Below, piece after piece: positions 1-50,039 of a stretch of 50,039 nt of DNA; position 1 is the stretch's first letter, and the number at the start of each line of letters is the position of its first letter. The stretch is taken from contig VFZU01000034.1 of the NCBI GenBank assembly GCA_016870995.1, positions 1 through 50,039 on the forward strand, written 5' to 3'. Origin of the DNA: Acidobacteriota bacterium. Its GTDB lineage: Bacteria; Acidobacteriota; Terriglobia; Bryobacterales; Bryobacteraceae. Under the pieces are notes generated by a model. The model worked only from the letters and a program-made list of their open reading frames with translations. It was not told the origin of the DNA and made no database searches. The position numbers and the translations under genes were made by a program.

Positions 1-3
1 GCC

Positions 4-43
4 GTCAAGGCGACCCTACGGGCAAGCTGCGCTTGGCCTTGAC
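4..43. repeat. Nested inverted repeat at left edge of window
   Basis: The outer arms GTCAAGGC (4-11) and GCCTTGAC (36-43) are perfect complements. Inside them CAAGC (23-27) and GCTTG (31-35) form a second hairpin around TGC. No gene is visible in bases 1-277, so this probably lies in non-coding DNA of the integrated element upstream of its first gene. It could be a terminator-like or protein-binding structure; the function is unknown. Confidence 0.5.
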
Positions 44-277
44 CGCTGCGCGCCTTGGGCAAAGCAACCTTATATCGAGGCGAAGGGCTTAACTGAAGGT
101 CGAGATACTATGAATCCGCTGGACGAAGTTTGGACGTCTTGACAGCACTACGGAGCCTTAGGAATCATCCGCAATTTGCGCGAAACTTAGACTGAGGCCG
201 CCTAGCTCGACGGAGCGAACGCGCGTGAACCTGACGCGCTGGCGGCTACACCAACTCAGGTCATCGGAAAGGAACCG

Positions 278-991
278 ATGCACGCTCGATCCACAGAGAA
301 GGTTGCCTCATTCCGTGGCGCAGAATACGTAGAAAATAACGAACTTCAAGAATGGCAAGCGGAGGTTCTGGAGACGTTTTTTAAGGAATGCCCAAAAGCG
401 TTTGAGGAATTCAAGGGGCATGTATTCCAGGAGTTTCTCGATCTAAAGTCTCTTGCAGATAATTGGCCGGACTTGCAGCCGTTTCGTGACGTGTTTCTGA
501 AGTGGCTTCGGCGATATAGGTTTGACCAGTGCGAATGGATTGTTGATGCTTTACTCGATTCTCTGGGCGACCTCGATCAATTCCCAGAGTTGTTCAAGGA
601 TGAATATCGTGCTGACCGTAATCGAGCGGGATGGCTTGTGACATCAGAACCATTCCGTTTCGAGTTTCGGGGCTTCGAGTTGAACGGGGAATCGCGCGAG
701 AAATATCAAGTCCAACTTGAACAACACCTCAAAGCTGCAATCGAGCAGCACTTCACAAAAGCTCAACAACTGGCCGCAGAGCGTGGATTGAAGGTGGCGA
801 AGGATCGAGATCCTGTTCATTTCAAATGGCTCATCCAATATTTATGTCGCAACTGGACGTATAAGGATATCGGCTCAAAGGGGAGACCTCGCGCAACTGC
901 CGACGCCGTCAGAAAGGCGATCAGGCGACTTGCTGAGGAGCTAGCCATCCCCCTGCCAGAGGCACCCAAGGGCAGGCCACGCGGTTCATAA
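278..991 (+). CDS. Hypothetical protein of the integrated element
   Basis: A 237-residue soluble protein with no signal peptide or membrane segment. The ATG follows an AAAGGA ribosome-binding site. The N-terminal two thirds is rich in acidic and aromatic residues and predicted helices. The C-terminal part is basic (GSKGRPRATADAVRKAIRRL, then KGRPRGS) and looks like a DNA-binding tail or HTH segment with an AT-hook-like GRPR pair. I do not recognise the family. It precedes the AlpA-like and primase genes on the same strand by about 100 bp, so a role in regulating or replicating the element is possible, but that is inference from position. Confidence 0.6.
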   Translation: MHARSTEKVASFRGAEYVENNELQEWQAEVLETFFKECPKAFEEFKGHVFQEFLDLKSLADNWPDLQPFRDVFLKWLRRYRFDQCEWIVDALLDSLGDLDQFPELFKDEYRADRNRAGWLVTSEPFRFEFRGFELNGESREKYQVQLEQHLKAAIEQHFTKAQQLAAERGLKVAKDRDPVHFKWLIQYLCRNWTYKDIGSKGRPRATADAVRKAIRRLAEELAIPLPEAPKGRPRGS

Positions 992-1094
992 TTCGGACTT
1001 TTACGCCACAAGGTTCGCCGTCCTAATTACTCAGCCTACGATCAAATCACGGGAGCGATCAAGAGTTCTCGAATCTGATCCTAAAGGTTGAAAA

Positions 1095-1307
1095 ATGCTG
1101 ACTAGAGTAAACGACTTTTGCCGAAAGCATCCAAACGAATTCGGCACCCCACAGCGAGTTTATACGGCAGTGCGCGAAGGCGTACTACCCATTGGCGTAG
1201 CAGTTCGCCTAGGTCGCAAGATCCTCATTAACGAGACAAAGTATCAGGCGTGGATCGATGCTGGCGGTTCCGCATTGCCGGGCGGATGGCGTCGGGAGGC
1301 TGAATGA
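1095..1307 (+). CDS. AlpA/excisionase-like helix-turn-helix protein
   Basis: A 70-residue protein resembling the MerR-like winged-helix fold of AlpA and Xis proteins. Residues 17-33 (TPQRVYTAVREGVLPIG) match the HTH_17 pattern in which a helix leads to a recognition turn, followed by a beta wing (VRLGRKILINETKY) and a terminal W-I-x-x-G-G. Such proteins activate satellite-phage transcription or direct excision together with the integrase. It overlaps the primase start by 4 nt (ATGA), so the two are translationally coupled. Whether it acts as activator or excisionase cannot be told from sequence. Confidence 0.7.
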   Translation: MLTRVNDFCRKHPNEFGTPQRVYTAVREGVLPIGVAVRLGRKILINETKYQAWIDAGGSALPGGWRREAE

Positions 1308-3547
1308 CAGAGACCTCCATCGCTGAAGTACTCAGGCTCACCAGGCAACCCGCACCCAAAGGGCGGCGCTTCTCGCGCAGTTGGGTTGGAAGTAATGATC
1401 CCAATTGCACCGAAAGCGAAGACGGGACCAAGTTTTTTTGTCACTCAACTGGCACCGGGGGCGATGCGGCAACGCTATACAAAGAAATCACTGGCTGCAG
1501 CATTGGCGAAGCCTTGACCGCGCTAGAGGCGGCGGGCGTTCGGCAACCATCGCAACGCGTAAGCACGCAGAAGCCAGCGAAGCCAAAGGGCGAACCCAAA
1601 CCCGTCGCCTATTACAACTACGAAGACGAAAGCGGAAAGGTTCTCTACCGCGCCGTCCGCAAAGAACCGGGTTACGAGGGACGCGATAAGACCTTCGTCA
1701 TGGAGCGACCCACCGCGCGCGGCGGATGGGCCACTGGCGTCGGGGATATCGAGCGCGTACCGTACCATTTGCCCAGACTGTTAGCCGCTGATCCGAACGA
1801 ACCTGTCTACATCGTCGAGGGCGAAAAAGACGTCTTAACGGTCGAGAGATTGGGATTCGTTGCGACTTGTAAAGCTGGCGGCGCGTCGGGGGCTAACCAG
1901 TTTGCCGAGTGGCTGAATTGCTTCGCGAACCGCGATGTTGTTCTCCTCCCAGACAACGACACGGCGGGCCGGAAATTCTCGGCCGAGGTGGCGGAGATCC
2001 TGCAGCCCATTGCGGCGTCGGTGCGAGTGGTTGCGCTTCCCGGCTTGCTGGAGAAAGGCGACGTGTCCGACTATATAGCGGCTGGCGGTACGCGGGCCGA
2101 GCTTGAGCAGTTGGTGGCTGCAGCGCCGAACTGGGCACCATCAACCGCACTGGCAAAGGTCGAAGAGCCACAAGGCAAAATTGCCGAATTTACCGAGCTA
2201 GACTTCACCGACGCTGGGATAGCGGAGCTAGTGGCGAAGCTTCACGGCGACGGGATACGGCGAGCATTGGACACTGGCGAGTTTCTTGCATTCGACGGGC
2301 GGCGCTGGATTCGCGGCGAGGCGGCTAACAAAATCGTCGAGCGCTTCATTCTGGATGTGGGCCGCGATATCTACGAGCGAGCACCGGGGATGTCTGCCGG
2401 GCTCTCGAAACACGCCATGAAGGCGGGCTGGCGCGTGCAACAAGACCCAGGTACGAAGGCCGTGTTGTCGAGGCTGGCGGCGGTGGAAGCCATCGGTACT
2501 ACGTTCGATACATTCGACACCGACGGCGAGCTTCTCAACGTCGCGAATGGTACGTTGAACCTTCGCACTGGCGAACTTCACCCGCATCGGGCCGGGGACC
2601 TCATAACGCGGCTCATCGACATCCTTTATTCGGCATCGGCACCCGCGCGGGTCTGGGTCAGTACCATCGGCCAGATTTTCGCACCGAATCCCGAGTTGGT
2701 TGAGTATCTTCAGCGAATGGTGGGCTACGCTTCGACGGGCTTAATCCGCGAGCACGTTTTTCACATGCTGATTGGCACAGGGCGCAACGGTAAGAGTCTC
2801 ATCGTGGAGGCATTGGCCGAGGTTTTCGGCGAGTATGGTTTGGCAATCGGGGCCGATACCCTAGCAAGGGCTCATGACCTACAACGGCCGCGTCCTGATG
2901 TGGCGTTAATGCGGGGCAAGCGCTTCGTCTTCAGTCAAGAGGCTAACCGTAACACGCCATTCGATGAGGCTCTGGTTAAGCGTGTGAGCGGCGGCGACAC
3001 AATCTCAGCGCGCGTATTGCACCAGAACCCTATTACATTCCGAAGCACAGCGAAGCTGTTCTTGAGTACAAATCACGCACCGGAAATTAGCGGCACCGAG
3101 ACGGCCATCTGGCGGCGGATGCGGCTGATACCGTTCCGCGTGAGCTTTGCAGGCCGCGAAGACGTGACACTCCCGCAAAGGCTCAAGGCCGAGCGCGAAG
3201 GAATTCTGGCGTGGGTCATCGAGGGAGCGAGGCGCTACTTCGAAATTGGACTTGAGGCGCCGGAAGTTGTAACCGAGGCCACCGACGAATACAGGCGGCA
3301 GTCCGACCAGTTGGGCCGATTCGTCGAGGATCGTCTCATGTTCATCGACGGCGCAACCGTTGCGGCGAAGCGGATTCAGGATGCTTACCGGGCGTGGTGT
3401 GCAGAATCCGGCGAGAGGGAACAACGGTCCGCAGCGTTGTCTGAGTACCTCGCCGCGAAGGGCATCGAAAAGAAGAGAATCACCGAAGGGAATCGTTATT
3501 TGGGCGTCAGTGTGAGGCCAGAAATGGGGGAGCAGGATGAATTTTGA
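1304..3547 (+). CDS. P4-type primase-helicase (TOPRIM + D5/SF3 helicase)
   Basis: A 747-residue multidomain replication protein. Residues about 35-65 look like a degenerate CHC2 zinc region (few Cys remain). Around 168-260 is a TOPRIM domain with EGEKD and the LPDNDTAG acidic motif. Residues about 400-640 are a D5_N/SF3 helicase with Walker A GTGRNGKS at 491-498, an FVFSQEAN Walker-B-like strand and the sensor motif LFLSTNHAP. A winged-helix-like tail (AYRAWCAESGE) follows. Proteins of this type initiate replication of P4-like satellites and some integrative plasmids by opening their own origin and priming it. The inverted repeat immediately downstream is a candidate origin. It starts at an ATGA overlap with the AlpA-like gene. 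Confidence 0.88.
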   Translation: MTETSIAEVLRLTRQPAPKGRRFSRSWVGSNDPNCTESEDGTKFFCHSTGTGGDAATLYKEITGCSIGEALTALEAAGVRQPSQRVSTQKPAKPKGEPKPVAYYNYEDESGKVLYRAVRKEPGYEGRDKTFVMERPTARGGWATGVGDIERVPYHLPRLLAADPNEPVYIVEGEKDVLTVERLGFVATCKAGGASGANQFAEWLNCFANRDVVLLPDNDTAGRKFSAEVAEILQPIAASVRVVALPGLLEKGDVSDYIAAGGTRAELEQLVAAAPNWAPSTALAKVEEPQGKIAEFTELDFTDAGIAELVAKLHGDGIRRALDTGEFLAFDGRRWIRGEAANKIVERFILDVGRDIYERAPGMSAGLSKHAMKAGWRVQQDPGTKAVLSRLAAVEAIGTTFDTFDTDGELLNVANGTLNLRTGELHPHRAGDLITRLIDILYSASAPARVWVSTIGQIFAPNPELVEYLQRMVGYASTGLIREHVFHMLIGTGRNGKSLIVEALAEVFGEYGLAIGADTLARAHDLQRPRPDVALMRGKRFVFSQEANRNTPFDEALVKRVSGGDTISARVLHQNPITFRSTAKLFLSTNHAPEISGTETAIWRRMRLIPFRVSFAGREDVTLPQRLKAEREGILAWVIEGARRYFEIGLEAPEVVTEATDEYRRQSDQLGRFVEDRLMFIDGATVAAKRIQDAYRAWCAESGEREQRSAALSEYLAAKGIEKKRITEGNRYLGVSVRPEMGEQDEF

Positions 3548-3636
3548 TGCACTTTATGTAGGGCATGTACCCTCTCCCACTTATTCCCATAATTCAATTC
3601 CTATACAAACTTGTGAAAGTGCCTACATAGAGTGCA
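3548..3636. repeat. Inverted repeat after primase gene, candidate replication origin
   Basis: The left arm TGCACTTTATGTAGGGCA (3548-3565) faces the right arm TGCCTACATAGAGTGCA (3620-3636). The arms are complementary over about 16 positions, with one mismatch and one extra base. The 54-bp spacer is AT-rich compared with the surroundings. The repeat begins at the primase stop codon. P4 satellites carry a cis replication region near their alpha primase, so an origin is one reading; a strong attenuator or a repressor operator are alternatives. Confidence 0.5.
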
Positions 3637-3742
3637 TAACCAACATTTTCTCCCCATTCAGACAAACTCAAAGGAACTCAACTGCAATGGGTAAAGGAGC
3701 TACGCTTGAGCGGTCGAAAGCGCTAGCTGGGGAGGTGGCCGC

Positions 3743-4021
3743 TTGAACGCGAAGGCCAAAGGCACACGAAACGAACATCGCTCTATGCGCTTGCTCGAAT
3801 CGGCGGGCTACTCCTGCACCCGAGCGGCGGCATCGCTGGGCGCTTGGGACATCGTCGGCATCGGCTCAACTGACGTTGTTCTGGTGCAGGTCAAAACGAA
3901 CGCATGGCCGGGGAGCGTCGAGACGGACACCATGAAGAGCTTCCCCGCACCTGCAAACGCGCGGAAGCTGATCCACCGATGGAGAGACAGGCAACGAATG
4001 CCAGATGTGAGAGAGCTTTGA
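3743..4021 (+). CDS. Minimal PD-(D/E)xK nuclease, Holliday-junction-resolvase-like
   Basis: A 92-residue protein with the archaeal Hjc-like pattern. An N-terminal basic segment KAKGTRNEHR contains E11, then a conserved helix LLESAGYSCTR, then G-A-W-D36-I-V and V-x-V-Q49-V-K51 forming the metal site. It ends with HRWRDRQRMPDVREL. The family is small and soluble and is often carried by phages, where it resolves or nicks branched DNA. The TTG start is chosen because GGGGAGG lies 7 nt upstream at 3730-3736; no in-frame ATG fits as well. It sits between the primase and integrase genes, consistent with processing of replication or integration intermediates. The true substrate is unknown. Confidence 0.7.
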   Translation: MNAKAKGTRNEHRSMRLLESAGYSCTRAAASLGAWDIVGIGSTDVVLVQVKTNAWPGSVETDTMKSFPAPANARKLIHRWRDRQRMPDVREL

Positions 4022-4337
4022 TGGTCCTTGGCATCGCCAGAGAGCGACTTTTGGGCATCGCGGCGGGCGGATGGATACATAGGCTGGGCAGCTTATGCAA
4101 TGCACCTGCGTTCCATTGTGCGCGAAGGCGGGGCATCTGCAAGGGTGTCCCTGCCAGCGCTGGAAAGTTCACGACCCTCCGGTGGGAACCGCGCGATGAA
4201 GCCGGAAAACGCCGCCGCAGTTACATAGACTTCCCCTCAATCGGTTAGGGGTGTGAGGATTCTCTAGGGATGCGAAGCCTTTACCACTTGTGCAAGCTCA
4301 TGTATTCGTAACCAAAATAGGCAATTCGATTAGAGGC
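4022..4337. other. Stretch without a supported gene
   Basis: Short open frames are present (for example 4028-4228) but none has a convincing start site or recognisable product. The DNA may be a decayed gene of the element or spacer between the nuclease and the integrase operon. Confidence 0.4.
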
Positions 4338-4366
4338 TTGACATCGGTGGGGAGTGGCGGTATCGT
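4338..4366 (+). promoter_or_regulatory. Sigma70-type promoter of the integrase operon
   Basis: A perfect TTGACA (4338-4343) is separated by 17 bp from TATCGT (4361-4366). About 240 nt of leader follow before the first start codon at 4613. The leader contains several small hairpins, for example TGCCC-aatc-GGGCA near 4466-4480 and GGTG-CACC near 4380, so post-transcriptional control is possible. Confidence 0.6.
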
Positions 4367-4612
4367 GACGGGCGTGGCTGGTGTTACTAGCACCGAGCCA
4401 CTACCCTAAACCAATCCGCGAGGTAACCGCGAAATGGCCTTTAGCTATTCTCCCATTCACCCTGCCCAATCGGGCAAGCATACCCCACAAGTTTTCAGCC
4501 TCAGCAACCGCACCACACGCGGCTAGGCGACCCGCTTCTCACGTCCTGCCGCACAGCACTCGGACCGGGCGTGGCGGCGCATATCAACCCAGACACGAAA
4601 AAGGAGAACCTC

Positions 4613-4858
4613 ATGAAGCCCACATTGAGCACCGCATTAGGCAGGCTCGAAGCCGACCTGGCTAGCGAACACACATCACCCGAGGCGGAATTTATTCAGT
4701 GCGTCTTGAGCCTATACGACAGTGGCTTGCTCGACCCTGCAAGGGCTGAGCTTGCGCTTCAAGACTGGCGCGATGAACTGGCCGTGATGCAGCACCACGT
4801 CAACGCAGCGGCAAGGTGCCAGCCTGAAATGCTTGCCAGCGCACTGGAGGCCGTTTAA
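4613..4858 (+). CDS. Small hypothetical protein coupled to integrase
   Basis: An 81-residue soluble, acidic, helical protein. The ATG at 4613 is preferred over an upstream GTG at 4571 because AAGGAG lies 6 nt before it at 4601-4606. Its stop overlaps the integrase start (TAATG), so the two are translated together. No domain is recognised. Position suggests a directionality or regulatory partner of the integrase, which is only inference. Confidence 0.65.
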   Translation: MKPTLSTALGRLEADLASEHTSPEAEFIQCVLSLYDSGLLDPARAELALQDWRDELAVMQHHVNAAARCQPEMLASALEAV

Positions 4859-5985
4859 TGGCCGGGCAAATTGTCAACAGGGGCGAGCGTACATGGCTAG
4901 TTCGCGTATTCGTCGGCAGGGATGGCAACGGCAAACGCTGCTACCAAAACCGGACGATTCACGGCGCGCGGCGGGACGCTGAAAAGGCGTTGGCCGACAT
5001 GCTCACCAAGCGAAGCCTAGGGCCGCAACTCATCGACATAGACCGCGTACTCGTCAGTGAATTGCTGGATGACTTGGAGCGCGACTATCGGCTCAATGGC
5101 AAGGATGCCAAATGGTGCAACGAGAAATGCAGGTTGCATCTTCGGCCATTCTTCGGGGCGATGCGGGCGGCGCGAGTTACGTCTGCCACCATTGCGAATT
5201 ATTGCGACACGCGGCTAGAGGCGGGCGCGGCGCTGGCGACGATCAACAGGGAGTTGAGTCTGCTCAAGCGGTCCTTCAATTTGGCGGCGCGGGCTACTCC
5301 GGCAAAGGTTCATGCGGTGCCGCATATCAAGTTGTTTCGGGAATCTAACATAAGGGTGGGTTTCTTTGAGCATGGTGAATACCTCGCGATGCGGGCGGCG
5401 CTGCCAGACCACTTGAAACCTGTGCTTGTCGTTGGCTACTACACCGGATGCCGTCGAGGGGAAATTCTCTCGATGCGGTGGGAGCAAGTAGACTTGATGG
5501 CGGGCTGTATCCGCCTTGAGGTCAACACCACGAAAAACGGCGAGGCCCGCGTTATCCACTTGGCACCCGAGGCGCTAGAAGTGCTGAAGCTGCAAAGGGA
5601 ACGCACCTTACAGGCGCACCCTGGCTGCCCTTGGGTATTCCACTACAACGGCGACAAGCTGGATTGGTTCTACAAATCGTGGAATGAAGCCTGCAAGCGT
5701 GCTGGGCTGGTGGATGAGGGCGGGAAACCTACCAAGCTCTTCCATGACCTTCGCAGATCCGCCGTGCGCAATTTAGTGCGGGCGGGTACTCCCGAATCTG
5801 TTGCAATGCGGATAAGCGGCCACAAATCACGAAGCGTTTTTGAACGGTACAACGTGGTCTCCGAAGCCGATATCAGGCAGGGGGCGGCGCGGCTGGCGGA
5901 ATACCTTCAGGGCGTCGAGCGGCACACAGCGGAGCAGGAGCGGCACACTATAGGCACACAAGGCCAGTTGGAGATGGTCCAATAG
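4858..5985 (+). CDS. int: Tyrosine recombinase/phage integrase
   Basis: A 375-residue integrase of the lambda type. It has an N-terminal arm-binding strand region, a SAM-like core-binding domain at about 70-160, and a catalytic domain from about 170. Visible active-site residues are R199 (YTGCRRGE), K in TTKNGEAR, H296 and R299 (HDLRRS), H322 (ISGHKS) and the nucleophile Y331 (FERYN). It is expected to integrate and excise the element between attP and the chromosomal tRNA gene. The gene reads toward the 3' end of the tRNA at 6033-6108, the usual arrangement for tRNA-targeting islands. The C-terminal coding region contains three GGCACAC repeats that may be arm-type binding sites. Confidence 0.93.
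   Translation: MAGQIVNRGERTWLVRVFVGRDGNGKRCYQNRTIHGARRDAEKALADMLTKRSLGPQLIDIDRVLVSELLDDLERDYRLNGKDAKWCNEKCRLHLRPFFGAMRAARVTSATIANYCDTRLEAGAALATINRELSLLKRSFNLAARATPAKVHAVPHIKLFRESNIRVGFFEHGEYLAMRAALPDHLKPVLVVGYYTGCRRGEILSMRWEQVDLMAGCIRLEVNTTKNGEARVIHLAPEALEVLKLQRERTLQAHPGCPWVFHYNGDKLDWFYKSWNEACKRAGLVDEGGKPTKLFHDLRRSAVRNLVRAGTPESVAMRISGHKSRSVFERYNVVSEADIRQGAARLAEYLQGVERHTAEQERHTIGTQGQLEMVQ
5921..5959. repeat. GGCACAC direct repeats next to attachment site
   Basis: GGCACAC occurs at 5921-5927, 5942-5948 and 5953-5959, with spacings of 21 and 11 bp, about two and one helical turns. They lie inside the last codons of the integrase gene and about 75-110 bp from the tRNA 3' end. Face-of-helix spacing near an att site is typical of integrase or Xis arm sites. 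The same heptamer at the same 11-bp spacing occurs at 47854-47871 by the second integrase. Confidence 0.45.
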
Positions 5986-6032
5986 AGGGCCGCTGAAGGC
6001 TGGCAAGCAATTGCATGGATAGGATTTATGTG

Positions 6033-6108
6033 TGGTGGGCCCTGTTGGATTCGAACCAACAACCAACGGATTATGAGTCCGCTGCACTAACCGTTGTGCT
6101 AAGGGCCC
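6033..6108 (-). tRNA. tRNA with CAT anticodon, probably tRNA-Ile2 (ileX-like) or tRNA-Met
   Basis: The minus strand folds as a perfect cloverleaf: acceptor GGGCCCT/AGGGCCC, D stem GCAC/GTGC, anticodon stem CGGA/TCCG around loop CTCATAA (anticodon CAT at 6075-6073), T stem GTTGG/CCAAC with TTCGAAT loop, and encoded CCA at 6035-6033. The overall sequence, especially the GGGCCCTTAGC start and ACTCATAAT loop, resembles E. coli ileX, whose C34 is modified to lysidine to read AUA. Elongator Met cannot be excluded by eye. It is intact and is the likely integration target of the element on its 3' side. Confidence 0.92.
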
Positions 6109-6145
6109 TCGCTCTCAAATTGTCGCAACAATCCCCACCCGAAAG

Positions 6146-7231
6146 CTACTTCCCCCGCTGCGCCGCACTCTGAAACGGTGTCTCCAACTTCCCAATCCCC
6201 TCGATCTCAATCGTCACCATATCTCCCGCCTTCAAAAACTCCTGCCGCTCCATCCCCGTCCCCGACGGCGTCCCCGTCGCAATCACATCCCCCGGATACA
6301 GCGTCAGAATCGACGTCAGATACATCAGCATGTGATGCTCCTTCCACAATAGCTCCGCCGTCGTGCCATCCTGCTTCACCACCCCATTCACCCGCGTCAC
6401 AATCTTCAGCCGGTCATAATTCGGCAGAAACTCCTTCGGCACAATCACGGGCCCGAAGGGAGCTCCGCGATCCGTGCTCTTGCCCTCAAACCAGTTCGCT
6501 CCGGGGAACATATTCTGCTCACGCCGCCGCCCGCCACGATCGCTCAAATCGAACAGAATGCTATACCCGAACACCGCATCGTGCGAGTTCTCTTTCGTCA
6601 GTTGGTAAGAAGTCTTCCCCATCACGATCGCCATCTCACCTTCCCAGTCCACCCGCCCACGACCTTCCGCGATGAAATACGGCGAGCCGGGATCAATGAT
6701 GCAAGACCGCGGCGACTTGGCAAAAAATATTGGCGCATCGCGGTCCGGATCGATCAGCGCAGCCGCAGCCGCGTTGAACCCACCGCCACCGCCGCCCTTG
6801 GCCGCCGCCGCTGACATCGGCCTCGCGCCCATCCCCTCGGCATGCGCCCGATAATTCGCCGCCGCGGCCAGCAGGTTCCACGGATACTTCACCGGCGCCA
6901 GATACTTCACCTTCGTCGATTCATGAGCAAACGCCGGCTTGCCTTCACGCTTCAGATAATTCGCGATCTGATACAGCCTGCCCCGCACGGAAGGATACTG
7001 TTCGATCAGATCCCGCATCTCCCCCGGAAACTTCACCGCCTTAAGTTTTGCGGCCCGCGTAACATAGGCATTCGCGGTCGCGATTTCAACAATCACCCGA
7101 TCCTGATCGAGCAACATTGCGAGCACTGGCCCCTTGCCACCCACTTCAATCGTCGCCAGTTTGAAAGGGGTCTCCGGCGTCTCTGGCACAGCCGCCATCA
7201 ACGCCGCGCTCAACATCAAGATCGCATTCAT
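6146..7231 (-). CDS. Fumarylacetoacetate hydrolase (FAH) family protein, probably exported
   Basis: A 361-residue protein with the FAH C-terminal fold. The divalent-metal site is visible as the acidic DWEGEMAIVMGK strand and FEGKSTDRGAPFGP, followed by the closing GTPSGTG loop. The family cleaves C-C bonds or decarboxylates/hydrates beta-keto acids. I start at ATG 7231 rather than 7264 because the encoded N terminus MNAILMLSAALMAAVPE is a Sec-type signal peptide. Export is unusual for this mostly cytosolic family. An Ala/Gly-rich insert (six Gly in a row) separates the N-terminal part from the catalytic core. The substrate cannot be predicted. It is transcribed toward the tRNA. Confidence 0.85.
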   Translation of the reverse strand: MNAILMLSAALMAAVPETPETPFKLATIEVGGKGPVLAMLLDQDRVIVEIATANAYVTRAAKLKAVKFPGEMRDLIEQYPSVRGRLYQIANYLKREGKPAFAHESTKVKYLAPVKYPWNLLAAAANYRAHAEGMGARPMSAAAAKGGGGGGFNAAAAALIDPDRDAPIFFAKSPRSCIIDPGSPYFIAEGRGRVDWEGEMAIVMGKTSYQLTKENSHDAVFGYSILFDLSDRGGRRREQNMFPGANWFEGKSTDRGAPFGPVIVPKEFLPNYDRLKIVTRVNGVVKQDGTTAELLWKEHHMLMYLTSILTLYPGDVIATGTPSGTGMERQEFLKAGDMVTIEIEGIGKLETPFQSAAQRGK

Positions 7232-7273
7232 AGCTGCCAGTTTACTGAAAGCCAATCCACGCAATCCGTCAAA

Positions 7274-8911
7274 TCAGGCGTGAATCCCCGGCGCCTCATG
7301 CCCCAGAGCTTCGACATACTCGATGTAGCTCCCCGGGTACAGCCGCGGCTCCCGCTCCTGACCCGTCTCCCCACCCAACTCCAGCACTCGCGAAGCCAGC
7401 CCACGCAAGAACATGCGGTCGTGCGACACAAAGATCATCGTTCCTTCGAAGTCCTTCAGCGCCTCCACCAGCATTTCCTTCGTCGCTAGATCGAGGTGGT
7501 TCGTGGGCTCGTCGAGCACCAGAAAATTCGGTGGATGATACAGCATCCTCGCCATCGCCAGCCGCGACTTCTCGCCCCCCGACAACGACCGGATCTTCTT
7601 GTCGGACTCTTCACCCGAAAACTGAAAAGCCCCCGCCAGCGTCCGCAACGACCCAATTGCATCCTTTGGAAAATCCTTCTGCAACTGCTCAATCACGGTC
7701 AAATCCGGGTCCAGAATATCCAGTGCCTGCTGCGCGAAGTACCCCATCGAAAGGCTCGCTCCCAGCTTCACAATCCCGCGGTCCGGCTCACTCGCCCCCG
7801 CAATAATCTTCAACAGCGTGCTCTTCCCCGCGCCATTGCGCCCCATCACCGCCCATCGCTCCCCACGCCGGATCGTGAAGTTGAATCCCTGATAGATCAC
7901 CCTCTGCCCGTACGCCTTATCCATGCCTTCCACAACAGCCACCAGATCCCCGCTCCGCGGTGGCACCCGGAAATCAAACTTCACCACCTGCCGCTTCTTC
8001 GGCAATTCGATCTTCTCGATCTTGTCTAGCGCCTTGATGCGGCTCTGCACCTGCGCCGCCTTCGCCGCATGCGTCTTAAACCTCTCGATAAACCGCTGCT
8101 CCTTGGCCAGCATCGCCTGCTGCCGCGCAAACGCCGCCTGCTGATTCGTCTCTCGAATCGCCCGCTCTCGCTCGTAGAAATCGTAGTTCCCCGAGTAAGT
8201 AATGATCTCGCCCTCGTCGATTTCAATGATCTTGTTCACGATCCGATTCATAAACTCCCGGTCGTGCGACGTCATCAACAACGTCCCCTCATACTCTTTC
8301 AAGAACTGTTCGAGCCACACGATCGATTCGATATCCAAGTGGTTCGTCGGTTCGTCCATCAGCAATACATCGGGCCGCCCCAGCAACACCCGCGCCAGTG
8401 CCACGCGCATCTTCCACCCACCCGATAGCGCCCCCACATCTCCGTCCACCTGATCGTCGGCAAATCCCAGCCCCGCCAACACTTCGCGCGCCTGTGCCTC
8501 CAGCGTGTACCCACCCAGGTGCTCATACTCTTCCTGCACCTCGCCAAACCGATCGAGAATCTTGTCCATTTCATCGGCCCGCGCCGGGTCTTCCATCGCA
8601 TTCTGCAACTCAGTCAGCTCATGATGCAGATCCCCAACACGCCCACTGCCCGCAATCGCTTCATCGATCACCGGCCGACCGGCCATCTCGCCCACATCCT
8701 GGCGAAAATAACCCAGCGTCATCTTCTTCGGAACAGAGATGTCCCCGTCATCCGCCGTTTCCTCGCTCATAATCATGCGGAACAGCGTTGTCTTGCCCGC
8801 TCCATTCGGGCCCACCAGCCCCACCTTCTCGCCAGGGTTTAACTGAAACGACGCCTCGACAAAAATCAACTGCTTGCCGTACTGCTTTTGAATATTGGAA
8901 AAAGAGATCAT
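7274..8911 (-). CDS. ABC-F family ATPase (translation-associated, Uup/EttA-like)
   Basis: A 545-residue soluble protein with two ABC domains in tandem and no membrane segments. Domain 1 has Walker A GPNGAGKT (34-41), signature LSGGW (162-166) and DEPTNHLD (186-193). Domain 2 has GRNGAGKS (357-364), LSGGE (443-447) and DEPTNHLD (467-474). The charged linker at about 245-310 is the P-site tRNA interaction motif of ABC-F proteins, which bind the ribosomal E site. The family includes translation factors and antibiotic-resistance proteins; the absence of a long C-terminal extension and of a drug-resistance context favours housekeeping. The neighbours on the same strand are not obviously related. 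Confidence 0.92.
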   Translation of the reverse strand: MISFSNIQKQYGKQLIFVEASFQLNPGEKVGLVGPNGAGKTTLFRMIMSEETADDGDISVPKKMTLGYFRQDVGEMAGRPVIDEAIAGSGRVGDLHHELTELQNAMEDPARADEMDKILDRFGEVQEEYEHLGGYTLEAQAREVLAGLGFADDQVDGDVGALSGGWKMRVALARVLLGRPDVLLMDEPTNHLDIESIVWLEQFLKEYEGTLLMTSHDREFMNRIVNKIIEIDEGEIITYSGNYDFYERERAIRETNQQAAFARQQAMLAKEQRFIERFKTHAAKAAQVQSRIKALDKIEKIELPKKRQVVKFDFRVPPRSGDLVAVVEGMDKAYGQRVIYQGFNFTIRRGERWAVMGRNGAGKSTLLKIIAGASEPDRGIVKLGASLSMGYFAQQALDILDPDLTVIEQLQKDFPKDAIGSLRTLAGAFQFSGEESDKKIRSLSGGEKSRLAMARMLYHPPNFLVLDEPTNHLDLATKEMLVEALKDFEGTMIFVSHDRMFLRGLASRVLELGGETGQEREPRLYPGSYIEYVEALGHEAPGIHA

Positions 8912-8939
8912 CCGCTCTCTTAAGCTAGCATCCCCGCTG

Positions 8940-9881
8940 CTATTTCTGGCCGATTTCCCTGACCTTCATCCACGCAAAGGTGAGTGCCGAATAGCCCAGA
9001 TAAAGCCAATGCAGCGGCACCGCTCTCAACGCAAACCAGAGTCCTCGTTTTCTCACGAGAAACCAGTGCCAATCCCCTCGCAATCCCGTCGCCGCCAACA
9101 GCAACCCCAACCCCTCCACCCGCCAGCACAACAAGGCACCGCTCAAGACCAACGCCGCACACACCCGGTCTCGCCAGCGTGTATTCAAATCATTCCGCAG
9201 GCCCTTCCGCGACTGCATCAACTCAATCCAGGGGATCGCCCTGCCAAGCACGTCCGTCCTCACCATACTCCGCAACGTCCAATACTTGCGGTGCTTCACC
9301 TGTATGGCTGGATCCAACTCGATCTTCCCTCCGGCGTCGCTCAGCCGCAGCCCCAGGTCCACATCTTCGAGCCATCTCCGTGCAGGGTCGAATCCACCAG
9401 CCTTCTCAAACGCAGCCCGGCTCATCGCCCCGCATCCCGTCCAGAAGGTAATGGCCACTCTGTCTCCGGTCTGGTGCGTATAGTGATGAAACAGATTGCG
9501 GAATTCCGAAACCAGCGTTTTCACATAGGGCTCATCGTCATAAGACCCCATCACCGCGTCCACATCGCCTTGCTCCACCCGCGCCACCAGTTGCTCCACC
9601 GCTCCGGCATGCACTTCAACATCCGCGTCGAAGAACACCAGCACGCTTCCGCTTGATTCCGCCACCGCCCGGTTCCGTGCTGCCGCCGGCCCTTCGTTCT
9701 GAAGATTGCGAAACACTCGCGCTCCAGCCCGCTCGGCGATCTTGCCAGTTCCATCGCTCGATCCGTCGTCCACCAGCACAACCTCTCCACCCTCTGGCCA
9801 ACTCGCCACGATCGAACCAACCGCCGCCTCCACATCGTTTGCCGCATCTTTGGCGGCAATGATCACGCTATATCGTGGCAT
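8940..9881 (-). CDS. Family 2 glycosyltransferase, membrane-anchored
   Basis: A 313-residue GT-A fold protein. The nucleotide-sugar site is VLVDDGSSDGT (DDG at 38-40), the metal-binding DxD is FFDADVEV (85-87), and RWLEDVDLGLRL is the acceptor-side ED motif. Two hydrophobic segments near the C terminus (about 240-265 and 285-305) likely anchor it at the inner membrane. It would transfer a sugar to a lipid-linked or polysaccharide acceptor. Its start overlaps the end of the flavoprotein gene by 14 nt, so the two form an operon. Confidence 0.88.
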   Translation of the reverse strand: MPRYSVIIAAKDAANDVEAAVGSIVASWPEGGEVVLVDDGSSDGTGKIAERAGARVFRNLQNEGPAAARNRAVAESSGSVLVFFDADVEVHAGAVEQLVARVEQGDVDAVMGSYDDEPYVKTLVSEFRNLFHHYTHQTGDRVAITFWTGCGAMSRAAFEKAGGFDPARRWLEDVDLGLRLSDAGGKIELDPAIQVKHRKYWTLRSMVRTDVLGRAIPWIELMQSRKGLRNDLNTRWRDRVCAALVLSGALLCWRVEGLGLLLAATGLRGDWHWFLVRKRGLWFALRAVPLHWLYLGYSALTFAWMKVREIGQK

Positions 9882-11358
9882 TCACCTTCTCGGGCGTCGA
9901 TGGCTGCATTGCTTCCATCGAGTCGATTTCTTCCTGGCTCAAATGAAACCCATCTTCGTGATAGTGCTCGTCAGCGTTCACATGCCAGAGATCATGCTTT
10001 CCCAGTTCCATGATGTTCCGCGATGCCAGCACGCCCGTCAGCATCGAGTGATCCTGATTGTTGTACCGGTGCATGCCGTTGCGACCGACACACTGCAGAT
10101 TGCTCGCCTCTTCCCGCAAAAACCGCTTCACCGCATCCACCGCTACCGCGTAGTTGTCGTCATAGATCGGGTACGCTTTCGGCTCCCGGATCACGCAGCC
10201 ATCCTCAAAGTCTCCCTTTTTGGCCAGACCGAGCTTCACCACCTCCGCCCTTGCCAGCGAGATCAACTCTTTGTCCGACATCGACCACAGAGCATCCCCT
10301 TCAAACACGAAATACTCCATCCCAAGGCAAGTCGAGGTTTCATTCGGTACCATCTCAGGGCTCCAGTTCCTGAAGTTCTGAATCCGCCCCACCTTTACTC
10401 CCTCGTCATGCACATAAATCCAGTTATCAGCAAATGGGTTCGCTACCTTCAAAATCAACGCAACGGTCAAGAAGTCCAGGTAGCGCAGCTTTTGCACCGC
10501 ATTCAAATACTCAGGCCCTGCTGGCTCCAGACTTTCTACCAACGTTCGCATCGGCATGGAACTAATAAAGTGCTCTCCGCGCCAGGTCTTCCCGCCAGCA
10601 ACCACTGCGTTCACTTTGCCGCCACCCCACTCGATGGCGGTAACGTCGGCGTTGTACTCCACGCCACCCACCATCTCTGCCGCCTTTTCCCACATCATCC
10701 CGGGGCCCAGCCTTGGATACTCGAAGCTGTCAATCAGGGTCTTCAAACCAGGTCCTTTGGCTCCTGGAATCATCTTTGCCAGCACAGACCAGATCAAGGC
10801 CGGTATCGAAAGACCACGAATGCGCTGTGCCGCCCACTCCGCACCAATCTCCGTGCACTTCATGCCCCACACTTTTTCTGTATAGGTCTTGAAGAATCTG
10901 CGGTACAACCGCCTCCCAAAACGATTGATCAGCCAGCCCTCAAGATCCCTTTCATCTTTGGCCGGAAACAACTGCGCTTTGATGTAAGACAGAAGACTCA
11001 GCGTCGATTCGAAGATGCCCAGCTTAAACACCGTTTCCAGTGGCTCGAGCGGATAAGAATAAAAAACGCCGCCGTAATAAATGCGCGACAGCTGAGGCCG
11101 CACCAGCATATCGTTGCCCAGGATCTCCCGCCACATCCGCTTCACTAACGCTACTTTGGTAAAAAACCGGTGTCCCCCGATGTCGAACAAGAATCCTCGA
11201 TACTCGACCGTACGAGACAACCCACCCGCTTGCATTCCCTTTTCCAACACAACGGAAGAAAAGCCATGCCGCATCAATTCATAAGCCGCGGACAACCCAG
11301 CCGGCCCTGCACCAATAATCACTGTTTTGACAGACGTCCCCTTTACTTCCTGCTTCAA
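9868..11358 (-). CDS. FAD-dependent oxidoreductase, UDP-galactopyranose mutase/protoporphyrinogen-oxidase-like
   Basis: About 496 residues. An N-terminal Rossmann fold VIIGAGPAGLSAAYEL binds FAD, followed by the second dinucleotide stretch (EKGMQAGGLSRT, then DIGGHRFF). The GGLSRT...GGHRFF pattern is typical of the amine-oxidase/GLF-like flavoproteins found in polysaccharide clusters. I prefer a TTG start at 11358, preceded by GGAGGG at proper spacing, over the far upstream ATG at 11403; this puts the Rossmann strand near the N terminus as usual. Downstream overlap with the GT2 gene and the surrounding glycosyltransferases suggest sugar-nucleotide or lipid-linked sugar modification. The exact reaction is unknown. 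Confidence 0.82.
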   Translation of the reverse strand: MKQEVKGTSVKTVIIGAGPAGLSAAYELMRHGFSSVVLEKGMQAGGLSRTVEYRGFLFDIGGHRFFTKVALVKRMWREILGNDMLVRPQLSRIYYGGVFYSYPLEPLETVFKLGIFESTLSLLSYIKAQLFPAKDERDLEGWLINRFGRRLYRRFFKTYTEKVWGMKCTEIGAEWAAQRIRGLSIPALIWSVLAKMIPGAKGPGLKTLIDSFEYPRLGPGMMWEKAAEMVGGVEYNADVTAIEWGGGKVNAVVAGGKTWRGEHFISSMPMRTLVESLEPAGPEYLNAVQKLRYLDFLTVALILKVANPFADNWIYVHDEGVKVGRIQNFRNWSPEMVPNETSTCLGMEYFVFEGDALWSMSDKELISLARAEVVKLGLAKKGDFEDGCVIREPKAYPIYDDNYAVAVDAVKRFLREEASNLQCVGRNGMHRYNNQDHSMLTGVLASRNIMELGKHDLWHVNADEHYHEDGFHLSQEEIDSMEAMQPSTPEKVNATI

Positions 11359-11402
11359 CAGTCCCTCCAGACGTGAAACTATTAGGATAAGCGCAACTGC
11401 CA

Positions 11403-12926
11403 ATGCAATCCAAGTTAGTTGTTTACTGCCTTTGTCTGTTTGCTGCCGTGATTCTAGTACCTGTGTACTGGCTCGGTGGCTTTCATGCGGAATTCGCAGG
11501 CGCGGATGAGGCTTCTCACCTCGTCAGCGGCATCATGGTCTATCAGTATCTTGCTCAAGGTCTGCTGCAAGGTCAATCTCCGATGGCATTTGCTCGGGAC
11601 TACTACGAACACTACCCAAGGGTTGCCATCGGCCATTGGCCGCCAGTCTTCTACTTTGTGCAGGCCTTCTGGTTTTTGATTGTTGGACTGTCGCGAACTT
11701 CCGTGATGCTGCTATCGGTCTTGATTACCGCTGCTCTTGGTACTGCAACGGTTTGGTTTTGTCGTCTTCACAGCGTCAATCTGCCAGCTGCACTTGCTGC
11801 CGGTCTCCTCGTTGTTCTCTCGCCGCAAGCACTGGCTTCAACCATTGAGTTTGGTTCCGACCCTTTGGTAGCGCTTCTCGTTTTTCTCGCTGCATTCGCC
11901 GCCTGTGAATGGTTTCAATCGCAATCAACACGATCCGGTCTGCTCTTCGCTCTCCTTGCCGCTACTGCCTGCCTCACCAAAGGCAACGCATTTCCCTTGC
12001 TGCTCATGCCCTTCTTTCTTCTTGTGTTTCGACGCGATTTGGGCTTGTTGCGGCCGATGCTTCTGATCCTTCTGTTGGTCCTGCCTTGGTACTGGATTCA
12101 GCGAGACCTGATGGTCCATGAAGTGGTTCCCGGCGGAACCTCTGACCTCCCCGGCAGGGTTCAGTACTCCGCCATCAAGAATGCGCGCCTCATCGCGCTA
12201 GCCGCTGGCCCCATCGTCTTCCTGTTTGCCATTTCTTCTTGGCGGCAAATCAAATCCCTCTCGACCCTTCCGATGATCCTCTTGCCGTTGACTCATTGGC
12301 TCTTTCTCAGCTTTATTTCGCCTCATGCCGAAACACGTTTGATGATGGTGGTCATTCCGATTTTCTGCTTCTTGGCCGCAGTACTGATCAAGTCATGGAA
12401 GCCGCTGCCACTGATCGGATTCTGTTTGCTTTCCCTTACCTTTGCTCATCTTCTTCAGCCACTCAGACCCAAACCGCAAACTGGGTTTGTCCCTGCAGTT
12501 GCGGCGACCCTGAGCATGCCATGTCCGGTCTCCTTAATCACCTCCAACTTCTTTGGCGAAGGTCCATGGCTTGGGGAGATCGCCATCCACCAGCCATCCC
12601 CACATCTTGTTGTCCGCAGGGGTTCCAAACTGTTCCAAAGCTCCAGATGGATGGGTGAAGATTACCGGGTACTCGCAGAATCTGCAGCAGCCGTAACCCA
12701 GATTCTTGATACTCAGCACATCGATTGCCTGATTGAGCACACCCGAGCGAGCGTCGCTCCGCTTCCCTATAAGGGCTTTATGGACACCGCACTGGCGAAT
12801 TGGCAGCCCACTCAACTCACCAAGGAGATTCGCTTGTACCGCAGGCCGGCTGGCAATCCAGCTAACGCAGCAATCCTTCCAGTCGCAGATAATCCGCCGT
12901 CGACTTCACAATCTCCCTCGCGCTAA
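11403..12926 (+). CDS. GT39/ArnT-like integral-membrane glycosyltransferase
   Basis: A 507-residue polytopic membrane protein. The first transmembrane helix (residues 3-22) is followed by the acidic loop FAGADEASH, the D-E catalytic signature of GT-C transferases that use polyprenyl-phosphate sugars. About nine further hydrophobic helices follow up to residue 360, then a soluble periplasmic C-terminal domain. It would move a sugar from a polyprenyl carrier onto lipid or protein outside the inner membrane. It is divergent from the flavoprotein operon (only 44 bp between starts), and its 3' end overlaps the convergent epimerase gene by 65 bp. Confidence 0.82.
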   Translation: MQSKLVVYCLCLFAAVILVPVYWLGGFHAEFAGADEASHLVSGIMVYQYLAQGLLQGQSPMAFARDYYEHYPRVAIGHWPPVFYFVQAFWFLIVGLSRTSVMLLSVLITAALGTATVWFCRLHSVNLPAALAAGLLVVLSPQALASTIEFGSDPLVALLVFLAAFAACEWFQSQSTRSGLLFALLAATACLTKGNAFPLLLMPFFLLVFRRDLGLLRPMLLILLLVLPWYWIQRDLMVHEVVPGGTSDLPGRVQYSAIKNARLIALAAGPIVFLFAISSWRQIKSLSTLPMILLPLTHWLFLSFISPHAETRLMMVVIPIFCFLAAVLIKSWKPLPLIGFCLLSLTFAHLLQPLRPKPQTGFVPAVAATLSMPCPVSLITSNFFGEGPWLGEIAIHQPSPHLVVRRGSKLFQSSRWMGEDYRVLAESAAAVTQILDTQHIDCLIEHTRASVAPLPYKGFMDTALANWQPTQLTKEIRLYRRPAGNPANAAILPVADNPPSTSQSPSR

Positions 12927-13830
12927 ATTGGGGCTGATAGCCCAACTCCCGCCGCGCCTTGGAGATATTGAAAGTTCGATCGCCCAGAAAAAAATCCAGC
13001 CGATCCGACTTCGGCACGCGCAGCCCGAACGAGCGAACCGTCAGTCGATTGATCCAGTTATAGATCCGCAGCGGAGCTTCCGGGATGCCGTCGCGGATCG
13101 GCGCCGCGCCAGTCTCCTCAGCCATCATCTGCATCAGTTTACGCAGAGCAACCGCTTCATGCCCTGTCATCACGTACACCTGTCGCTCAACTCCAGGCGT
13201 CGAGCCGCATCGTACTAAGCCAGCTGAAAGGTCGTCGATGTGCGTCAGCGTATGCATCCCGCTTCCCGCTCCAGCCATGCGAAACCGGTTATCCGCCACC
13301 ACTCGAAACAACTCCGCCCAGGCCTGCATCCCTGGCCCCCACACCGTCACAGTGCGCACGATTACGACGGGGAGATCCGGAAACTCAAGTAATACTCTCT
13401 CGCCCTGCAGCTTCGACTCCCCATAAGGAGAATCTGGCTGAACAGGCGTCTCCTCGTCGATATCATGGCGTGAAACTGCCCGGCCATACACGGCACCAGT
13501 GCTTGTATATACAACTCTCCTCACTTTGTTTGCCAGCGCTGCCTTGGCCACATTCCGTGAGCCCTCTACATTCACTGCAAACAAGGTGGCCAGGGAGTCA
13601 TGAGCACCATGAGTCGAAGCGGCGCAATGATAGACCCAGCTACAATCCTGCGTAGCCTTTATTACCGCCTCCTCGTCCCGTAGGTCAGCGAAGACTACGG
13701 TCGCCCCCTTCGGCGCAGCCCTTCGTGTCCCCGGGCGCACCATGGCCCGGACCTCTACCCCTTGAGCCAGCAAATCCTCAACCAGTTTGCGCCCAACAAG
13801 ACCATTCGCTCCCGTTACCAGCGCCAGCAC
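12862..13830 (-). CDS. NAD-dependent epimerase/dehydratase (extended SDR)
   Basis: About 322 residues. Rossmann motif TGANGLVG near the N terminus, DLRDEE, the S-T-G segment YTSTGAVYG, and the catalytic YGESK (YxxxK) define an extended short-chain dehydrogenase acting on nucleotide sugars or related substrates. I prefer the GTG at 13830, which overlaps the upstream stop codon (TAGTG) and gives a tight MLALVTGANG terminus; ATG 13848 would add six residues. It is the last gene of a minus-strand operon with GT2, GT4 and Gfo/Idh genes. A fragment of a second copy is found at 21397-21443. Confidence 0.87.
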   Translation of the reverse strand: MLALVTGANGLVGRKLVEDLLAQGVEVRAMVRPGTRRAAPKGATVVFADLRDEEAVIKATQDCSWVYHCAASTHGAHDSLATLFAVNVEGSRNVAKAALANKVRRVVYTSTGAVYGRAVSRHDIDEETPVQPDSPYGESKLQGERVLLEFPDLPVVIVRTVTVWGPGMQAWAELFRVVADNRFRMAGAGSGMHTLTHIDDLSAGLVRCGSTPGVERQVYVMTGHEAVALRKLMQMMAEETGAAPIRDGIPEAPLRIYNWINRLTVRSFGLRVPKSDRLDFFLGDRTFNISKARRELGYQPQFSAREIVKSTADYLRLEGLLR

Positions 13831-14810
13831 TAAACCGACTCCGCCCAACGCGCCATCGACTCAGGCCGCAGCATCGTCGAGTACATACCTAGCACTTCTG
13901 TCGCGCGTGCTGTTGTTGAAAGAGCAACAAGAAAGGGCAGCAGCATCCATGCCTTCCAGCTCGCAATCTCCCTTGCCCTACAGAATCGAAACCACCTCGG
14001 CACATCGAGCAAGATATGCCAGGCCATCGTTACCAGCGGTTCAAAAATTCCCGTCTTGCCAATCCACGGATTGGGAAAATGCTGATCAAGACGTCGCAAT
14101 CGATAAACCTCGTAGCCGTAGCGGAAGTGGAGTTTCTGCAGCCAGTAAAACCAACCAAAATGATGCACCACTGCTTGCTTGCCCGCAAAACGAATCTTGC
14201 ATCCCTGCCGCTGAAGCTCTCGGAACAACAGTGGCGACGCTAGCACCCTCCCGAAATCTGTCCTGTATTTTTGTTGTTCCAGTACCTCAGCTTTCATCTC
14301 CACGTTGTGGTCCATAAAGCCTCTCACCACAACTCCTTCGCCATGGTCGGGCCCCAAAATATAGCCGAACGTACAGGAGACTGCCATCTGTCGAAAGATA
14401 GATTTCGCAGTCCAGCCGCCCTCATCCTGGAACAAACTCAACCCCACCGACACATCACCGCCGCCTCTCATATTGGCAACAATCGACGAGATCCAGCTCC
14501 GTTCGGGAAACACGTCAGAGTCTGTAAAGGCAATGATCTCCCCCGTCGCCTCGCTCGCTCCTTTGTTCTTCAACTCGTAGTAAGTCGCACCATCGGCGGC
14601 AATCGCCTTCACCGCGCAAAACGGCTGCGGGTTCTCGCACAGCGGTGCCCACTCTTCGGTCTGATGCGCCGATCCCACCAGGATCAACTCCACTTCACCG
14701 AGAGGAAAATCCTGTTGGCGCAACGCCCCAATCGTGTTGTCCGAAGTGCCGCGCTCCCGGCTTTCATTGAACCCTTCAAGAACAATCGATATGGTCGGTC
14801 TTCGAATCAA
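13830..14810 (-). CDS. Family 2 glycosyltransferase (copy A of duplicated gene)
   Basis: A 326-residue GT-A protein: ISIVLEGFNES at the N terminus, the FTDSDVFPE acidic metal motif near residue 95, and a C-terminal hydrophobic stretch (about 285-305). The usual DDG is not evident; an E-G-F-N motif replaces the common start. It is strongly similar along its whole length to the gene at 21445-22425, so one arose from the other. Stop and start codons are fused with neighbours on both sides (4-nt overlap upstream with the GT4 gene), so it is co-translated within the operon. Donor and acceptor are unknown. Confidence 0.86.
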   Translation of the reverse strand: MIRRPTISIVLEGFNESRERGTSDNTIGALRQQDFPLGEVELILVGSAHQTEEWAPLCENPQPFCAVKAIAADGATYYELKNKGASEATGEIIAFTDSDVFPERSWISSIVANMRGGGDVSVGLSLFQDEGGWTAKSIFRQMAVSCTFGYILGPDHGEGVVVRGFMDHNVEMKAEVLEQQKYRTDFGRVLASPLLFRELQRQGCKIRFAGKQAVVHHFGWFYWLQKLHFRYGYEVYRLRRLDQHFPNPWIGKTGIFEPLVTMAWHILLDVPRWFRFCRAREIASWKAWMLLPFLVALSTTARATEVLGMYSTMLRPESMARWAESV

Positions 14811-15982
14811 ACTGCATCCCTCCGCTTCTTCTGTCTCAAATTCTCATACAGTTTCGCAAACTGCGCTACCCAGGTGGCCTCGCTGAAAAGACGCAAGGCC
14901 CGCTCCCTCCCGGCGGCTCCCATTCGCTCACACTGGTCTCTGTTTCCTAAAGTGCTTGCCAGTGCTTGCGCCCATGCGTCCACATTCGCCGGTGGAACCA
15001 GTATTCCCGTTTCACCATGCTCTACGACCTCTGGCAGACCACCGACATGGCTCGCGATCACTGCGGCGCCTCGCATCATGGCCTCGGCAGCAACAATGCC
15101 AAATGGCTCCGCCCATTGCGAGGGAATCACCTGCACCCATGCCCCCGCGAAGCGTCGCCTCAATGCCTCCGGCGCAAGCTGGCCATCGAAAGTGACACGG
15201 TTCCCCACCCCGAGTTCGATCGCCAACGCCTTCAGGTTTTGTTCCTCCGGGCCAGAGCCCGCCAGGATCAACCGCCCCTCAGGCACTTGCGCAAATGCCC
15301 GCAACAGAACGTCAACGCCCTTCTCTTTCACCAGCCGCCCGGCAAAAACGGCGAGTGGCTTTGTCGTCATCGCGACAGGTTCATCTCCTACGGGCACGCC
15401 GTTCCAGATCACCTCCACAGGCGCGATGCCCGCCTCTTCCAGCTTCGCCTTCACCGCGTTGCTATTCACCACCACCGCGTCGAAGCTACTCCGCCAAGCT
15501 GCGAGCATTCGCATTTGGACCATCAAGACCGGCCAATCCCAAAGCGGCAGGCAGCCATGCTCCAGGCAAGCGAGGCCGGCCGGCTTGTCGCATTCCCGGC
15601 CACCCGGCAATACCTTGGTGCCTGTTGGGCAAATCGCGCGATACCAAACCGCATGATAAAGACAAGGGAATTCTTTGAGTAGCGGCAGGATCAGCGGAGA
15701 CAGCTGAGTGAGAAACATCCTCACGTGAACAACATCGGGCTTCCATTCGCGAAGCAGCTTTCGCAGTTCAAGCCACGCCGACGGGTTGGCAGTTTGCAGC
15801 AAGGTTCGAAAGCTGCCCTTAGTGCCAAAGCACAGGTGATCGGCGATCTCATTGGTGCCCGTGTTCGCCGCAAATACCCTCGCCTCAATTCCGATTTCCT
15901 TGAGTCCGCGCTGCAACGTCCGCGTGCCGGCCTCAGCCCCGCCGTCTAGCGAACAGTAGTCGTGAATCAGAAGGACCTTCAA
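14807..15982 (-). CDS. Family 4 glycosyltransferase (GT-B)
   Basis: A 391-residue retaining glycosyltransferase of the GT4 group. The N-terminal domain begins MKVLLIHDYCSLDGGAE with the Gly-rich acceptor loop. The C-terminal donor domain has PLAVFAGRLVKEKGVD, ILAGSGPE and the E-x7-E motif EPFGIVAAEAMMRG followed by GGLPEVVEHGETG. It would add a hexose from a nucleotide sugar to a polysaccharide or glycolipid at the inner face of the membrane. It overlaps both neighbours by 4 nt, the middle of a tightly coupled operon. Confidence 0.9.
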   Translation of the reverse strand: MKVLLIHDYCSLDGGAEAGTRTLQRGLKEIGIEARVFAANTGTNEIADHLCFGTKGSFRTLLQTANPSAWLELRKLLREWKPDVVHVRMFLTQLSPLILPLLKEFPCLYHAVWYRAICPTGTKVLPGGRECDKPAGLACLEHGCLPLWDWPVLMVQMRMLAAWRSSFDAVVVNSNAVKAKLEEAGIAPVEVIWNGVPVGDEPVAMTTKPLAVFAGRLVKEKGVDVLLRAFAQVPEGRLILAGSGPEEQNLKALAIELGVGNRVTFDGQLAPEALRRRFAGAWVQVIPSQWAEPFGIVAAEAMMRGAAVIASHVGGLPEVVEHGETGILVPPANVDAWAQALASTLGNRDQCERMGAAGRERALRLFSEATWVAQFAKLYENLRQKKRRDAV

Positions 15983-17025
15983 AGGGAAACCACATCTTCG
16001 CTGCGACCACTATCCATGGATCGCTTCGCCGCTTCAATCACAAGGTGCGTTCTGAATCCATCCTCAAAACTGGGTCTGGACTGCTGGCCCGATCTCACCG
16101 CATCAAGGAAGTGTTTGACGGATCCCAAAAAACCCGGCTCGTTCCAGGGCGATTGCAACTTCTCCAGGATCAGTCCCACTTCGCCCACTGCACCCCACAA
16201 GTCTTGGAGCAGTCGCCCAGGCCCCGCCTTCTTCGCTTGAAAGGTCAGCCCTGGCGTCCGCGTCAGGTCGCAGGTCAGTTTTCCTTCCGTGCCATAGAAC
16301 ATGACACAGTGTTCCTCGATGCAGTTAGAAGACACCAGTGACTTCACCAGCATCCCGCTGTCCATCTCCATCTCGAGCGATAGAGTGTCGTTCGCGCCAA
16401 GCACGCTGCGCGGGCGCGCAAAGACGCGGCGGACTTCATCCCCTGTCAGAAACCTCGCCAGATCGATTTCGTGGGGCCCAAGATCGAACAACGCACCAAA
16501 TTCCCCATGGCGCGTAATCGACCAGTTCACTCCCCCATGTGGCGCAAACGAAAAAGAGGTGTTGAGGCAAACTGGCTTCCCTGTCTGGCCAGCAAGAACC
16601 GCCGCGTGCAGTCTTGAGATCAACGGATTAAATCTGTAATTGAACCCCATCGATCCAACCAAACCAGAATTCTTCCAGGCATCACGAACCCGAACCGCTT
16701 CGTCGAGAGTGATAGTGAACGGCTTCTCCAGATAGACATGCTTGCCTGCTGCCAGTGCCGCCAGCGTGGCTTCCGCATGCTCCTGATATGGCACCGAAAT
16801 GATCACAGCATCAATCGTAGAATCCTCGAGTAAAGCCTCATACCGGGCATGAGCTTCCACTTCAGGTGCCAGCTGCTTGGCACGCTGCAGTCGCTTCTCG
16901 TCGGTTTCGGCGAGCGCGACAACCTTTGCTCCCCGAAACCGGTTTCGGTTTTCCAGGTGCACAGCCAGAGCCACAAGGCCACACCCGAGCAGCCCAACCC
17001 GAATTTCATTGCCGTTGTTCTCCAC
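15979..17025 (-). CDS. Gfo/Idh/MocA family NAD(P)-dependent oxidoreductase
   Basis: A 348-residue two-domain dehydrogenase. N-terminal Rossmann GLLGCGLVA, then the hallmark E-K-P motif (YLEKPFTITLDEA) near residue 98, and a C-terminal alpha/beta domain with GPHEIDLARF carrying the likely catalytic His. In carbohydrate clusters such enzymes oxidise or reduce sugar rings of nucleotide sugars. It is the first gene of the minus-strand operon that continues into GT4, GT2 and the epimerase, and it is divergent from the small epimerase at 17099. Confidence 0.9.
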   Translation of the reverse strand: MENNGNEIRVGLLGCGLVALAVHLENRNRFRGAKVVALAETDEKRLQRAKQLAPEVEAHARYEALLEDSTIDAVIISVPYQEHAEATLAALAAGKHVYLEKPFTITLDEAVRVRDAWKNSGLVGSMGFNYRFNPLISRLHAAVLAGQTGKPVCLNTSFSFAPHGGVNWSITRHGEFGALFDLGPHEIDLARFLTGDEVRRVFARPRSVLGANDTLSLEMEMDSGMLVKSLVSSNCIEEHCVMFYGTEGKLTCDLTRTPGLTFQAKKAGPGRLLQDLWGAVGEVGLILEKLQSPWNEPGFLGSVKHFLDAVRSGQQSRPSFEDGFRTHLVIEAAKRSMDSGRSEDVVSL

Positions 17026-17098
17026 TCAACGCTCCTCCGCCAGCAAATTATACCCATCCCATTCTCTTGCGATCTCGTTTGTGTGCTATGCCTAGGCT

Positions 17099-17851
17099 TT
17101 GTCCCCGATCTTGATTTTGGGTGCCGGCTACACCGGCTCCTGCACCGCCGCCATCCTCAGCCGCCAGGGCAGAGAAGTCCTCGCATTACATCGAACCGAC
17201 ATCGACTTCACCAAACCCGATGCCGCCAGCATGCTCCAGCAGCTTGCCCCGTCCAACTGTCTGGTACTGCATTCCATCCCTTCCTTGCCAGACAATGCCG
17301 ACGCAACTCTCCTCAGTGGGCTCCACCAAAAAGCAGCGCGAGTAGTCTACATCTCAACAACCGGTGTTTACGGCGATGCGCATCTGGTCGACGAGAACAC
17401 ACCCATCAATCCCAATCATCCACGGGTGATCACTGAAACCGCCGTCTCACGCGGCCCTTGGCAATCCTTGATCCTCCGCCCTGCCGCCATCTACGGCCCA
17501 GACCGCGGCGTCCACATTTCCATGGCAAGCGGCAAGTACACCCTCCTCGGCGACGGCTCCAACTACATCAGCCGCATCCACGTCGAAGACCTCGCCAACC
17601 TGGCCGCCCACGCACTCCTCTCCGACATCACCGGTGCCTACCCCGTCGCGGACCTCCACCCATGCACCTCCCGCGAGATCGCCGACTACTGCGCCACCCG
17701 CTTCAACCTCCCACCTCCCGTCGCAACGCAGCCCGATCAAGTCCCCGAGTCCCGCCGCAACAACCGCAAGGTGGACGGCCGCGCCATCTTCGCAAAACTC
17801 GGCCTCACCCTCCAATATCCGTCCTACATCGAAGGCCTGGCTGGCCTCTAA
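17099..17851 (+). CDS. Atypical NAD-binding epimerase-like SDR (YeeZ-like)
   Basis: A 250-residue Rossmann protein. GAGYTGSCTA binds the dinucleotide, and VVYISTTGVYGD is the SDR serine region, but the standard YxxxK pair is missing after it (ENTPINPNHPRVITETAV), as in atypical SDRs of the YeeZ kind. The start is TTG at 17099; nearby ATG codons are out of frame. It may act as a reductase or be non-catalytic. It converges on the receptor pseudogene with a 4-bp overlap. A 50-bp copy of its 3' end recurs at 21322-21371. Confidence 0.72.
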   Translation: MSPILILGAGYTGSCTAAILSRQGREVLALHRTDIDFTKPDAASMLQQLAPSNCLVLHSIPSLPDNADATLLSGLHQKAARVVYISTTGVYGDAHLVDENTPINPNHPRVITETAVSRGPWQSLILRPAAIYGPDRGVHISMASGKYTLLGDGSNYISRIHVEDLANLAAHALLSDITGAYPVADLHPCTSREIADYCATRFNLPPPVATQPDQVPESRRNNRKVDGRAIFAKLGLTLQYPSYIEGLAGL

Positions 17852-20800
17852 AACAAGTACTTCAAACCGAACTGCATCTCCCGCATCGGTCGTGCTGTCA
17901 GCACCCTTCCAAACATCGCCGCATTCCTCACATCCGCCGACGGCACGTTCCAGTTTGGATGATTCGAGATGTTAAACGACTCCCACCGGAACTGCAGTGT
18001 ATGTCCTTCCACCGGCAACCGGAACGTCTTCAGCAGCGACGCATCGAGCTGCCCATACCCAGGCCCGATCAGCGTATTCCGCCCTGAATTGCCAAACCGG
18101 AACCGCAATTCCGGGCTCGTGTTGTCGAACGCATTGATGTTCCAGAACCGGTCCACCGTCCCCGCTCCAGCCGTCGCGCTCAACCCGGTCGCATCCGGAT
18201 CATTCCCCTCGCCACCAATCGCGTTCGTATCTCCGATCACGCCCACCCGCTGCGGATTCCCCGTCGAAAACGTCAGAATCCCGCTCACCTGCCACCCGCC
18301 AAAGACACTCTTCGCCAACCGCGGCGCACCCGCGAAGAACGGCACTTCATACAGCACGCTCGACACAAACCGGTGCCCCGTGTGGAACTGGCTCAACCCT
18401 CTCTCGTCCCGCAAATTCCAGTCGTACTTCGCGATCGATTGATCTCCTCCCGACGTCCGTATGCCGCTCCCGTCGTCGATCGCCTTCGACCACGTATACC
18501 CGCCCAGCAACGACAACCCCTTTGCGAACCGCTGCTGCACCTTCAAATTGAACGCATGATAGTTCGCATTCACGACATTCTCCACCTGCTGGATGATCCC
18601 GTAGATCGGGAACGGCCTCCGGCTCTGCACGCTGCTCGTATCCGTCAATCCTGTCCGCAGGAAGGGCTCATTGGTCGACCGCAACCGCTCCAGCCGCCGC
18701 CCCACATTGCCCATGTATCCCGTCTCAAACACCAGGCTGTCGCCGATCTGCCGCTGCAAATTCACCAGCCACTGCGCCACATAGGGCGTCTTGCGGTCGT
18801 TGCCATTACCCAGCACAAACGGCTGGCCCACACAGTTCCCATTCCAGTTCCAACAAGTAAACGTCTGCCGCTCGTTCCGCCACGGATCGTCCAGCGGCGA
18901 GTTCGGCCTTTGGTCGCTCGACGTGAAGTCCCCGCGCCCCGCCACGTTCCTCACAATGTCAAACCTCGGGTTCCCTTGGTCCTGCGTATAAAACAAACCA
19001 GCCCCGGTTCGGATCGTCCACTTCGGCGTCGGCGACCAGGCCACTCCAATGCGCGGCGCAAAGTCATTCCGGTCCGTCTTCACCGTCGCCCGCCCCATCT
19101 TGTCGTCGCCCACCTGCGTCGGAATCACATCCGCGAAGCGGAACAGCAATCCTTCGTTAAAGTCGCCGTCGCCAGGCCGCGTCATGATCGGCGTCCGCGA
19201 TCCTGGTCCCCATCCGAACATCTGTATGTTCATGATTTTCCGGTTCGGTTCGATCCACGGTGGCGTCAGCTCGTATCGCATGCCCAGCGTTAACGTCAGC
19301 TTCGGCGTCACCTTCCACGCGTCTTCCACATAGCCGAACCACGAGATCGATCGCAGATCCCCCGCCGCCAGCCCCAGCGCCCGCTCCGAGCGTTGGTTCA
19401 ACCCCATCGCGAAATCCGCCCACAGGTTCGCCGCCTGCGCCCGTCCTCCCGGCGCGATCGATAACAGCCCGTTGTAATAGAACCGCCCCCGCGCCACCGT
19501 ATTGCCTTCTGCGTTGTAGATATCCCGTCGCGACTCGATCCCGAACCGCAGCGTATGCTTGCCCAGAATCACGCTCGTGTTATTCAAAAACTGCATCGTG
19601 CGATTCCGGTAAATCCACGGCCCGTTCCCGCTCTCCCCAAACCCACTTAGCCCGCTGCCCAACTGAATTGCCGGCGTCCCCCACGCATTCGAACTTGGTG
19701 ACACCAACCCGCGAATCCCCAGCTCCTTCGTCACATCCCGCTCATACGCATACCGCAGGATCAAATCGTTATCGAACCGGTTATACCCAAACCGCGTCTC
19801 GTTCACCACATTCGGTGCCAGCGTCCGCGTATTGGCCGCCATCACCTGCCACACTTTCACCTGCACCCCACCCTCCTGCTGAGGAAAATTCTCGATCCGC
19901 CGCTCAAACTCATCCGCCACGCTGAACCGCCCAAACCACGCCGACTTCGCGCTCTCGTTAAAATCGAACCGCTGCGTGAACTGATCGTTGCGCAAGGGCC
20001 GCTTCCTCTGCCGCACATAATTCTGCACAATGTCCTGCCCGCTCCGCGTTGCCTCCGGGTAGAACTCAAGCAACTTCACGTACACCGGATGTATCCGGTT
20101 CGCGGGGATTCGATTGCCCGGAAACGGCGTCGCGCTCACCGCCCGCTCCTGCCCGTTCACAGTCTGAAACACCCGCGTTTCCGGATCGAAGATCACCGCG
20201 CTCTGCCCGCTGAAGTCTCCCGTCCTCCACGGCGTCGGCGCGACATTCGCCGTTCCCTGAATCGTCCTCACATCCCGCGTCCCCTCAAAGTTCGACAAGA
20301 AGAACAGCTTGTCCGCAATCACCTTGCCGTTCCACACGAACCCATACTGGTTCCGCCGAAACGGGTTCTTGTTCCCCAGCTGCTGCCACTCTTTCGCGTC
20401 CAGCGCGTCGTTGCGCAAGAAGTGAAACACAGCTCCGTGATGCCGGTTCCCGCCCGTCTTCGTCGTTGCGTTGATCTGCGACACCGCCCGCCCATACTCC
20501 GCCGAATAGATCCCCGTCTGCACCTTGAATTCCTCGAGCGCCTCGATTGATGGCCTCACCACATACGTGTTGTAGTTCACATCCGTGTTCTCGACCCCAT
20601 CGAGCGTATAGCGGTTAAAGAATTGCCTTTGTCCCGCGATCGAAATCGATTGCCGCCCTCGCTCTCCCCCCTGCCGCGAATCCACATGCCCGCTCGCCCT
20701 CTGCTCCGAGCTCACATTGGGCGATAGCGCCACCATTTGCAACCAGTTCCGCCCATTCAACGGCAACTCGATAATCCGCCGGTTCTCGATCACCGTTCCC

Positions 20801-21180
20801 ACCGCCGCATTCTCGCTATTCAGCAGCGGCACGGTTCCACTCACCTCCACGCTCTCGCTCACCTGCCCCACCGCCATCGCGACATCGAGCTTCGTCGCAT
20901 TGTCCACCTGCACCTGTACATCCTTGCGCACACTGCTCTTGAATCCCGCCAGTGTAAACGTCACCTGATACAAGCCCGGCTTTAGAAAACCCACGCTGTA
21001 AGCGCCAGCCCCTGTCGACACAGTCTTCCGGGCAAATCCCGACTAGGGGTTCTCCACCGAAATCTCCGTCCCCGCCAGCACCGCTCCGCTCGGGTCAAAT
21101 ACCGTCCCCTAGATCTCCCCATACGTCTGTGCCATCAATCCATAAGCCAGCCCCAACAAGGCAACAATAATGCGATTCAT
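17848..21180 (-). pseudogene. Oar-like TonB-dependent receptor with two in-frame amber codons
   Basis: About 1110 codons. From ATG 21180 the frame encodes a signal peptide (MNRIIVALLGLAYGLMAQ), then GEI-stop-GTVFDPSGAVLAG with TAG at codon 24 (21109-21111), then ISVENP-stop-SGFARK with TAG at codon 46 (21043-21045). After that the frame is open for over 1050 codons. The CarboxypepD_reg domain is followed by a plug region (NGRNWLQMVALSP, LDGVENTDVNYN) and an outer-membrane barrel ending in LKYLF. Both stops sit where Gln is common in relatives, so CAG to TAG is likely. An internal GTG at 21021 would lack the signal peptide. Recent pseudogene, assembly error, or stop readthrough are all possible. 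Intact, it would import large substrates across the outer membrane. Confidence 0.8.
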
Positions 21181-21240
21181 CCTCGCAGGGTAGCGGCCTG
21201 ACGTGTCAACCGAATGAAATCGAAGTTACGTCTTGATGAG

Positions 21241-21443
21241 TATCCCCGAGCAACTCCCGTCTGCCTGGCGATTTGTGAAATCCCCACACCGCAACAATCG
21301 AAAGGTCCATTTTCGAAAGGTCAGGCCTCACCCTCCAATACCCTTCATACATCGAGGGTCTGGCTGGCCTTGAATCATCCGAATGCCAGCAAAGCTCTAA
21401 CCAGCTTGCGCCTCAAATCAATTGGCTCCGTTACCAGCGCCAG
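21241..21443. pseudogene. Mosaic duplication scar of three neighbouring genes
   Basis: Three scraps lie end to end. 21241-21296 (minus) encodes WGFHKSPGRRELLGD, a copy of the kinase C terminus at 22510-22570 (WGFQKSLGRRELLGS). 21322-21371 (plus) encodes GLTLQYPSYIEGLAGL, the end of the 17099 epimerase. About 21397-21443 (minus) matches the N terminus of the 12862 epimerase (ALVTGAN). The first two scraps are joined across a 10-bp repeat TCGAAAGGTC at 21298-21307 and 21313-21322. The duplicated GT2 follows directly, so this is the edge of a rearranged segmental duplication. Confidence 0.7.
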
Positions 21444-21444
21444 C

Positions 21445-22425
21445 CTACCCTTGTTCCGCCCAGTTCGTCATCGGCTCCGGCCAGAAAATAGTCGAGTACA
21501 TACCCAGCATCTCTTCGCCACGCGCCGTTGTCGACAATAAAACAAGGCAGGGTAGCGGCAGCCATGCCTTCCAGGTCGCGATCTCTCGCGCCTTGCAGAA
21601 TCGCAACCACCTTGGCACATCCAGCAAGATATGCCAGAACATGGTTACCAGCGGTTCGAAAATTCCTGTCTTGCCGATCCACGGATTGGGATAGTGCTTG
21701 TCGAGGCGGCGCAATTGATAAACCTCGTATCCAAAGCGGAAGTGGAGGTTTTCCAGCCAGTAATACCAACTGAAATGGTGCACGGCTGCTTGCGTACCAG
21801 TGAATCGGATCTTGAACCCCTCTTGCTGAAGACTCCGGAATAACAGCGCTGATGCGAGCAATCTCCCGAAGTCCGTCCGGTACTTTTGACGCTCCACGAT
21901 CTCCGCCTTCATCGCGACGTTGTGTCCTGTAAAGCCTCTCAATTCAACGCCCTCGCCATGGTCGGGTCCCAAGATGTAACCAAACGTGCACGAGGCTGCC
22001 ATCTGCCGGAATATTGAAGTCGCTGTCCACCCGCCGCGATCCTTAAATAGCGTCAACCCCACCGACACATCGCTGCCGCTTTTGATGTTGGCCACAATCG
22101 ATGAGATCCAGCGCGATTCGGTAAACACGTCAGAGTCAGTAAATGCAATGATCTCGCCCGTCGCCGCAAGCGCTCCCTTGTTCTTCAATTCGTAGTAGTT
22201 GGCACCATCGGCAGTGATCGCCTGCACGGCGAAAAACGGCTGCGGGTTTTGGCACAACGGAGCCCACTCCTCCATTTGTTTAGCCGATCCAGCTACTATC
22301 AACTCAACCCCACCGAGAGGAAAGTCCTGTAGGCGCAATGCGCTGATCGTGTTGTCAAAAGCACCACGCTCTTGGCTTTCATTCAACCCTTCAATGACAA
22401 TCGAAATGGTCGGTCGCGGCTTCAT
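21445..22425 (-). CDS. Family 2 glycosyltransferase (copy B of duplicated gene)
   Basis: A 326-residue GT2 paralogue of the protein at 13830-14810, similar throughout: PTISIVIEGLNES, FTDSDVFTESRW, YILGPDHGEGV, PNPWIGKTGIFEPLV and the hydrophobic C terminus are shared. I start at ATG 22425 (MKPRPTISIV), equivalent to copy A, not at the upstream codon at 22479. The frame is intact although its flanks are gene fragments, which suggests selection has kept it or the duplication is recent. It probably has the same or a related sugar-transfer role; no operon partners remain. Confidence 0.83.
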   Translation of the reverse strand: MKPRPTISIVIEGLNESQERGAFDNTISALRLQDFPLGGVELIVAGSAKQMEEWAPLCQNPQPFFAVQAITADGANYYELKNKGALAATGEIIAFTDSDVFTESRWISSIVANIKSGSDVSVGLTLFKDRGGWTATSIFRQMAASCTFGYILGPDHGEGVELRGFTGHNVAMKAEIVERQKYRTDFGRLLASALLFRSLQQEGFKIRFTGTQAAVHHFSWYYWLENLHFRFGYEVYQLRRLDKHYPNPWIGKTGIFEPLVTMFWHILLDVPRWLRFCKAREIATWKAWLPLPCLVLLSTTARGEEMLGMYSTIFWPEPMTNWAEQG

Positions 22426-22485
22426 GCGGCATTCCTCTCGTTCTTCTCTACAAAGTTGCTGCTCATCTTCCAAACCCAATAAACT

Positions 22486-25061
22486 CTACGGTGAGTATAC
22501 GGTCTCGATCTCTCCACTCCCCAGCAACTCCCGCCTGCCCAGCGATTTCTGAAATCCCCACGCCGCAACACCTAAAACCAACCCCGCTGCCAGCAACCCA
22601 TTCGGTGCCCACCAAACTTTGAGATTCAACCCCAGGCTACTGTTGCCGATCACATTCAACATAAACATCGTCGTCATTGTCGCCACCACACCCAATCGCA
22701 ACATGATGAACAACAGCACAGAGTACACCACCACATACAGCAGAAAAATTGGCAACAGGTTCGTCGCATTCATCACACCGCTTTCAATCAGCGGAAACAA
22801 CAGCGCCCCGCCATCGCCGCCAACCAATCACGCCGCAACAATACCTTTGCGCCAAACAAAAAGAAAAACCCTAGCAGCCCCAGGCTCAAACACTCTTTCA
22901 ATCGCGTAAACAAAGATGCAGACAGCCCCCGCACGCTGTCCATAGAAATCAAAGAGCCGCCCACCGAAGGTCCATAGGTGTCAAACGTCAACCACACCCT
23001 TACCGTGAACAAGGTCCACAACGCACACCCCGCAGCGCATCCGATCAACACATGCGCTGCCACCTGAGAGTCTCGCCAATTGCCCGCCAGCACCCGGTTC
23101 CAGGTCACGATCGAGTGCGGCCACTTCGCCCGCAACGCCGGCTCCAACGCCAGATACAACACCCACAGCATCCCCGCCTGCAGCATCTCTAGCCCCACCA
23201 TGTTCAAGAACTGTTCCAGCAATCCAGACGTCGGTGTCGCATGCACCATCGAAACCCAGTACCCCACGCCCACCACAAATCGCGCCATCGCCACAACAAG
23301 CGCTCCTTTGCGATCCGCCCGTCCCTTCTTCCAATTCCGCAGAGCCAGCAACGGCACAAATACCACTCCTGCTCCAATCGCGACGATACCCAAAATGTCT
23401 CTCGCCACCGCCACTATGGATTTCTCTTTCGGCACCTCGCTCTTAAGGTTCGGTTTCGCTGTCCATGGCCCGGTCACTCGGGCGTGAATCAATTGACCCT
23501 TGTATCGCGCCACCTCCAGGTTCAACTGGACACCGCTCAACTCGGGATGCGGCCCTCGAAACGCCAATCGCTCGTCGAAGCCAAACCGCGGAGAAAACTC
23601 AGCCGGCACTTCCTCAAAGCTCTTCTTCTCCAGTCCCGCTAGGCGAAACACAACCTCCACATCCACCGGCTCCCGGCTCGCATCCACACGGGGCACAATC
23701 GAAAAACTCCGCAACTGCCCAAGTCCATTCAGCATCACATCCGTCATGCCAGGCACGGTCGGCGGTGGATTCTCGTCCCCAATCTCCGTTCCCGTTGGCC
23801 TCGTTATCAACCACTCCGGGCTCTCCCGGTACCATCCCTCCAGCAAGGGTTCGGCGCTCAACCACTTCTCCCATTCCTTGGCCCCCTGCCGTCCGTTCCA
23901 AAAGCTCATGTAGCCGGTTCGCCGCATCAGATAGATCCGCCGGTCCTGCGGCTCCTCGCTGTATCCCAAGGCCTTCACAATCTCTCGGCCCTTTTGCTCA
24001 AGTACCGCTGGTGGCAGAATCACCGGCGCCACATTGGCTGAATTCAGCTGTTGCTTCAACACCAAAGAGCCCATCACATACACCACCACTACACCCAAAC
24101 ACAACAACGCCCATTTCCTGTCTAGGCCCTCATGCCGCCCCGCCGCCGCCACGAGTTCCGGAGAAGGAGTCTCCCCCGCCGCCAAAGCCGCCGCCAGAGC
24201 ATCTCCTCCCGGCAGCGCCGCTGCCACGCTCAACGCCGATCCCGGTCTCCGTGCGGCATCCGGTTGCAGGCAAGCCCTCACCACCCTCTCGACATCTGGC
24301 GAAAACTCCCCGCCCAACTGCGTCGTCTCCTGCGCTTCGATCAACTGCGCGATCGACTTCGCCTGAAACGGCTTCTTCCCCGTAAACAACTCATAGAGGA
24401 TCAGCCCCAGCGAATAGATATCGCTCTTGGCTGTCACCTCAATCCCTTTCAGTTGTTCCGGCGACATATACGCCGGCGTCCCATTCCGCGCCTCGGCTCC
24501 CGACAATTGATCTGCGATCGCCGCAAGGCCGAAGTCCATAATCAGAACCTCGCCACGCTTGTTCAGCATGATGTTCTGAGGCTTCAAATCCCGGTGAATC
24601 ACGCCCCGTGAATGCGCCGCCGCTAGCCCCGCACAGAGCTTCCGCGCAATTTCGATTGCCTTCTCCTCTGGCAGTCGCCCGATCCTTTCAAGCAGTGCCC
24701 CCAGATCATCCCCATCCACATATTCCATGGAGATGTACGGCATCCCCTCGGCCTCGCCGATGTCATAAACCCGGCAAACATTCGGATGCGACACCTGCCG
24801 CGCCACCCGCACCTTGCCATGAAACCGCTCAAGCAACCCCGGATTCGCCGCCGCCTCCGCCGGCAGAAACTTCAACGCCACACTCTGCCCCAGCGTCAAA
24901 TCCGTCGTCTATTAAACCTCCCCCATCCCACCCTCACCCAACAGATTCAGGATCCGGTACCGCCCGCCCAACAGTGTCCCCGAGACAAACCGCCCCTCGT
25001 CCGCGCCCGTCTGCGACGAGCTCGAACCCATCACTACCGTTTCATCGGCTCCACTGCTCAT
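22486..25061 (-). pseudogene. Serine/threonine protein kinase with membrane domain, disrupted
   Basis: From ATG 25061 the frame reads MSSGADETVV and GGRYRILNLLGEGGMGEV, then two adjacent stops, TAA (24912-24914) and TAG (24909-24911), exactly where the P-loop would continue Y-R-A. The rest of the Hanks-type kinase is intact: VALKFLP lysine, HRDLKPQN, DFG and GTPAYMSPEQ. A transmembrane helix and a membrane domain with about eight helices follow. Near 22828 the frame shifts by one base; the last 113 residues continue in another frame to 22486. Two independent lesions make it a pseudogene. Intact relatives are sensor kinases with membrane-embedded C termini. Confidence 0.8.
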
Positions 25062-25088
25062 GCGAAGAGTCTAATGCAAAACGCCTGC

Positions 25089-25727
25089 CTAGTAACGCCT
25101 CTCCACCAGCCTCCCAATCAGAAACCCCATCCCCGCCCCCACCGCCACATCCGACACATAACGCTTCCGCGCCGCCACTCGCGACGCACTCATCACAGTC
25201 GCAAACCCATACATCAACCACGGCACATACTTCTTCCCCTTGTAGTGATGCGCCACTGCCGAAGCCACCGCCCAACTCCCCATCGAGTGCCCTGACGGAA
25301 AACTATTATTCCCAGTTGCCACCTCTTCAAAGCCCGAGAAGAAGTGCCCTCTCCCCGATCTAGTGCGCGGCCGCTCCCTCGTCGTCGCCATCTTCAACAA
25401 ATAGGTCACCGCGATCGCATGCACACCCGCCTCTCCTGCCATCCATCCAACCCTTTCTTTTCAACTTGCTATCGCCCCGCGCCGCTCCAATCGCCAGCAT
25501 CCCCGCACTGATCCCCAACGTCCCGTAAGACCCGCCAAAGTGCGACAACCGTTTCCCTCAATCAAGCTGCTTGGAACCGTTCGGCAACCCCTCGGAGATC
25601 CGCACATCCGCCAGGATCAACCCAGCCGTCCCCGCAGCTGCCAGCGTCACCCACCCCCACTCTGGGCCTGCCCCGCCACACTCAAGAACAAAAGGGCCGC
25701 CGCGGATCTTCCCAAGCAACCAATCAT
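25089..25727 (-). pseudogene. PAP2-family membrane phosphatase, multiply disrupted
   Basis: Several frames together give one PAP2 protein. It begins MIGCLGRSAAALLFLSVAGQAQ (signal peptide, ATG 25727). A frameshift after QAQSGGG, an in-frame TGA at 25558-25560 (QLD-stop-GKRLSH, probably CGA to TGA) and an 8-bp CCATCCAT tandem at 25439-25446 that shifts the frame again break it. Motif C1 (KMATTRERP) and C2 (PSGHS) are present, but C3 reads SRVAARKRYVSD with Arg where the catalytic His is expected. The intact enzyme would dephosphorylate a lipid phosphate at the membrane. This is an old pseudogene. Confidence 0.78.
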
Positions 25728-26007
25728 GAACTCGAATCTACCACCGCAAGATCGGTTTCGGCCGAAGGATAAGTTATTTTCATCCCCACAAGAACCGTGT
25801 CGATCGCTACCCTGCTGCCACCACCTCGCATTGACTCCCTCGGGACTCCCATGGGCGCACCACATCGGCTCTCGAAAACTCCTAGCCTAAGTCAGCGCGA
25901 TCTCATCTCCCATGCTTCCCTCCGCAACCACATCGATATCCCATCAACAATACTCGGCGGCAAAGCGGTTCCCACATCGCCCGCTTCGCCTCCGCAATTG
26001 TGGCTCG

Positions 26008-28365
26008 CTACCAACGGAATTTTACGTTGGCACTCAAATCAAAAGGCCGTCCCGGATAAACCAGAAAATCATTGACACTGGCCACCAGGTATCTCTCCTT
26101 GTTGAACAGATTGTTCACGTTCACGCTATAGTCAACCCGCCGCGTCTTGTAGTAAACGGCGGCATCCCAAACGGTGTACCCACCCAAAAAATAGTAGTTG
26201 AAGTTATTCACCGGAGCCCGCGCAATGTAGCGCGGCCCAAGTGCCACAGCCCAGCCCTTGGCTAGATCCTGCACAGCCCACAGCCGCGCCGTGTGCCTTG
26301 GCACAAACGAAGGCGTCCGGCCCCGCAGGTTCCGCGTCACGCCGTCTCCGTCTTCCAGTTCAAAGTCCTGAAACTGCGACTGCGTAAAGCCATAACTGCC
26401 CAGTAGCTGCAAGGTACGCGTCACGCGTCCCCGCAGGTCTGCTTCCCAGCCCTTGGCGCGCACTTTACCCGCTTGGTCAAAAACACCATTCGCCCGGCTC
26501 ACCGTCACGTTTTCTTTATTGATCCAAAACAGGCTCGTGTTCAAAGTCATCCGCCCCTGCAGTAAATCAAAGCGCTGTCCTACTTCAAACTGATCACCCG
26601 TCTCGGGCTTCAGTTGCTTGCCATCAGCCGACAGCGATGTCTGCGGCCGGAAGCTCGTTCCGTAGCTCGCATAAACGCTCATCCAGTTCGTCACCTGCCC
26701 ATTCAATGCCCCGCGCCACGTAAACGGGTTCTGCTCAACTTTCGTTACGGCACCCTGTCCCTCCACGCCGTTCACAACAGGGTTGCGGAAGGCCGTCCGA
26801 CGGAATCCGTCAAACCGGCCACTCACCAGTGCAGTCACCCGCGAGTTAAACCGCATGAAGTCCGGAAAGAAAAACGCATTCACGTTGTGCGTAAAGTAAT
26901 CAAACCGGCTCGGCGTAAAGTTCGTCAGCTTCTGCGTAAACGTTTCCACCGGGTTGAGCAGGGCAACGGGTGGCAGCGCCGTCCCCACCGTCGATCTCGA
27001 ACGTTCCGTCTGGTTCTGGTAATGCAAGAAGTCATACCCCACCAGAATCTGGTGCTCCACCTTCCCCGTCTTCACAATCGCCAGCAAATCCGACTGGTTC
27101 TGCAAAGGTCTCCGGTGATGGAAGAAGTAGAAAAACTCACGGTCAACCAGATTCGGCGTCTTCACCGGATCCACGCTCAAAGTCTCCGTCACCAGATACT
27201 GGTCATCAAACTTCCGGTGGGTAAACGCATTGCGGAACCGCAAGTTGTCACTGAAAGTGTGCGTGTAGTAAAGCTGCGGAATGATATCTCGCGTCGCCTG
27301 AAAATCGGCAGGAGGCGTATACCGTGTCGAAAAAGGAACGTTCGGAATGATGTTCGCTCGGAATGGGTTCGGCTCATTGGCCGGGCGCAACAGCGGAATC
27401 CCCGCGTCCCCATCAAACCGGTCCTCGTTGTAAGTCACATAAAAGTTCAACTGGTCCCGGTTCGTCATCCGGTAGTGCAACGCCGGCGTGACGTTGAATC
27501 ACTTCCAGCCTGCATCCCGAAATCCATCAGCCCGGTCAAACGATGCATCCAGCCGGTGCAACAGGCGGTCGCTCTTGATCGGTCCCGTCGCCCCAAACTC
27601 CGCCCCAAACAAACCCCATCGCCCACCACGCACAATCGCTTCATACGCCGGCGTCGAAACCGGCTTCTTCCTCACCAGGTTGATCGTTCCGCCCGTCGAT
27701 TCCGTGCCGTACAACATCGACGCCGGTCCCTTCAGTACCTCAACGCTTTGAATGCTGTTGAGCTGCGTGTTCATCCGGTTCCCTTCGAGTCGCAACCCAT
27801 CCAGCAATACCGAAGACCCCACCACGTTGTCAAACCCAAATCCACGAAACACGTAATACTCATACATCCCGTACAGCGTGAACGAATTCGTGTTCGGGAT
27901 ATTCTCCACCGCATCCACCAGGTTGGTCACACCCTGTTGCTGCAACACTTCGGCGCTCACCGTCTGCACCGTCACCGGCAGTTGCCGCAGAGGCACTTCC
28001 GTTCGGCTCGCCACAAGCCGGTCATTGTCAGCAAGCACGGTAACGTCCGCGTAAACCGTCGCCGGTGCCATCGTCACGCTTACCTCTTCGCCCGCCTTCA
28101 GAACATCGCTTTCCTTCGGCTCGAATCCTGCGCGAACAATACGTACCTTGTAAGTCCCACTTTGAGGCAACTGAAATCGAAATGCACCCGTCGCATCGCT
28201 GTTAGTGGAAGCCACCCGCTTGCCACCATCCCCCCGCAACTCCACATAAGCTTCCGAGATGGCCAACCCCTGCGGGTCTACCACGCGCCCGCTCACACTT
28301 GGCCCAGTTTGCGCCCCTCCGATTCCCAATCCAACAACAAGCAACAGCAAGATTCGTAGCAACAT
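26008..28365 (-). pseudogene. Siderophore-type TonB-dependent receptor with one in-frame TGA
   Basis: About 785 codons. Signal peptide (MLLRILLLLVVGLGIGGAQ), a CarboxypepD_reg domain (VSGRVVDPQGLAISEAYV), a plug domain (VPLRQLPVTVQTVSAEVLQQ, then YYVFRGFGFDN) and a 22-strand barrel ending NVKFRW. The plug resembles ferric-siderophore receptors such as FhuA or FpvA. A single TGA at 27499-27501 interrupts the barrel between DAGWK and FNVTPALHYR; CGA (Arg) to TGA is the simplest explanation. All else is open, so this is a very recent pseudogene, a base error, or readthrough. TTG 28371 is an alternative start. Confidence 0.8.
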
Positions 28366-28508
28366 GTTCAATAAAAGGCACGCATACCACCTGACCTGCC
28401 ACTTGTTTCCTATGAGCGGGCGAATTGCGATGTTGAGCGGAGTAAAAATCCTTTATTCCGCCCCGCCAAATTCTCAGCCGCCCCCGCCTCGTGCGGATCC
28501 AAATACAC

Positions 28509-28542
28509 AACGGGCCGCGCTGCTGGTAACAGGCGGCCCGTT
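28509..28542 (-). terminator. Strong hairpin after the 1258-aa receptor gene
   Basis: AACGGGCCGC (28509-28518) pairs perfectly with GCGGCCCGTT (28533-28542) over 10 bp with a 14-nt loop. On the minus strand it lies 26 bp after the receptor stop, followed by a modest T-rich tract (TGTGTATTT). It is probably a terminator for that gene. Confidence 0.65.
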
Positions 28543-28567
28543 ATGAGTTACTACAAGGAGTAAGTGT

Positions 28568-31500
28568 TTAGAAGAAAAGGCGGACGCGCAGTTCGATCTG
28601 ACGAGGATCAAAAGTGCGCATGCCCCAGGTACCGAAGTTGTCGTTCAACACCATGCCGCGCTGGATGCCGGCTGCCGTTTGAGCGGCATTGGGGTTAACC
28701 GCATAGCCGCCCAGTCCCGCGTTCATGGCGGGCCAGAACTGGGTGTTGTTGAAGACATTGCTCGCCTCAGCGGAAAGCTGCATGTTCAGCTTGTCCGTGA
28801 TTTGCACATTCTTCTGCAGGCTCATATTCACGTTCCAGCGGCCGTTACCTCGGATGTCACCGTATCGGGCTGCGGAGTTGCCGAACCAGAAAATGTCCTG
28901 GCCGAAGTTACCATTGGCGAACTGCGCCGTCCGGCCCTGGAAGGCGTCGGAACTATAGCCAAGGAAGCAATAGCGGCAAACGGTAATCGCGCGGCCCGAG
29001 GGCAGTCGCACGGTACGATCAGCCGGGTTCGGGCTGTCATACCAGCGGCGGAGATTCGCGGGCACTACAACCGCCGCGCCAGAGACGCGGTCGCCGGCAC
29101 CGTTGATCGCCTCACCAGTCGTGAAGCCCTGCTGGGGCTGGCCAGACTGGGCGGTGAAGATACCACCCAGGTTCCAGCCGCCGAGGAAGCGGTTGGCCCA
29201 CTTGTTGCCGCCGAAGTCAAACTTGCCGTTCTTGCCGAAGGGCAGGTTGTAGACCCAGCTGGCGACCAGGCGATGCGGCACGTCATTCGGGGAAATGAAG
29301 TAGTTGTTCGAGAAGTTGCGACGGTCGATGTTGAAGGTCGCCAGACCCGCATTTTCGCCGTAGTTATTGTTCTGCGCTTCCGAGCCCCAGAACTCGATCG
29401 TGCGGCTCCACACGTAGTTCACGTTGAACTGCAGGCCGTTTGAGAAGTTCTTCGAAACCTGGGCGACAAGCGAGTTGTAGGTGTACCAGCCCGCCGGGCG
29501 GCCCATCAGATTATTCGGGAGCAGGGTGAAGGGGAACTGCGCGTTGATGGCCGGAATCGTGCGGCCGCCAAAGACGCCGTTAAAGGGTATCAACTGGTTA
29601 GGGTTGGTCTGGAACGGATTGGGCACCTGAGCGTTATCCGGACGGAAGCCGTTACCAGCGATGTACTGCTGGCGCCATGCGTTCAACTGCGAGTCAGGTA
29701 GGTCCTGAGCCTGATTGACGCCGAAGCGGCCGGTCTGCAGGTGGTAGCCGCGGGCTGCCATGTAGCCGAGCTGCACATTGTAGTCCTTGCCGACCTTGCG
29801 CTCGACGAAGAAGTTCCACTGCGCGATCTTGCCGTTGCGCATACCATCGACATCGAAGCGGGGTTCATTGCCGCCGAAGCCGTAGTAGCGCGGGTCCTGA
29901 TTGCCACCGATGATGGGGATCAGTCCGTTGGAAGCGTTGTACGGGGCCACGAGAGCGCCAGCGGGATTCGCGCCGTACTGGAAGACCGTGGGGTCCGTGG
30001 TGCGGGGCGCGAAGTTCTGGTTGCCGTAGTAGTAAGGGCCGCCAAAGTAACCAGTGTTCGACGGCACAAAGGTGATGCCGAAGCCGGAACGAATAACAGT
30101 CTTGTCGTTGAGCCGGTAAGCGACACCGACGCGAGGCTGCCAATTGTCCATCGGCGTGTTGTAAAGGTTCCGCGAACGGCCATTGACGCCGGGGAAGGCG
30201 AGCGCACCACGGGCACCGAAGACGGAATCGTTAAAGCTCATCGCGCTCATACGGTTGTAGCGCTCCGTCGGGCCAGGCTGGATGTCATAGCGCAGGCCGA
30301 GGTTCACCGTCAGACGGTTGTTCACGCGCCAGTCGCTCTGCTGGAAGAAACCCATGTACTTGGCCGAAAGAGCCATCAGCACAGCGTTTTCGCCAGCTTG
30401 GATGTCCCCCGCGCCGAGCAGGTAGCTCGCAAGGCCCGAACCCGTCAGTTCGCTCGAAACCTGGCTCTGGATCTGACCTTGGGGCCCGATGATTTGTCCA
30501 CCCGTGAAGTTCTGGTTCGAGCGGAGCCAGAAGGCACCGCGCGCGTCGGAGTAGTTGGAAAGGAAGTTGCGGTATTCTCCGCCCCACTTGTGCGTCCAGC
30601 GGCCCTTGATCCAGGTCGCGGAACCATTGAAGTTCAAGTTCGTCTGCCGCTCGATCTTGGCGAGGTAAGCAGTTTGATTCAGTGCACTGATGCGCGACCA
30701 GCCGCCACCGAAGCTGGTGATTTCCGGGATGGCACCATTGAGACCGATCGCACTGTCGAGCCCAGCCGGGATACCGTAGGCGCGGTAGTCGATGTCGGAG
30801 AAGGTCTGGGCGCGATTGTCAGCCGCGACGCGGGTCAGGCCGGCGCGGAAGTCGGCAATCACGTTCGGCGAGATCACCCAGGTATCGCCAACCATGGCGT
30901 AGTAGTTACGGTGGCCATTCACAGCGCCGATAAACCCGCCCTGTTGGACGAAGTTACGATTCCCCTCACCCCAGCCGTTGGGCGAGGTAATAGCACCAAT
31001 GTTCGAGCCGAAGGTGCCATAGATGGAGTGGCCCTTCACGCGATGGTCCAGGCGGCCATTGATCGAGTTGCGATCGAAGGGACGCACCATGCGGTTGTAG
31101 TAGTTGTTAACGCCAGTCGGGTCGTCAGGCGTACGGTTAGGCAGCGGGAACTGTCCAGCGACGTTACGCATCGCCGGGTTGACGCGGCTGGCGGGGATGA
31201 TCGAGTTGGGGAAGATCTCGCGCTGAAAGCCGCCAGTCACAGTCCGGACGTTGAAGGGGTCAAACACCTGCACCGGCACCAGGTTCGCGCCGACAAAGGT
31301 GCGCGTGTCAGAAAAGTTACCGACGCGCTCAAGCGCGGTGGGAACCGTACGGAAGTAGTCGAGAGCCTGATTGAACCGGAAGCCTTCGTAAGAAACGAAG
31401 AAGAACGTCTTGTTCTTACCGTTATAGACTTTCGGAATGATCACCGGGCCGCCGAAGGTGGCCGAGTAACCCTGCTGCTTGAAGGGCGGGCGCGACACGA

Positions 31501-32344
31501 ACGGCTGCAGCGCGTTGTTTTCAAAACGATTGGCATTCAACGCTTCGTTACGGAGGCGGAACTGGGCCGAGCCGTGGAACTGGTTGGTGCCGCTCTTGGT
31601 CGTAAAGAGAACGGTGCCCTGGGAGCGGCCATACTCGGCGCTCATGTTGTTGATCGTCGTGCGAACTTCCTGAATGCCTTCCGTGTTGGGAAGGATGGCG
31701 ACTTCGTTCCACGCGGAGGCCTGAATCGAAACACCGTCGAGCTGGATGTCGTTGCCGAACGCAGCGCCACCAGAGACCGAGAAGTTCGAAAGAGCGCGGC
31801 GGCCTTCAGTGCCGATACCGAAGCTCTGCGGTGACTGGCTTTCGCCCATCGAGCCGCGAGCGACCACGCCAGGCTGGAGAGTCGCGTAATTCAAAGGATT
31901 GTTATTGATATTGGGAATCGCCTTGATGATCCGTTCATCGACGCCATTGATGACGCGGGCCGATTCGGTTTGCAGCTCTACGCCCGAGGCTTCGACAACG
32001 ACGGACGATTCGACCATGCCGACTTCAAGAAGGATGTCGGCGCGCACGGTCTGGGCCGTGGCGAGGTTGATGCCGCGGGTCGTAGAGGCCTTGAAGCCCT
32101 GTTTCTTGACGATAACTTCGTAGGTGCCGAAAGGTAGGTAGGGTTGGGTAAACTCACCCGTATCGGATGTGGCAATCGGGTAAGACTGGTTGGTATTGAC
32201 ATCACGGACGATAATCTCCGCTTTCGGCACAGCGGCACCGGAGGAATCGGTGACTTTGCCCACAATCGTGCCGGAACGAATTTGTCCGAACACGCTTGTG
32301 GCCAGGAGAAGCAGAAATAGAATGTTTCGCATCGGGGAGAACAC
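28568..32344 (-). CDS. Oar-like TonB-dependent receptor, 1258 aa
   Basis: Signal peptide (MRNILFLLLLATSVFG), a CarboxypepD_reg beta-sandwich (IVGKVTDSSGAAVPKAEI, residues about 25-105), a plug-like segment (FSVSGGAAFGNDIQLDGVS; VLFTTKSGTNQFHG) and a long barrel ending in IELRVRLFF. The GTG start at 32344 sits 6 nt after AGGAG; an ATG four codons on is an alternative. Such receptors take up large oligosaccharides or peptides. Its codon use is unlike neighbouring minus-strand genes: it prefers C-ending and T-containing codons (CGT, GTC, ATC) rather than G-ending ones, suggesting high expression or a different origin. A palindromic operator overlaps its promoter. Confidence 0.88.
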   Translation of the reverse strand: MFSPMRNILFLLLLATSVFGQIRSGTIVGKVTDSSGAAVPKAEIIVRDVNTNQSYPIATSDTGEFTQPYLPFGTYEVIVKKQGFKASTTRGINLATAQTVRADILLEVGMVESSVVVEASGVELQTESARVINGVDERIIKAIPNINNNPLNYATLQPGVVARGSMGESQSPQSFGIGTEGRRALSNFSVSGGAAFGNDIQLDGVSIQASAWNEVAILPNTEGIQEVRTTINNMSAEYGRSQGTVLFTTKSGTNQFHGSAQFRLRNEALNANRFENNALQPFVSRPPFKQQGYSATFGGPVIIPKVYNGKNKTFFFVSYEGFRFNQALDYFRTVPTALERVGNFSDTRTFVGANLVPVQVFDPFNVRTVTGGFQREIFPNSIIPASRVNPAMRNVAGQFPLPNRTPDDPTGVNNYYNRMVRPFDRNSINGRLDHRVKGHSIYGTFGSNIGAITSPNGWGEGNRNFVQQGGFIGAVNGHRNYYAMVGDTWVISPNVIADFRAGLTRVAADNRAQTFSDIDYRAYGIPAGLDSAIGLNGAIPEITSFGGGWSRISALNQTAYLAKIERQTNLNFNGSATWIKGRWTHKWGGEYRNFLSNYSDARGAFWLRSNQNFTGGQIIGPQGQIQSQVSSELTGSGLASYLLGAGDIQAGENAVLMALSAKYMGFFQQSDWRVNNRLTVNLGLRYDIQPGPTERYNRMSAMSFNDSVFGARGALAFPGVNGRSRNLYNTPMDNWQPRVGVAYRLNDKTVIRSGFGITFVPSNTGYFGGPYYYGNQNFAPRTTDPTVFQYGANPAGALVAPYNASNGLIPIIGGNQDPRYYGFGGNEPRFDVDGMRNGKIAQWNFFVERKVGKDYNVQLGYMAARGYHLQTGRFGVNQAQDLPDSQLNAWRQQYIAGNGFRPDNAQVPNPFQTNPNQLIPFNGVFGGRTIPAINAQFPFTLLPNNLMGRPAGWYTYNSLVAQVSKNFSNGLQFNVNYVWSRTIEFWGSEAQNNNYGENAGLATFNIDRRNFSNNYFISPNDVPHRLVASWVYNLPFGKNGKFDFGGNKWANRFLGGWNLGGIFTAQSGQPQQGFTTGEAINGAGDRVSGAAVVVPANLRRWYDSPNPADRTVRLPSGRAITVCRYCFLGYSSDAFQGRTAQFANGNFGQDIFWFGNSAARYGDIRGNGRWNVNMSLQKNVQITDKLNMQLSAEASNVFNNTQFWPAMNAGLGGYAVNPNAAQTAAGIQRGMVLNDNFGTWGMRTFDPRQIELRVRLFF

Positions 32345-32391
32345 AAAAGACTCCTATTCATTAATTAAGTTATTTGCACAACTTCACACAA

Positions 32392-32425
32392 ATAATATTT
32401 AATCCTGCTTTACCTGTCAGGTAAA
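32392..32425 (-). promoter_or_regulatory. Promoter with palindromic operator for the 1258-aa receptor
   Basis: On the minus strand CTGACA (32420-32415) is separated by 17 bp from TATTAT (32397-32392), about 45 bp before the GTG start. The perfect 17-bp palindrome TTTACCTGTCAGGTAAA (32409-32425) covers the -35 element, so a dimeric regulator is expected there. The regulator is not identified; no regulator gene is adjacent. Confidence 0.6.
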
Positions 32426-32445
32426 TGAAACGATCCATTCATCGC

Positions 32446-34028
32446 TCACCCCCCCGATTGCATCCGCGCCAACCCCGTTGGCTTAGCCGCCTCTCGAACT
32501 CTCACAAATTCCTCATCAATCTTCTTCCACTGCTTCTCCATCCGCGCCACGACATCCCCATTTTTCCCAGCCAGATTCTTCTGCTCGCTGCGATCCTTCT
32601 TGAGGTCATACAGCTCCCAGGGCCCCTTCTCGCCGATCGCCACCAGCTTCTCCGACCCCACCCGCAGCGCGCGATTTTTGTTGTGATGAAAGTACAAAAA
32701 TTCTCGCTTCAAATCCACATCCCCGCCAAACACCGGCTTCAAGCTCTTCCCGGCAAAACGCGGCGCCTCCGCCGGCAGGCTCCCAGAGCTACCGCCCCCC
32801 GCCAGGTCCACCATCTCGGCACAATATCCACCAAATGACACGGCGTATGTCGCAGCTTGCCCTTCGCCGCAATCCCTGCCGGCCAATGCATAATCCACGG
32901 CGACGCAATCCCACCCTCATGCACCCACGACTTATGCAATCGAAACGGCGCATTCGCCGCACTCGACCACCCCGGCCCCAAACACAAATGCGATAACGCC
33001 GACCCCGGCCGCGCCTGCGGATCATGGCCCTCCCCGCGAATCATCTGCTCCGCGCTCGCCCCATTATCCGAAGCAAACAGAATCACCGTATTCTCATACT
33101 CCCCCATCGCCTTCAACTGCCCAATCACCCGGCCGATCTCCTGATCCATCCGGTCCACCATCGCCGCATGGATCGCCATCTTCGTCCTCTGAAACTCCTG
33201 CTGCGTCCGCGTCAAACTCTTCCACGGCACCGCCCGTGACACCTCACCCTCGCCCACCCTCTTCACCAACTCCTCCGTCTTCAAATTCCAATCCGGCCAC
33301 ACCCCTTCCTCAAGCGGTGCCAGATCACAGTTCACCAGCCCCATCCCCCTCATCCGCTCATGCCGCTTGGCCCGAGCCACATCCCACCCTTCCCCAAACC
33401 GGTCGTTGTACTTCGCAATGTCCTCTTCCAGCGCATGCAGCGGAAAGTGCGGCGAAGTAAACGGCAAATACAAGAAGAACGGTTCCTTCCCATGCCCCTT
33501 CAAAAACTCGATGCCATGCGTCGCAATCCCCGTCGTCGCATAAAACGGCTCCCCGCCCTTCACGGGCTTCTCATCCATCAAATTCCCCTTCTCCGTAAAG
33601 AAGCCAAACTGCGCCATCTGCGTATAGGAATGTTCAAACCCAGCCGCACTCACCGGCTTGAACTTCATGTGCCACTTCCCGGAGTGATAACTCCGGTACC
33701 CCAAATCCTTCAAGTGCTGCGGCGCGAATCGAACCCAATCCGGCGTCTTCCCCGGCGTCATCACATCGCTCGCCGTCTGCTGCGCATAATGTCCCGTCAG
33801 CAAGCAAGACCGCGAAGGCCCACACCGCGCCGTCGTATACCCTTGCGTAAATCGCAACCCACCCTTTGCCAACGCATCCAGATTCGGCGTATCGATATCG
33901 CCCCCACAACAGCCCGCATCGCTGTAGCCCATATCATCAGCCAGAATCACCACAAAATTCGGCTTCTTCTTCGCCACAGCCGGAGCCATCAGGCTCCCCA
34001 GAAAATGTCGTCGATTCATCGTTCTCAT
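32446..34028 (-). pseudogene. Arylsulfatase-family sulfatase with a frameshift
   Basis: The N terminus MNRRHFLGSLMAPAVA is a Tat-like signal. The alkaline-phosphatase-fold sulfatase follows: NFVVILADDMGYSDAG gives the metal Asp pair, and ARCGPSRSCLLTG carries the formylglycine Cys in a C-x-P-x-R motif. Near 32820-32830 one base appears missing: the first frame goes LVDIVP-RWWTW and stops at 32739, while the other frame continues naturally as MVDLAGGG and runs to 32446 with the usual sulfatase C terminus (ELYDLKKDRSEQKNLA). The intact enzyme would remove sulfate from sulfated polysaccharides or lipids in the periplasm. Pseudogene or indel error cannot be separated by eye. Confidence 0.85.
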
Positions 34029-34068
34029 ACTATGCCAACAATTCGCTGCCGTAAAATTAAAAGGCCGA

Positions 34069-36423
34069 ATGCAACGCCGCTCCCTATTGCTCGCCCTCCT
34101 CGCTCAATCCACCCCGCCCCGCCAGATCAGCGGCATTTACCCCCACCTCGCCATGTTCAACTCGCAAAACGAATGTGGCACCGGTGCCGTCGTCCCCTTC
34201 GCCGGCAAGCTCTGGGTCGTCACTTACTCACCCCACCAACCCCAAGGCTCCGACGACAAGCTCTACGAAATCGACTCGCAACTCAACCAAACCATCCGGC
34301 CAGAATCCATCGGCGGCACCCCCGCCAATCGCATGCTCCACGCTGAATCGAACCAGCTCTTCATCGGCCCCTACATCATCAACACAAACGGCCAAGTCCG
34401 CGCCATCCCCTACACCAAAGCCTTCGGCCGCCCCACTGGCAACGCCCGCCACCTTACCAACCCGGCCAACAAAATCTACCTCGCCACCATGGAAGAAGGC
34501 TTCTACGAGATCGACGTTCACTCCCTCGCCGTCACCCAGCTCTACGAAGATGCCAACGCTCCGCAACTCCGCAAAGAAACCAAAGACGTCAGCGGCCCGC
34601 TCCTCCCCGGCTACCACGGCAAAGGCTTCTACTCCGGCCAGGGTCGCACCGTCTATTCCAACAACGGTGAGATCGGCGGCGGCAACCTGCCGCCCGACAC
34701 TCCTGCCGGCTGTCTCGCCGAATGGGACGGCAAAAACTGGCACGTCGTCCGCCGCAACCAGTTCACCGAAGTCACCGGCCCCGGTGGCATCTCGGGCAAT
34801 CCCCATGCAGCAACGGACCCCATCTGGGCCGTCGGCTGGGATCACCGCTCGCTCATCCTGATGCTGCTCGACAAAGGCACCTGGCACTCCTACCGTCTCC
34901 CCAAAGCCACCCACACCTACGACGGCGCACACGGCTGGAACACCGAATGGCCCCGCATCCGCGACATCGGCGAGCGTGACCTCCTCATGACCATGCACGG
35001 CATGTTCTGGCACTTCCCCAAAACTTTCTCCGCCGCCAACTCCGCCGGCATCTCCCCCCGCTCCACCTACCTCCGCGTCATCGGCGACTTCACCTCCTGG
35101 CAAGGCCGCGTCGTCCTCGGCTGCGACGACACCGCAGTCAACGAGTTCTTCAACACCCGCCTCGTCAAAGGCAAAATCGCCGGCCCCGGCCAATCCCAAT
35201 CAAACCTCTGGTTCCTTCCTCCCGCCAGGCTCGACCAGCTCGGCACCCCTATCGGCCGCGGTGCCGTCTGGGTCAACGACAACATCGTTGCCAACCAACC
35301 CTCAGAGCCCTTCCTGTTCCATGGCTTCGATCACCGCATGCTCCACCTCACCCACCAATCCCCCACACCCCTCACCGTCGAACTCGAAATCGACAAATCC
35401 GGCAACAACCACTGGACTCCCCTGCGCTCCATCACCCTCCCTCCCAAGTCCACCACCCACACCCACTTCAAATCCTCCGAGCACGCCACCTGGATCCGCC
35501 TCAAGCCCAGCCAGGCCGCAACGAAAGCTACCGCCTACTTCCAGTACGCCAACAACGACCGTCGTCAGCCCGCCCCCGCGCGTCTCACCACTTCCACCCC
35601 CACCCTCATCTGGGCTCGCGGCGAAAAAAAAGGCACTCTGCTCGCCGCCACTCCCACCGCCCTCTACGAACTCGACGCCAATCTCAATCTGAAGCCTCTC
35701 CCCGACGCAGATCTCCTCAACTGGATGCAACAAAAACTGGCCCCACCCGTCGGCCTCACGCAGTCCGATAACGCTTCCGTCATCTACACCGATGAAGCCG
35801 GCAAGCGCTGGCGTCTCCCCAAGTCCACCACCATCGCCCAGCCCTCCCGCATCGCCCGCGAAGTCTCGACCGAGCGCGATCTCCTCCACCTCGACGGCAC
35901 ATTCTACGAACTCCCCTCCAACAACTGCGGCGGCATCGCCATGGTCCGCCCCGTTACCACTCACAAGCTACCCGTTCGCGACTTCTGCTCCTGGCGCGGC
36001 TTCACCGTCCTCGCCGGCCTCGAAAAACAAAAGCTTCTTGCTGGTGAGTTCATCACTTCCACCGACGGCAAGCTCCACCTCTGGCTCGGCGCCTCCGACG
36101 ACCTCTGGCAATTCGGCAAGCCCGCCGGCACCGGCGGCCCCTGCCTCAACTCCCCCATCAAGGGCGACACGCCCAGCGACCCCTACCTAATGACAGGCTT
36201 CGACAACAAGCTACTCACCCTGGCCCAAGCCACCCCCGCGCCTCTCAACATCGAAGTCCAAATCGACCTCACCGGCTTCGGCCTCTGGGTCCCCTACAAG
36301 ACCTTCGAAGTCCCGGCCCGCAAACCGATCTCCTCCAAATTCGAGACCGGTTTCCACGCCTACTGGTTCCGCGTCATCGCCGACCACGACGCCACCATCA
36401 CCGCCCAACTCACTTACAGCTAG
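34069..36423 (+). CDS. Secreted protein of unknown family with two internal modules
   Basis: A 784-residue protein that I do not recognise. A short hydrophobic N terminus with two Arg (MQRRSLLLALLAQS) suggests export. Residues 50-330 look like a propeller built of short strands (KLWVVTYSP, NQLFIGPYI, KIYLATMEEG). A module at about 339-495 (GDFTSWQGRVVLG to YFQYAN) recurs at about 637-784 (RDFCSWRGFTVLAG to LTYS). Each copy has SWxG, an N/S-P-I/x turn, PFLFHGFDHR or PYLMTGFDNK, then L-T-x-E-x-x-ID and a jelly-roll-like end. Placement between a sulfatase and a TonB receptor suggests a surface role in glycan binding; this is inference. Stop codons overlap the convergent gene at CTAG. Confidence 0.75.
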   Translation: MQRRSLLLALLAQSTPPRQISGIYPHLAMFNSQNECGTGAVVPFAGKLWVVTYSPHQPQGSDDKLYEIDSQLNQTIRPESIGGTPANRMLHAESNQLFIGPYIINTNGQVRAIPYTKAFGRPTGNARHLTNPANKIYLATMEEGFYEIDVHSLAVTQLYEDANAPQLRKETKDVSGPLLPGYHGKGFYSGQGRTVYSNNGEIGGGNLPPDTPAGCLAEWDGKNWHVVRRNQFTEVTGPGGISGNPHAATDPIWAVGWDHRSLILMLLDKGTWHSYRLPKATHTYDGAHGWNTEWPRIRDIGERDLLMTMHGMFWHFPKTFSAANSAGISPRSTYLRVIGDFTSWQGRVVLGCDDTAVNEFFNTRLVKGKIAGPGQSQSNLWFLPPARLDQLGTPIGRGAVWVNDNIVANQPSEPFLFHGFDHRMLHLTHQSPTPLTVELEIDKSGNNHWTPLRSITLPPKSTTHTHFKSSEHATWIRLKPSQAATKATAYFQYANNDRRQPAPARLTTSTPTLIWARGEKKGTLLAATPTALYELDANLNLKPLPDADLLNWMQQKLAPPVGLTQSDNASVIYTDEAGKRWRLPKSTTIAQPSRIAREVSTERDLLHLDGTFYELPSNNCGGIAMVRPVTTHKLPVRDFCSWRGFTVLAGLEKQKLLAGEFITSTDGKLHLWLGASDDLWQFGKPAGTGGPCLNSPIKGDTPSDPYLMTGFDNKLLTLAQATPAPLNIEVQIDLTGFGLWVPYKTFEVPARKPISSKFETGFHAYWFRVIADHDATITAQLTYS

Positions 36424-38771
36424 AACCGCCAATCCAAGCCAATATTCGGGAAAATCCCCAACTGCTCATTCACCAGTTGGTTATTCGTCCGGCGGTTCCA
36501 CCCGAACCCGGCCACATTCCGCCGGTTCGTGACATTCTGCGCTCCAAAAAACAGCAGCAGCGGCTTGCCCCAAACCTTCAAATTACGATCCACCCTCACA
36601 TCAAGGCGGAAGTAATCCGGTAGCCGCTGCGCATTCACCTGGTTCAAATCAAAAATCGGTCGCCGCTGCCGCGTACTCTCCGCCACGTTGAACGGCGTAA
36701 ACGGCCGCCCCATCAAATAAGCCGCCCGCACGCTGAACTCCCACTTCGGGTTCAACCGATACCCGCCCACCGCGTTAAAGATATACGGATACTCAAAGCT
36801 CGCCGGACGCCGAATCCCATCAAGTCCGCCCTGCCGCGCCTGCTGCCGCGCAAAGTTCGCCTGTCCAAACCACTTCTCGCTGAACCGCTTCTCGACAAAC
36901 ACTTCAAATCCACGAACTCGCCCACGCCCAGCGCTCGTCAACGGGAACAGAATACTCGACACATCAAACGTATCGCCCACGTTCGCCAAACTTAACGTCG
37001 GGAACTGGCTCGACACCGGATAATCCTTATAGTCTTTCTGATACACCTCTACGGTCATCCGCACCGTCGGGCTCAAAGTCGCGTTAAACCCACCAACGAA
37101 GTGATCCGCCCGCCACGGCACCAGCCCGCGGTTCTGCGGAAACACTGCCAGGAACTGAAAGAACGGCTGCTGATAGTAAGTCCCATAGCTACCCCGCAAA
37201 CTCATCCGGTCATTCAACCGGTAGCTCACGCCCGCCCTTGGGCTGAACCGCGTGCTGCCCAGATACTGATAGTTATCAAACCGCCCGCCCCATGTCACGT
37301 TCAACCGCTTGCCCACATTCCGCGTGTTTTGAAAGTAAGCCCCACTCTGATACGCATTAAACGAAGTCCGCACGTCGAACCGATTCACCCCCGGCACCAC
37401 CGAAAACGGCGTATCCTCGCCCAGCGGCGAAGCCGTCTGGTAACTCAACCGGAAGATCTTATAGCTCCCCCCTAACTGCACCTTATCGAGCCCAGCCACA
37501 TAAGCCGTCAAATCGTACTTAATCGTCGATTCCCCTTCGCTCGAATTCTCACTAAATACCGTCGGCGCCCCAGCAATCTGCTGCGCTGCACTCTGGCTCG
37601 CCGGCGGAATCCCCAGGCGAACTAAATCCTTCACCGTCGACCGGATCCGCGCCTCAGAATTCGTCACACCCAACAAACCCACGCCGCGCTCGCCAAACAA
37701 GCGCTGCCAGTTGAATCCCGTCGCCGCCCGCCAGCCGTTATACCGGATATCAAGGTTGTTAAGCTCCCCATTAGAGCTATCGTTCCCTTCCGCCGCGCCC
37801 AGTCGAATCCGATCGTTGCCGCTGAGATTCGCCACCCAAACCCGGTCCCGCGGGCTCAAATCATAAACGGCCTTCGCGTTATACGTGTAAGCCACCGGCA
37901 CGCCGCCAAACCCGATGTTATCCGTGAACAAATCGAGAAAGCTGCGCCGCGCACTCACAATCCAACTACCCTTGCCCTTATTGATCGGCCCCTCCAGAAT
38001 CGTGCCCGCCCCGGCAAACCCTAGCGTCGCCCGTCCGCGAAACTTCTCACGATCACCTTCACGCTGCGCAATCTGCAACACGCCGCTCGTGCGGTTGATA
38101 AACGGCGCCGGATACCCACCCGTCAAAAACGTCACATCCTGAATCAACGCCGCATCAAGCAAGCTCACCGTACCACCCGCCGATGCAAAGTTCGCAAACG
38201 CATTGATATTCGGGATCTCGATGTTATCGACGATGAACAAGTTCTCGAGCGGCGACCCGCCACGCACGATGATGTCGTTCCGGAAGTCATCGCTTCCGAT
38301 CGCAATGCCCGGCAGCGTCTGGATGTATCGCGACACATCCTGCAACGCCCCCGCGCTCTTGAAGATCTCCCGCTGCCCCACCAGATAACCCGAGTTCTTC
38401 ACTTCCTCCGGTGGCAGAAACACCGCATCACTCACCGTAATCGACTGTTCCACGCCGTCAATCTTCGGCAGCGTCACCACTAAACTCGATTCCACACCAG
38501 CCCGCGCCTCTACCTGCGTCGCCTTCAGCTGTACCTGGTTCGCCATCGTCACCACCAGCGTGTAGAGCCCCGACCTCACATCAACGATCCGAAACGTCCC
38601 GTCTTCCTTCGTCGTATCGCATCGGTTCACTTCCTGCGCACAAACCTTCAGCCCACTAGCCGCCGACAAATCCGCCTGCAGCACCCTTCCCGTAATCGTT
38701 GCAATGCCAGTAGTATCTTGCGCTGTAACAAGCGCAACCAAAATTAAGAACAGTGATAAAAACCGATTCAC
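36420..38771 (-). CDS. TonB-dependent receptor with carboxypeptidase-regulatory domain
   Basis: A 783-residue outer-membrane receptor. Signal peptide (MNRFLSLFLILVALVTAQ), a CarboxypepD_reg domain (TGRVLQADLSAASGLKV), a plug with DIIVRGGSPLENLFIVDNI, and a barrel ending IGLDWRF. The plug style matches receptors that import undefined organic ligands. The start is GTG at 38771. It is divergent from the TetR gene, and the 99-bp gap carries a palindrome overlapping its putative -35, so control by that TetR protein is likely. Its stop codon shares CTAG with the convergent gene at 36423. Confidence 0.9.
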   Translation of the reverse strand: MNRFLSLFLILVALVTAQDTTGIATITGRVLQADLSAASGLKVCAQEVNRCDTTKEDGTFRIVDVRSGLYTLVVTMANQVQLKATQVEARAGVESSLVVTLPKIDGVEQSITVSDAVFLPPEEVKNSGYLVGQREIFKSAGALQDVSRYIQTLPGIAIGSDDFRNDIIVRGGSPLENLFIVDNIEIPNINAFANFASAGGTVSLLDAALIQDVTFLTGGYPAPFINRTSGVLQIAQREGDREKFRGRATLGFAGAGTILEGPINKGKGSWIVSARRSFLDLFTDNIGFGGVPVAYTYNAKAVYDLSPRDRVWVANLSGNDRIRLGAAEGNDSSNGELNNLDIRYNGWRAATGFNWQRLFGERGVGLLGVTNSEARIRSTVKDLVRLGIPPASQSAAQQIAGAPTVFSENSSEGESTIKYDLTAYVAGLDKVQLGGSYKIFRLSYQTASPLGEDTPFSVVPGVNRFDVRTSFNAYQSGAYFQNTRNVGKRLNVTWGGRFDNYQYLGSTRFSPRAGVSYRLNDRMSLRGSYGTYYQQPFFQFLAVFPQNRGLVPWRADHFVGGFNATLSPTVRMTVEVYQKDYKDYPVSSQFPTLSLANVGDTFDVSSILFPLTSAGRGRVRGFEVFVEKRFSEKWFGQANFARQQARQGGLDGIRRPASFEYPYIFNAVGGYRLNPKWEFSVRAAYLMGRPFTPFNVAESTRQRRPIFDLNQVNAQRLPDYFRLDVRVDRNLKVWGKPLLLFFGAQNVTNRRNVAGFGWNRRTNNQLVNEQLGIFPNIGLDWRF

Positions 38772-38814
38772 AACCTACCAGAGACTCTCCTAAACCTCAG
38801 CGATGTAAATTTTC

Positions 38815-38828
38815 TGAACGCGTGTTCA
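38815..38828. promoter_or_regulatory. Candidate TetR operator between receptor and regulator
   Basis: TGAAC-gcgt-GTTCA is an inverted repeat in the divergent intergenic region. On the minus strand TTGAAC at its edge could be the -35 of the receptor gene, with TACATC as -10 at 16-bp spacing, so a bound dimer would block it. Confidence 0.5.
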
Positions 38829-38870
38829 AGTTTTAGACCCAGTCGAAAACCGAGCCCATCCAACCAACCA

Positions 38871-39470
38871 GTGGACCTCCGTCACGAACCTCGCCACCAC
38901 CGCAAGTTCGAACAGCAAAAAAAAACCCTCCTTGCCTCAGCCAACCAGCTCTTCGCGCTCGAGGGCTTCAACTCTGTTACGGTCCGTCGCATCGCCGAAC
39001 AAACCGGTCTATCCCCGGGCACCTTCTACACCTACTTCCAGGACAAGACCGACGTCCTCAAGCATCTCTGCGAAGAGACCTTCGCCGGCCTCAACCAATC
39101 TCTCGACGAAGTGGAATCCTGCAACTTGTCTCCAGTCGACACCCTCGTCGAATCATCCCGCGCCTTCTGCCGCTTCGGTACAGCCAACCCCCACCACTTC
39201 AAAGTCTTCCTGATGGCCTCGAGCGATTTCGGCGACCTCCGCGCCGTTGAGTTCATCGGCGAAATGGGCATGGCCAGTTTCATGCGTCTCAACCGCATCC
39301 ACGCAGCGGCGGGCTTCCCCAACCCCTCACCACTCGGCGGCATCCTCTGGTGGAACTCCCTCCAGGGCGTCATCGACTTCATCAACCTCCACGCCCACGC
39401 TCCCTGGTTTGACGCCGCTCAACTCATCGAAACAACCATCGCCACCCTCCTTAAGGGCAGCCAGCGCTAA
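38871..39470 (+). CDS. TetR/AcrR family transcriptional regulator
   Basis: A 199-residue regulator. The N-terminal HTH is typical: LLASANQLFALEGFNSVTVRRIAEQTGLSPGTFYTYF in several segments, with FYTYFQDK at the recognition helix end (about residues 20-65). The C-terminal ligand domain is unspecific. The GTG start at 38871 is chosen; the next in-frame Met is inside the domain. It is divergent from the TonB receptor at 36420-38771, sharing a 99-bp regulatory region with an operator-like palindrome, so it probably represses that receptor and itself until a ligand binds. Confidence 0.88.
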   Translation: MDLRHEPRHHRKFEQQKKTLLASANQLFALEGFNSVTVRRIAEQTGLSPGTFYTYFQDKTDVLKHLCEETFAGLNQSLDEVESCNLSPVDTLVESSRAFCRFGTANPHHFKVFLMASSDFGDLRAVEFIGEMGMASFMRLNRIHAAAGFPNPSPLGGILWWNSLQGVIDFINLHAHAPWFDAAQLIETTIATLLKGSQR

Positions 39471-39603
39471 TTCGCACTCTGTCTTCTCGCTTCCCCTCCT
39501 CAATCCAGGCCCCATCGCACCTCGCAGCAAAATCTTATATGCTTTGCTAAGCTGTACAACCCAATCCAGAATTCCCAGGTTGGTATTCGAGGAGTTTAAG
39601 AGC

Positions 39604-42600
39604 ATGCGATTGCACTCTTTGTTGCTTTTGGTGGCCATGTCGCCCCTTGCCCTTGCACAGACCATCACAGGCACCATTACCGGAGTCGTAACCGACTCAA
39701 GTGGCGCCGTAATTCCCGACGCGGATGTCACCGCACTCAACCTGGAGACCAGTGTCCGCGCCACGGCCAAAACCGATACCAGCGGAAACTATTTGATGTC
39801 CAACCTTCCGCGCGGCTCCTACCGCGTCGAAGTCAGCGCCTCTGGATTCCGTCGCTTTGTCCAGGCTGGCATCACCCTGCAGATCCAGCAGACCGCACGC
39901 GTCGACATCCGTCTCACCGTCGGCGAGGTCTCCGAATCGATTCAAGTCACCGCAGACGCCGCCAGAATTGAGACAGAAAACGCCACCCTGGCCAAAGTCG
40001 TCGACAACCGCTCGATCGTCAATCTTCCACTCAACACGCGAAACGTCTACTCGCTCGTCTTCCTCACGCCAGGCGTCACTGGCTCAGTGGGCAACAATTA
40101 CGGCGACATGCGCTACTCAGTCAACGGGGCCAGGCAACGCACCATGGACACGCTGATCGATGGCGTTTCCGCGGCGCACCCAACAGTGAATGGATTTGCC
40201 GGCATCAGCGTCTTCCCATCCGTCGACGCCATCGAAGAATTCAAACTCCTCGGCGCAACCTACCCCGCCGAATTCGGCCGCAGCTTGGGCAGCGTATTAA
40301 ACATCGTCTTCAAGTCCGGAACCAACAAATGGCATGGTTCGGCCTACGAGTTCTTGCGCAATTCCAGGCTGGATGCAAACAACTTCTTCGACAATTCCCG
40401 CAGTCGCCAGTTAGGCAGCTTCAAGCGCTCTCAGTTCGGCGGTGTCTTCAACGGCCCCATCGTCAAGGACAAAGCATTCTTCATGGTTTCCTTCGAAGCG
40501 CTTCGGCAGCGAAATTTCGCAACCACCGTCTTCAGCGTCCCCACACAGTTAGAGCGCTCCGGGAACTTCACCGAAACACGCGCGGCATCCGGTGCACTCA
40601 TCCAGATTTTCGATCCGTTCACCACTCGCCCCAATCCCGCCGGAGCTGGCTTTATCAGAACGCAGTTCCCAGGCAACGTCATTCCTGCCAGCCGGATCAA
40701 TCGTGTCGCCACGAATGTAAGTCGCTTCTATCCCTTGCCCAACACGCCGCCGACCGGAGTGACCAATCAAAACAACTTCGCCAATTCCGGATCCGCTCTC
40801 ACCGACGTCACCCAGTCCGACTATCGCTTCGACTACAACATCTCCCCGACGCAGAGAATTTTTGCTCGCTATTCGACCCGCTTGACCGGTGATGGGCCCG
40901 CCGTCTTCTTTCCCAAAGAGCTCACAATTGCCGAGGGCCGCATCGTCCAAGAAGATCACGTTCACGGCGGAGTCGTGGACTATACCAACACCCTCAGCAG
41001 CGGCACAGTTTTCAATGCCCGCGTCGGCGTCGCCAGAACACTCTACGTCTTCAACAACCAGGGCCTCGGCTTCGTGCCTTCCTCTTTGGGCCTGCCCACC
41101 TACATCGATACAGCGGTAGACCGTGTCATGTTCCCTTCCTTCGGCGTCACTGGCTACCGTAGCCTCGGTGGCGGCGACCACAGAAACAACGGCTTCATGA
41201 GCTACACCGCCGTGGCAAGTCTCAGCAAGATCGTCGGCAAGCACTCCCTCAAATTCGGCACGGATCTCCGCATGATGCGCGTCAACACTTTTGAGGCCCG
41301 TTCGGCCGGCAGCTTCAGCTTCGGCAACGGCCAGACCCAGGGCCCCGATCCAAACCGCGCAACGGCCACCGCGGGCAATGGCTACGCTTCCCTGCTGGTC
41401 GGCTTCGGCAGCGGTGGATCTTTGATCCAGAACTTTAAGAACGTCGCCACCCAAAGCTTCTATCTCGCGGGACACTTCCAGGACGATTGGCGCCTCACGC
41501 GGAACCTCAGTCTGAATCTTGGCCTCCGCTGGGACGTCGATACCCCACGAACGGAACGCTATGACCGCACCAACTACTTTGATCCCAACGCGCCGCTCAC
41601 TGCCTCATCCGCGCTTCCCGGCATCACCGGCGGACTCATCTTCGTCGGTACTGGTGGCATCCCTCGAACTCAGTTCGGCCCTGATCTCAACAACTGGGCA
41701 CCCAGAATTGGCCTCAGTTGGCAGATGTTGCCCAAGACCGTCCTTCGCATGGGCTACGCCCACATCTACGGGCCCTCACAGCAGGCCGCCGCGGGCACAA
41801 TCGGAACCATGGGCTTCAGCTCTTCCTCAACTTGGGTCAATTCTCTGGACGGCATCACTCCAAACCACTTGATCAACGACCCATTCCCCAATGGCCTCAC
41901 CCCGATGCTGGGCGCAGGGCTCGGAACAATGACTCAGTTCGGCAACCAGATCCAGGCCACCACCAGGGATATCGTGAGTCCACGCACGCAACAAATGAAT
42001 GTCAACATCCAGCGCTCCCTGCCCTTCGATTCAGTCCTCGAAGTTGCCTACGTGATGACTCGAGGCTTCCAGCTCCATCGCAATGCCGAAGGTGGTTTGA
42101 GCCTGAATCAGTTGGATCCCGTTCACTTGTCGCTCGGCGCCGCGCTCAATCAGTCGGTCCCCAATCCGTTCTTCGGCAAATTCTCAGGCGGCATTCTCTC
42201 CCAGTCAACGGTTCGCCGGGCGCAGTTGCTCCGTCCCTATCCCCAGTTTGATGGCGTGATCCCGATCTACTCGGTGGGCGCCAGCAATTCCTACAATTCG
42301 CTTCAAGTAACACTCACCAAAAATCTGTCACGAGGTCTCCAGTTCAATGCTGCTTACACTTGGGCCAAGAACCTCGATCAAGGCATGAGCCACCAGAACA
42401 GCTACGACATTCGCAGCTCCCGCGCGTTGGCGGATATCGATGTTCTAAGCCGCCTTGTGGTTGGCTATGTTTACGATGTCCCAATCGGCCGGGGGCACCG
42501 CCTCGGCAGCGATTGGCCCAAATGGATGGACCTCGCTTTCGGCCGTTGGCAGCTCAATGGCATCACGACGCTTTCCACCGGCACGCCCCTCAACGTTTCG

Positions 42601-42993
42601 GCCTCCAATACTGCCGGCATCTTCAACATCACAACGTTGGCCGCAACCAATGGTGGTGAGCCTGGCCTCAAAGGGCCTGTCCAGGAACGCCTAACCCGTT
42701 TCTTCGACACCTCGGTTTTCTCCCAGCCCGACCCATTTCGATTTGGGTCCGTCAGCCCCCGCATCTCTGGGCTGAGAAACGACGGCACCTTCAACTGGGA
42801 CATCTCCGGATTTAAGAACTTCCTGCTCACAGAGCGGTTAAAGCTCCAGTTCCGCGCCGAGTTCCTGAACAGCTTCAACACCCCAAGGTTTGGTTCCCCC
42901 AACACCGGCGTGACCTCAGCAACCTTCGGCGTCATCACAACCCAGGCGAACGCGCCCCGGCAAATCCAGTTCGGTCTTAAGCTCTTGTTTTGA
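39604..42993 (+). CDS. Oar-like TonB-dependent receptor, 1129 aa
   Basis: I start at ATG 39604, not further upstream, because GGAG lies 9 nt before it and the N terminus MRLHSLLLLVAMSPLALAQ is a clean signal peptide. A CarboxypepD_reg domain (ITGVVTDSSGAVIPDADV) is followed by a plug (LNTRNVYSLVFLTPGV; YSVNGARQRTMDTLIDG) and a long barrel ending QIQFGLKLLF. It resembles the broken receptor at 17848-21180 in plan. It follows the TetR gene by 133 bp on the same strand, but whether they are co-regulated is unclear. The substrate is unknown. Confidence 0.9.
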   Translation: MRLHSLLLLVAMSPLALAQTITGTITGVVTDSSGAVIPDADVTALNLETSVRATAKTDTSGNYLMSNLPRGSYRVEVSASGFRRFVQAGITLQIQQTARVDIRLTVGEVSESIQVTADAARIETENATLAKVVDNRSIVNLPLNTRNVYSLVFLTPGVTGSVGNNYGDMRYSVNGARQRTMDTLIDGVSAAHPTVNGFAGISVFPSVDAIEEFKLLGATYPAEFGRSLGSVLNIVFKSGTNKWHGSAYEFLRNSRLDANNFFDNSRSRQLGSFKRSQFGGVFNGPIVKDKAFFMVSFEALRQRNFATTVFSVPTQLERSGNFTETRAASGALIQIFDPFTTRPNPAGAGFIRTQFPGNVIPASRINRVATNVSRFYPLPNTPPTGVTNQNNFANSGSALTDVTQSDYRFDYNISPTQRIFARYSTRLTGDGPAVFFPKELTIAEGRIVQEDHVHGGVVDYTNTLSSGTVFNARVGVARTLYVFNNQGLGFVPSSLGLPTYIDTAVDRVMFPSFGVTGYRSLGGGDHRNNGFMSYTAVASLSKIVGKHSLKFGTDLRMMRVNTFEARSAGSFSFGNGQTQGPDPNRATATAGNGYASLLVGFGSGGSLIQNFKNVATQSFYLAGHFQDDWRLTRNLSLNLGLRWDVDTPRTERYDRTNYFDPNAPLTASSALPGITGGLIFVGTGGIPRTQFGPDLNNWAPRIGLSWQMLPKTVLRMGYAHIYGPSQQAAAGTIGTMGFSSSSTWVNSLDGITPNHLINDPFPNGLTPMLGAGLGTMTQFGNQIQATTRDIVSPRTQQMNVNIQRSLPFDSVLEVAYVMTRGFQLHRNAEGGLSLNQLDPVHLSLGAALNQSVPNPFFGKFSGGILSQSTVRRAQLLRPYPQFDGVIPIYSVGASNSYNSLQVTLTKNLSRGLQFNAAYTWAKNLDQGMSHQNSYDIRSSRALADIDVLSRLVVGYVYDVPIGRGHRLGSDWPKWMDLAFGRWQLNGITTLSTGTPLNVSASNTAGIFNITTLAATNGGEPGLKGPVQERLTRFFDTSVFSQPDPFRFGSVSPRISGLRNDGTFNWDISGFKNFLLTERLKLQFRAEFLNSFNTPRFGSPNTGVTSATFGVITTQANAPRQIQFGLKLLF

Positions 42994-43055
42994 TGCCGCT
43001 CGCCGAACGATCCGCGCGCGGCAACCGGGCAGCGCAAAACACATCTCTCGAAAGC

Positions 43056-43292
43056 CTACATGAAGAGTTGTGTCGCTTGGCTGCTCCCGATATTTTTCGT
43101 GTTCGCCTGATTCCGGAATTTTAGAGATCCATCTCTGGTGTCTTCGCCGCGGGCGAGGGGAGCGTCGTCATCCAATTGGTGCACCACTTCTTCGGTGGCC
43201 TCTAGTTGGTTAGTAAACCCTCCGATCCAGATCAAGTAGACGAACAAGATGAGCCCAATTGCAAAGGATAAGATCCACTGCTCCCTTTTCAT
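43056..43292 (-). CDS. Small single-pass membrane protein, possibly a GT39-like N-terminal fragment
   Basis: 78 residues: one hydrophobic helix (residues 6-26) followed by GGFTNQLEATEEVVHQL, then a polar tail. The helix plus G-G-F and acid-acid-x-x-H order resembles the start of the GT39-like protein at 11403 (LGGFHAEFAGADEASHL), so it may be a truncated copy. It abuts the IS481-type remnant. No convincing ribosome-binding site is seen. It may not be expressed. Confidence 0.3.
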   Translation of the reverse strand: MKREQWILSFAIGLILFVYLIWIGGFTNQLEATEEVVHQLDDDAPLARGEDTRDGSLKFRNQANTKNIGSSQATQLFM

Positions 43293-43504
43293 TTGAATTC
43301 AATACGCCAAAGGAAGAGCTTTAAGGCGTCAAGTTCCGCGAGAAGATTTACCAGTGGGTGGCGGAGTTGCAAGACGATCTCGATGACTATCTGGCCTTCT
43401 ACAATTGCCAGCGTCCTCTTCATCGATACCGAACTCAGGGCCGCACTCCCTACCAGGCATTCCTCGATGGGAAACTCGCCCAGGCGCAAACTATGGCAGC
43501 ATGA
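43292..43504 (+). pseudogene. 3' remnant of an IS481-family transposase
   Basis: The frame ending at TGA 43502-43504 encodes VKFREKIYQWVAELQDDL, DDYLAFYNCQRPLHRYR and TQGRTPYQAFLDGKLAQA, the conserved end of IS481-group DDE integrases (YRTQGRTPYQAF). A TAA at 43322-43324 breaks it just upstream, where FEFNTPKEEL precedes. Only about 60-70 residues survive; the catalytic D,D part is gone. The following 80 bp (to about 43585) may be the element's old right end. Confidence 0.75.
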
Positions 43505-43606
43505 AGCAACCACTTCTTCGCTCGAGGCCCGCAATCCTAGTTATCGGGAGATTATCCGCTAAATACATCTCACTTAATTTGGACAACGCCTCCAAATCAT
43601 CGCGCA

Positions 43607-44503
43607 ATGTCTCCCCTGCCACCTGTTAGCCTGACGTCCTTGGAAAACTACATTCCCAATTGCAACGAGGACGCGCTGCCGTCCGAATCCCAGGCTGCTG
43701 ATAGCCAGCCCAAACGTACCAAGACCATGACCGCAGTCGCCCTTGCTGCCAATCGCGCTAATGCACTAAAGTCCACTGGACCCCGCACCGAAAAAGGCAA
43801 ACTGAAGGCCGCTTCGAACTCTCTCAAGCATGGCCTCTACTCCCTGAAGAACTTCGAAAACTTCGTGGCCGACTATGACGACGCCCTCGCCATCTCCACG
43901 AACTTCATCGAATAATTCAACCCTGTCACCCCGTCCGAGGTCGCCCTCGTCCATCAGCTCATCCACATGCAGCTCCGCTTCATGCAGATGGAATACCTCT
44001 ACGGCCAGGCCATGCGCTTCCGCGTCGAAGACATTCTGAACAAACCCATCGCCCTCTTGCCCGCCATCCTCCGCGAGCTCGATCGGCTACCCACCAAAAT
44101 CTAGCGTACTCTCAAATTGCTCCGCTCTGAGATCGCCCAGTGCGAAGCCTTCATCGGCAACGACGAAAATGTCGAAATCGAACCCATCGCCGATGCCGAG
44201 CCCCTGCCACCCAGGCCGGAACCGCAATACTACGACACCGCCGCCACCGCCAAAGGTGACGTCGCCGTCGACAAACTACCCCAACCACCGCAACCCGCAC
44301 AAACGAATCTATCCCCGGCCGTCGCACTGGCCAAGGAAATTATCGCCGACTTCGTCGACAAGATGAACGCCAAACACGGCACGCCCCCGCAGCCGCCTGA
44401 CCTCCCACTTTTATGTCGCGCAACCGTCGGCCGAGCACTATTTCGTGAATATGAACCACCGGGTTTGCTTGAGGCTCCAAATCCTGAGAAGGGGAAGCGA
44501 TGA
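43607..44503 (+). pseudogene. KSTGPRTxKGK-family hypothetical protein with two in-frame stops
   Basis: One continuous frame of about 299 codons. The N-terminal signature AANRANALKSTGPRTEKGK...SLKHGLYS belongs to a family very abundant in Acidobacteria and Planctomycetes, of unknown function. TAA at 43913-43915 (NFIE-stop-FNPVTPSE) and TAG at 44102-44104 (PTKI-stop-RTLKLL) interrupt it. Both fit single C-to-T changes of Gln codons, though other origins are possible for the first. The C terminus is Pro-rich. It lies in a mobile-element-rich stretch. Confidence 0.7.
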
Positions 44504-44563
44504 GCTCACGCACCTCCAAGTCGAGAAACTCTGTTTGACAGTGCCCACCCGCGCAGCCAATCT

Positions 44564-45328
44564 CTACCGCTCACCAGATTTTTTCACCATTGCGGCGATG
44601 ATCGCATCGGATAGGCCTGCGCGCTTCAACTCGATCATCGCCAGCGTATCCAAAGCGTACTCGCCTGGGGCAGCGTTGATCCGGGCGATAATGATCTCGT
44701 CGGAGAAACCAGCCTTTTTCAAATCAAGTACATCTGCGTTCTTCATTGCCGAAGGACTGGTCCCCGCGGGTCGTGTGGGCGATGTTTTCAAAGAGAACTC
44801 GACGTCGGTGAATACCTCGTAAACTGCCCCTTTGTTGAAAACGGTTTCTTTGCCCTTTCGCAACAATACAAACGGTGCCGCCGGCCAGAACAGAACTGCA
44901 ACGCCAGCTGTGACGACACCGGTGCTAGTCGCTTTGCTTCCGCCTTCCTTCTTTACAACCGAGTAACGTAAGGGTATCCGACCGTTGGGTACAAGGATTT
45001 TGTCAATCGAGAAATCGAGTTTTCCGGTTCGGCCCATTCGCCTCTTGGGTACCGCTTGTACGACTGTACCGATGACGACTGTGTCTCTGGGTATAACGAC
45101 CACATCGCCCACCTTCACGTCGTCTGACACCGACAACTGGATGGGCTGCCCCTCCTCGGCGGTGGCAGATGAGAGGGACTGCTCGAGCCGCACACGCACC
45201 TTCGTAGCTTCTGGGATTACCTGCGCACCGGCGCAGCCTGTCAACAACAGGCAGGCCAGCACTGCTCGGCAATACCAAATCTCAACAAGCCGTCGCTTTC
45301 GTCCAATCTTCAAAATTGTGCAATTCAC
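44564..45328 (-). CDS. Putative exported lipoprotein with two C-terminal repeat helices
   Basis: About 254 residues from GTG 45328, preceded by GAGGA; an upstream ATG at 45412 would add 28 unlikely residues. The n-region KIGRKRRL, hydrophobic core and LLTGC-AGA form a lipoprotein signal. A beta-rich middle (VRVRLEQSLSSATAEEGQPI; VVVIPRDTVVIGTVVQ) is followed by a helix pair repeated twice: VLDLKKAGFSDEIIIARI and IELKRAGLSDAIIAAMV. The family is seen in Acidobacteria but its function is not known to me. It would sit in the periplasm, tethered to a membrane. Confidence 0.68.
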   Translation of the reverse strand: MNCTILKIGRKRRLVEIWYCRAVLACLLLTGCAGAQVIPEATKVRVRLEQSLSSATAEEGQPIQLSVSDDVKVGDVVVIPRDTVVIGTVVQAVPKRRMGRTGKLDFSIDKILVPNGRIPLRYSVVKKEGGSKATSTGVVTAGVAVLFWPAAPFVLLRKGKETVFNKGAVYEVFTDVEFSLKTSPTRPAGTSPSAMKNADVLDLKKAGFSDEIIIARINAAPGEYALDTLAMIELKRAGLSDAIIAAMVKKSGER

Positions 45329-45520
45329 GCCAGTGTCCTCTCGGTGAGAAAAAATGCTCATCATCCTTACGGTTTCAGTCTCAAAAGCAAACACTAAATT
45401 GATGGATCTCATGTGGCAGCTGCCCGTGTCAATACTTGGGTGTAATTTTTTCGCCGCGAGTAGCGGATGGGTTTAAAATGACAAGATCTGAGCGGAGGAT
45501 AGGGCAAAGCTGGAAAACGA

Positions 45521-45607
45521 GTGCGCCGGGATAAACCGGCATGTTGTCGGAGATGAAAGAGCCCTACGGGAAAGGAGTAGCGACTCTATTCCGACCTTGA
45601 GTCTTGC
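45521..45607 (+). mobile_element. 5' end of a group II intron, truncated
   Basis: The sequence begins GTGCG, the group II intron 5' consensus, then GCCGG-gataaa-CCGGC (a hairpin) and GTCGGAGATGAAAG, a pattern typical of bacterial group II domain I. Another hairpin, GGAAaGGAGT/ACTCtaTTCC, follows. It stops at the left end of the IS6-family element; no domain V/VI or reverse transcriptase is seen beyond the IS. It is probably a dead remnant. Confidence 0.55.
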
Positions 45608-46433
45608 GGCTCTGGTGCAAATCCCGGGTCGAGCCAGATTCGGTAACGGCCGATGTTTCGTATCGAACTCGACTGCTATCACGCTGCCAACGCGGCCGAC
45701 CAGATCTCCGGCATTGTCGCCCCTGGACCGCCTAGTTTGCCAAATTTAAATTGCCCTTTCTTGATCTTCTTCGCCAGCTCGATACCGCTGATCACAATGG
45801 TCGCCGACTCAAAACTCTTGAGTCCCAGCATCGGCCGCAATCGCTGCTTGATCCTGCGATGATCTTGCTCGATCAAATTGTTCAAGTACTTGCTGCTGCG
45901 AACTACCAGTTCCTCCGGCAACTCGCCGGTTTTCTTCAGATCAGCTACCGTGCGATGGGAGGCCGCGTACGCGTCTAGCGTCACCTTGGCCGGCACCCGT
46001 CGCCCCTTCATCGCTTTGCGTAGAAACGCCTTGGCCACATTGACATCCCAGTGTCGGCTCAAATAGAAGTCTACCGTCTTGCCCGCTTTGTCAACCGCTC
46101 GGTAAAGGTACATCCATTCACCGCGTACCTTCACGTAGGTCTCATCCATCCGCCACGAGTCACCCACCGAGCGGGCGTACCGCTTCCAGCGCTTCTCGAA
46201 CTCCGGCATGTAATGCTGCACCCAGCGCAGAATCGTCGTGTGCGCAAGCTTGATGCCCCGTTCGCTCATCATGCTGACCAAATCCCGGTAGCTCAACTTG
46301 AAGCTCAGGTACCACCGCACGCACAACACCACAATCTCCGCGTCGAAATGGCGGCCAGCGAACAGCTCTTCAACCGGAACAAAGGAGGGTATTGCGGCAT
46401 TCTCTCTCATCTCGGCAGGTTTGCACCAGAGCC
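45608..46433 (-). mobile_element. IS6-family insertion sequence, 826 bp
   Basis: Perfect 14-bp terminal inverted repeats GGCTCTGGTGCAAA lie at 45608-45621 and, inverted, at 46420-46433; IS26 has GGCACTGTTGCAAA. The length (826 bp) and single transposase gene are standard for the family. The 8-bp flanks (AGTCTTGC left, CAGCCATG right) do not match, so there is no target-site duplication: the copy has mediated a deletion or cointegrate event. Confidence 0.9.
45679..46410 (-). CDS. IS6-family DDE transposase
   Basis: 243 residues from ATG 46410 (MRENAAIPSFVPVEELFAGR), the standard family start; longer versions would run out through the terminal repeat. DDE residues are D89 (WRMDETYVKV), D146 (VTLDAYAASH) and E181 (NLIEQDHRRIKQR), all present, and the WYL..LSYRDLV helix-turn-helix is at about 33-45. 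The enzyme likely works by replicative transposition. It appears intact and potentially active. Confidence 0.92.
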   Translation of the reverse strand: MRENAAIPSFVPVEELFAGRHFDAEIVVLCVRWYLSFKLSYRDLVSMMSERGIKLAHTTILRWVQHYMPEFEKRWKRYARSVGDSWRMDETYVKVRGEWMYLYRAVDKAGKTVDFYLSRHWDVNVAKAFLRKAMKGRRVPAKVTLDAYAASHRTVADLKKTGELPEELVVRSSKYLNNLIEQDHRRIKQRLRPMLGLKSFESATIVISGIELAKKIKKGQFKFGKLGGPGATMPEIWSAALAA

Positions 46434-46438
46434 CAGCC

Positions 46439-47674
46439 ATGGCAACCAAGAAAACAGGCAAACGCGGCAACTCTGAAGGGTCAATCCGCCTGCGTGAAGA
46501 CGGCAGATGGGAAGCTCGATTACGCTACCGCGATGCCAACGGCATCAGCCGCCGGAAGTCATTCTTCGGCCAGACGCAACGGGAAGTGATTACGAAACCT
46601 GCCGAAGCCCGCCAGCAACAGACGAAGGGCATTCAGCCGACAGACGACCGCCTCACCTTCGGCAAGTACCTTGCCGGATGGCTTGAGAACGTGGCGGCAC
46701 CGGCGCTAAAGCCATCGACTCTCGCCAGCTACGAGTTCCTTTGCCGGAAGCACATCGTCCCAAGCCTCGGCCATCTGCCAATGAGCAAGATCGACCCGCA
46801 AACTCTCAGACGGTTTCTCGCGTCGAAGGTCGATTCCGGGCTTAGCGGTCGAAGCGCTCAATACATCCACGCCATCGTCCGCAAGAGCCTATCCGATGCC
46901 CTCAGGGATGGCCTTGTGGTCCGCAACGTGGCAAGCCTTGTAAGAGCCCCACGGGTGCAAGCCAAGCCAGTTGACCCCCTCACCCCCGATCAAGTCCGCC
47001 TCATGCTCACAGCGATCCAAGGGGATCGCCTTGAAGCTCTATTCACCGTTGCCGTCGCCCTCGGCCTCAGGCAAGGCGAGTGCTTTGCCCTCCAGTGGTG
47101 TGATATCGACTTCGAAACGCGCGTTCTGCATGTCAGACACGGCCTCACCCGGTCGAAGGGCAGGGTAATTCTCGACACCCCTAAGACGAAGAAAGCGGTC
47201 CGCGCGGTAAGCCTACCCGCCGTTGCCGCCGCCGCCCTTCAGGCGCATCGGCACCGTCAGGAACTGGAGAGAGAGTTTGCCGGTTCGCGTTGGGTCCCTG
47301 CAATGGCCGAAAAGAACGGTAAACTCATCGAACTGGATCTAGTGTTTCGAAGCAGCACCGGCACGCCGCTTGATAGCCGCAACGTCACACAGCGATTCCA
47401 AGCCATCCTCAAGGGTTGCGGTCTACCCAGGCATAGGTTTCATGATTTGCGGCACAGCGCCGCCACGCTGCTACTGGTCCAAGGGGTCCACCCTCGGGCC
47501 ATCCAGCAGATTTTGGGTTGGGATCAAGGCGTGATGTTGGAGCGTTATACCCATCTGGTGGATGAGATCAGAATGGACGCAGCAAACAAAATGGATGCCA
47601 TCCTGAAGCCAGTGGGGGTCAAGTTGGGGGTCAAAAACGAAAAACCCGCCGGTAGCGGGTCTGTAAGTCATTGA
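46439..47674 (+). CDS. int: Tyrosine recombinase/phage integrase, second copy type
   Basis: 411 residues from ATG 46439 (MATKKTGKRGNSEGSIR), which gives the usual integrase N terminus; a longer frame extends back into the IS but is not natural. The AP2-like arm-binding strands (GRWEARLRYRDANG), core-binding domain (about 75-160) and catalytic domain are complete, with R211 (LGLRQGE), H335 and R338 (HDLRHS), W361 in the His/Trp position (ILGWDQG) and nucleophile Y370 (LERYTH). The IS6 right end stops 5 bp before the ATG, so the native promoter and ribosome-binding site are lost. A tRNA-Lys 3' fragment follows at 47681. Confidence 0.93.
   Translation: MATKKTGKRGNSEGSIRLREDGRWEARLRYRDANGISRRKSFFGQTQREVITKPAEARQQQTKGIQPTDDRLTFGKYLAGWLENVAAPALKPSTLASYEFLCRKHIVPSLGHLPMSKIDPQTLRRFLASKVDSGLSGRSAQYIHAIVRKSLSDALRDGLVVRNVASLVRAPRVQAKPVDPLTPDQVRLMLTAIQGDRLEALFTVAVALGLRQGECFALQWCDIDFETRVLHVRHGLTRSKGRVILDTPKTKKAVRAVSLPAVAAAALQAHRHRQELEREFAGSRWVPAMAEKNGKLIELDLVFRSSTGTPLDSRNVTQRFQAILKGCGLPRHRFHDLRHSAATLLLVQGVHPRAIQQILGWDQGVMLERYTHLVDEIRMDAANKMDAILKPVGVKLGVKNEKPAGSGSVSH
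47640..47660 (-). terminator. Terminator within the integrase 3' end, opposing strand
   Basis: On the minus strand ACCCGC-TACCG-GCGGGT is followed by TTTT. It lies just beyond the CCA end of the tRNA-Lys fragment, as a tRNA terminator would, but it is encoded in the last codons of the integrase gene (frame KPAGSG). Confidence 0.55.
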
Positions 47675-47680
47675 TGTTAA

Positions 47681-47727
47681 TGGTGAACGCGGAAGGAATC
47701 GAACCTTCAACCTATTGATTAAGAGTC
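47681..47727 (-). other. Attachment core: 3' fragment of tRNA-Lys (CTT)
   Basis: Reading the minus strand from 47727: GACTCTTAATC with anticodon CTT, then the anticodon 3' stem, variable loop, T arm GAAGG-TTCGATT-CCTTC, acceptor 3' strand CGCGTTCA and CCA. The 5' half is absent: upstream bases do not pair with the anticodon stem or acceptor. It is therefore a tRNA-derived att site for the adjacent integrase, not a functional tRNA. Confidence 0.8.
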
Positions 47728-48007
47728 CTATCCTCTGTTGCTTGAGTTTTTCTGAGTTGCTTAGAGCTTGTCGAAATCACCAATAAAAACAGGCTCACCG
47801 TGATTCACCCAAACTCAGCGATGCTCACCGCTAGTGTTGTGTTTGGCTGATTTGGCACACTGCTGGCACACAACAATGTGTTACTTACTAGGCCCTGCCG
47901 GGGGAAGTATTCAGCTGGCTTATTACAGCATGCATAGAGATGTTTCCATTATCCGAATCAATCGACTCGATAAAAACAAAGCATTGGGTTTGAAATAAGG
48001 CAGTTGC
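47728..48007. other. Non-coding stretch between att core and glnA promoter
   Basis: No gene is supported. It carries short direct repeats near 47793-47871 and then AT-richer DNA toward the glnA promoter. The junction between mobile and core DNA probably lies here. Confidence 0.4.
47854..47871. repeat. Paired GGCACAC repeats near att core
   Basis: GGCACAC at 47854-47860 and 47865-47871, spaced 11 bp, about 130 bp from the tRNA fragment on the side away from the integrase. GCTCACCG is also repeated at 47793-47800 and 47823-47830. They may be arm sites for the integrase. Confidence 0.4.
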
Positions 48008-48037
48008 TTGGATTTGGGCAATTCGACGGACTATAAT
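48008..48037 (+). promoter_or_regulatory. Probable glnA promoter
   Basis: A consensus TATAAT (48032-48037) with a weak TTGGAT (48008-48013) 18 bp upstream. About 115 nt of leader follows to the start codon. No sigma54 GG-GC element was evident by eye. Confidence 0.45.
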
Positions 48038-48158
48038 CGAGCATCGGCCCTGTGCCGAGGTTTGTCTATGGTTGGGTTTCCGAACCCGGGTTCTGAGTCT
48101 CCGTTGACTCGCCGTCCGCTCAACAGCCAGCATCCTATCTACTCAATCGAGGGAATGA

Positions 48159-49589
48159 ATGTCGAACGAATTGCGTAATTTTTTATCGCTCTCCTATGGG
48201 GAGTTAGAAGACCTCAATCTGATGGCCAAAGAGCAGCGCAAGAATCGCGTCTCGCCTGATGTGATCCAGGAGGAGCGTCTCAAGTATCTGACCGACGAGA
48301 AGCGCATCAAAGCCGTTACCGTCTTGTTTAGCGACCTGGAAGGCCGCCTGCACATGCTCGACTATGACAAGAAGTTCTTGATCAATAGCTGGGACAACCT
48401 GACTTTCGATGGTTCTTCGATCCGTGGTTTTACTGCCCAGCGCGAAAGCGATCTGCGCCTGGCGATGGACTGGAGCGCATTTTATTGGGGTCCGGCCGAT
48501 ATCTTCGGTTCTGGCAAGGTGCTTTTGTTCAGCGAAGTGATCGATAAGGACGGTTCGCCCTATGGAGCCGATATCCGTGGCGTGTTGAAGCAGTATGCCA
48601 AGGGCCAGTTCCAGAAGAATGGCTACACGCTGAACGCGGCGAACGAAATTGAAGGGTTCCTGTTTGAAGGTACCGACGCGGAGCGCAAGTTCCACGAGAC
48701 GGGCAGCTTTAAGTATGTGAACACGGGCGGTTATTATCACTCGCTGCCTGGAGATCCACTGCGGACTTTTATCGACACCTGCGCCGAAGTGCAGCGTGCG
48801 ATGGGCTTCCAGAACGAGAAGGATCACCCGGAAGTTGCGCCGTCACAGTTTGAGATCAACTACATGTACGGCGACGTGGTGGCGGCGGCGGATCAGATTC
48901 AGATCTACAAGCTGATCGCGCGTCAGGTGGCGACGAAGATGGGGCTGACGGCGAGCTTCTTGCCGAAGCCGGTTGTGGGCGTGAACGGAAACGGCATGCA
49001 CACGAACGTGTCGATTACCAAGGGCGGAAAGAACATCTTCTACGACGTCAAAGGCGAAGAGAAGATGAGCAAGACCGCGTGGCAGTTTATCGACCGCATT
49101 CTGACGCATGGCAACGACATTTGCCTGCCGCTCAATGCGAGCGTGAATGCGTATCGGCGTCTTGACCCGCACTTCGAAGCTCCGAACCAGATCAAGGCTT
49201 CGGCGACGGATCGCGGCTCGATGGTGCGCATCCCGATCGGCAACGAGAAGAGCGCACGCGTTGAAGTTCGCTCGGTGGGCCCGGACGCTAACCCGTACAT
49301 GGTGCTTTACACCGTGTTCAAGACCGGTCTTGACGGCGAGATCGCCAAGGTGAAGAACCTGCGTCAGGCGGACCGCTATCTGCCGGACAACATCTACACG
49401 GCGATCGAGAACTTCCGTGCAGCAAGCTGGACGACGGAGCTGTTCGGAGCGGATGTGAAGGGCCGGTTCGCCGACCTGAAGCAGGCTTCGGCGGATCGTT
49501 GCCCGAGGTTGCTGGGCACGGTTGTGAAGGCGCCGGAAGTGCAGTATCACCACGAGGTCTACAACCAATACTTGTGGAACCAGTTCTAA
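48159..49589 (+). CDS. glnA: Glutamine synthetase type I
   Basis: 476 residues; the enzyme joins ammonia and glutamate using ATP as a cytoplasmic dodecamer, the entry point of ammonium assimilation. Visible motifs: the DGSSIRGF latch, the NEIEGFLF metal site, VNGNGMHTNVS in the ATP/glutamate site and the NRR-like NAYRRLDP with the KASATDRGSMVRIP loop. The usual adenylylation motif NLYDLPPE is not seen near the C terminus, where KNLRQADRYLPDNIYTAI stands instead, so control by adenylyltransferase is doubtful. The ATG follows GAGGGA. It converges on glnB with a shared terminator. Confidence 0.96.
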   Translation: MSNELRNFLSLSYGELEDLNLMAKEQRKNRVSPDVIQEERLKYLTDEKRIKAVTVLFSDLEGRLHMLDYDKKFLINSWDNLTFDGSSIRGFTAQRESDLRLAMDWSAFYWGPADIFGSGKVLLFSEVIDKDGSPYGADIRGVLKQYAKGQFQKNGYTLNAANEIEGFLFEGTDAERKFHETGSFKYVNTGGYYHSLPGDPLRTFIDTCAEVQRAMGFQNEKDHPEVAPSQFEINYMYGDVVAAADQIQIYKLIARQVATKMGLTASFLPKPVVGVNGNGMHTNVSITKGGKNIFYDVKGEEKMSKTAWQFIDRILTHGNDICLPLNASVNAYRRLDPHFEAPNQIKASATDRGSMVRIPIGNEKSARVEVRSVGPDANPYMVLYTVFKTGLDGEIAKVKNLRQADRYLPDNIYTAIENFRAASWTTELFGADVKGRFADLKQASADRCPRLLGTVVKAPEVQYHHEVYNQYLWNQF

Positions 49590-49601
49590 ACTGGATTCGT
49601 G

Positions 49602-49634
49602 AAAAGGCCCCGGCTTACGCCGGGGCCTTTTTTG
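49602..49634. terminator. Bidirectional terminator between glnA and glnB
   Basis: AAGGCCCCGGC-ttac-GCCGGGGCCTT forms a near-perfect GC-rich hairpin with A-tract on one side and T-tract on the other, so it can end both convergent transcripts. Confidence 0.9.
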
Positions 49635-49652
49635 TTTTCGGTTGGTTGGTGA

Positions 49653-49991
49653 CTAGAGGGCGCTGGCGCCGCGGTCGCCATTGCGGATGCGGATGGCTTC
49701 CGCGACATCGTAGACGAAGATCTTACCGTCGCCGATCTTGCCAGTGCGGGCGGCTTTGATGATGGCATCGAGGACTTCGTCGAGGCGCTCGGCGGGGATG
49801 ACGACTTCGATCTTGATCTTAGCGAGCAGGTCGACCTTGTACTCTTGGCCGCGGTAGACCTCGGTGTGGCCCTTTTGGCGGCCATGGCCGCGGACTTCGG
49901 TGATCGTCATGCCGTCGACGCCAATGCTCTTGAGGGCCTCCTTCACTTCTTCGAGCTTGAAGGGTTGGATGACTGCTTCGAGTTTTTTCAT
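49653..49991 (-). CDS. glnB: Nitrogen regulatory protein P-II
   Basis: 112 residues, the standard length. Trimeric P-II proteins sense ATP, ADP and 2-oxoglutarate and control ammonium transport and glutamine synthetase. The T-loop carries Y51 (YRGQEYKVDLLAK), the uridylylation site; TGKIGDGKIFV is the ATP-binding B loop, and VRGHGRQKGH holds the Q39-type ligand residue. A ribosome-binding site GGAAG precedes ATG. Directly upstream on the same strand may be the end of an ammonium transporter, a common glnK-amtB pairing, so it might be GlnK by context. Confidence 0.95.
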   Translation of the reverse strand: MKKLEAVIQPFKLEEVKEALKSIGVDGMTITEVRGHGRQKGHTEVYRGQEYKVDLLAKIKIEVVIPAERLDEVLDAIIKAARTGKIGDGKIFVYDVAEAIRIRNGDRGASAL

Positions 49992-50011
49992 GATGTGCTT
50001 CCTGTCTATTT

Positions 50012-50039
50012 TCAGCCTTCCAGCGAGTAGCCTTCTTCA
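50012..50039 (-). CDS. 3' end of an upstream gene, possibly ammonium transporter (partial)
   Basis: Only EEGYSLEG and a TGA stop are within the window, 20 bp before glnB on the same strand. The short tail fits the C terminus of Amt proteins and the usual amt-glnB linkage, but eight residues are not proof. Confidence 0.3.

What the first reader, a model, noticed from the sequence alone, without database searches (positions are those of the whole stretch)
1..6032. P4-satellite-like integrated element with its own primase, nuclease and integrase
Primase-helicase, AlpA-like protein, minimal resolvase-like nuclease and integrase lie together next to a tRNA, with no capsid, tail or conjugation gene visible. 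This is the plan of a phage satellite or small integrative plasmid, little described in acidobacteria. The left half is outside the window, so cargo such as defence genes may exist there.
Basis: partly seen in the sequence, partly recalled or inferred. Interest (0 to 1): 0.7.

Follow-up and report, generated by a model that had tools for sequence, protein, structure and literature searches.

The report
Phage-parasite element with shared packaging site
The start of this soil-bacterium contig carries a small virus-parasite element, one of at least seven such elements or remnants in the same genome, and six copies share a short DNA site that looks like the cut site used to load DNA into virus particles.

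Summary
An AlpA-like protein, an intact P4-type primase-helicase, a small Hjc-like nuclease and an intact tyrosine integrase lie at 1095-5985, facing the 3' end of tRNA-Met (6033-6108). Position 1 is the contig end, inside the right end of an IS3-family insertion sequence. The genome holds seven tRNA-adjacent integrases (five related, two distant) plus further fragments. Siblings carry P27 terminase small subunit (three), HNH (two, one a fragment) and HK97 prohead protease (two), with no capsid, portal or large-terminase gene noticed. I read these as phage satellites, PICI/PICMI-like rather than true P4. Main new result: a 13-bp core, AACCGCGCGATGA, lies 53-58 bp before terS in three siblings and persists in the window, where terS is gone. 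Six of its seven exact copies in 5.7 Mb are in these elements; left and right arms switch partners at its edges. In four chosen P27 phage records the ends lie at the same place, between an endonuclease gene and terS; a fifth record differs. I read it as a cos site: the window copy would be packaged by terminase supplied in trans. Not shown: packaging, a helper, or the window's attL (not found). The window copy may be defective.

The parts
1..145 (+). right end of an IS3-family insertion sequence (transposase C-terminus plus terminal repeat); the contig breaks inside it; probably inserted into the satellite
   Evidence: 19 places in the own genome match this end, 18 at contig ends, with a common border near base 144 in the 18 read to it; fuller copies with an rve-type transposase in L068 and L090
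193..245 (.). block shared with siblings, marking the start of the element core; cargo lies to its left in two relatives
   Evidence: 94% to C152 3206-3258, 96% (28 bp) to C148, start of an 80.5% match to G002:C8
278..991 (+). ORF1, conserved unknown protein upstream of alpA; shorter than its C148 relative
   Evidence: 47% to C148, 63% to the open part of the G002 copy; PADLOC PDC-S02 E 3.8e-4 only
1095..1307 (+). AlpA/excisionase-like HTH protein
   Evidence: phrog_9668 E 2.8e-4; 57%, 53% and 94% identical homologues in C135, C83 and G002:C8
1304..3547 (+). TOPRIM primase fused to D5/SF3 helicase, intact, 747 aa
   Evidence: TIGR01613 254.7 bits, phrog_6088 E 3.7e-134
3743..4021 (+). small Hjc/PD-(D/E)XK-like nuclease, 92 aa
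4097..4186 (.). left arm of the candidate cos site, type L1 (shared with C135 and C83)
   Evidence: 38/40 ungapped identity to C135 and to C83; 10-14/40 to the other three
4187..4199 (+). 13-bp core AACCGCGCGATGA, candidate cosN
   Evidence: 6 of 7 exact copies in the own genome are in six elements; arms switch partners at its edges
4200..4250 (.). right arm, type R1 (shared with C148; weaker with C162)
   Evidence: 91% over 45 bp to C148, 76% to C162, gapped
4251..4464 (.). place where terS stands in C83; terS absent here, flanking sequence kept
   Evidence: 4336-4464 is 74% to C83 3060-3191, at the end of and just behind its terS
4571..4858 (+). small protein translationally coupled to int (TAATG overlap)
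   Evidence: 78% homologue before int in C6; weaker ones in C152 (26%) and C83 (24%)
4858..5985 (+). tyrosine integrase, intact, 375 aa
   Evidence: PF00589 75.6 bits; four homologues at 45-79% in the own genome, each beside a tRNA gene
6033..6108 (-). tRNA-Met(CAT), target gene; its 3' end is the attR side
   Evidence: two relatives show 37- and 48-bp tRNA 3'-end repeats as attL/attR

Best explanation
This is one copy of a family of phage satellites (PICI/PICMI-like) in a Bryobacter-type acidobacterium. Inferred cycle: AlpA switches the element on when a helper phage arrives; the integrase, helped by the small coupled protein, excises it from tRNA-Met; the TOPRIM-D5 primase-helicase replicates it to concatemers; terminase cuts the concatemers at the 13-bp core (a cos site) and loads them into helper capsids. 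Siblings bring their own P27 TerS, some also HNH or a prohead protease. The window copy has no terS and keeps only the candidate cos site, so it would have to use TerS from the helper or from a sibling. Shown by sequence: gene set, tRNA target, sibling family, conserved core, arm switching, absence of terS where siblings have it. Inferred: induction, cutting, packaging, trans use of terminase. The window copy itself may be immobile, since an IS cuts its left end and attL was not found.
For: Gene set and open reading frames. Siblings: terS in C148, C83 and C6, HNH in C83 (fragment in C162), prohead protease in C148 and C135, in contigs with related integrase, primase or AlpA genes. C83 is continuous from AlpA to tRNA-Pro and, besides int (375 aa), its ORF list there has nothing longer than 215 aa, too short for large terminase or portal. 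att repeats in C152 (37 bp) and G002:C8 (48 bp). Core: 6 of 7 exact genome copies lie in elements, the seventh inside what reads by eye as an ABC-F gene. Core end to terS start is 58, 57 and 53 bp in C83, C148 and C6. In four linear P27-TerS phage records, picked because terS lies near the record start, the last gene is an endonuclease (HNH in three, plain 'endonuclease' in one) ending 51-91 bp before the record end. Six sibling pairs share one arm and not the other; in five the identical run stops exactly at the core's edge, in the sixth two bases beyond. Protease 78%/77% DNA-identical over 406/376 bp to that of a tailed-phage contig with P27-type TerS-TerL-portal-protease-capsid, read by eye. 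Precedents: EcCICFT073 has no TerS and is packaged through cos (PMC6092414, passages); cos SaPIs (PMC5052747, passages).
Against: No second copy of the tRNA-Met 3' end (23-mer, up to 2 mismatches) in the own genome. No relative of the window's primase or integrase, or of the terS of C83 or C6, among viral contigs by the pattern scan, which finds close relatives only. Core 16-mers in viral contigs hit 27 stretches, none recognisable as a terS-side cos (flanks and frames of all 27 printed, ORFs listed around one, L173). A fifth P27-type phage record, BgVeeders33 (circular), has 'holin' and not HNH before its terS. C148 has no HNH between protease and terS. The right arm of C135 is only 13 bases long (contig end). 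The AlpA call is weak by Pfam. The C152 element lacks the core.
Confidence: 0.66

Rival explanations
1. Decayed prophages: these are remnants of several HK97-like cos prophages that lost structural genes one by one, and the window copy is a further-decayed remnant.
For: HNH, terS and prohead protease are phage genes; the protease is 77-78% DNA-identical to that of a tailed phage; C162 has a nuclease/HNH fusion remnant and an integrase split over two frames; the window has no terS and no attL; G002:C8 has truncated copies.
Against: A similar compact order (AlpA, replication genes, nuclease/HNH/protease, core, terS, int) recurs across contigs with open int and primase frames; no large terminase, portal, capsid or tail gene was noticed in the element stretches (ORFs read by eye, only part of them scanned against libraries); P4-type TOPRIM-D5 primase; C152 is a 7.2 kb element with both att sites.
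Confidence: 0.18
2. Integrative plasmid-like element with a P4-type primase that moves without phage; terS and protease in siblings are incidental captures.
For: P4-family primases occur on many plasmids (479 plasmid records match); the window itself has no packaging gene.
Against: Three siblings keep terS at 53-58 bp from a conserved core; two keep a full-length prohead protease; the order resembles cos phage ends. No relaxase or partition family was matched in the window ORFs scanned.
Confidence: 0.1
3. The 13-bp core is not cos but a crossover site of another recombinase, or a regulatory site before terS, at which modules are exchanged.
For: Arm switching at a short core is also what site-specific recombination gives; the core is kept in the window and C162, where no terS remains; one P27 phage record has no HNH there.
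Against: Position between HNH and terS resembles the ends of four linear P27 phage records; I noticed no second recombinase gene common to the elements; a terS promoter would not be expected to stay where terS is gone.
Confidence: 0.25

Closest known systems
PICI EcCICFT073 (Escherichia coli, cos-packaged, no TerS)
   Same: int, AlpA, primase-replication gene; no TerS; carries cos and depends on helper terminase (PMC6092414, passages read)
   Different: not compared by sequence here; tRNA-Met target in the window; siblings with P27 TerS, HNH and prohead protease; acidobacterial host; induction and packaging untested here
cos SaPIs (SaPIbov4/5) with phi12/phiSLT helpers
   Same: cos site carried by the island; most of the operon with terS replaced (PMC5052747, passages); a Peeveelvirus record shows the layout endonuclease | end | terS
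   Different: operon-I-like genes were not searched for here; different replication module
PICMI (Vibrionaceae)
   Same: int, AlpA-like, DUF5906 primase; small gene coupled to int like iolg; no packaging gene in the minimal copy (PMC10803314, passages)
   Different: integrates in tRNA genes, not beside fis; siblings have terS/HNH/protease; candidate cos
P4 family
   Same: P4-family primase-helicase, AlpA/Vis-like protein; P4 itself carries cos (PMC8628076, passages); tRNA target and lack of terS in P4 are recalled
   Different: no psu, sid, delta or epsilon match
capsid-forming PICI (cfPICI)
   Same: C148 and C135 have AlpA, primase and prohead protease, C148 also TerS; these are listed as cfPICI signature genes in PMC10448857 (passages)
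   Different: no capsid, portal or large terminase noticed

Membership tests
PICI (phage-inducible chromosomal island) | integrase with a specific attachment site | tested here: inconclusive
   Integrase and tRNA 3' end present; attL of the window copy not found; attL/attR found in relatives C152 and G002:C8
PICI (phage-inducible chromosomal island) | AlpA-type regulator and pri-rep replication gene | tested here: met
   Excisionase/AlpA-like by PHROGs, though below the Pfam cut-off; primase TIGR01613 above cut-off
PICI (phage-inducible chromosomal island) | redirected packaging by own TerS or by a cos/pac site | tested here: inconclusive
   Candidate cos in the window; TerS in three siblings; cutting not shown
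PICI (phage-inducible chromosomal island) | no structural, lysis or large-terminase genes | tested here: inconclusive
   None matched above cut-off among the eight window ORFs scanned; none long enough in C83 from AlpA to tRNA; the window's left end is missing
PICI (phage-inducible chromosomal island) | helper-induced excision, transfer in virions, helper interference | not testable with these tools
   needs a culture and a phage
PICMI | co-located int, alpA and DUF5906 primase | tested here: inconclusive
   PF00589 75.6 and PF19263 36.8 bits, both above cut-off; alpA by HTH_17 only 14.4 bits, below the cut-off of 27, supported by phrog_9668 E 2.8e-4
PICMI | integration next to fis | tested here: not met
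   integrated at tRNA-Met
P4-like satellite | psu, sid, delta, epsilon | tested here: not met
   no such family matched among the window ORFs scanned; the left end is missing
P4-like satellite | alpha-type primase-helicase | tested here: met
   TIGR01613 254.7 bits
capsid-forming PICI | own capsid and head-tail genes | tested here: not met
   only prohead protease and TerS, in siblings; two of the sibling contigs stop at or before terS
IS3 family (window 1-145) | rve-type OrfB with terminal inverted repeats | tested here: met
   Right end in the window; fuller copies in L068 and L090, left ends at 19 contig ends; family named by reading the sequence, no database run
IS3 family (window 1-145) | short target duplication at this insertion | tested here: not met
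   none of the 19 left ends read ends in GCA (17, two)

The most novel reading that the evidence does not exclude
One bacterial genome holds a pool of at least six satellites that share one cos core and exchange their packaging arms at it, as expected if cohesive ends of different satellites are joined to each other in the cell. In this pool some members make TerS (and HNH or prohead protease), while others, like the window copy, keep only the cos site and would live off their siblings' terminase: satellites of satellites. The prohead protease without a capsid gene would then be a tool that acts on the helper's capsid.
Probability: 0.2. Interest if true: 0.82.

Novelty: new variant of a known kind. 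Interest (0 to 1): 0.6.

Why it matters
Two searches of the held paper library, for 'phage satellites' with acidobacteria and for satellites and phage-inducible chromosomal islands with acidobacteria, returned nothing, so this would be a satellite family in a common soil phylum where prophages, but not satellites, are discussed (listing only). The natural series in one genome (terS + HNH, terS + protease, core only) makes a concrete question testable: can satellites share packaging genes in trans? The switching of arms at a 13-bp core suggests that cohesive-end joining could drive satellite mosaicism.

Tried and rejected
Left half: I used the IS left end to list 19 contig ends and looked for a matching target duplication (GCA) and for a tRNA 3' copy; neither was found. 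Synteny: in two of the seven same-genus genomes searched (G006, G001) tRNA-Met sits beside guaA (named by eye); in the own genome guaA (C28) is followed by what looks like a toxin-antitoxin pair, so synteny gave no attL. C81 has a Vsr-like nuclease beside an IS left end but no matching duplication; not claimed. True P4 rejected (psu/sid/delta/epsilon not matched). Full prophage rejected for the part that is sequenced. Viral contigs: primase, integrase and two terS proteins gave nothing; core 16-mers gave 27 stretches, none recognisable as a cos. HNH and protease gave 113 and 107 relatives, of which 80 each were kept; the core with up to one mismatch was found in two of those 160 loci, L340 and L341, near the same place in both and not followed up. 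ORF1 structure prediction failed on the server and was not rerun. Reading window 3904-4248 as a gene was rejected: no family match and a one-base gap between the window and C148 in that stretch.
Full report
OBSERVATION. In order on the plus strand: ORF1 (278-991), AlpA-like (1095-1307), primase-helicase (1304-3547), Hjc-like nuclease (3743-4021), a small ORF (4571-4858) and integrase (4858-5985), then tRNA-Met on the other strand (6033-6108). The primase is TIGR01613 (254.7 bits, cut-off 108.7). It has a TOPRIM part and a D5/DUF5906 helicase part, and is open over 747 codons. The integrase is open over 375 codons with the usual R..HxxR..Y residues (read by eye). The AlpA call is weak by Pfam (14.4 bits, cut-off 27) and better by PHROGs (E 2.8e-4). 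The nuclease is below the Pfam Hjc cut-off in the window but above it in its C148 sibling.

THE LEFT EDGE. The window begins at the first base of contig C34. Its first 144-145 bases recur at 19 places in the same genome (window included), 18 of them at contig ends; 18 of the 19 could be read to the same border. A fuller copy in same-genus genome G004 (L068) and one in a Verrucomicrobia MAG (L090) show an rve-type transposase that ends inside this stretch, and terminal repeats. So it is the right end of an IS3-family element (named by reading, no IS database was run). The other IS end lies at 19 contig ends (19 of 21 matches). None of these 19 has the 3-base GCA that would pair with the window, so the left partner is unknown. 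The tRNA-Met 3' end (23-mer, up to two mismatches) has no second copy in the assembly. The attL of this copy is therefore missing from the assembly or lost from the genome.

SIBLINGS. The own genome (5.72 Mb, 215 contigs, 98.99% complete) holds four more integrases related to the window's at 45-79% identity (C49, C83, C6, C158) and two more distant ones (C152; C162, whose integrase reads in two overlapping frames). All seven sit against a tRNA gene: Met, Phe, Pro, Leu-CAG, Leu-TAG, Arg, Thr. C49 and C158 show little of their elements beyond the integrase and the small ORF. C148 and C135 hold the replication side of further copies or of the same ones. C148 has a 78% identical primase, the nuclease, an HK97 prohead protease (115.3 bits, cut-off 21) and a P27 TerS (30.1 bits, cut-off 24.7). 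C135 has AlpA, a primase related to the window's only at one end, and the protease. C83 has AlpA, HNH (38.9 bits, cut-off 21.4), TerS (25.8 bits, cut-off 24.7) and int. C6 has TerS (71.0 bits) and int. C83 is continuous from AlpA to tRNA-Pro over about 4.7 kb; besides int, no ORF there in the list is longer than 215 aa. C152 has both attachment repeats (37 exact bases, 1760 and 8991) around 7.2 kb with a TIR gene (PADLOC TIR-TM E 1.5e-53) at the far end. G002:C8 has 48-base repeats at 7537 and 12366 with a ClpP-like ORF at the far end. In both, the cargo is between attL and the block that the window shows at about 193-245, 1.4 and 1.8 kb. The stretch missing from the window is thus most likely a cargo zone of one to three kilobases (inference).

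THE CANDIDATE COS SITE. Window 4097-4202 is 91% identical to the stretch after the protease in C135; 4122-4199 is 92% identical to the stretch between HNH and TerS in C83; and 4187-4242 is 96% identical to the stretch between protease and TerS in C148. All six elements that have this region share exactly AACCGCGCGATGA. A pattern search of the genome found seven exact copies: these six and one inside what reads by eye as an ABC-F gene; with one mismatch allowed there were 25 hits against 14 for the reversed control pattern. Flanks were compared base by base from the core outwards in all 15 pairs. Window/C135 and window/C83 agree at 38 of 40 positions on the left and at 4-5 of 13 on the right. 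Window/C148 agree at 14 of 40 on the left and 13 of 13 on the right. C135/C6 agree at 12 of 40 on the left and 11 of 13 on the right (C135 ends there). C6/C162 agree at 33 of 40 on the left and 4 of 13 on the right. C135/C83 agree at 36 of 40 on the left and 6 of 13 on the right. C162's right arm is an intermediate relative of the window's and C148's (8 of 13; 76% and 71% gapped over 45 bp). Background for 40 bases is 10 (median of 2000 random pairs, highest 22). In the first five of these pairs the identical run stops at the first base beyond the core; in C135/C83 it runs two bases on. Pairs with neither arm alike (for example C6/C148, C83/C162) still share all 13 core bases. This suggests that the core is under selection and that the two arms have been exchanged at it. 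Six elements of one genome are a small sample.

WHY COS. The core ends 58, 57 and 53 bases before the TerS start in C83, C148 and C6, and begins 154 and 60 bases after HNH in C83 and C162. I looked at five phage records whose TerS resembles that of C6. Four are linear and were picked because TerS lies near the record start, so the TerS position (start at base 56, 57, 19 and 51) is partly selection. The other side was not selected: the last gene is HNH in three and a plain 'endonuclease' in one, ending 51, 72, 91 and 70 bases before the record end (Bunnybear, L-m44, PK5.1, Bridgette). The fifth, BgVeeders33 (circular), has 'holin' before its TerS-like gene. That such linear records open at the cohesive ends is recalled, not tested here, and many records are opened at terS by habit. 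In the window and in C162 TerS is gone but the core and its right side are kept. The closest published parallel is EcCICFT073, which has no TerS, carries cos, and loses transfer when both its cos sites are deleted (PMC6092414, passages). Cos SaPIs carry a phage cos (PMC5052747, passages).

HELPER. None identified. The protease of C148 and C135 is 78% and 77% identical in DNA over 406 and 376 bases to that of a viral contig with P27-type TerS, TerL, portal, protease and capsid, named by eye (L303). This points to exchange with such a phage line. Scans of viral contigs for the window's primase and integrase and for two sibling TerS proteins found nothing; these scans find close relatives only. 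The core in viral contigs gave 27 stretches (4 + 23), none recognisable as a cos beside terS (flanks and frames of all 27 were printed, ORFs listed around one, L173).

MEMBERSHIP. P4 family: primase type met; psu, sid, delta and epsilon not matched. PICMI: int and DUF5906 primase met, AlpA weak, fis site not met; the small gene overlapping int by one base (TAATG) recalls PICMI's iolg (PMC10803314, passages). PICI: sequence features partly met, functional ones untestable. cfPICI: capsid genes not seen. I file it as a PICI/PICMI-like family, not as a member of a named subfamily.

HOST. A same-genus relative, G004, holds a contig that agrees in length (21,943) and in the matched stretch with record JAINDK010000069.1, 'Bryobacter sp. 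CoA8 C33'. So the host is probably a Bryobacter (acidobacterium); this is inference.

WHAT IS NOT SHOWN. Excision, induction, cutting at the core, packaging, and use of terminase in trans. The window copy has an IS at its left edge, no attL in the assembly, no TerS and an ORF1 shorter than that of C148. It may be a fossil with intact int and primase genes.

Noticed in passing
window 1-145; L068; L090: A high-copy IS3-family element breaks the assembly at 37 contig ends (18 right ends, 19 left ends). A full copy with nearly the same right end lies in a MAG labelled Verrucomicrobia (VHDM01000054.1), which is either recent transfer or a mis-binned contig.
   Followed up: partly
L036 (G000:C152) 1760-9027: A 7.2 kb tRNA-Arg element with both attachment repeats, a TIR-TM defence gene, a DnaB-like helicase and a different integrase; shares blocks with the window but has no candidate cos core.
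   Followed up: partly
L153 (G002:C8) 7537-12413: In a same-genus genome, a degraded relative at tRNA-Phe with a third, partial attachment copy inside (10796), as if two elements stood in tandem; a PEP-CTERM-type gene (named by eye) lies between.
   Followed up: no
L029 (C148) 8711-9343; L030 (C135) 11300-11872: HK97 prohead protease with no capsid gene in sight, 77-78% DNA-identical to a tailed phage's protease; a possible tool against the helper capsid.
   Followed up: partly
L072 (C162) 6854-7010: Fusion remnant: first 30 residues of the nuclease run into the last 27 of HNH, just before the core.
   Followed up: no
L134 (C81), last 1.1 kb before the IS left end: Vsr-like endonuclease (named by eye) next to a further ORF at an IS left end; a candidate for lost cargo of one of these elements, unproven.
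   Followed up: no
L029 (C148) 135-2356: MazG-like small ORF followed by a DUF2075-type helicase/nuclease (PADLOC PDC-S41 E 1e-18, AbiO/Nhi about 1e-9) left of an IS end; whether it belongs to the satellite is unknown. The names MazG and DUF2075 are by eye.
   Followed up: no
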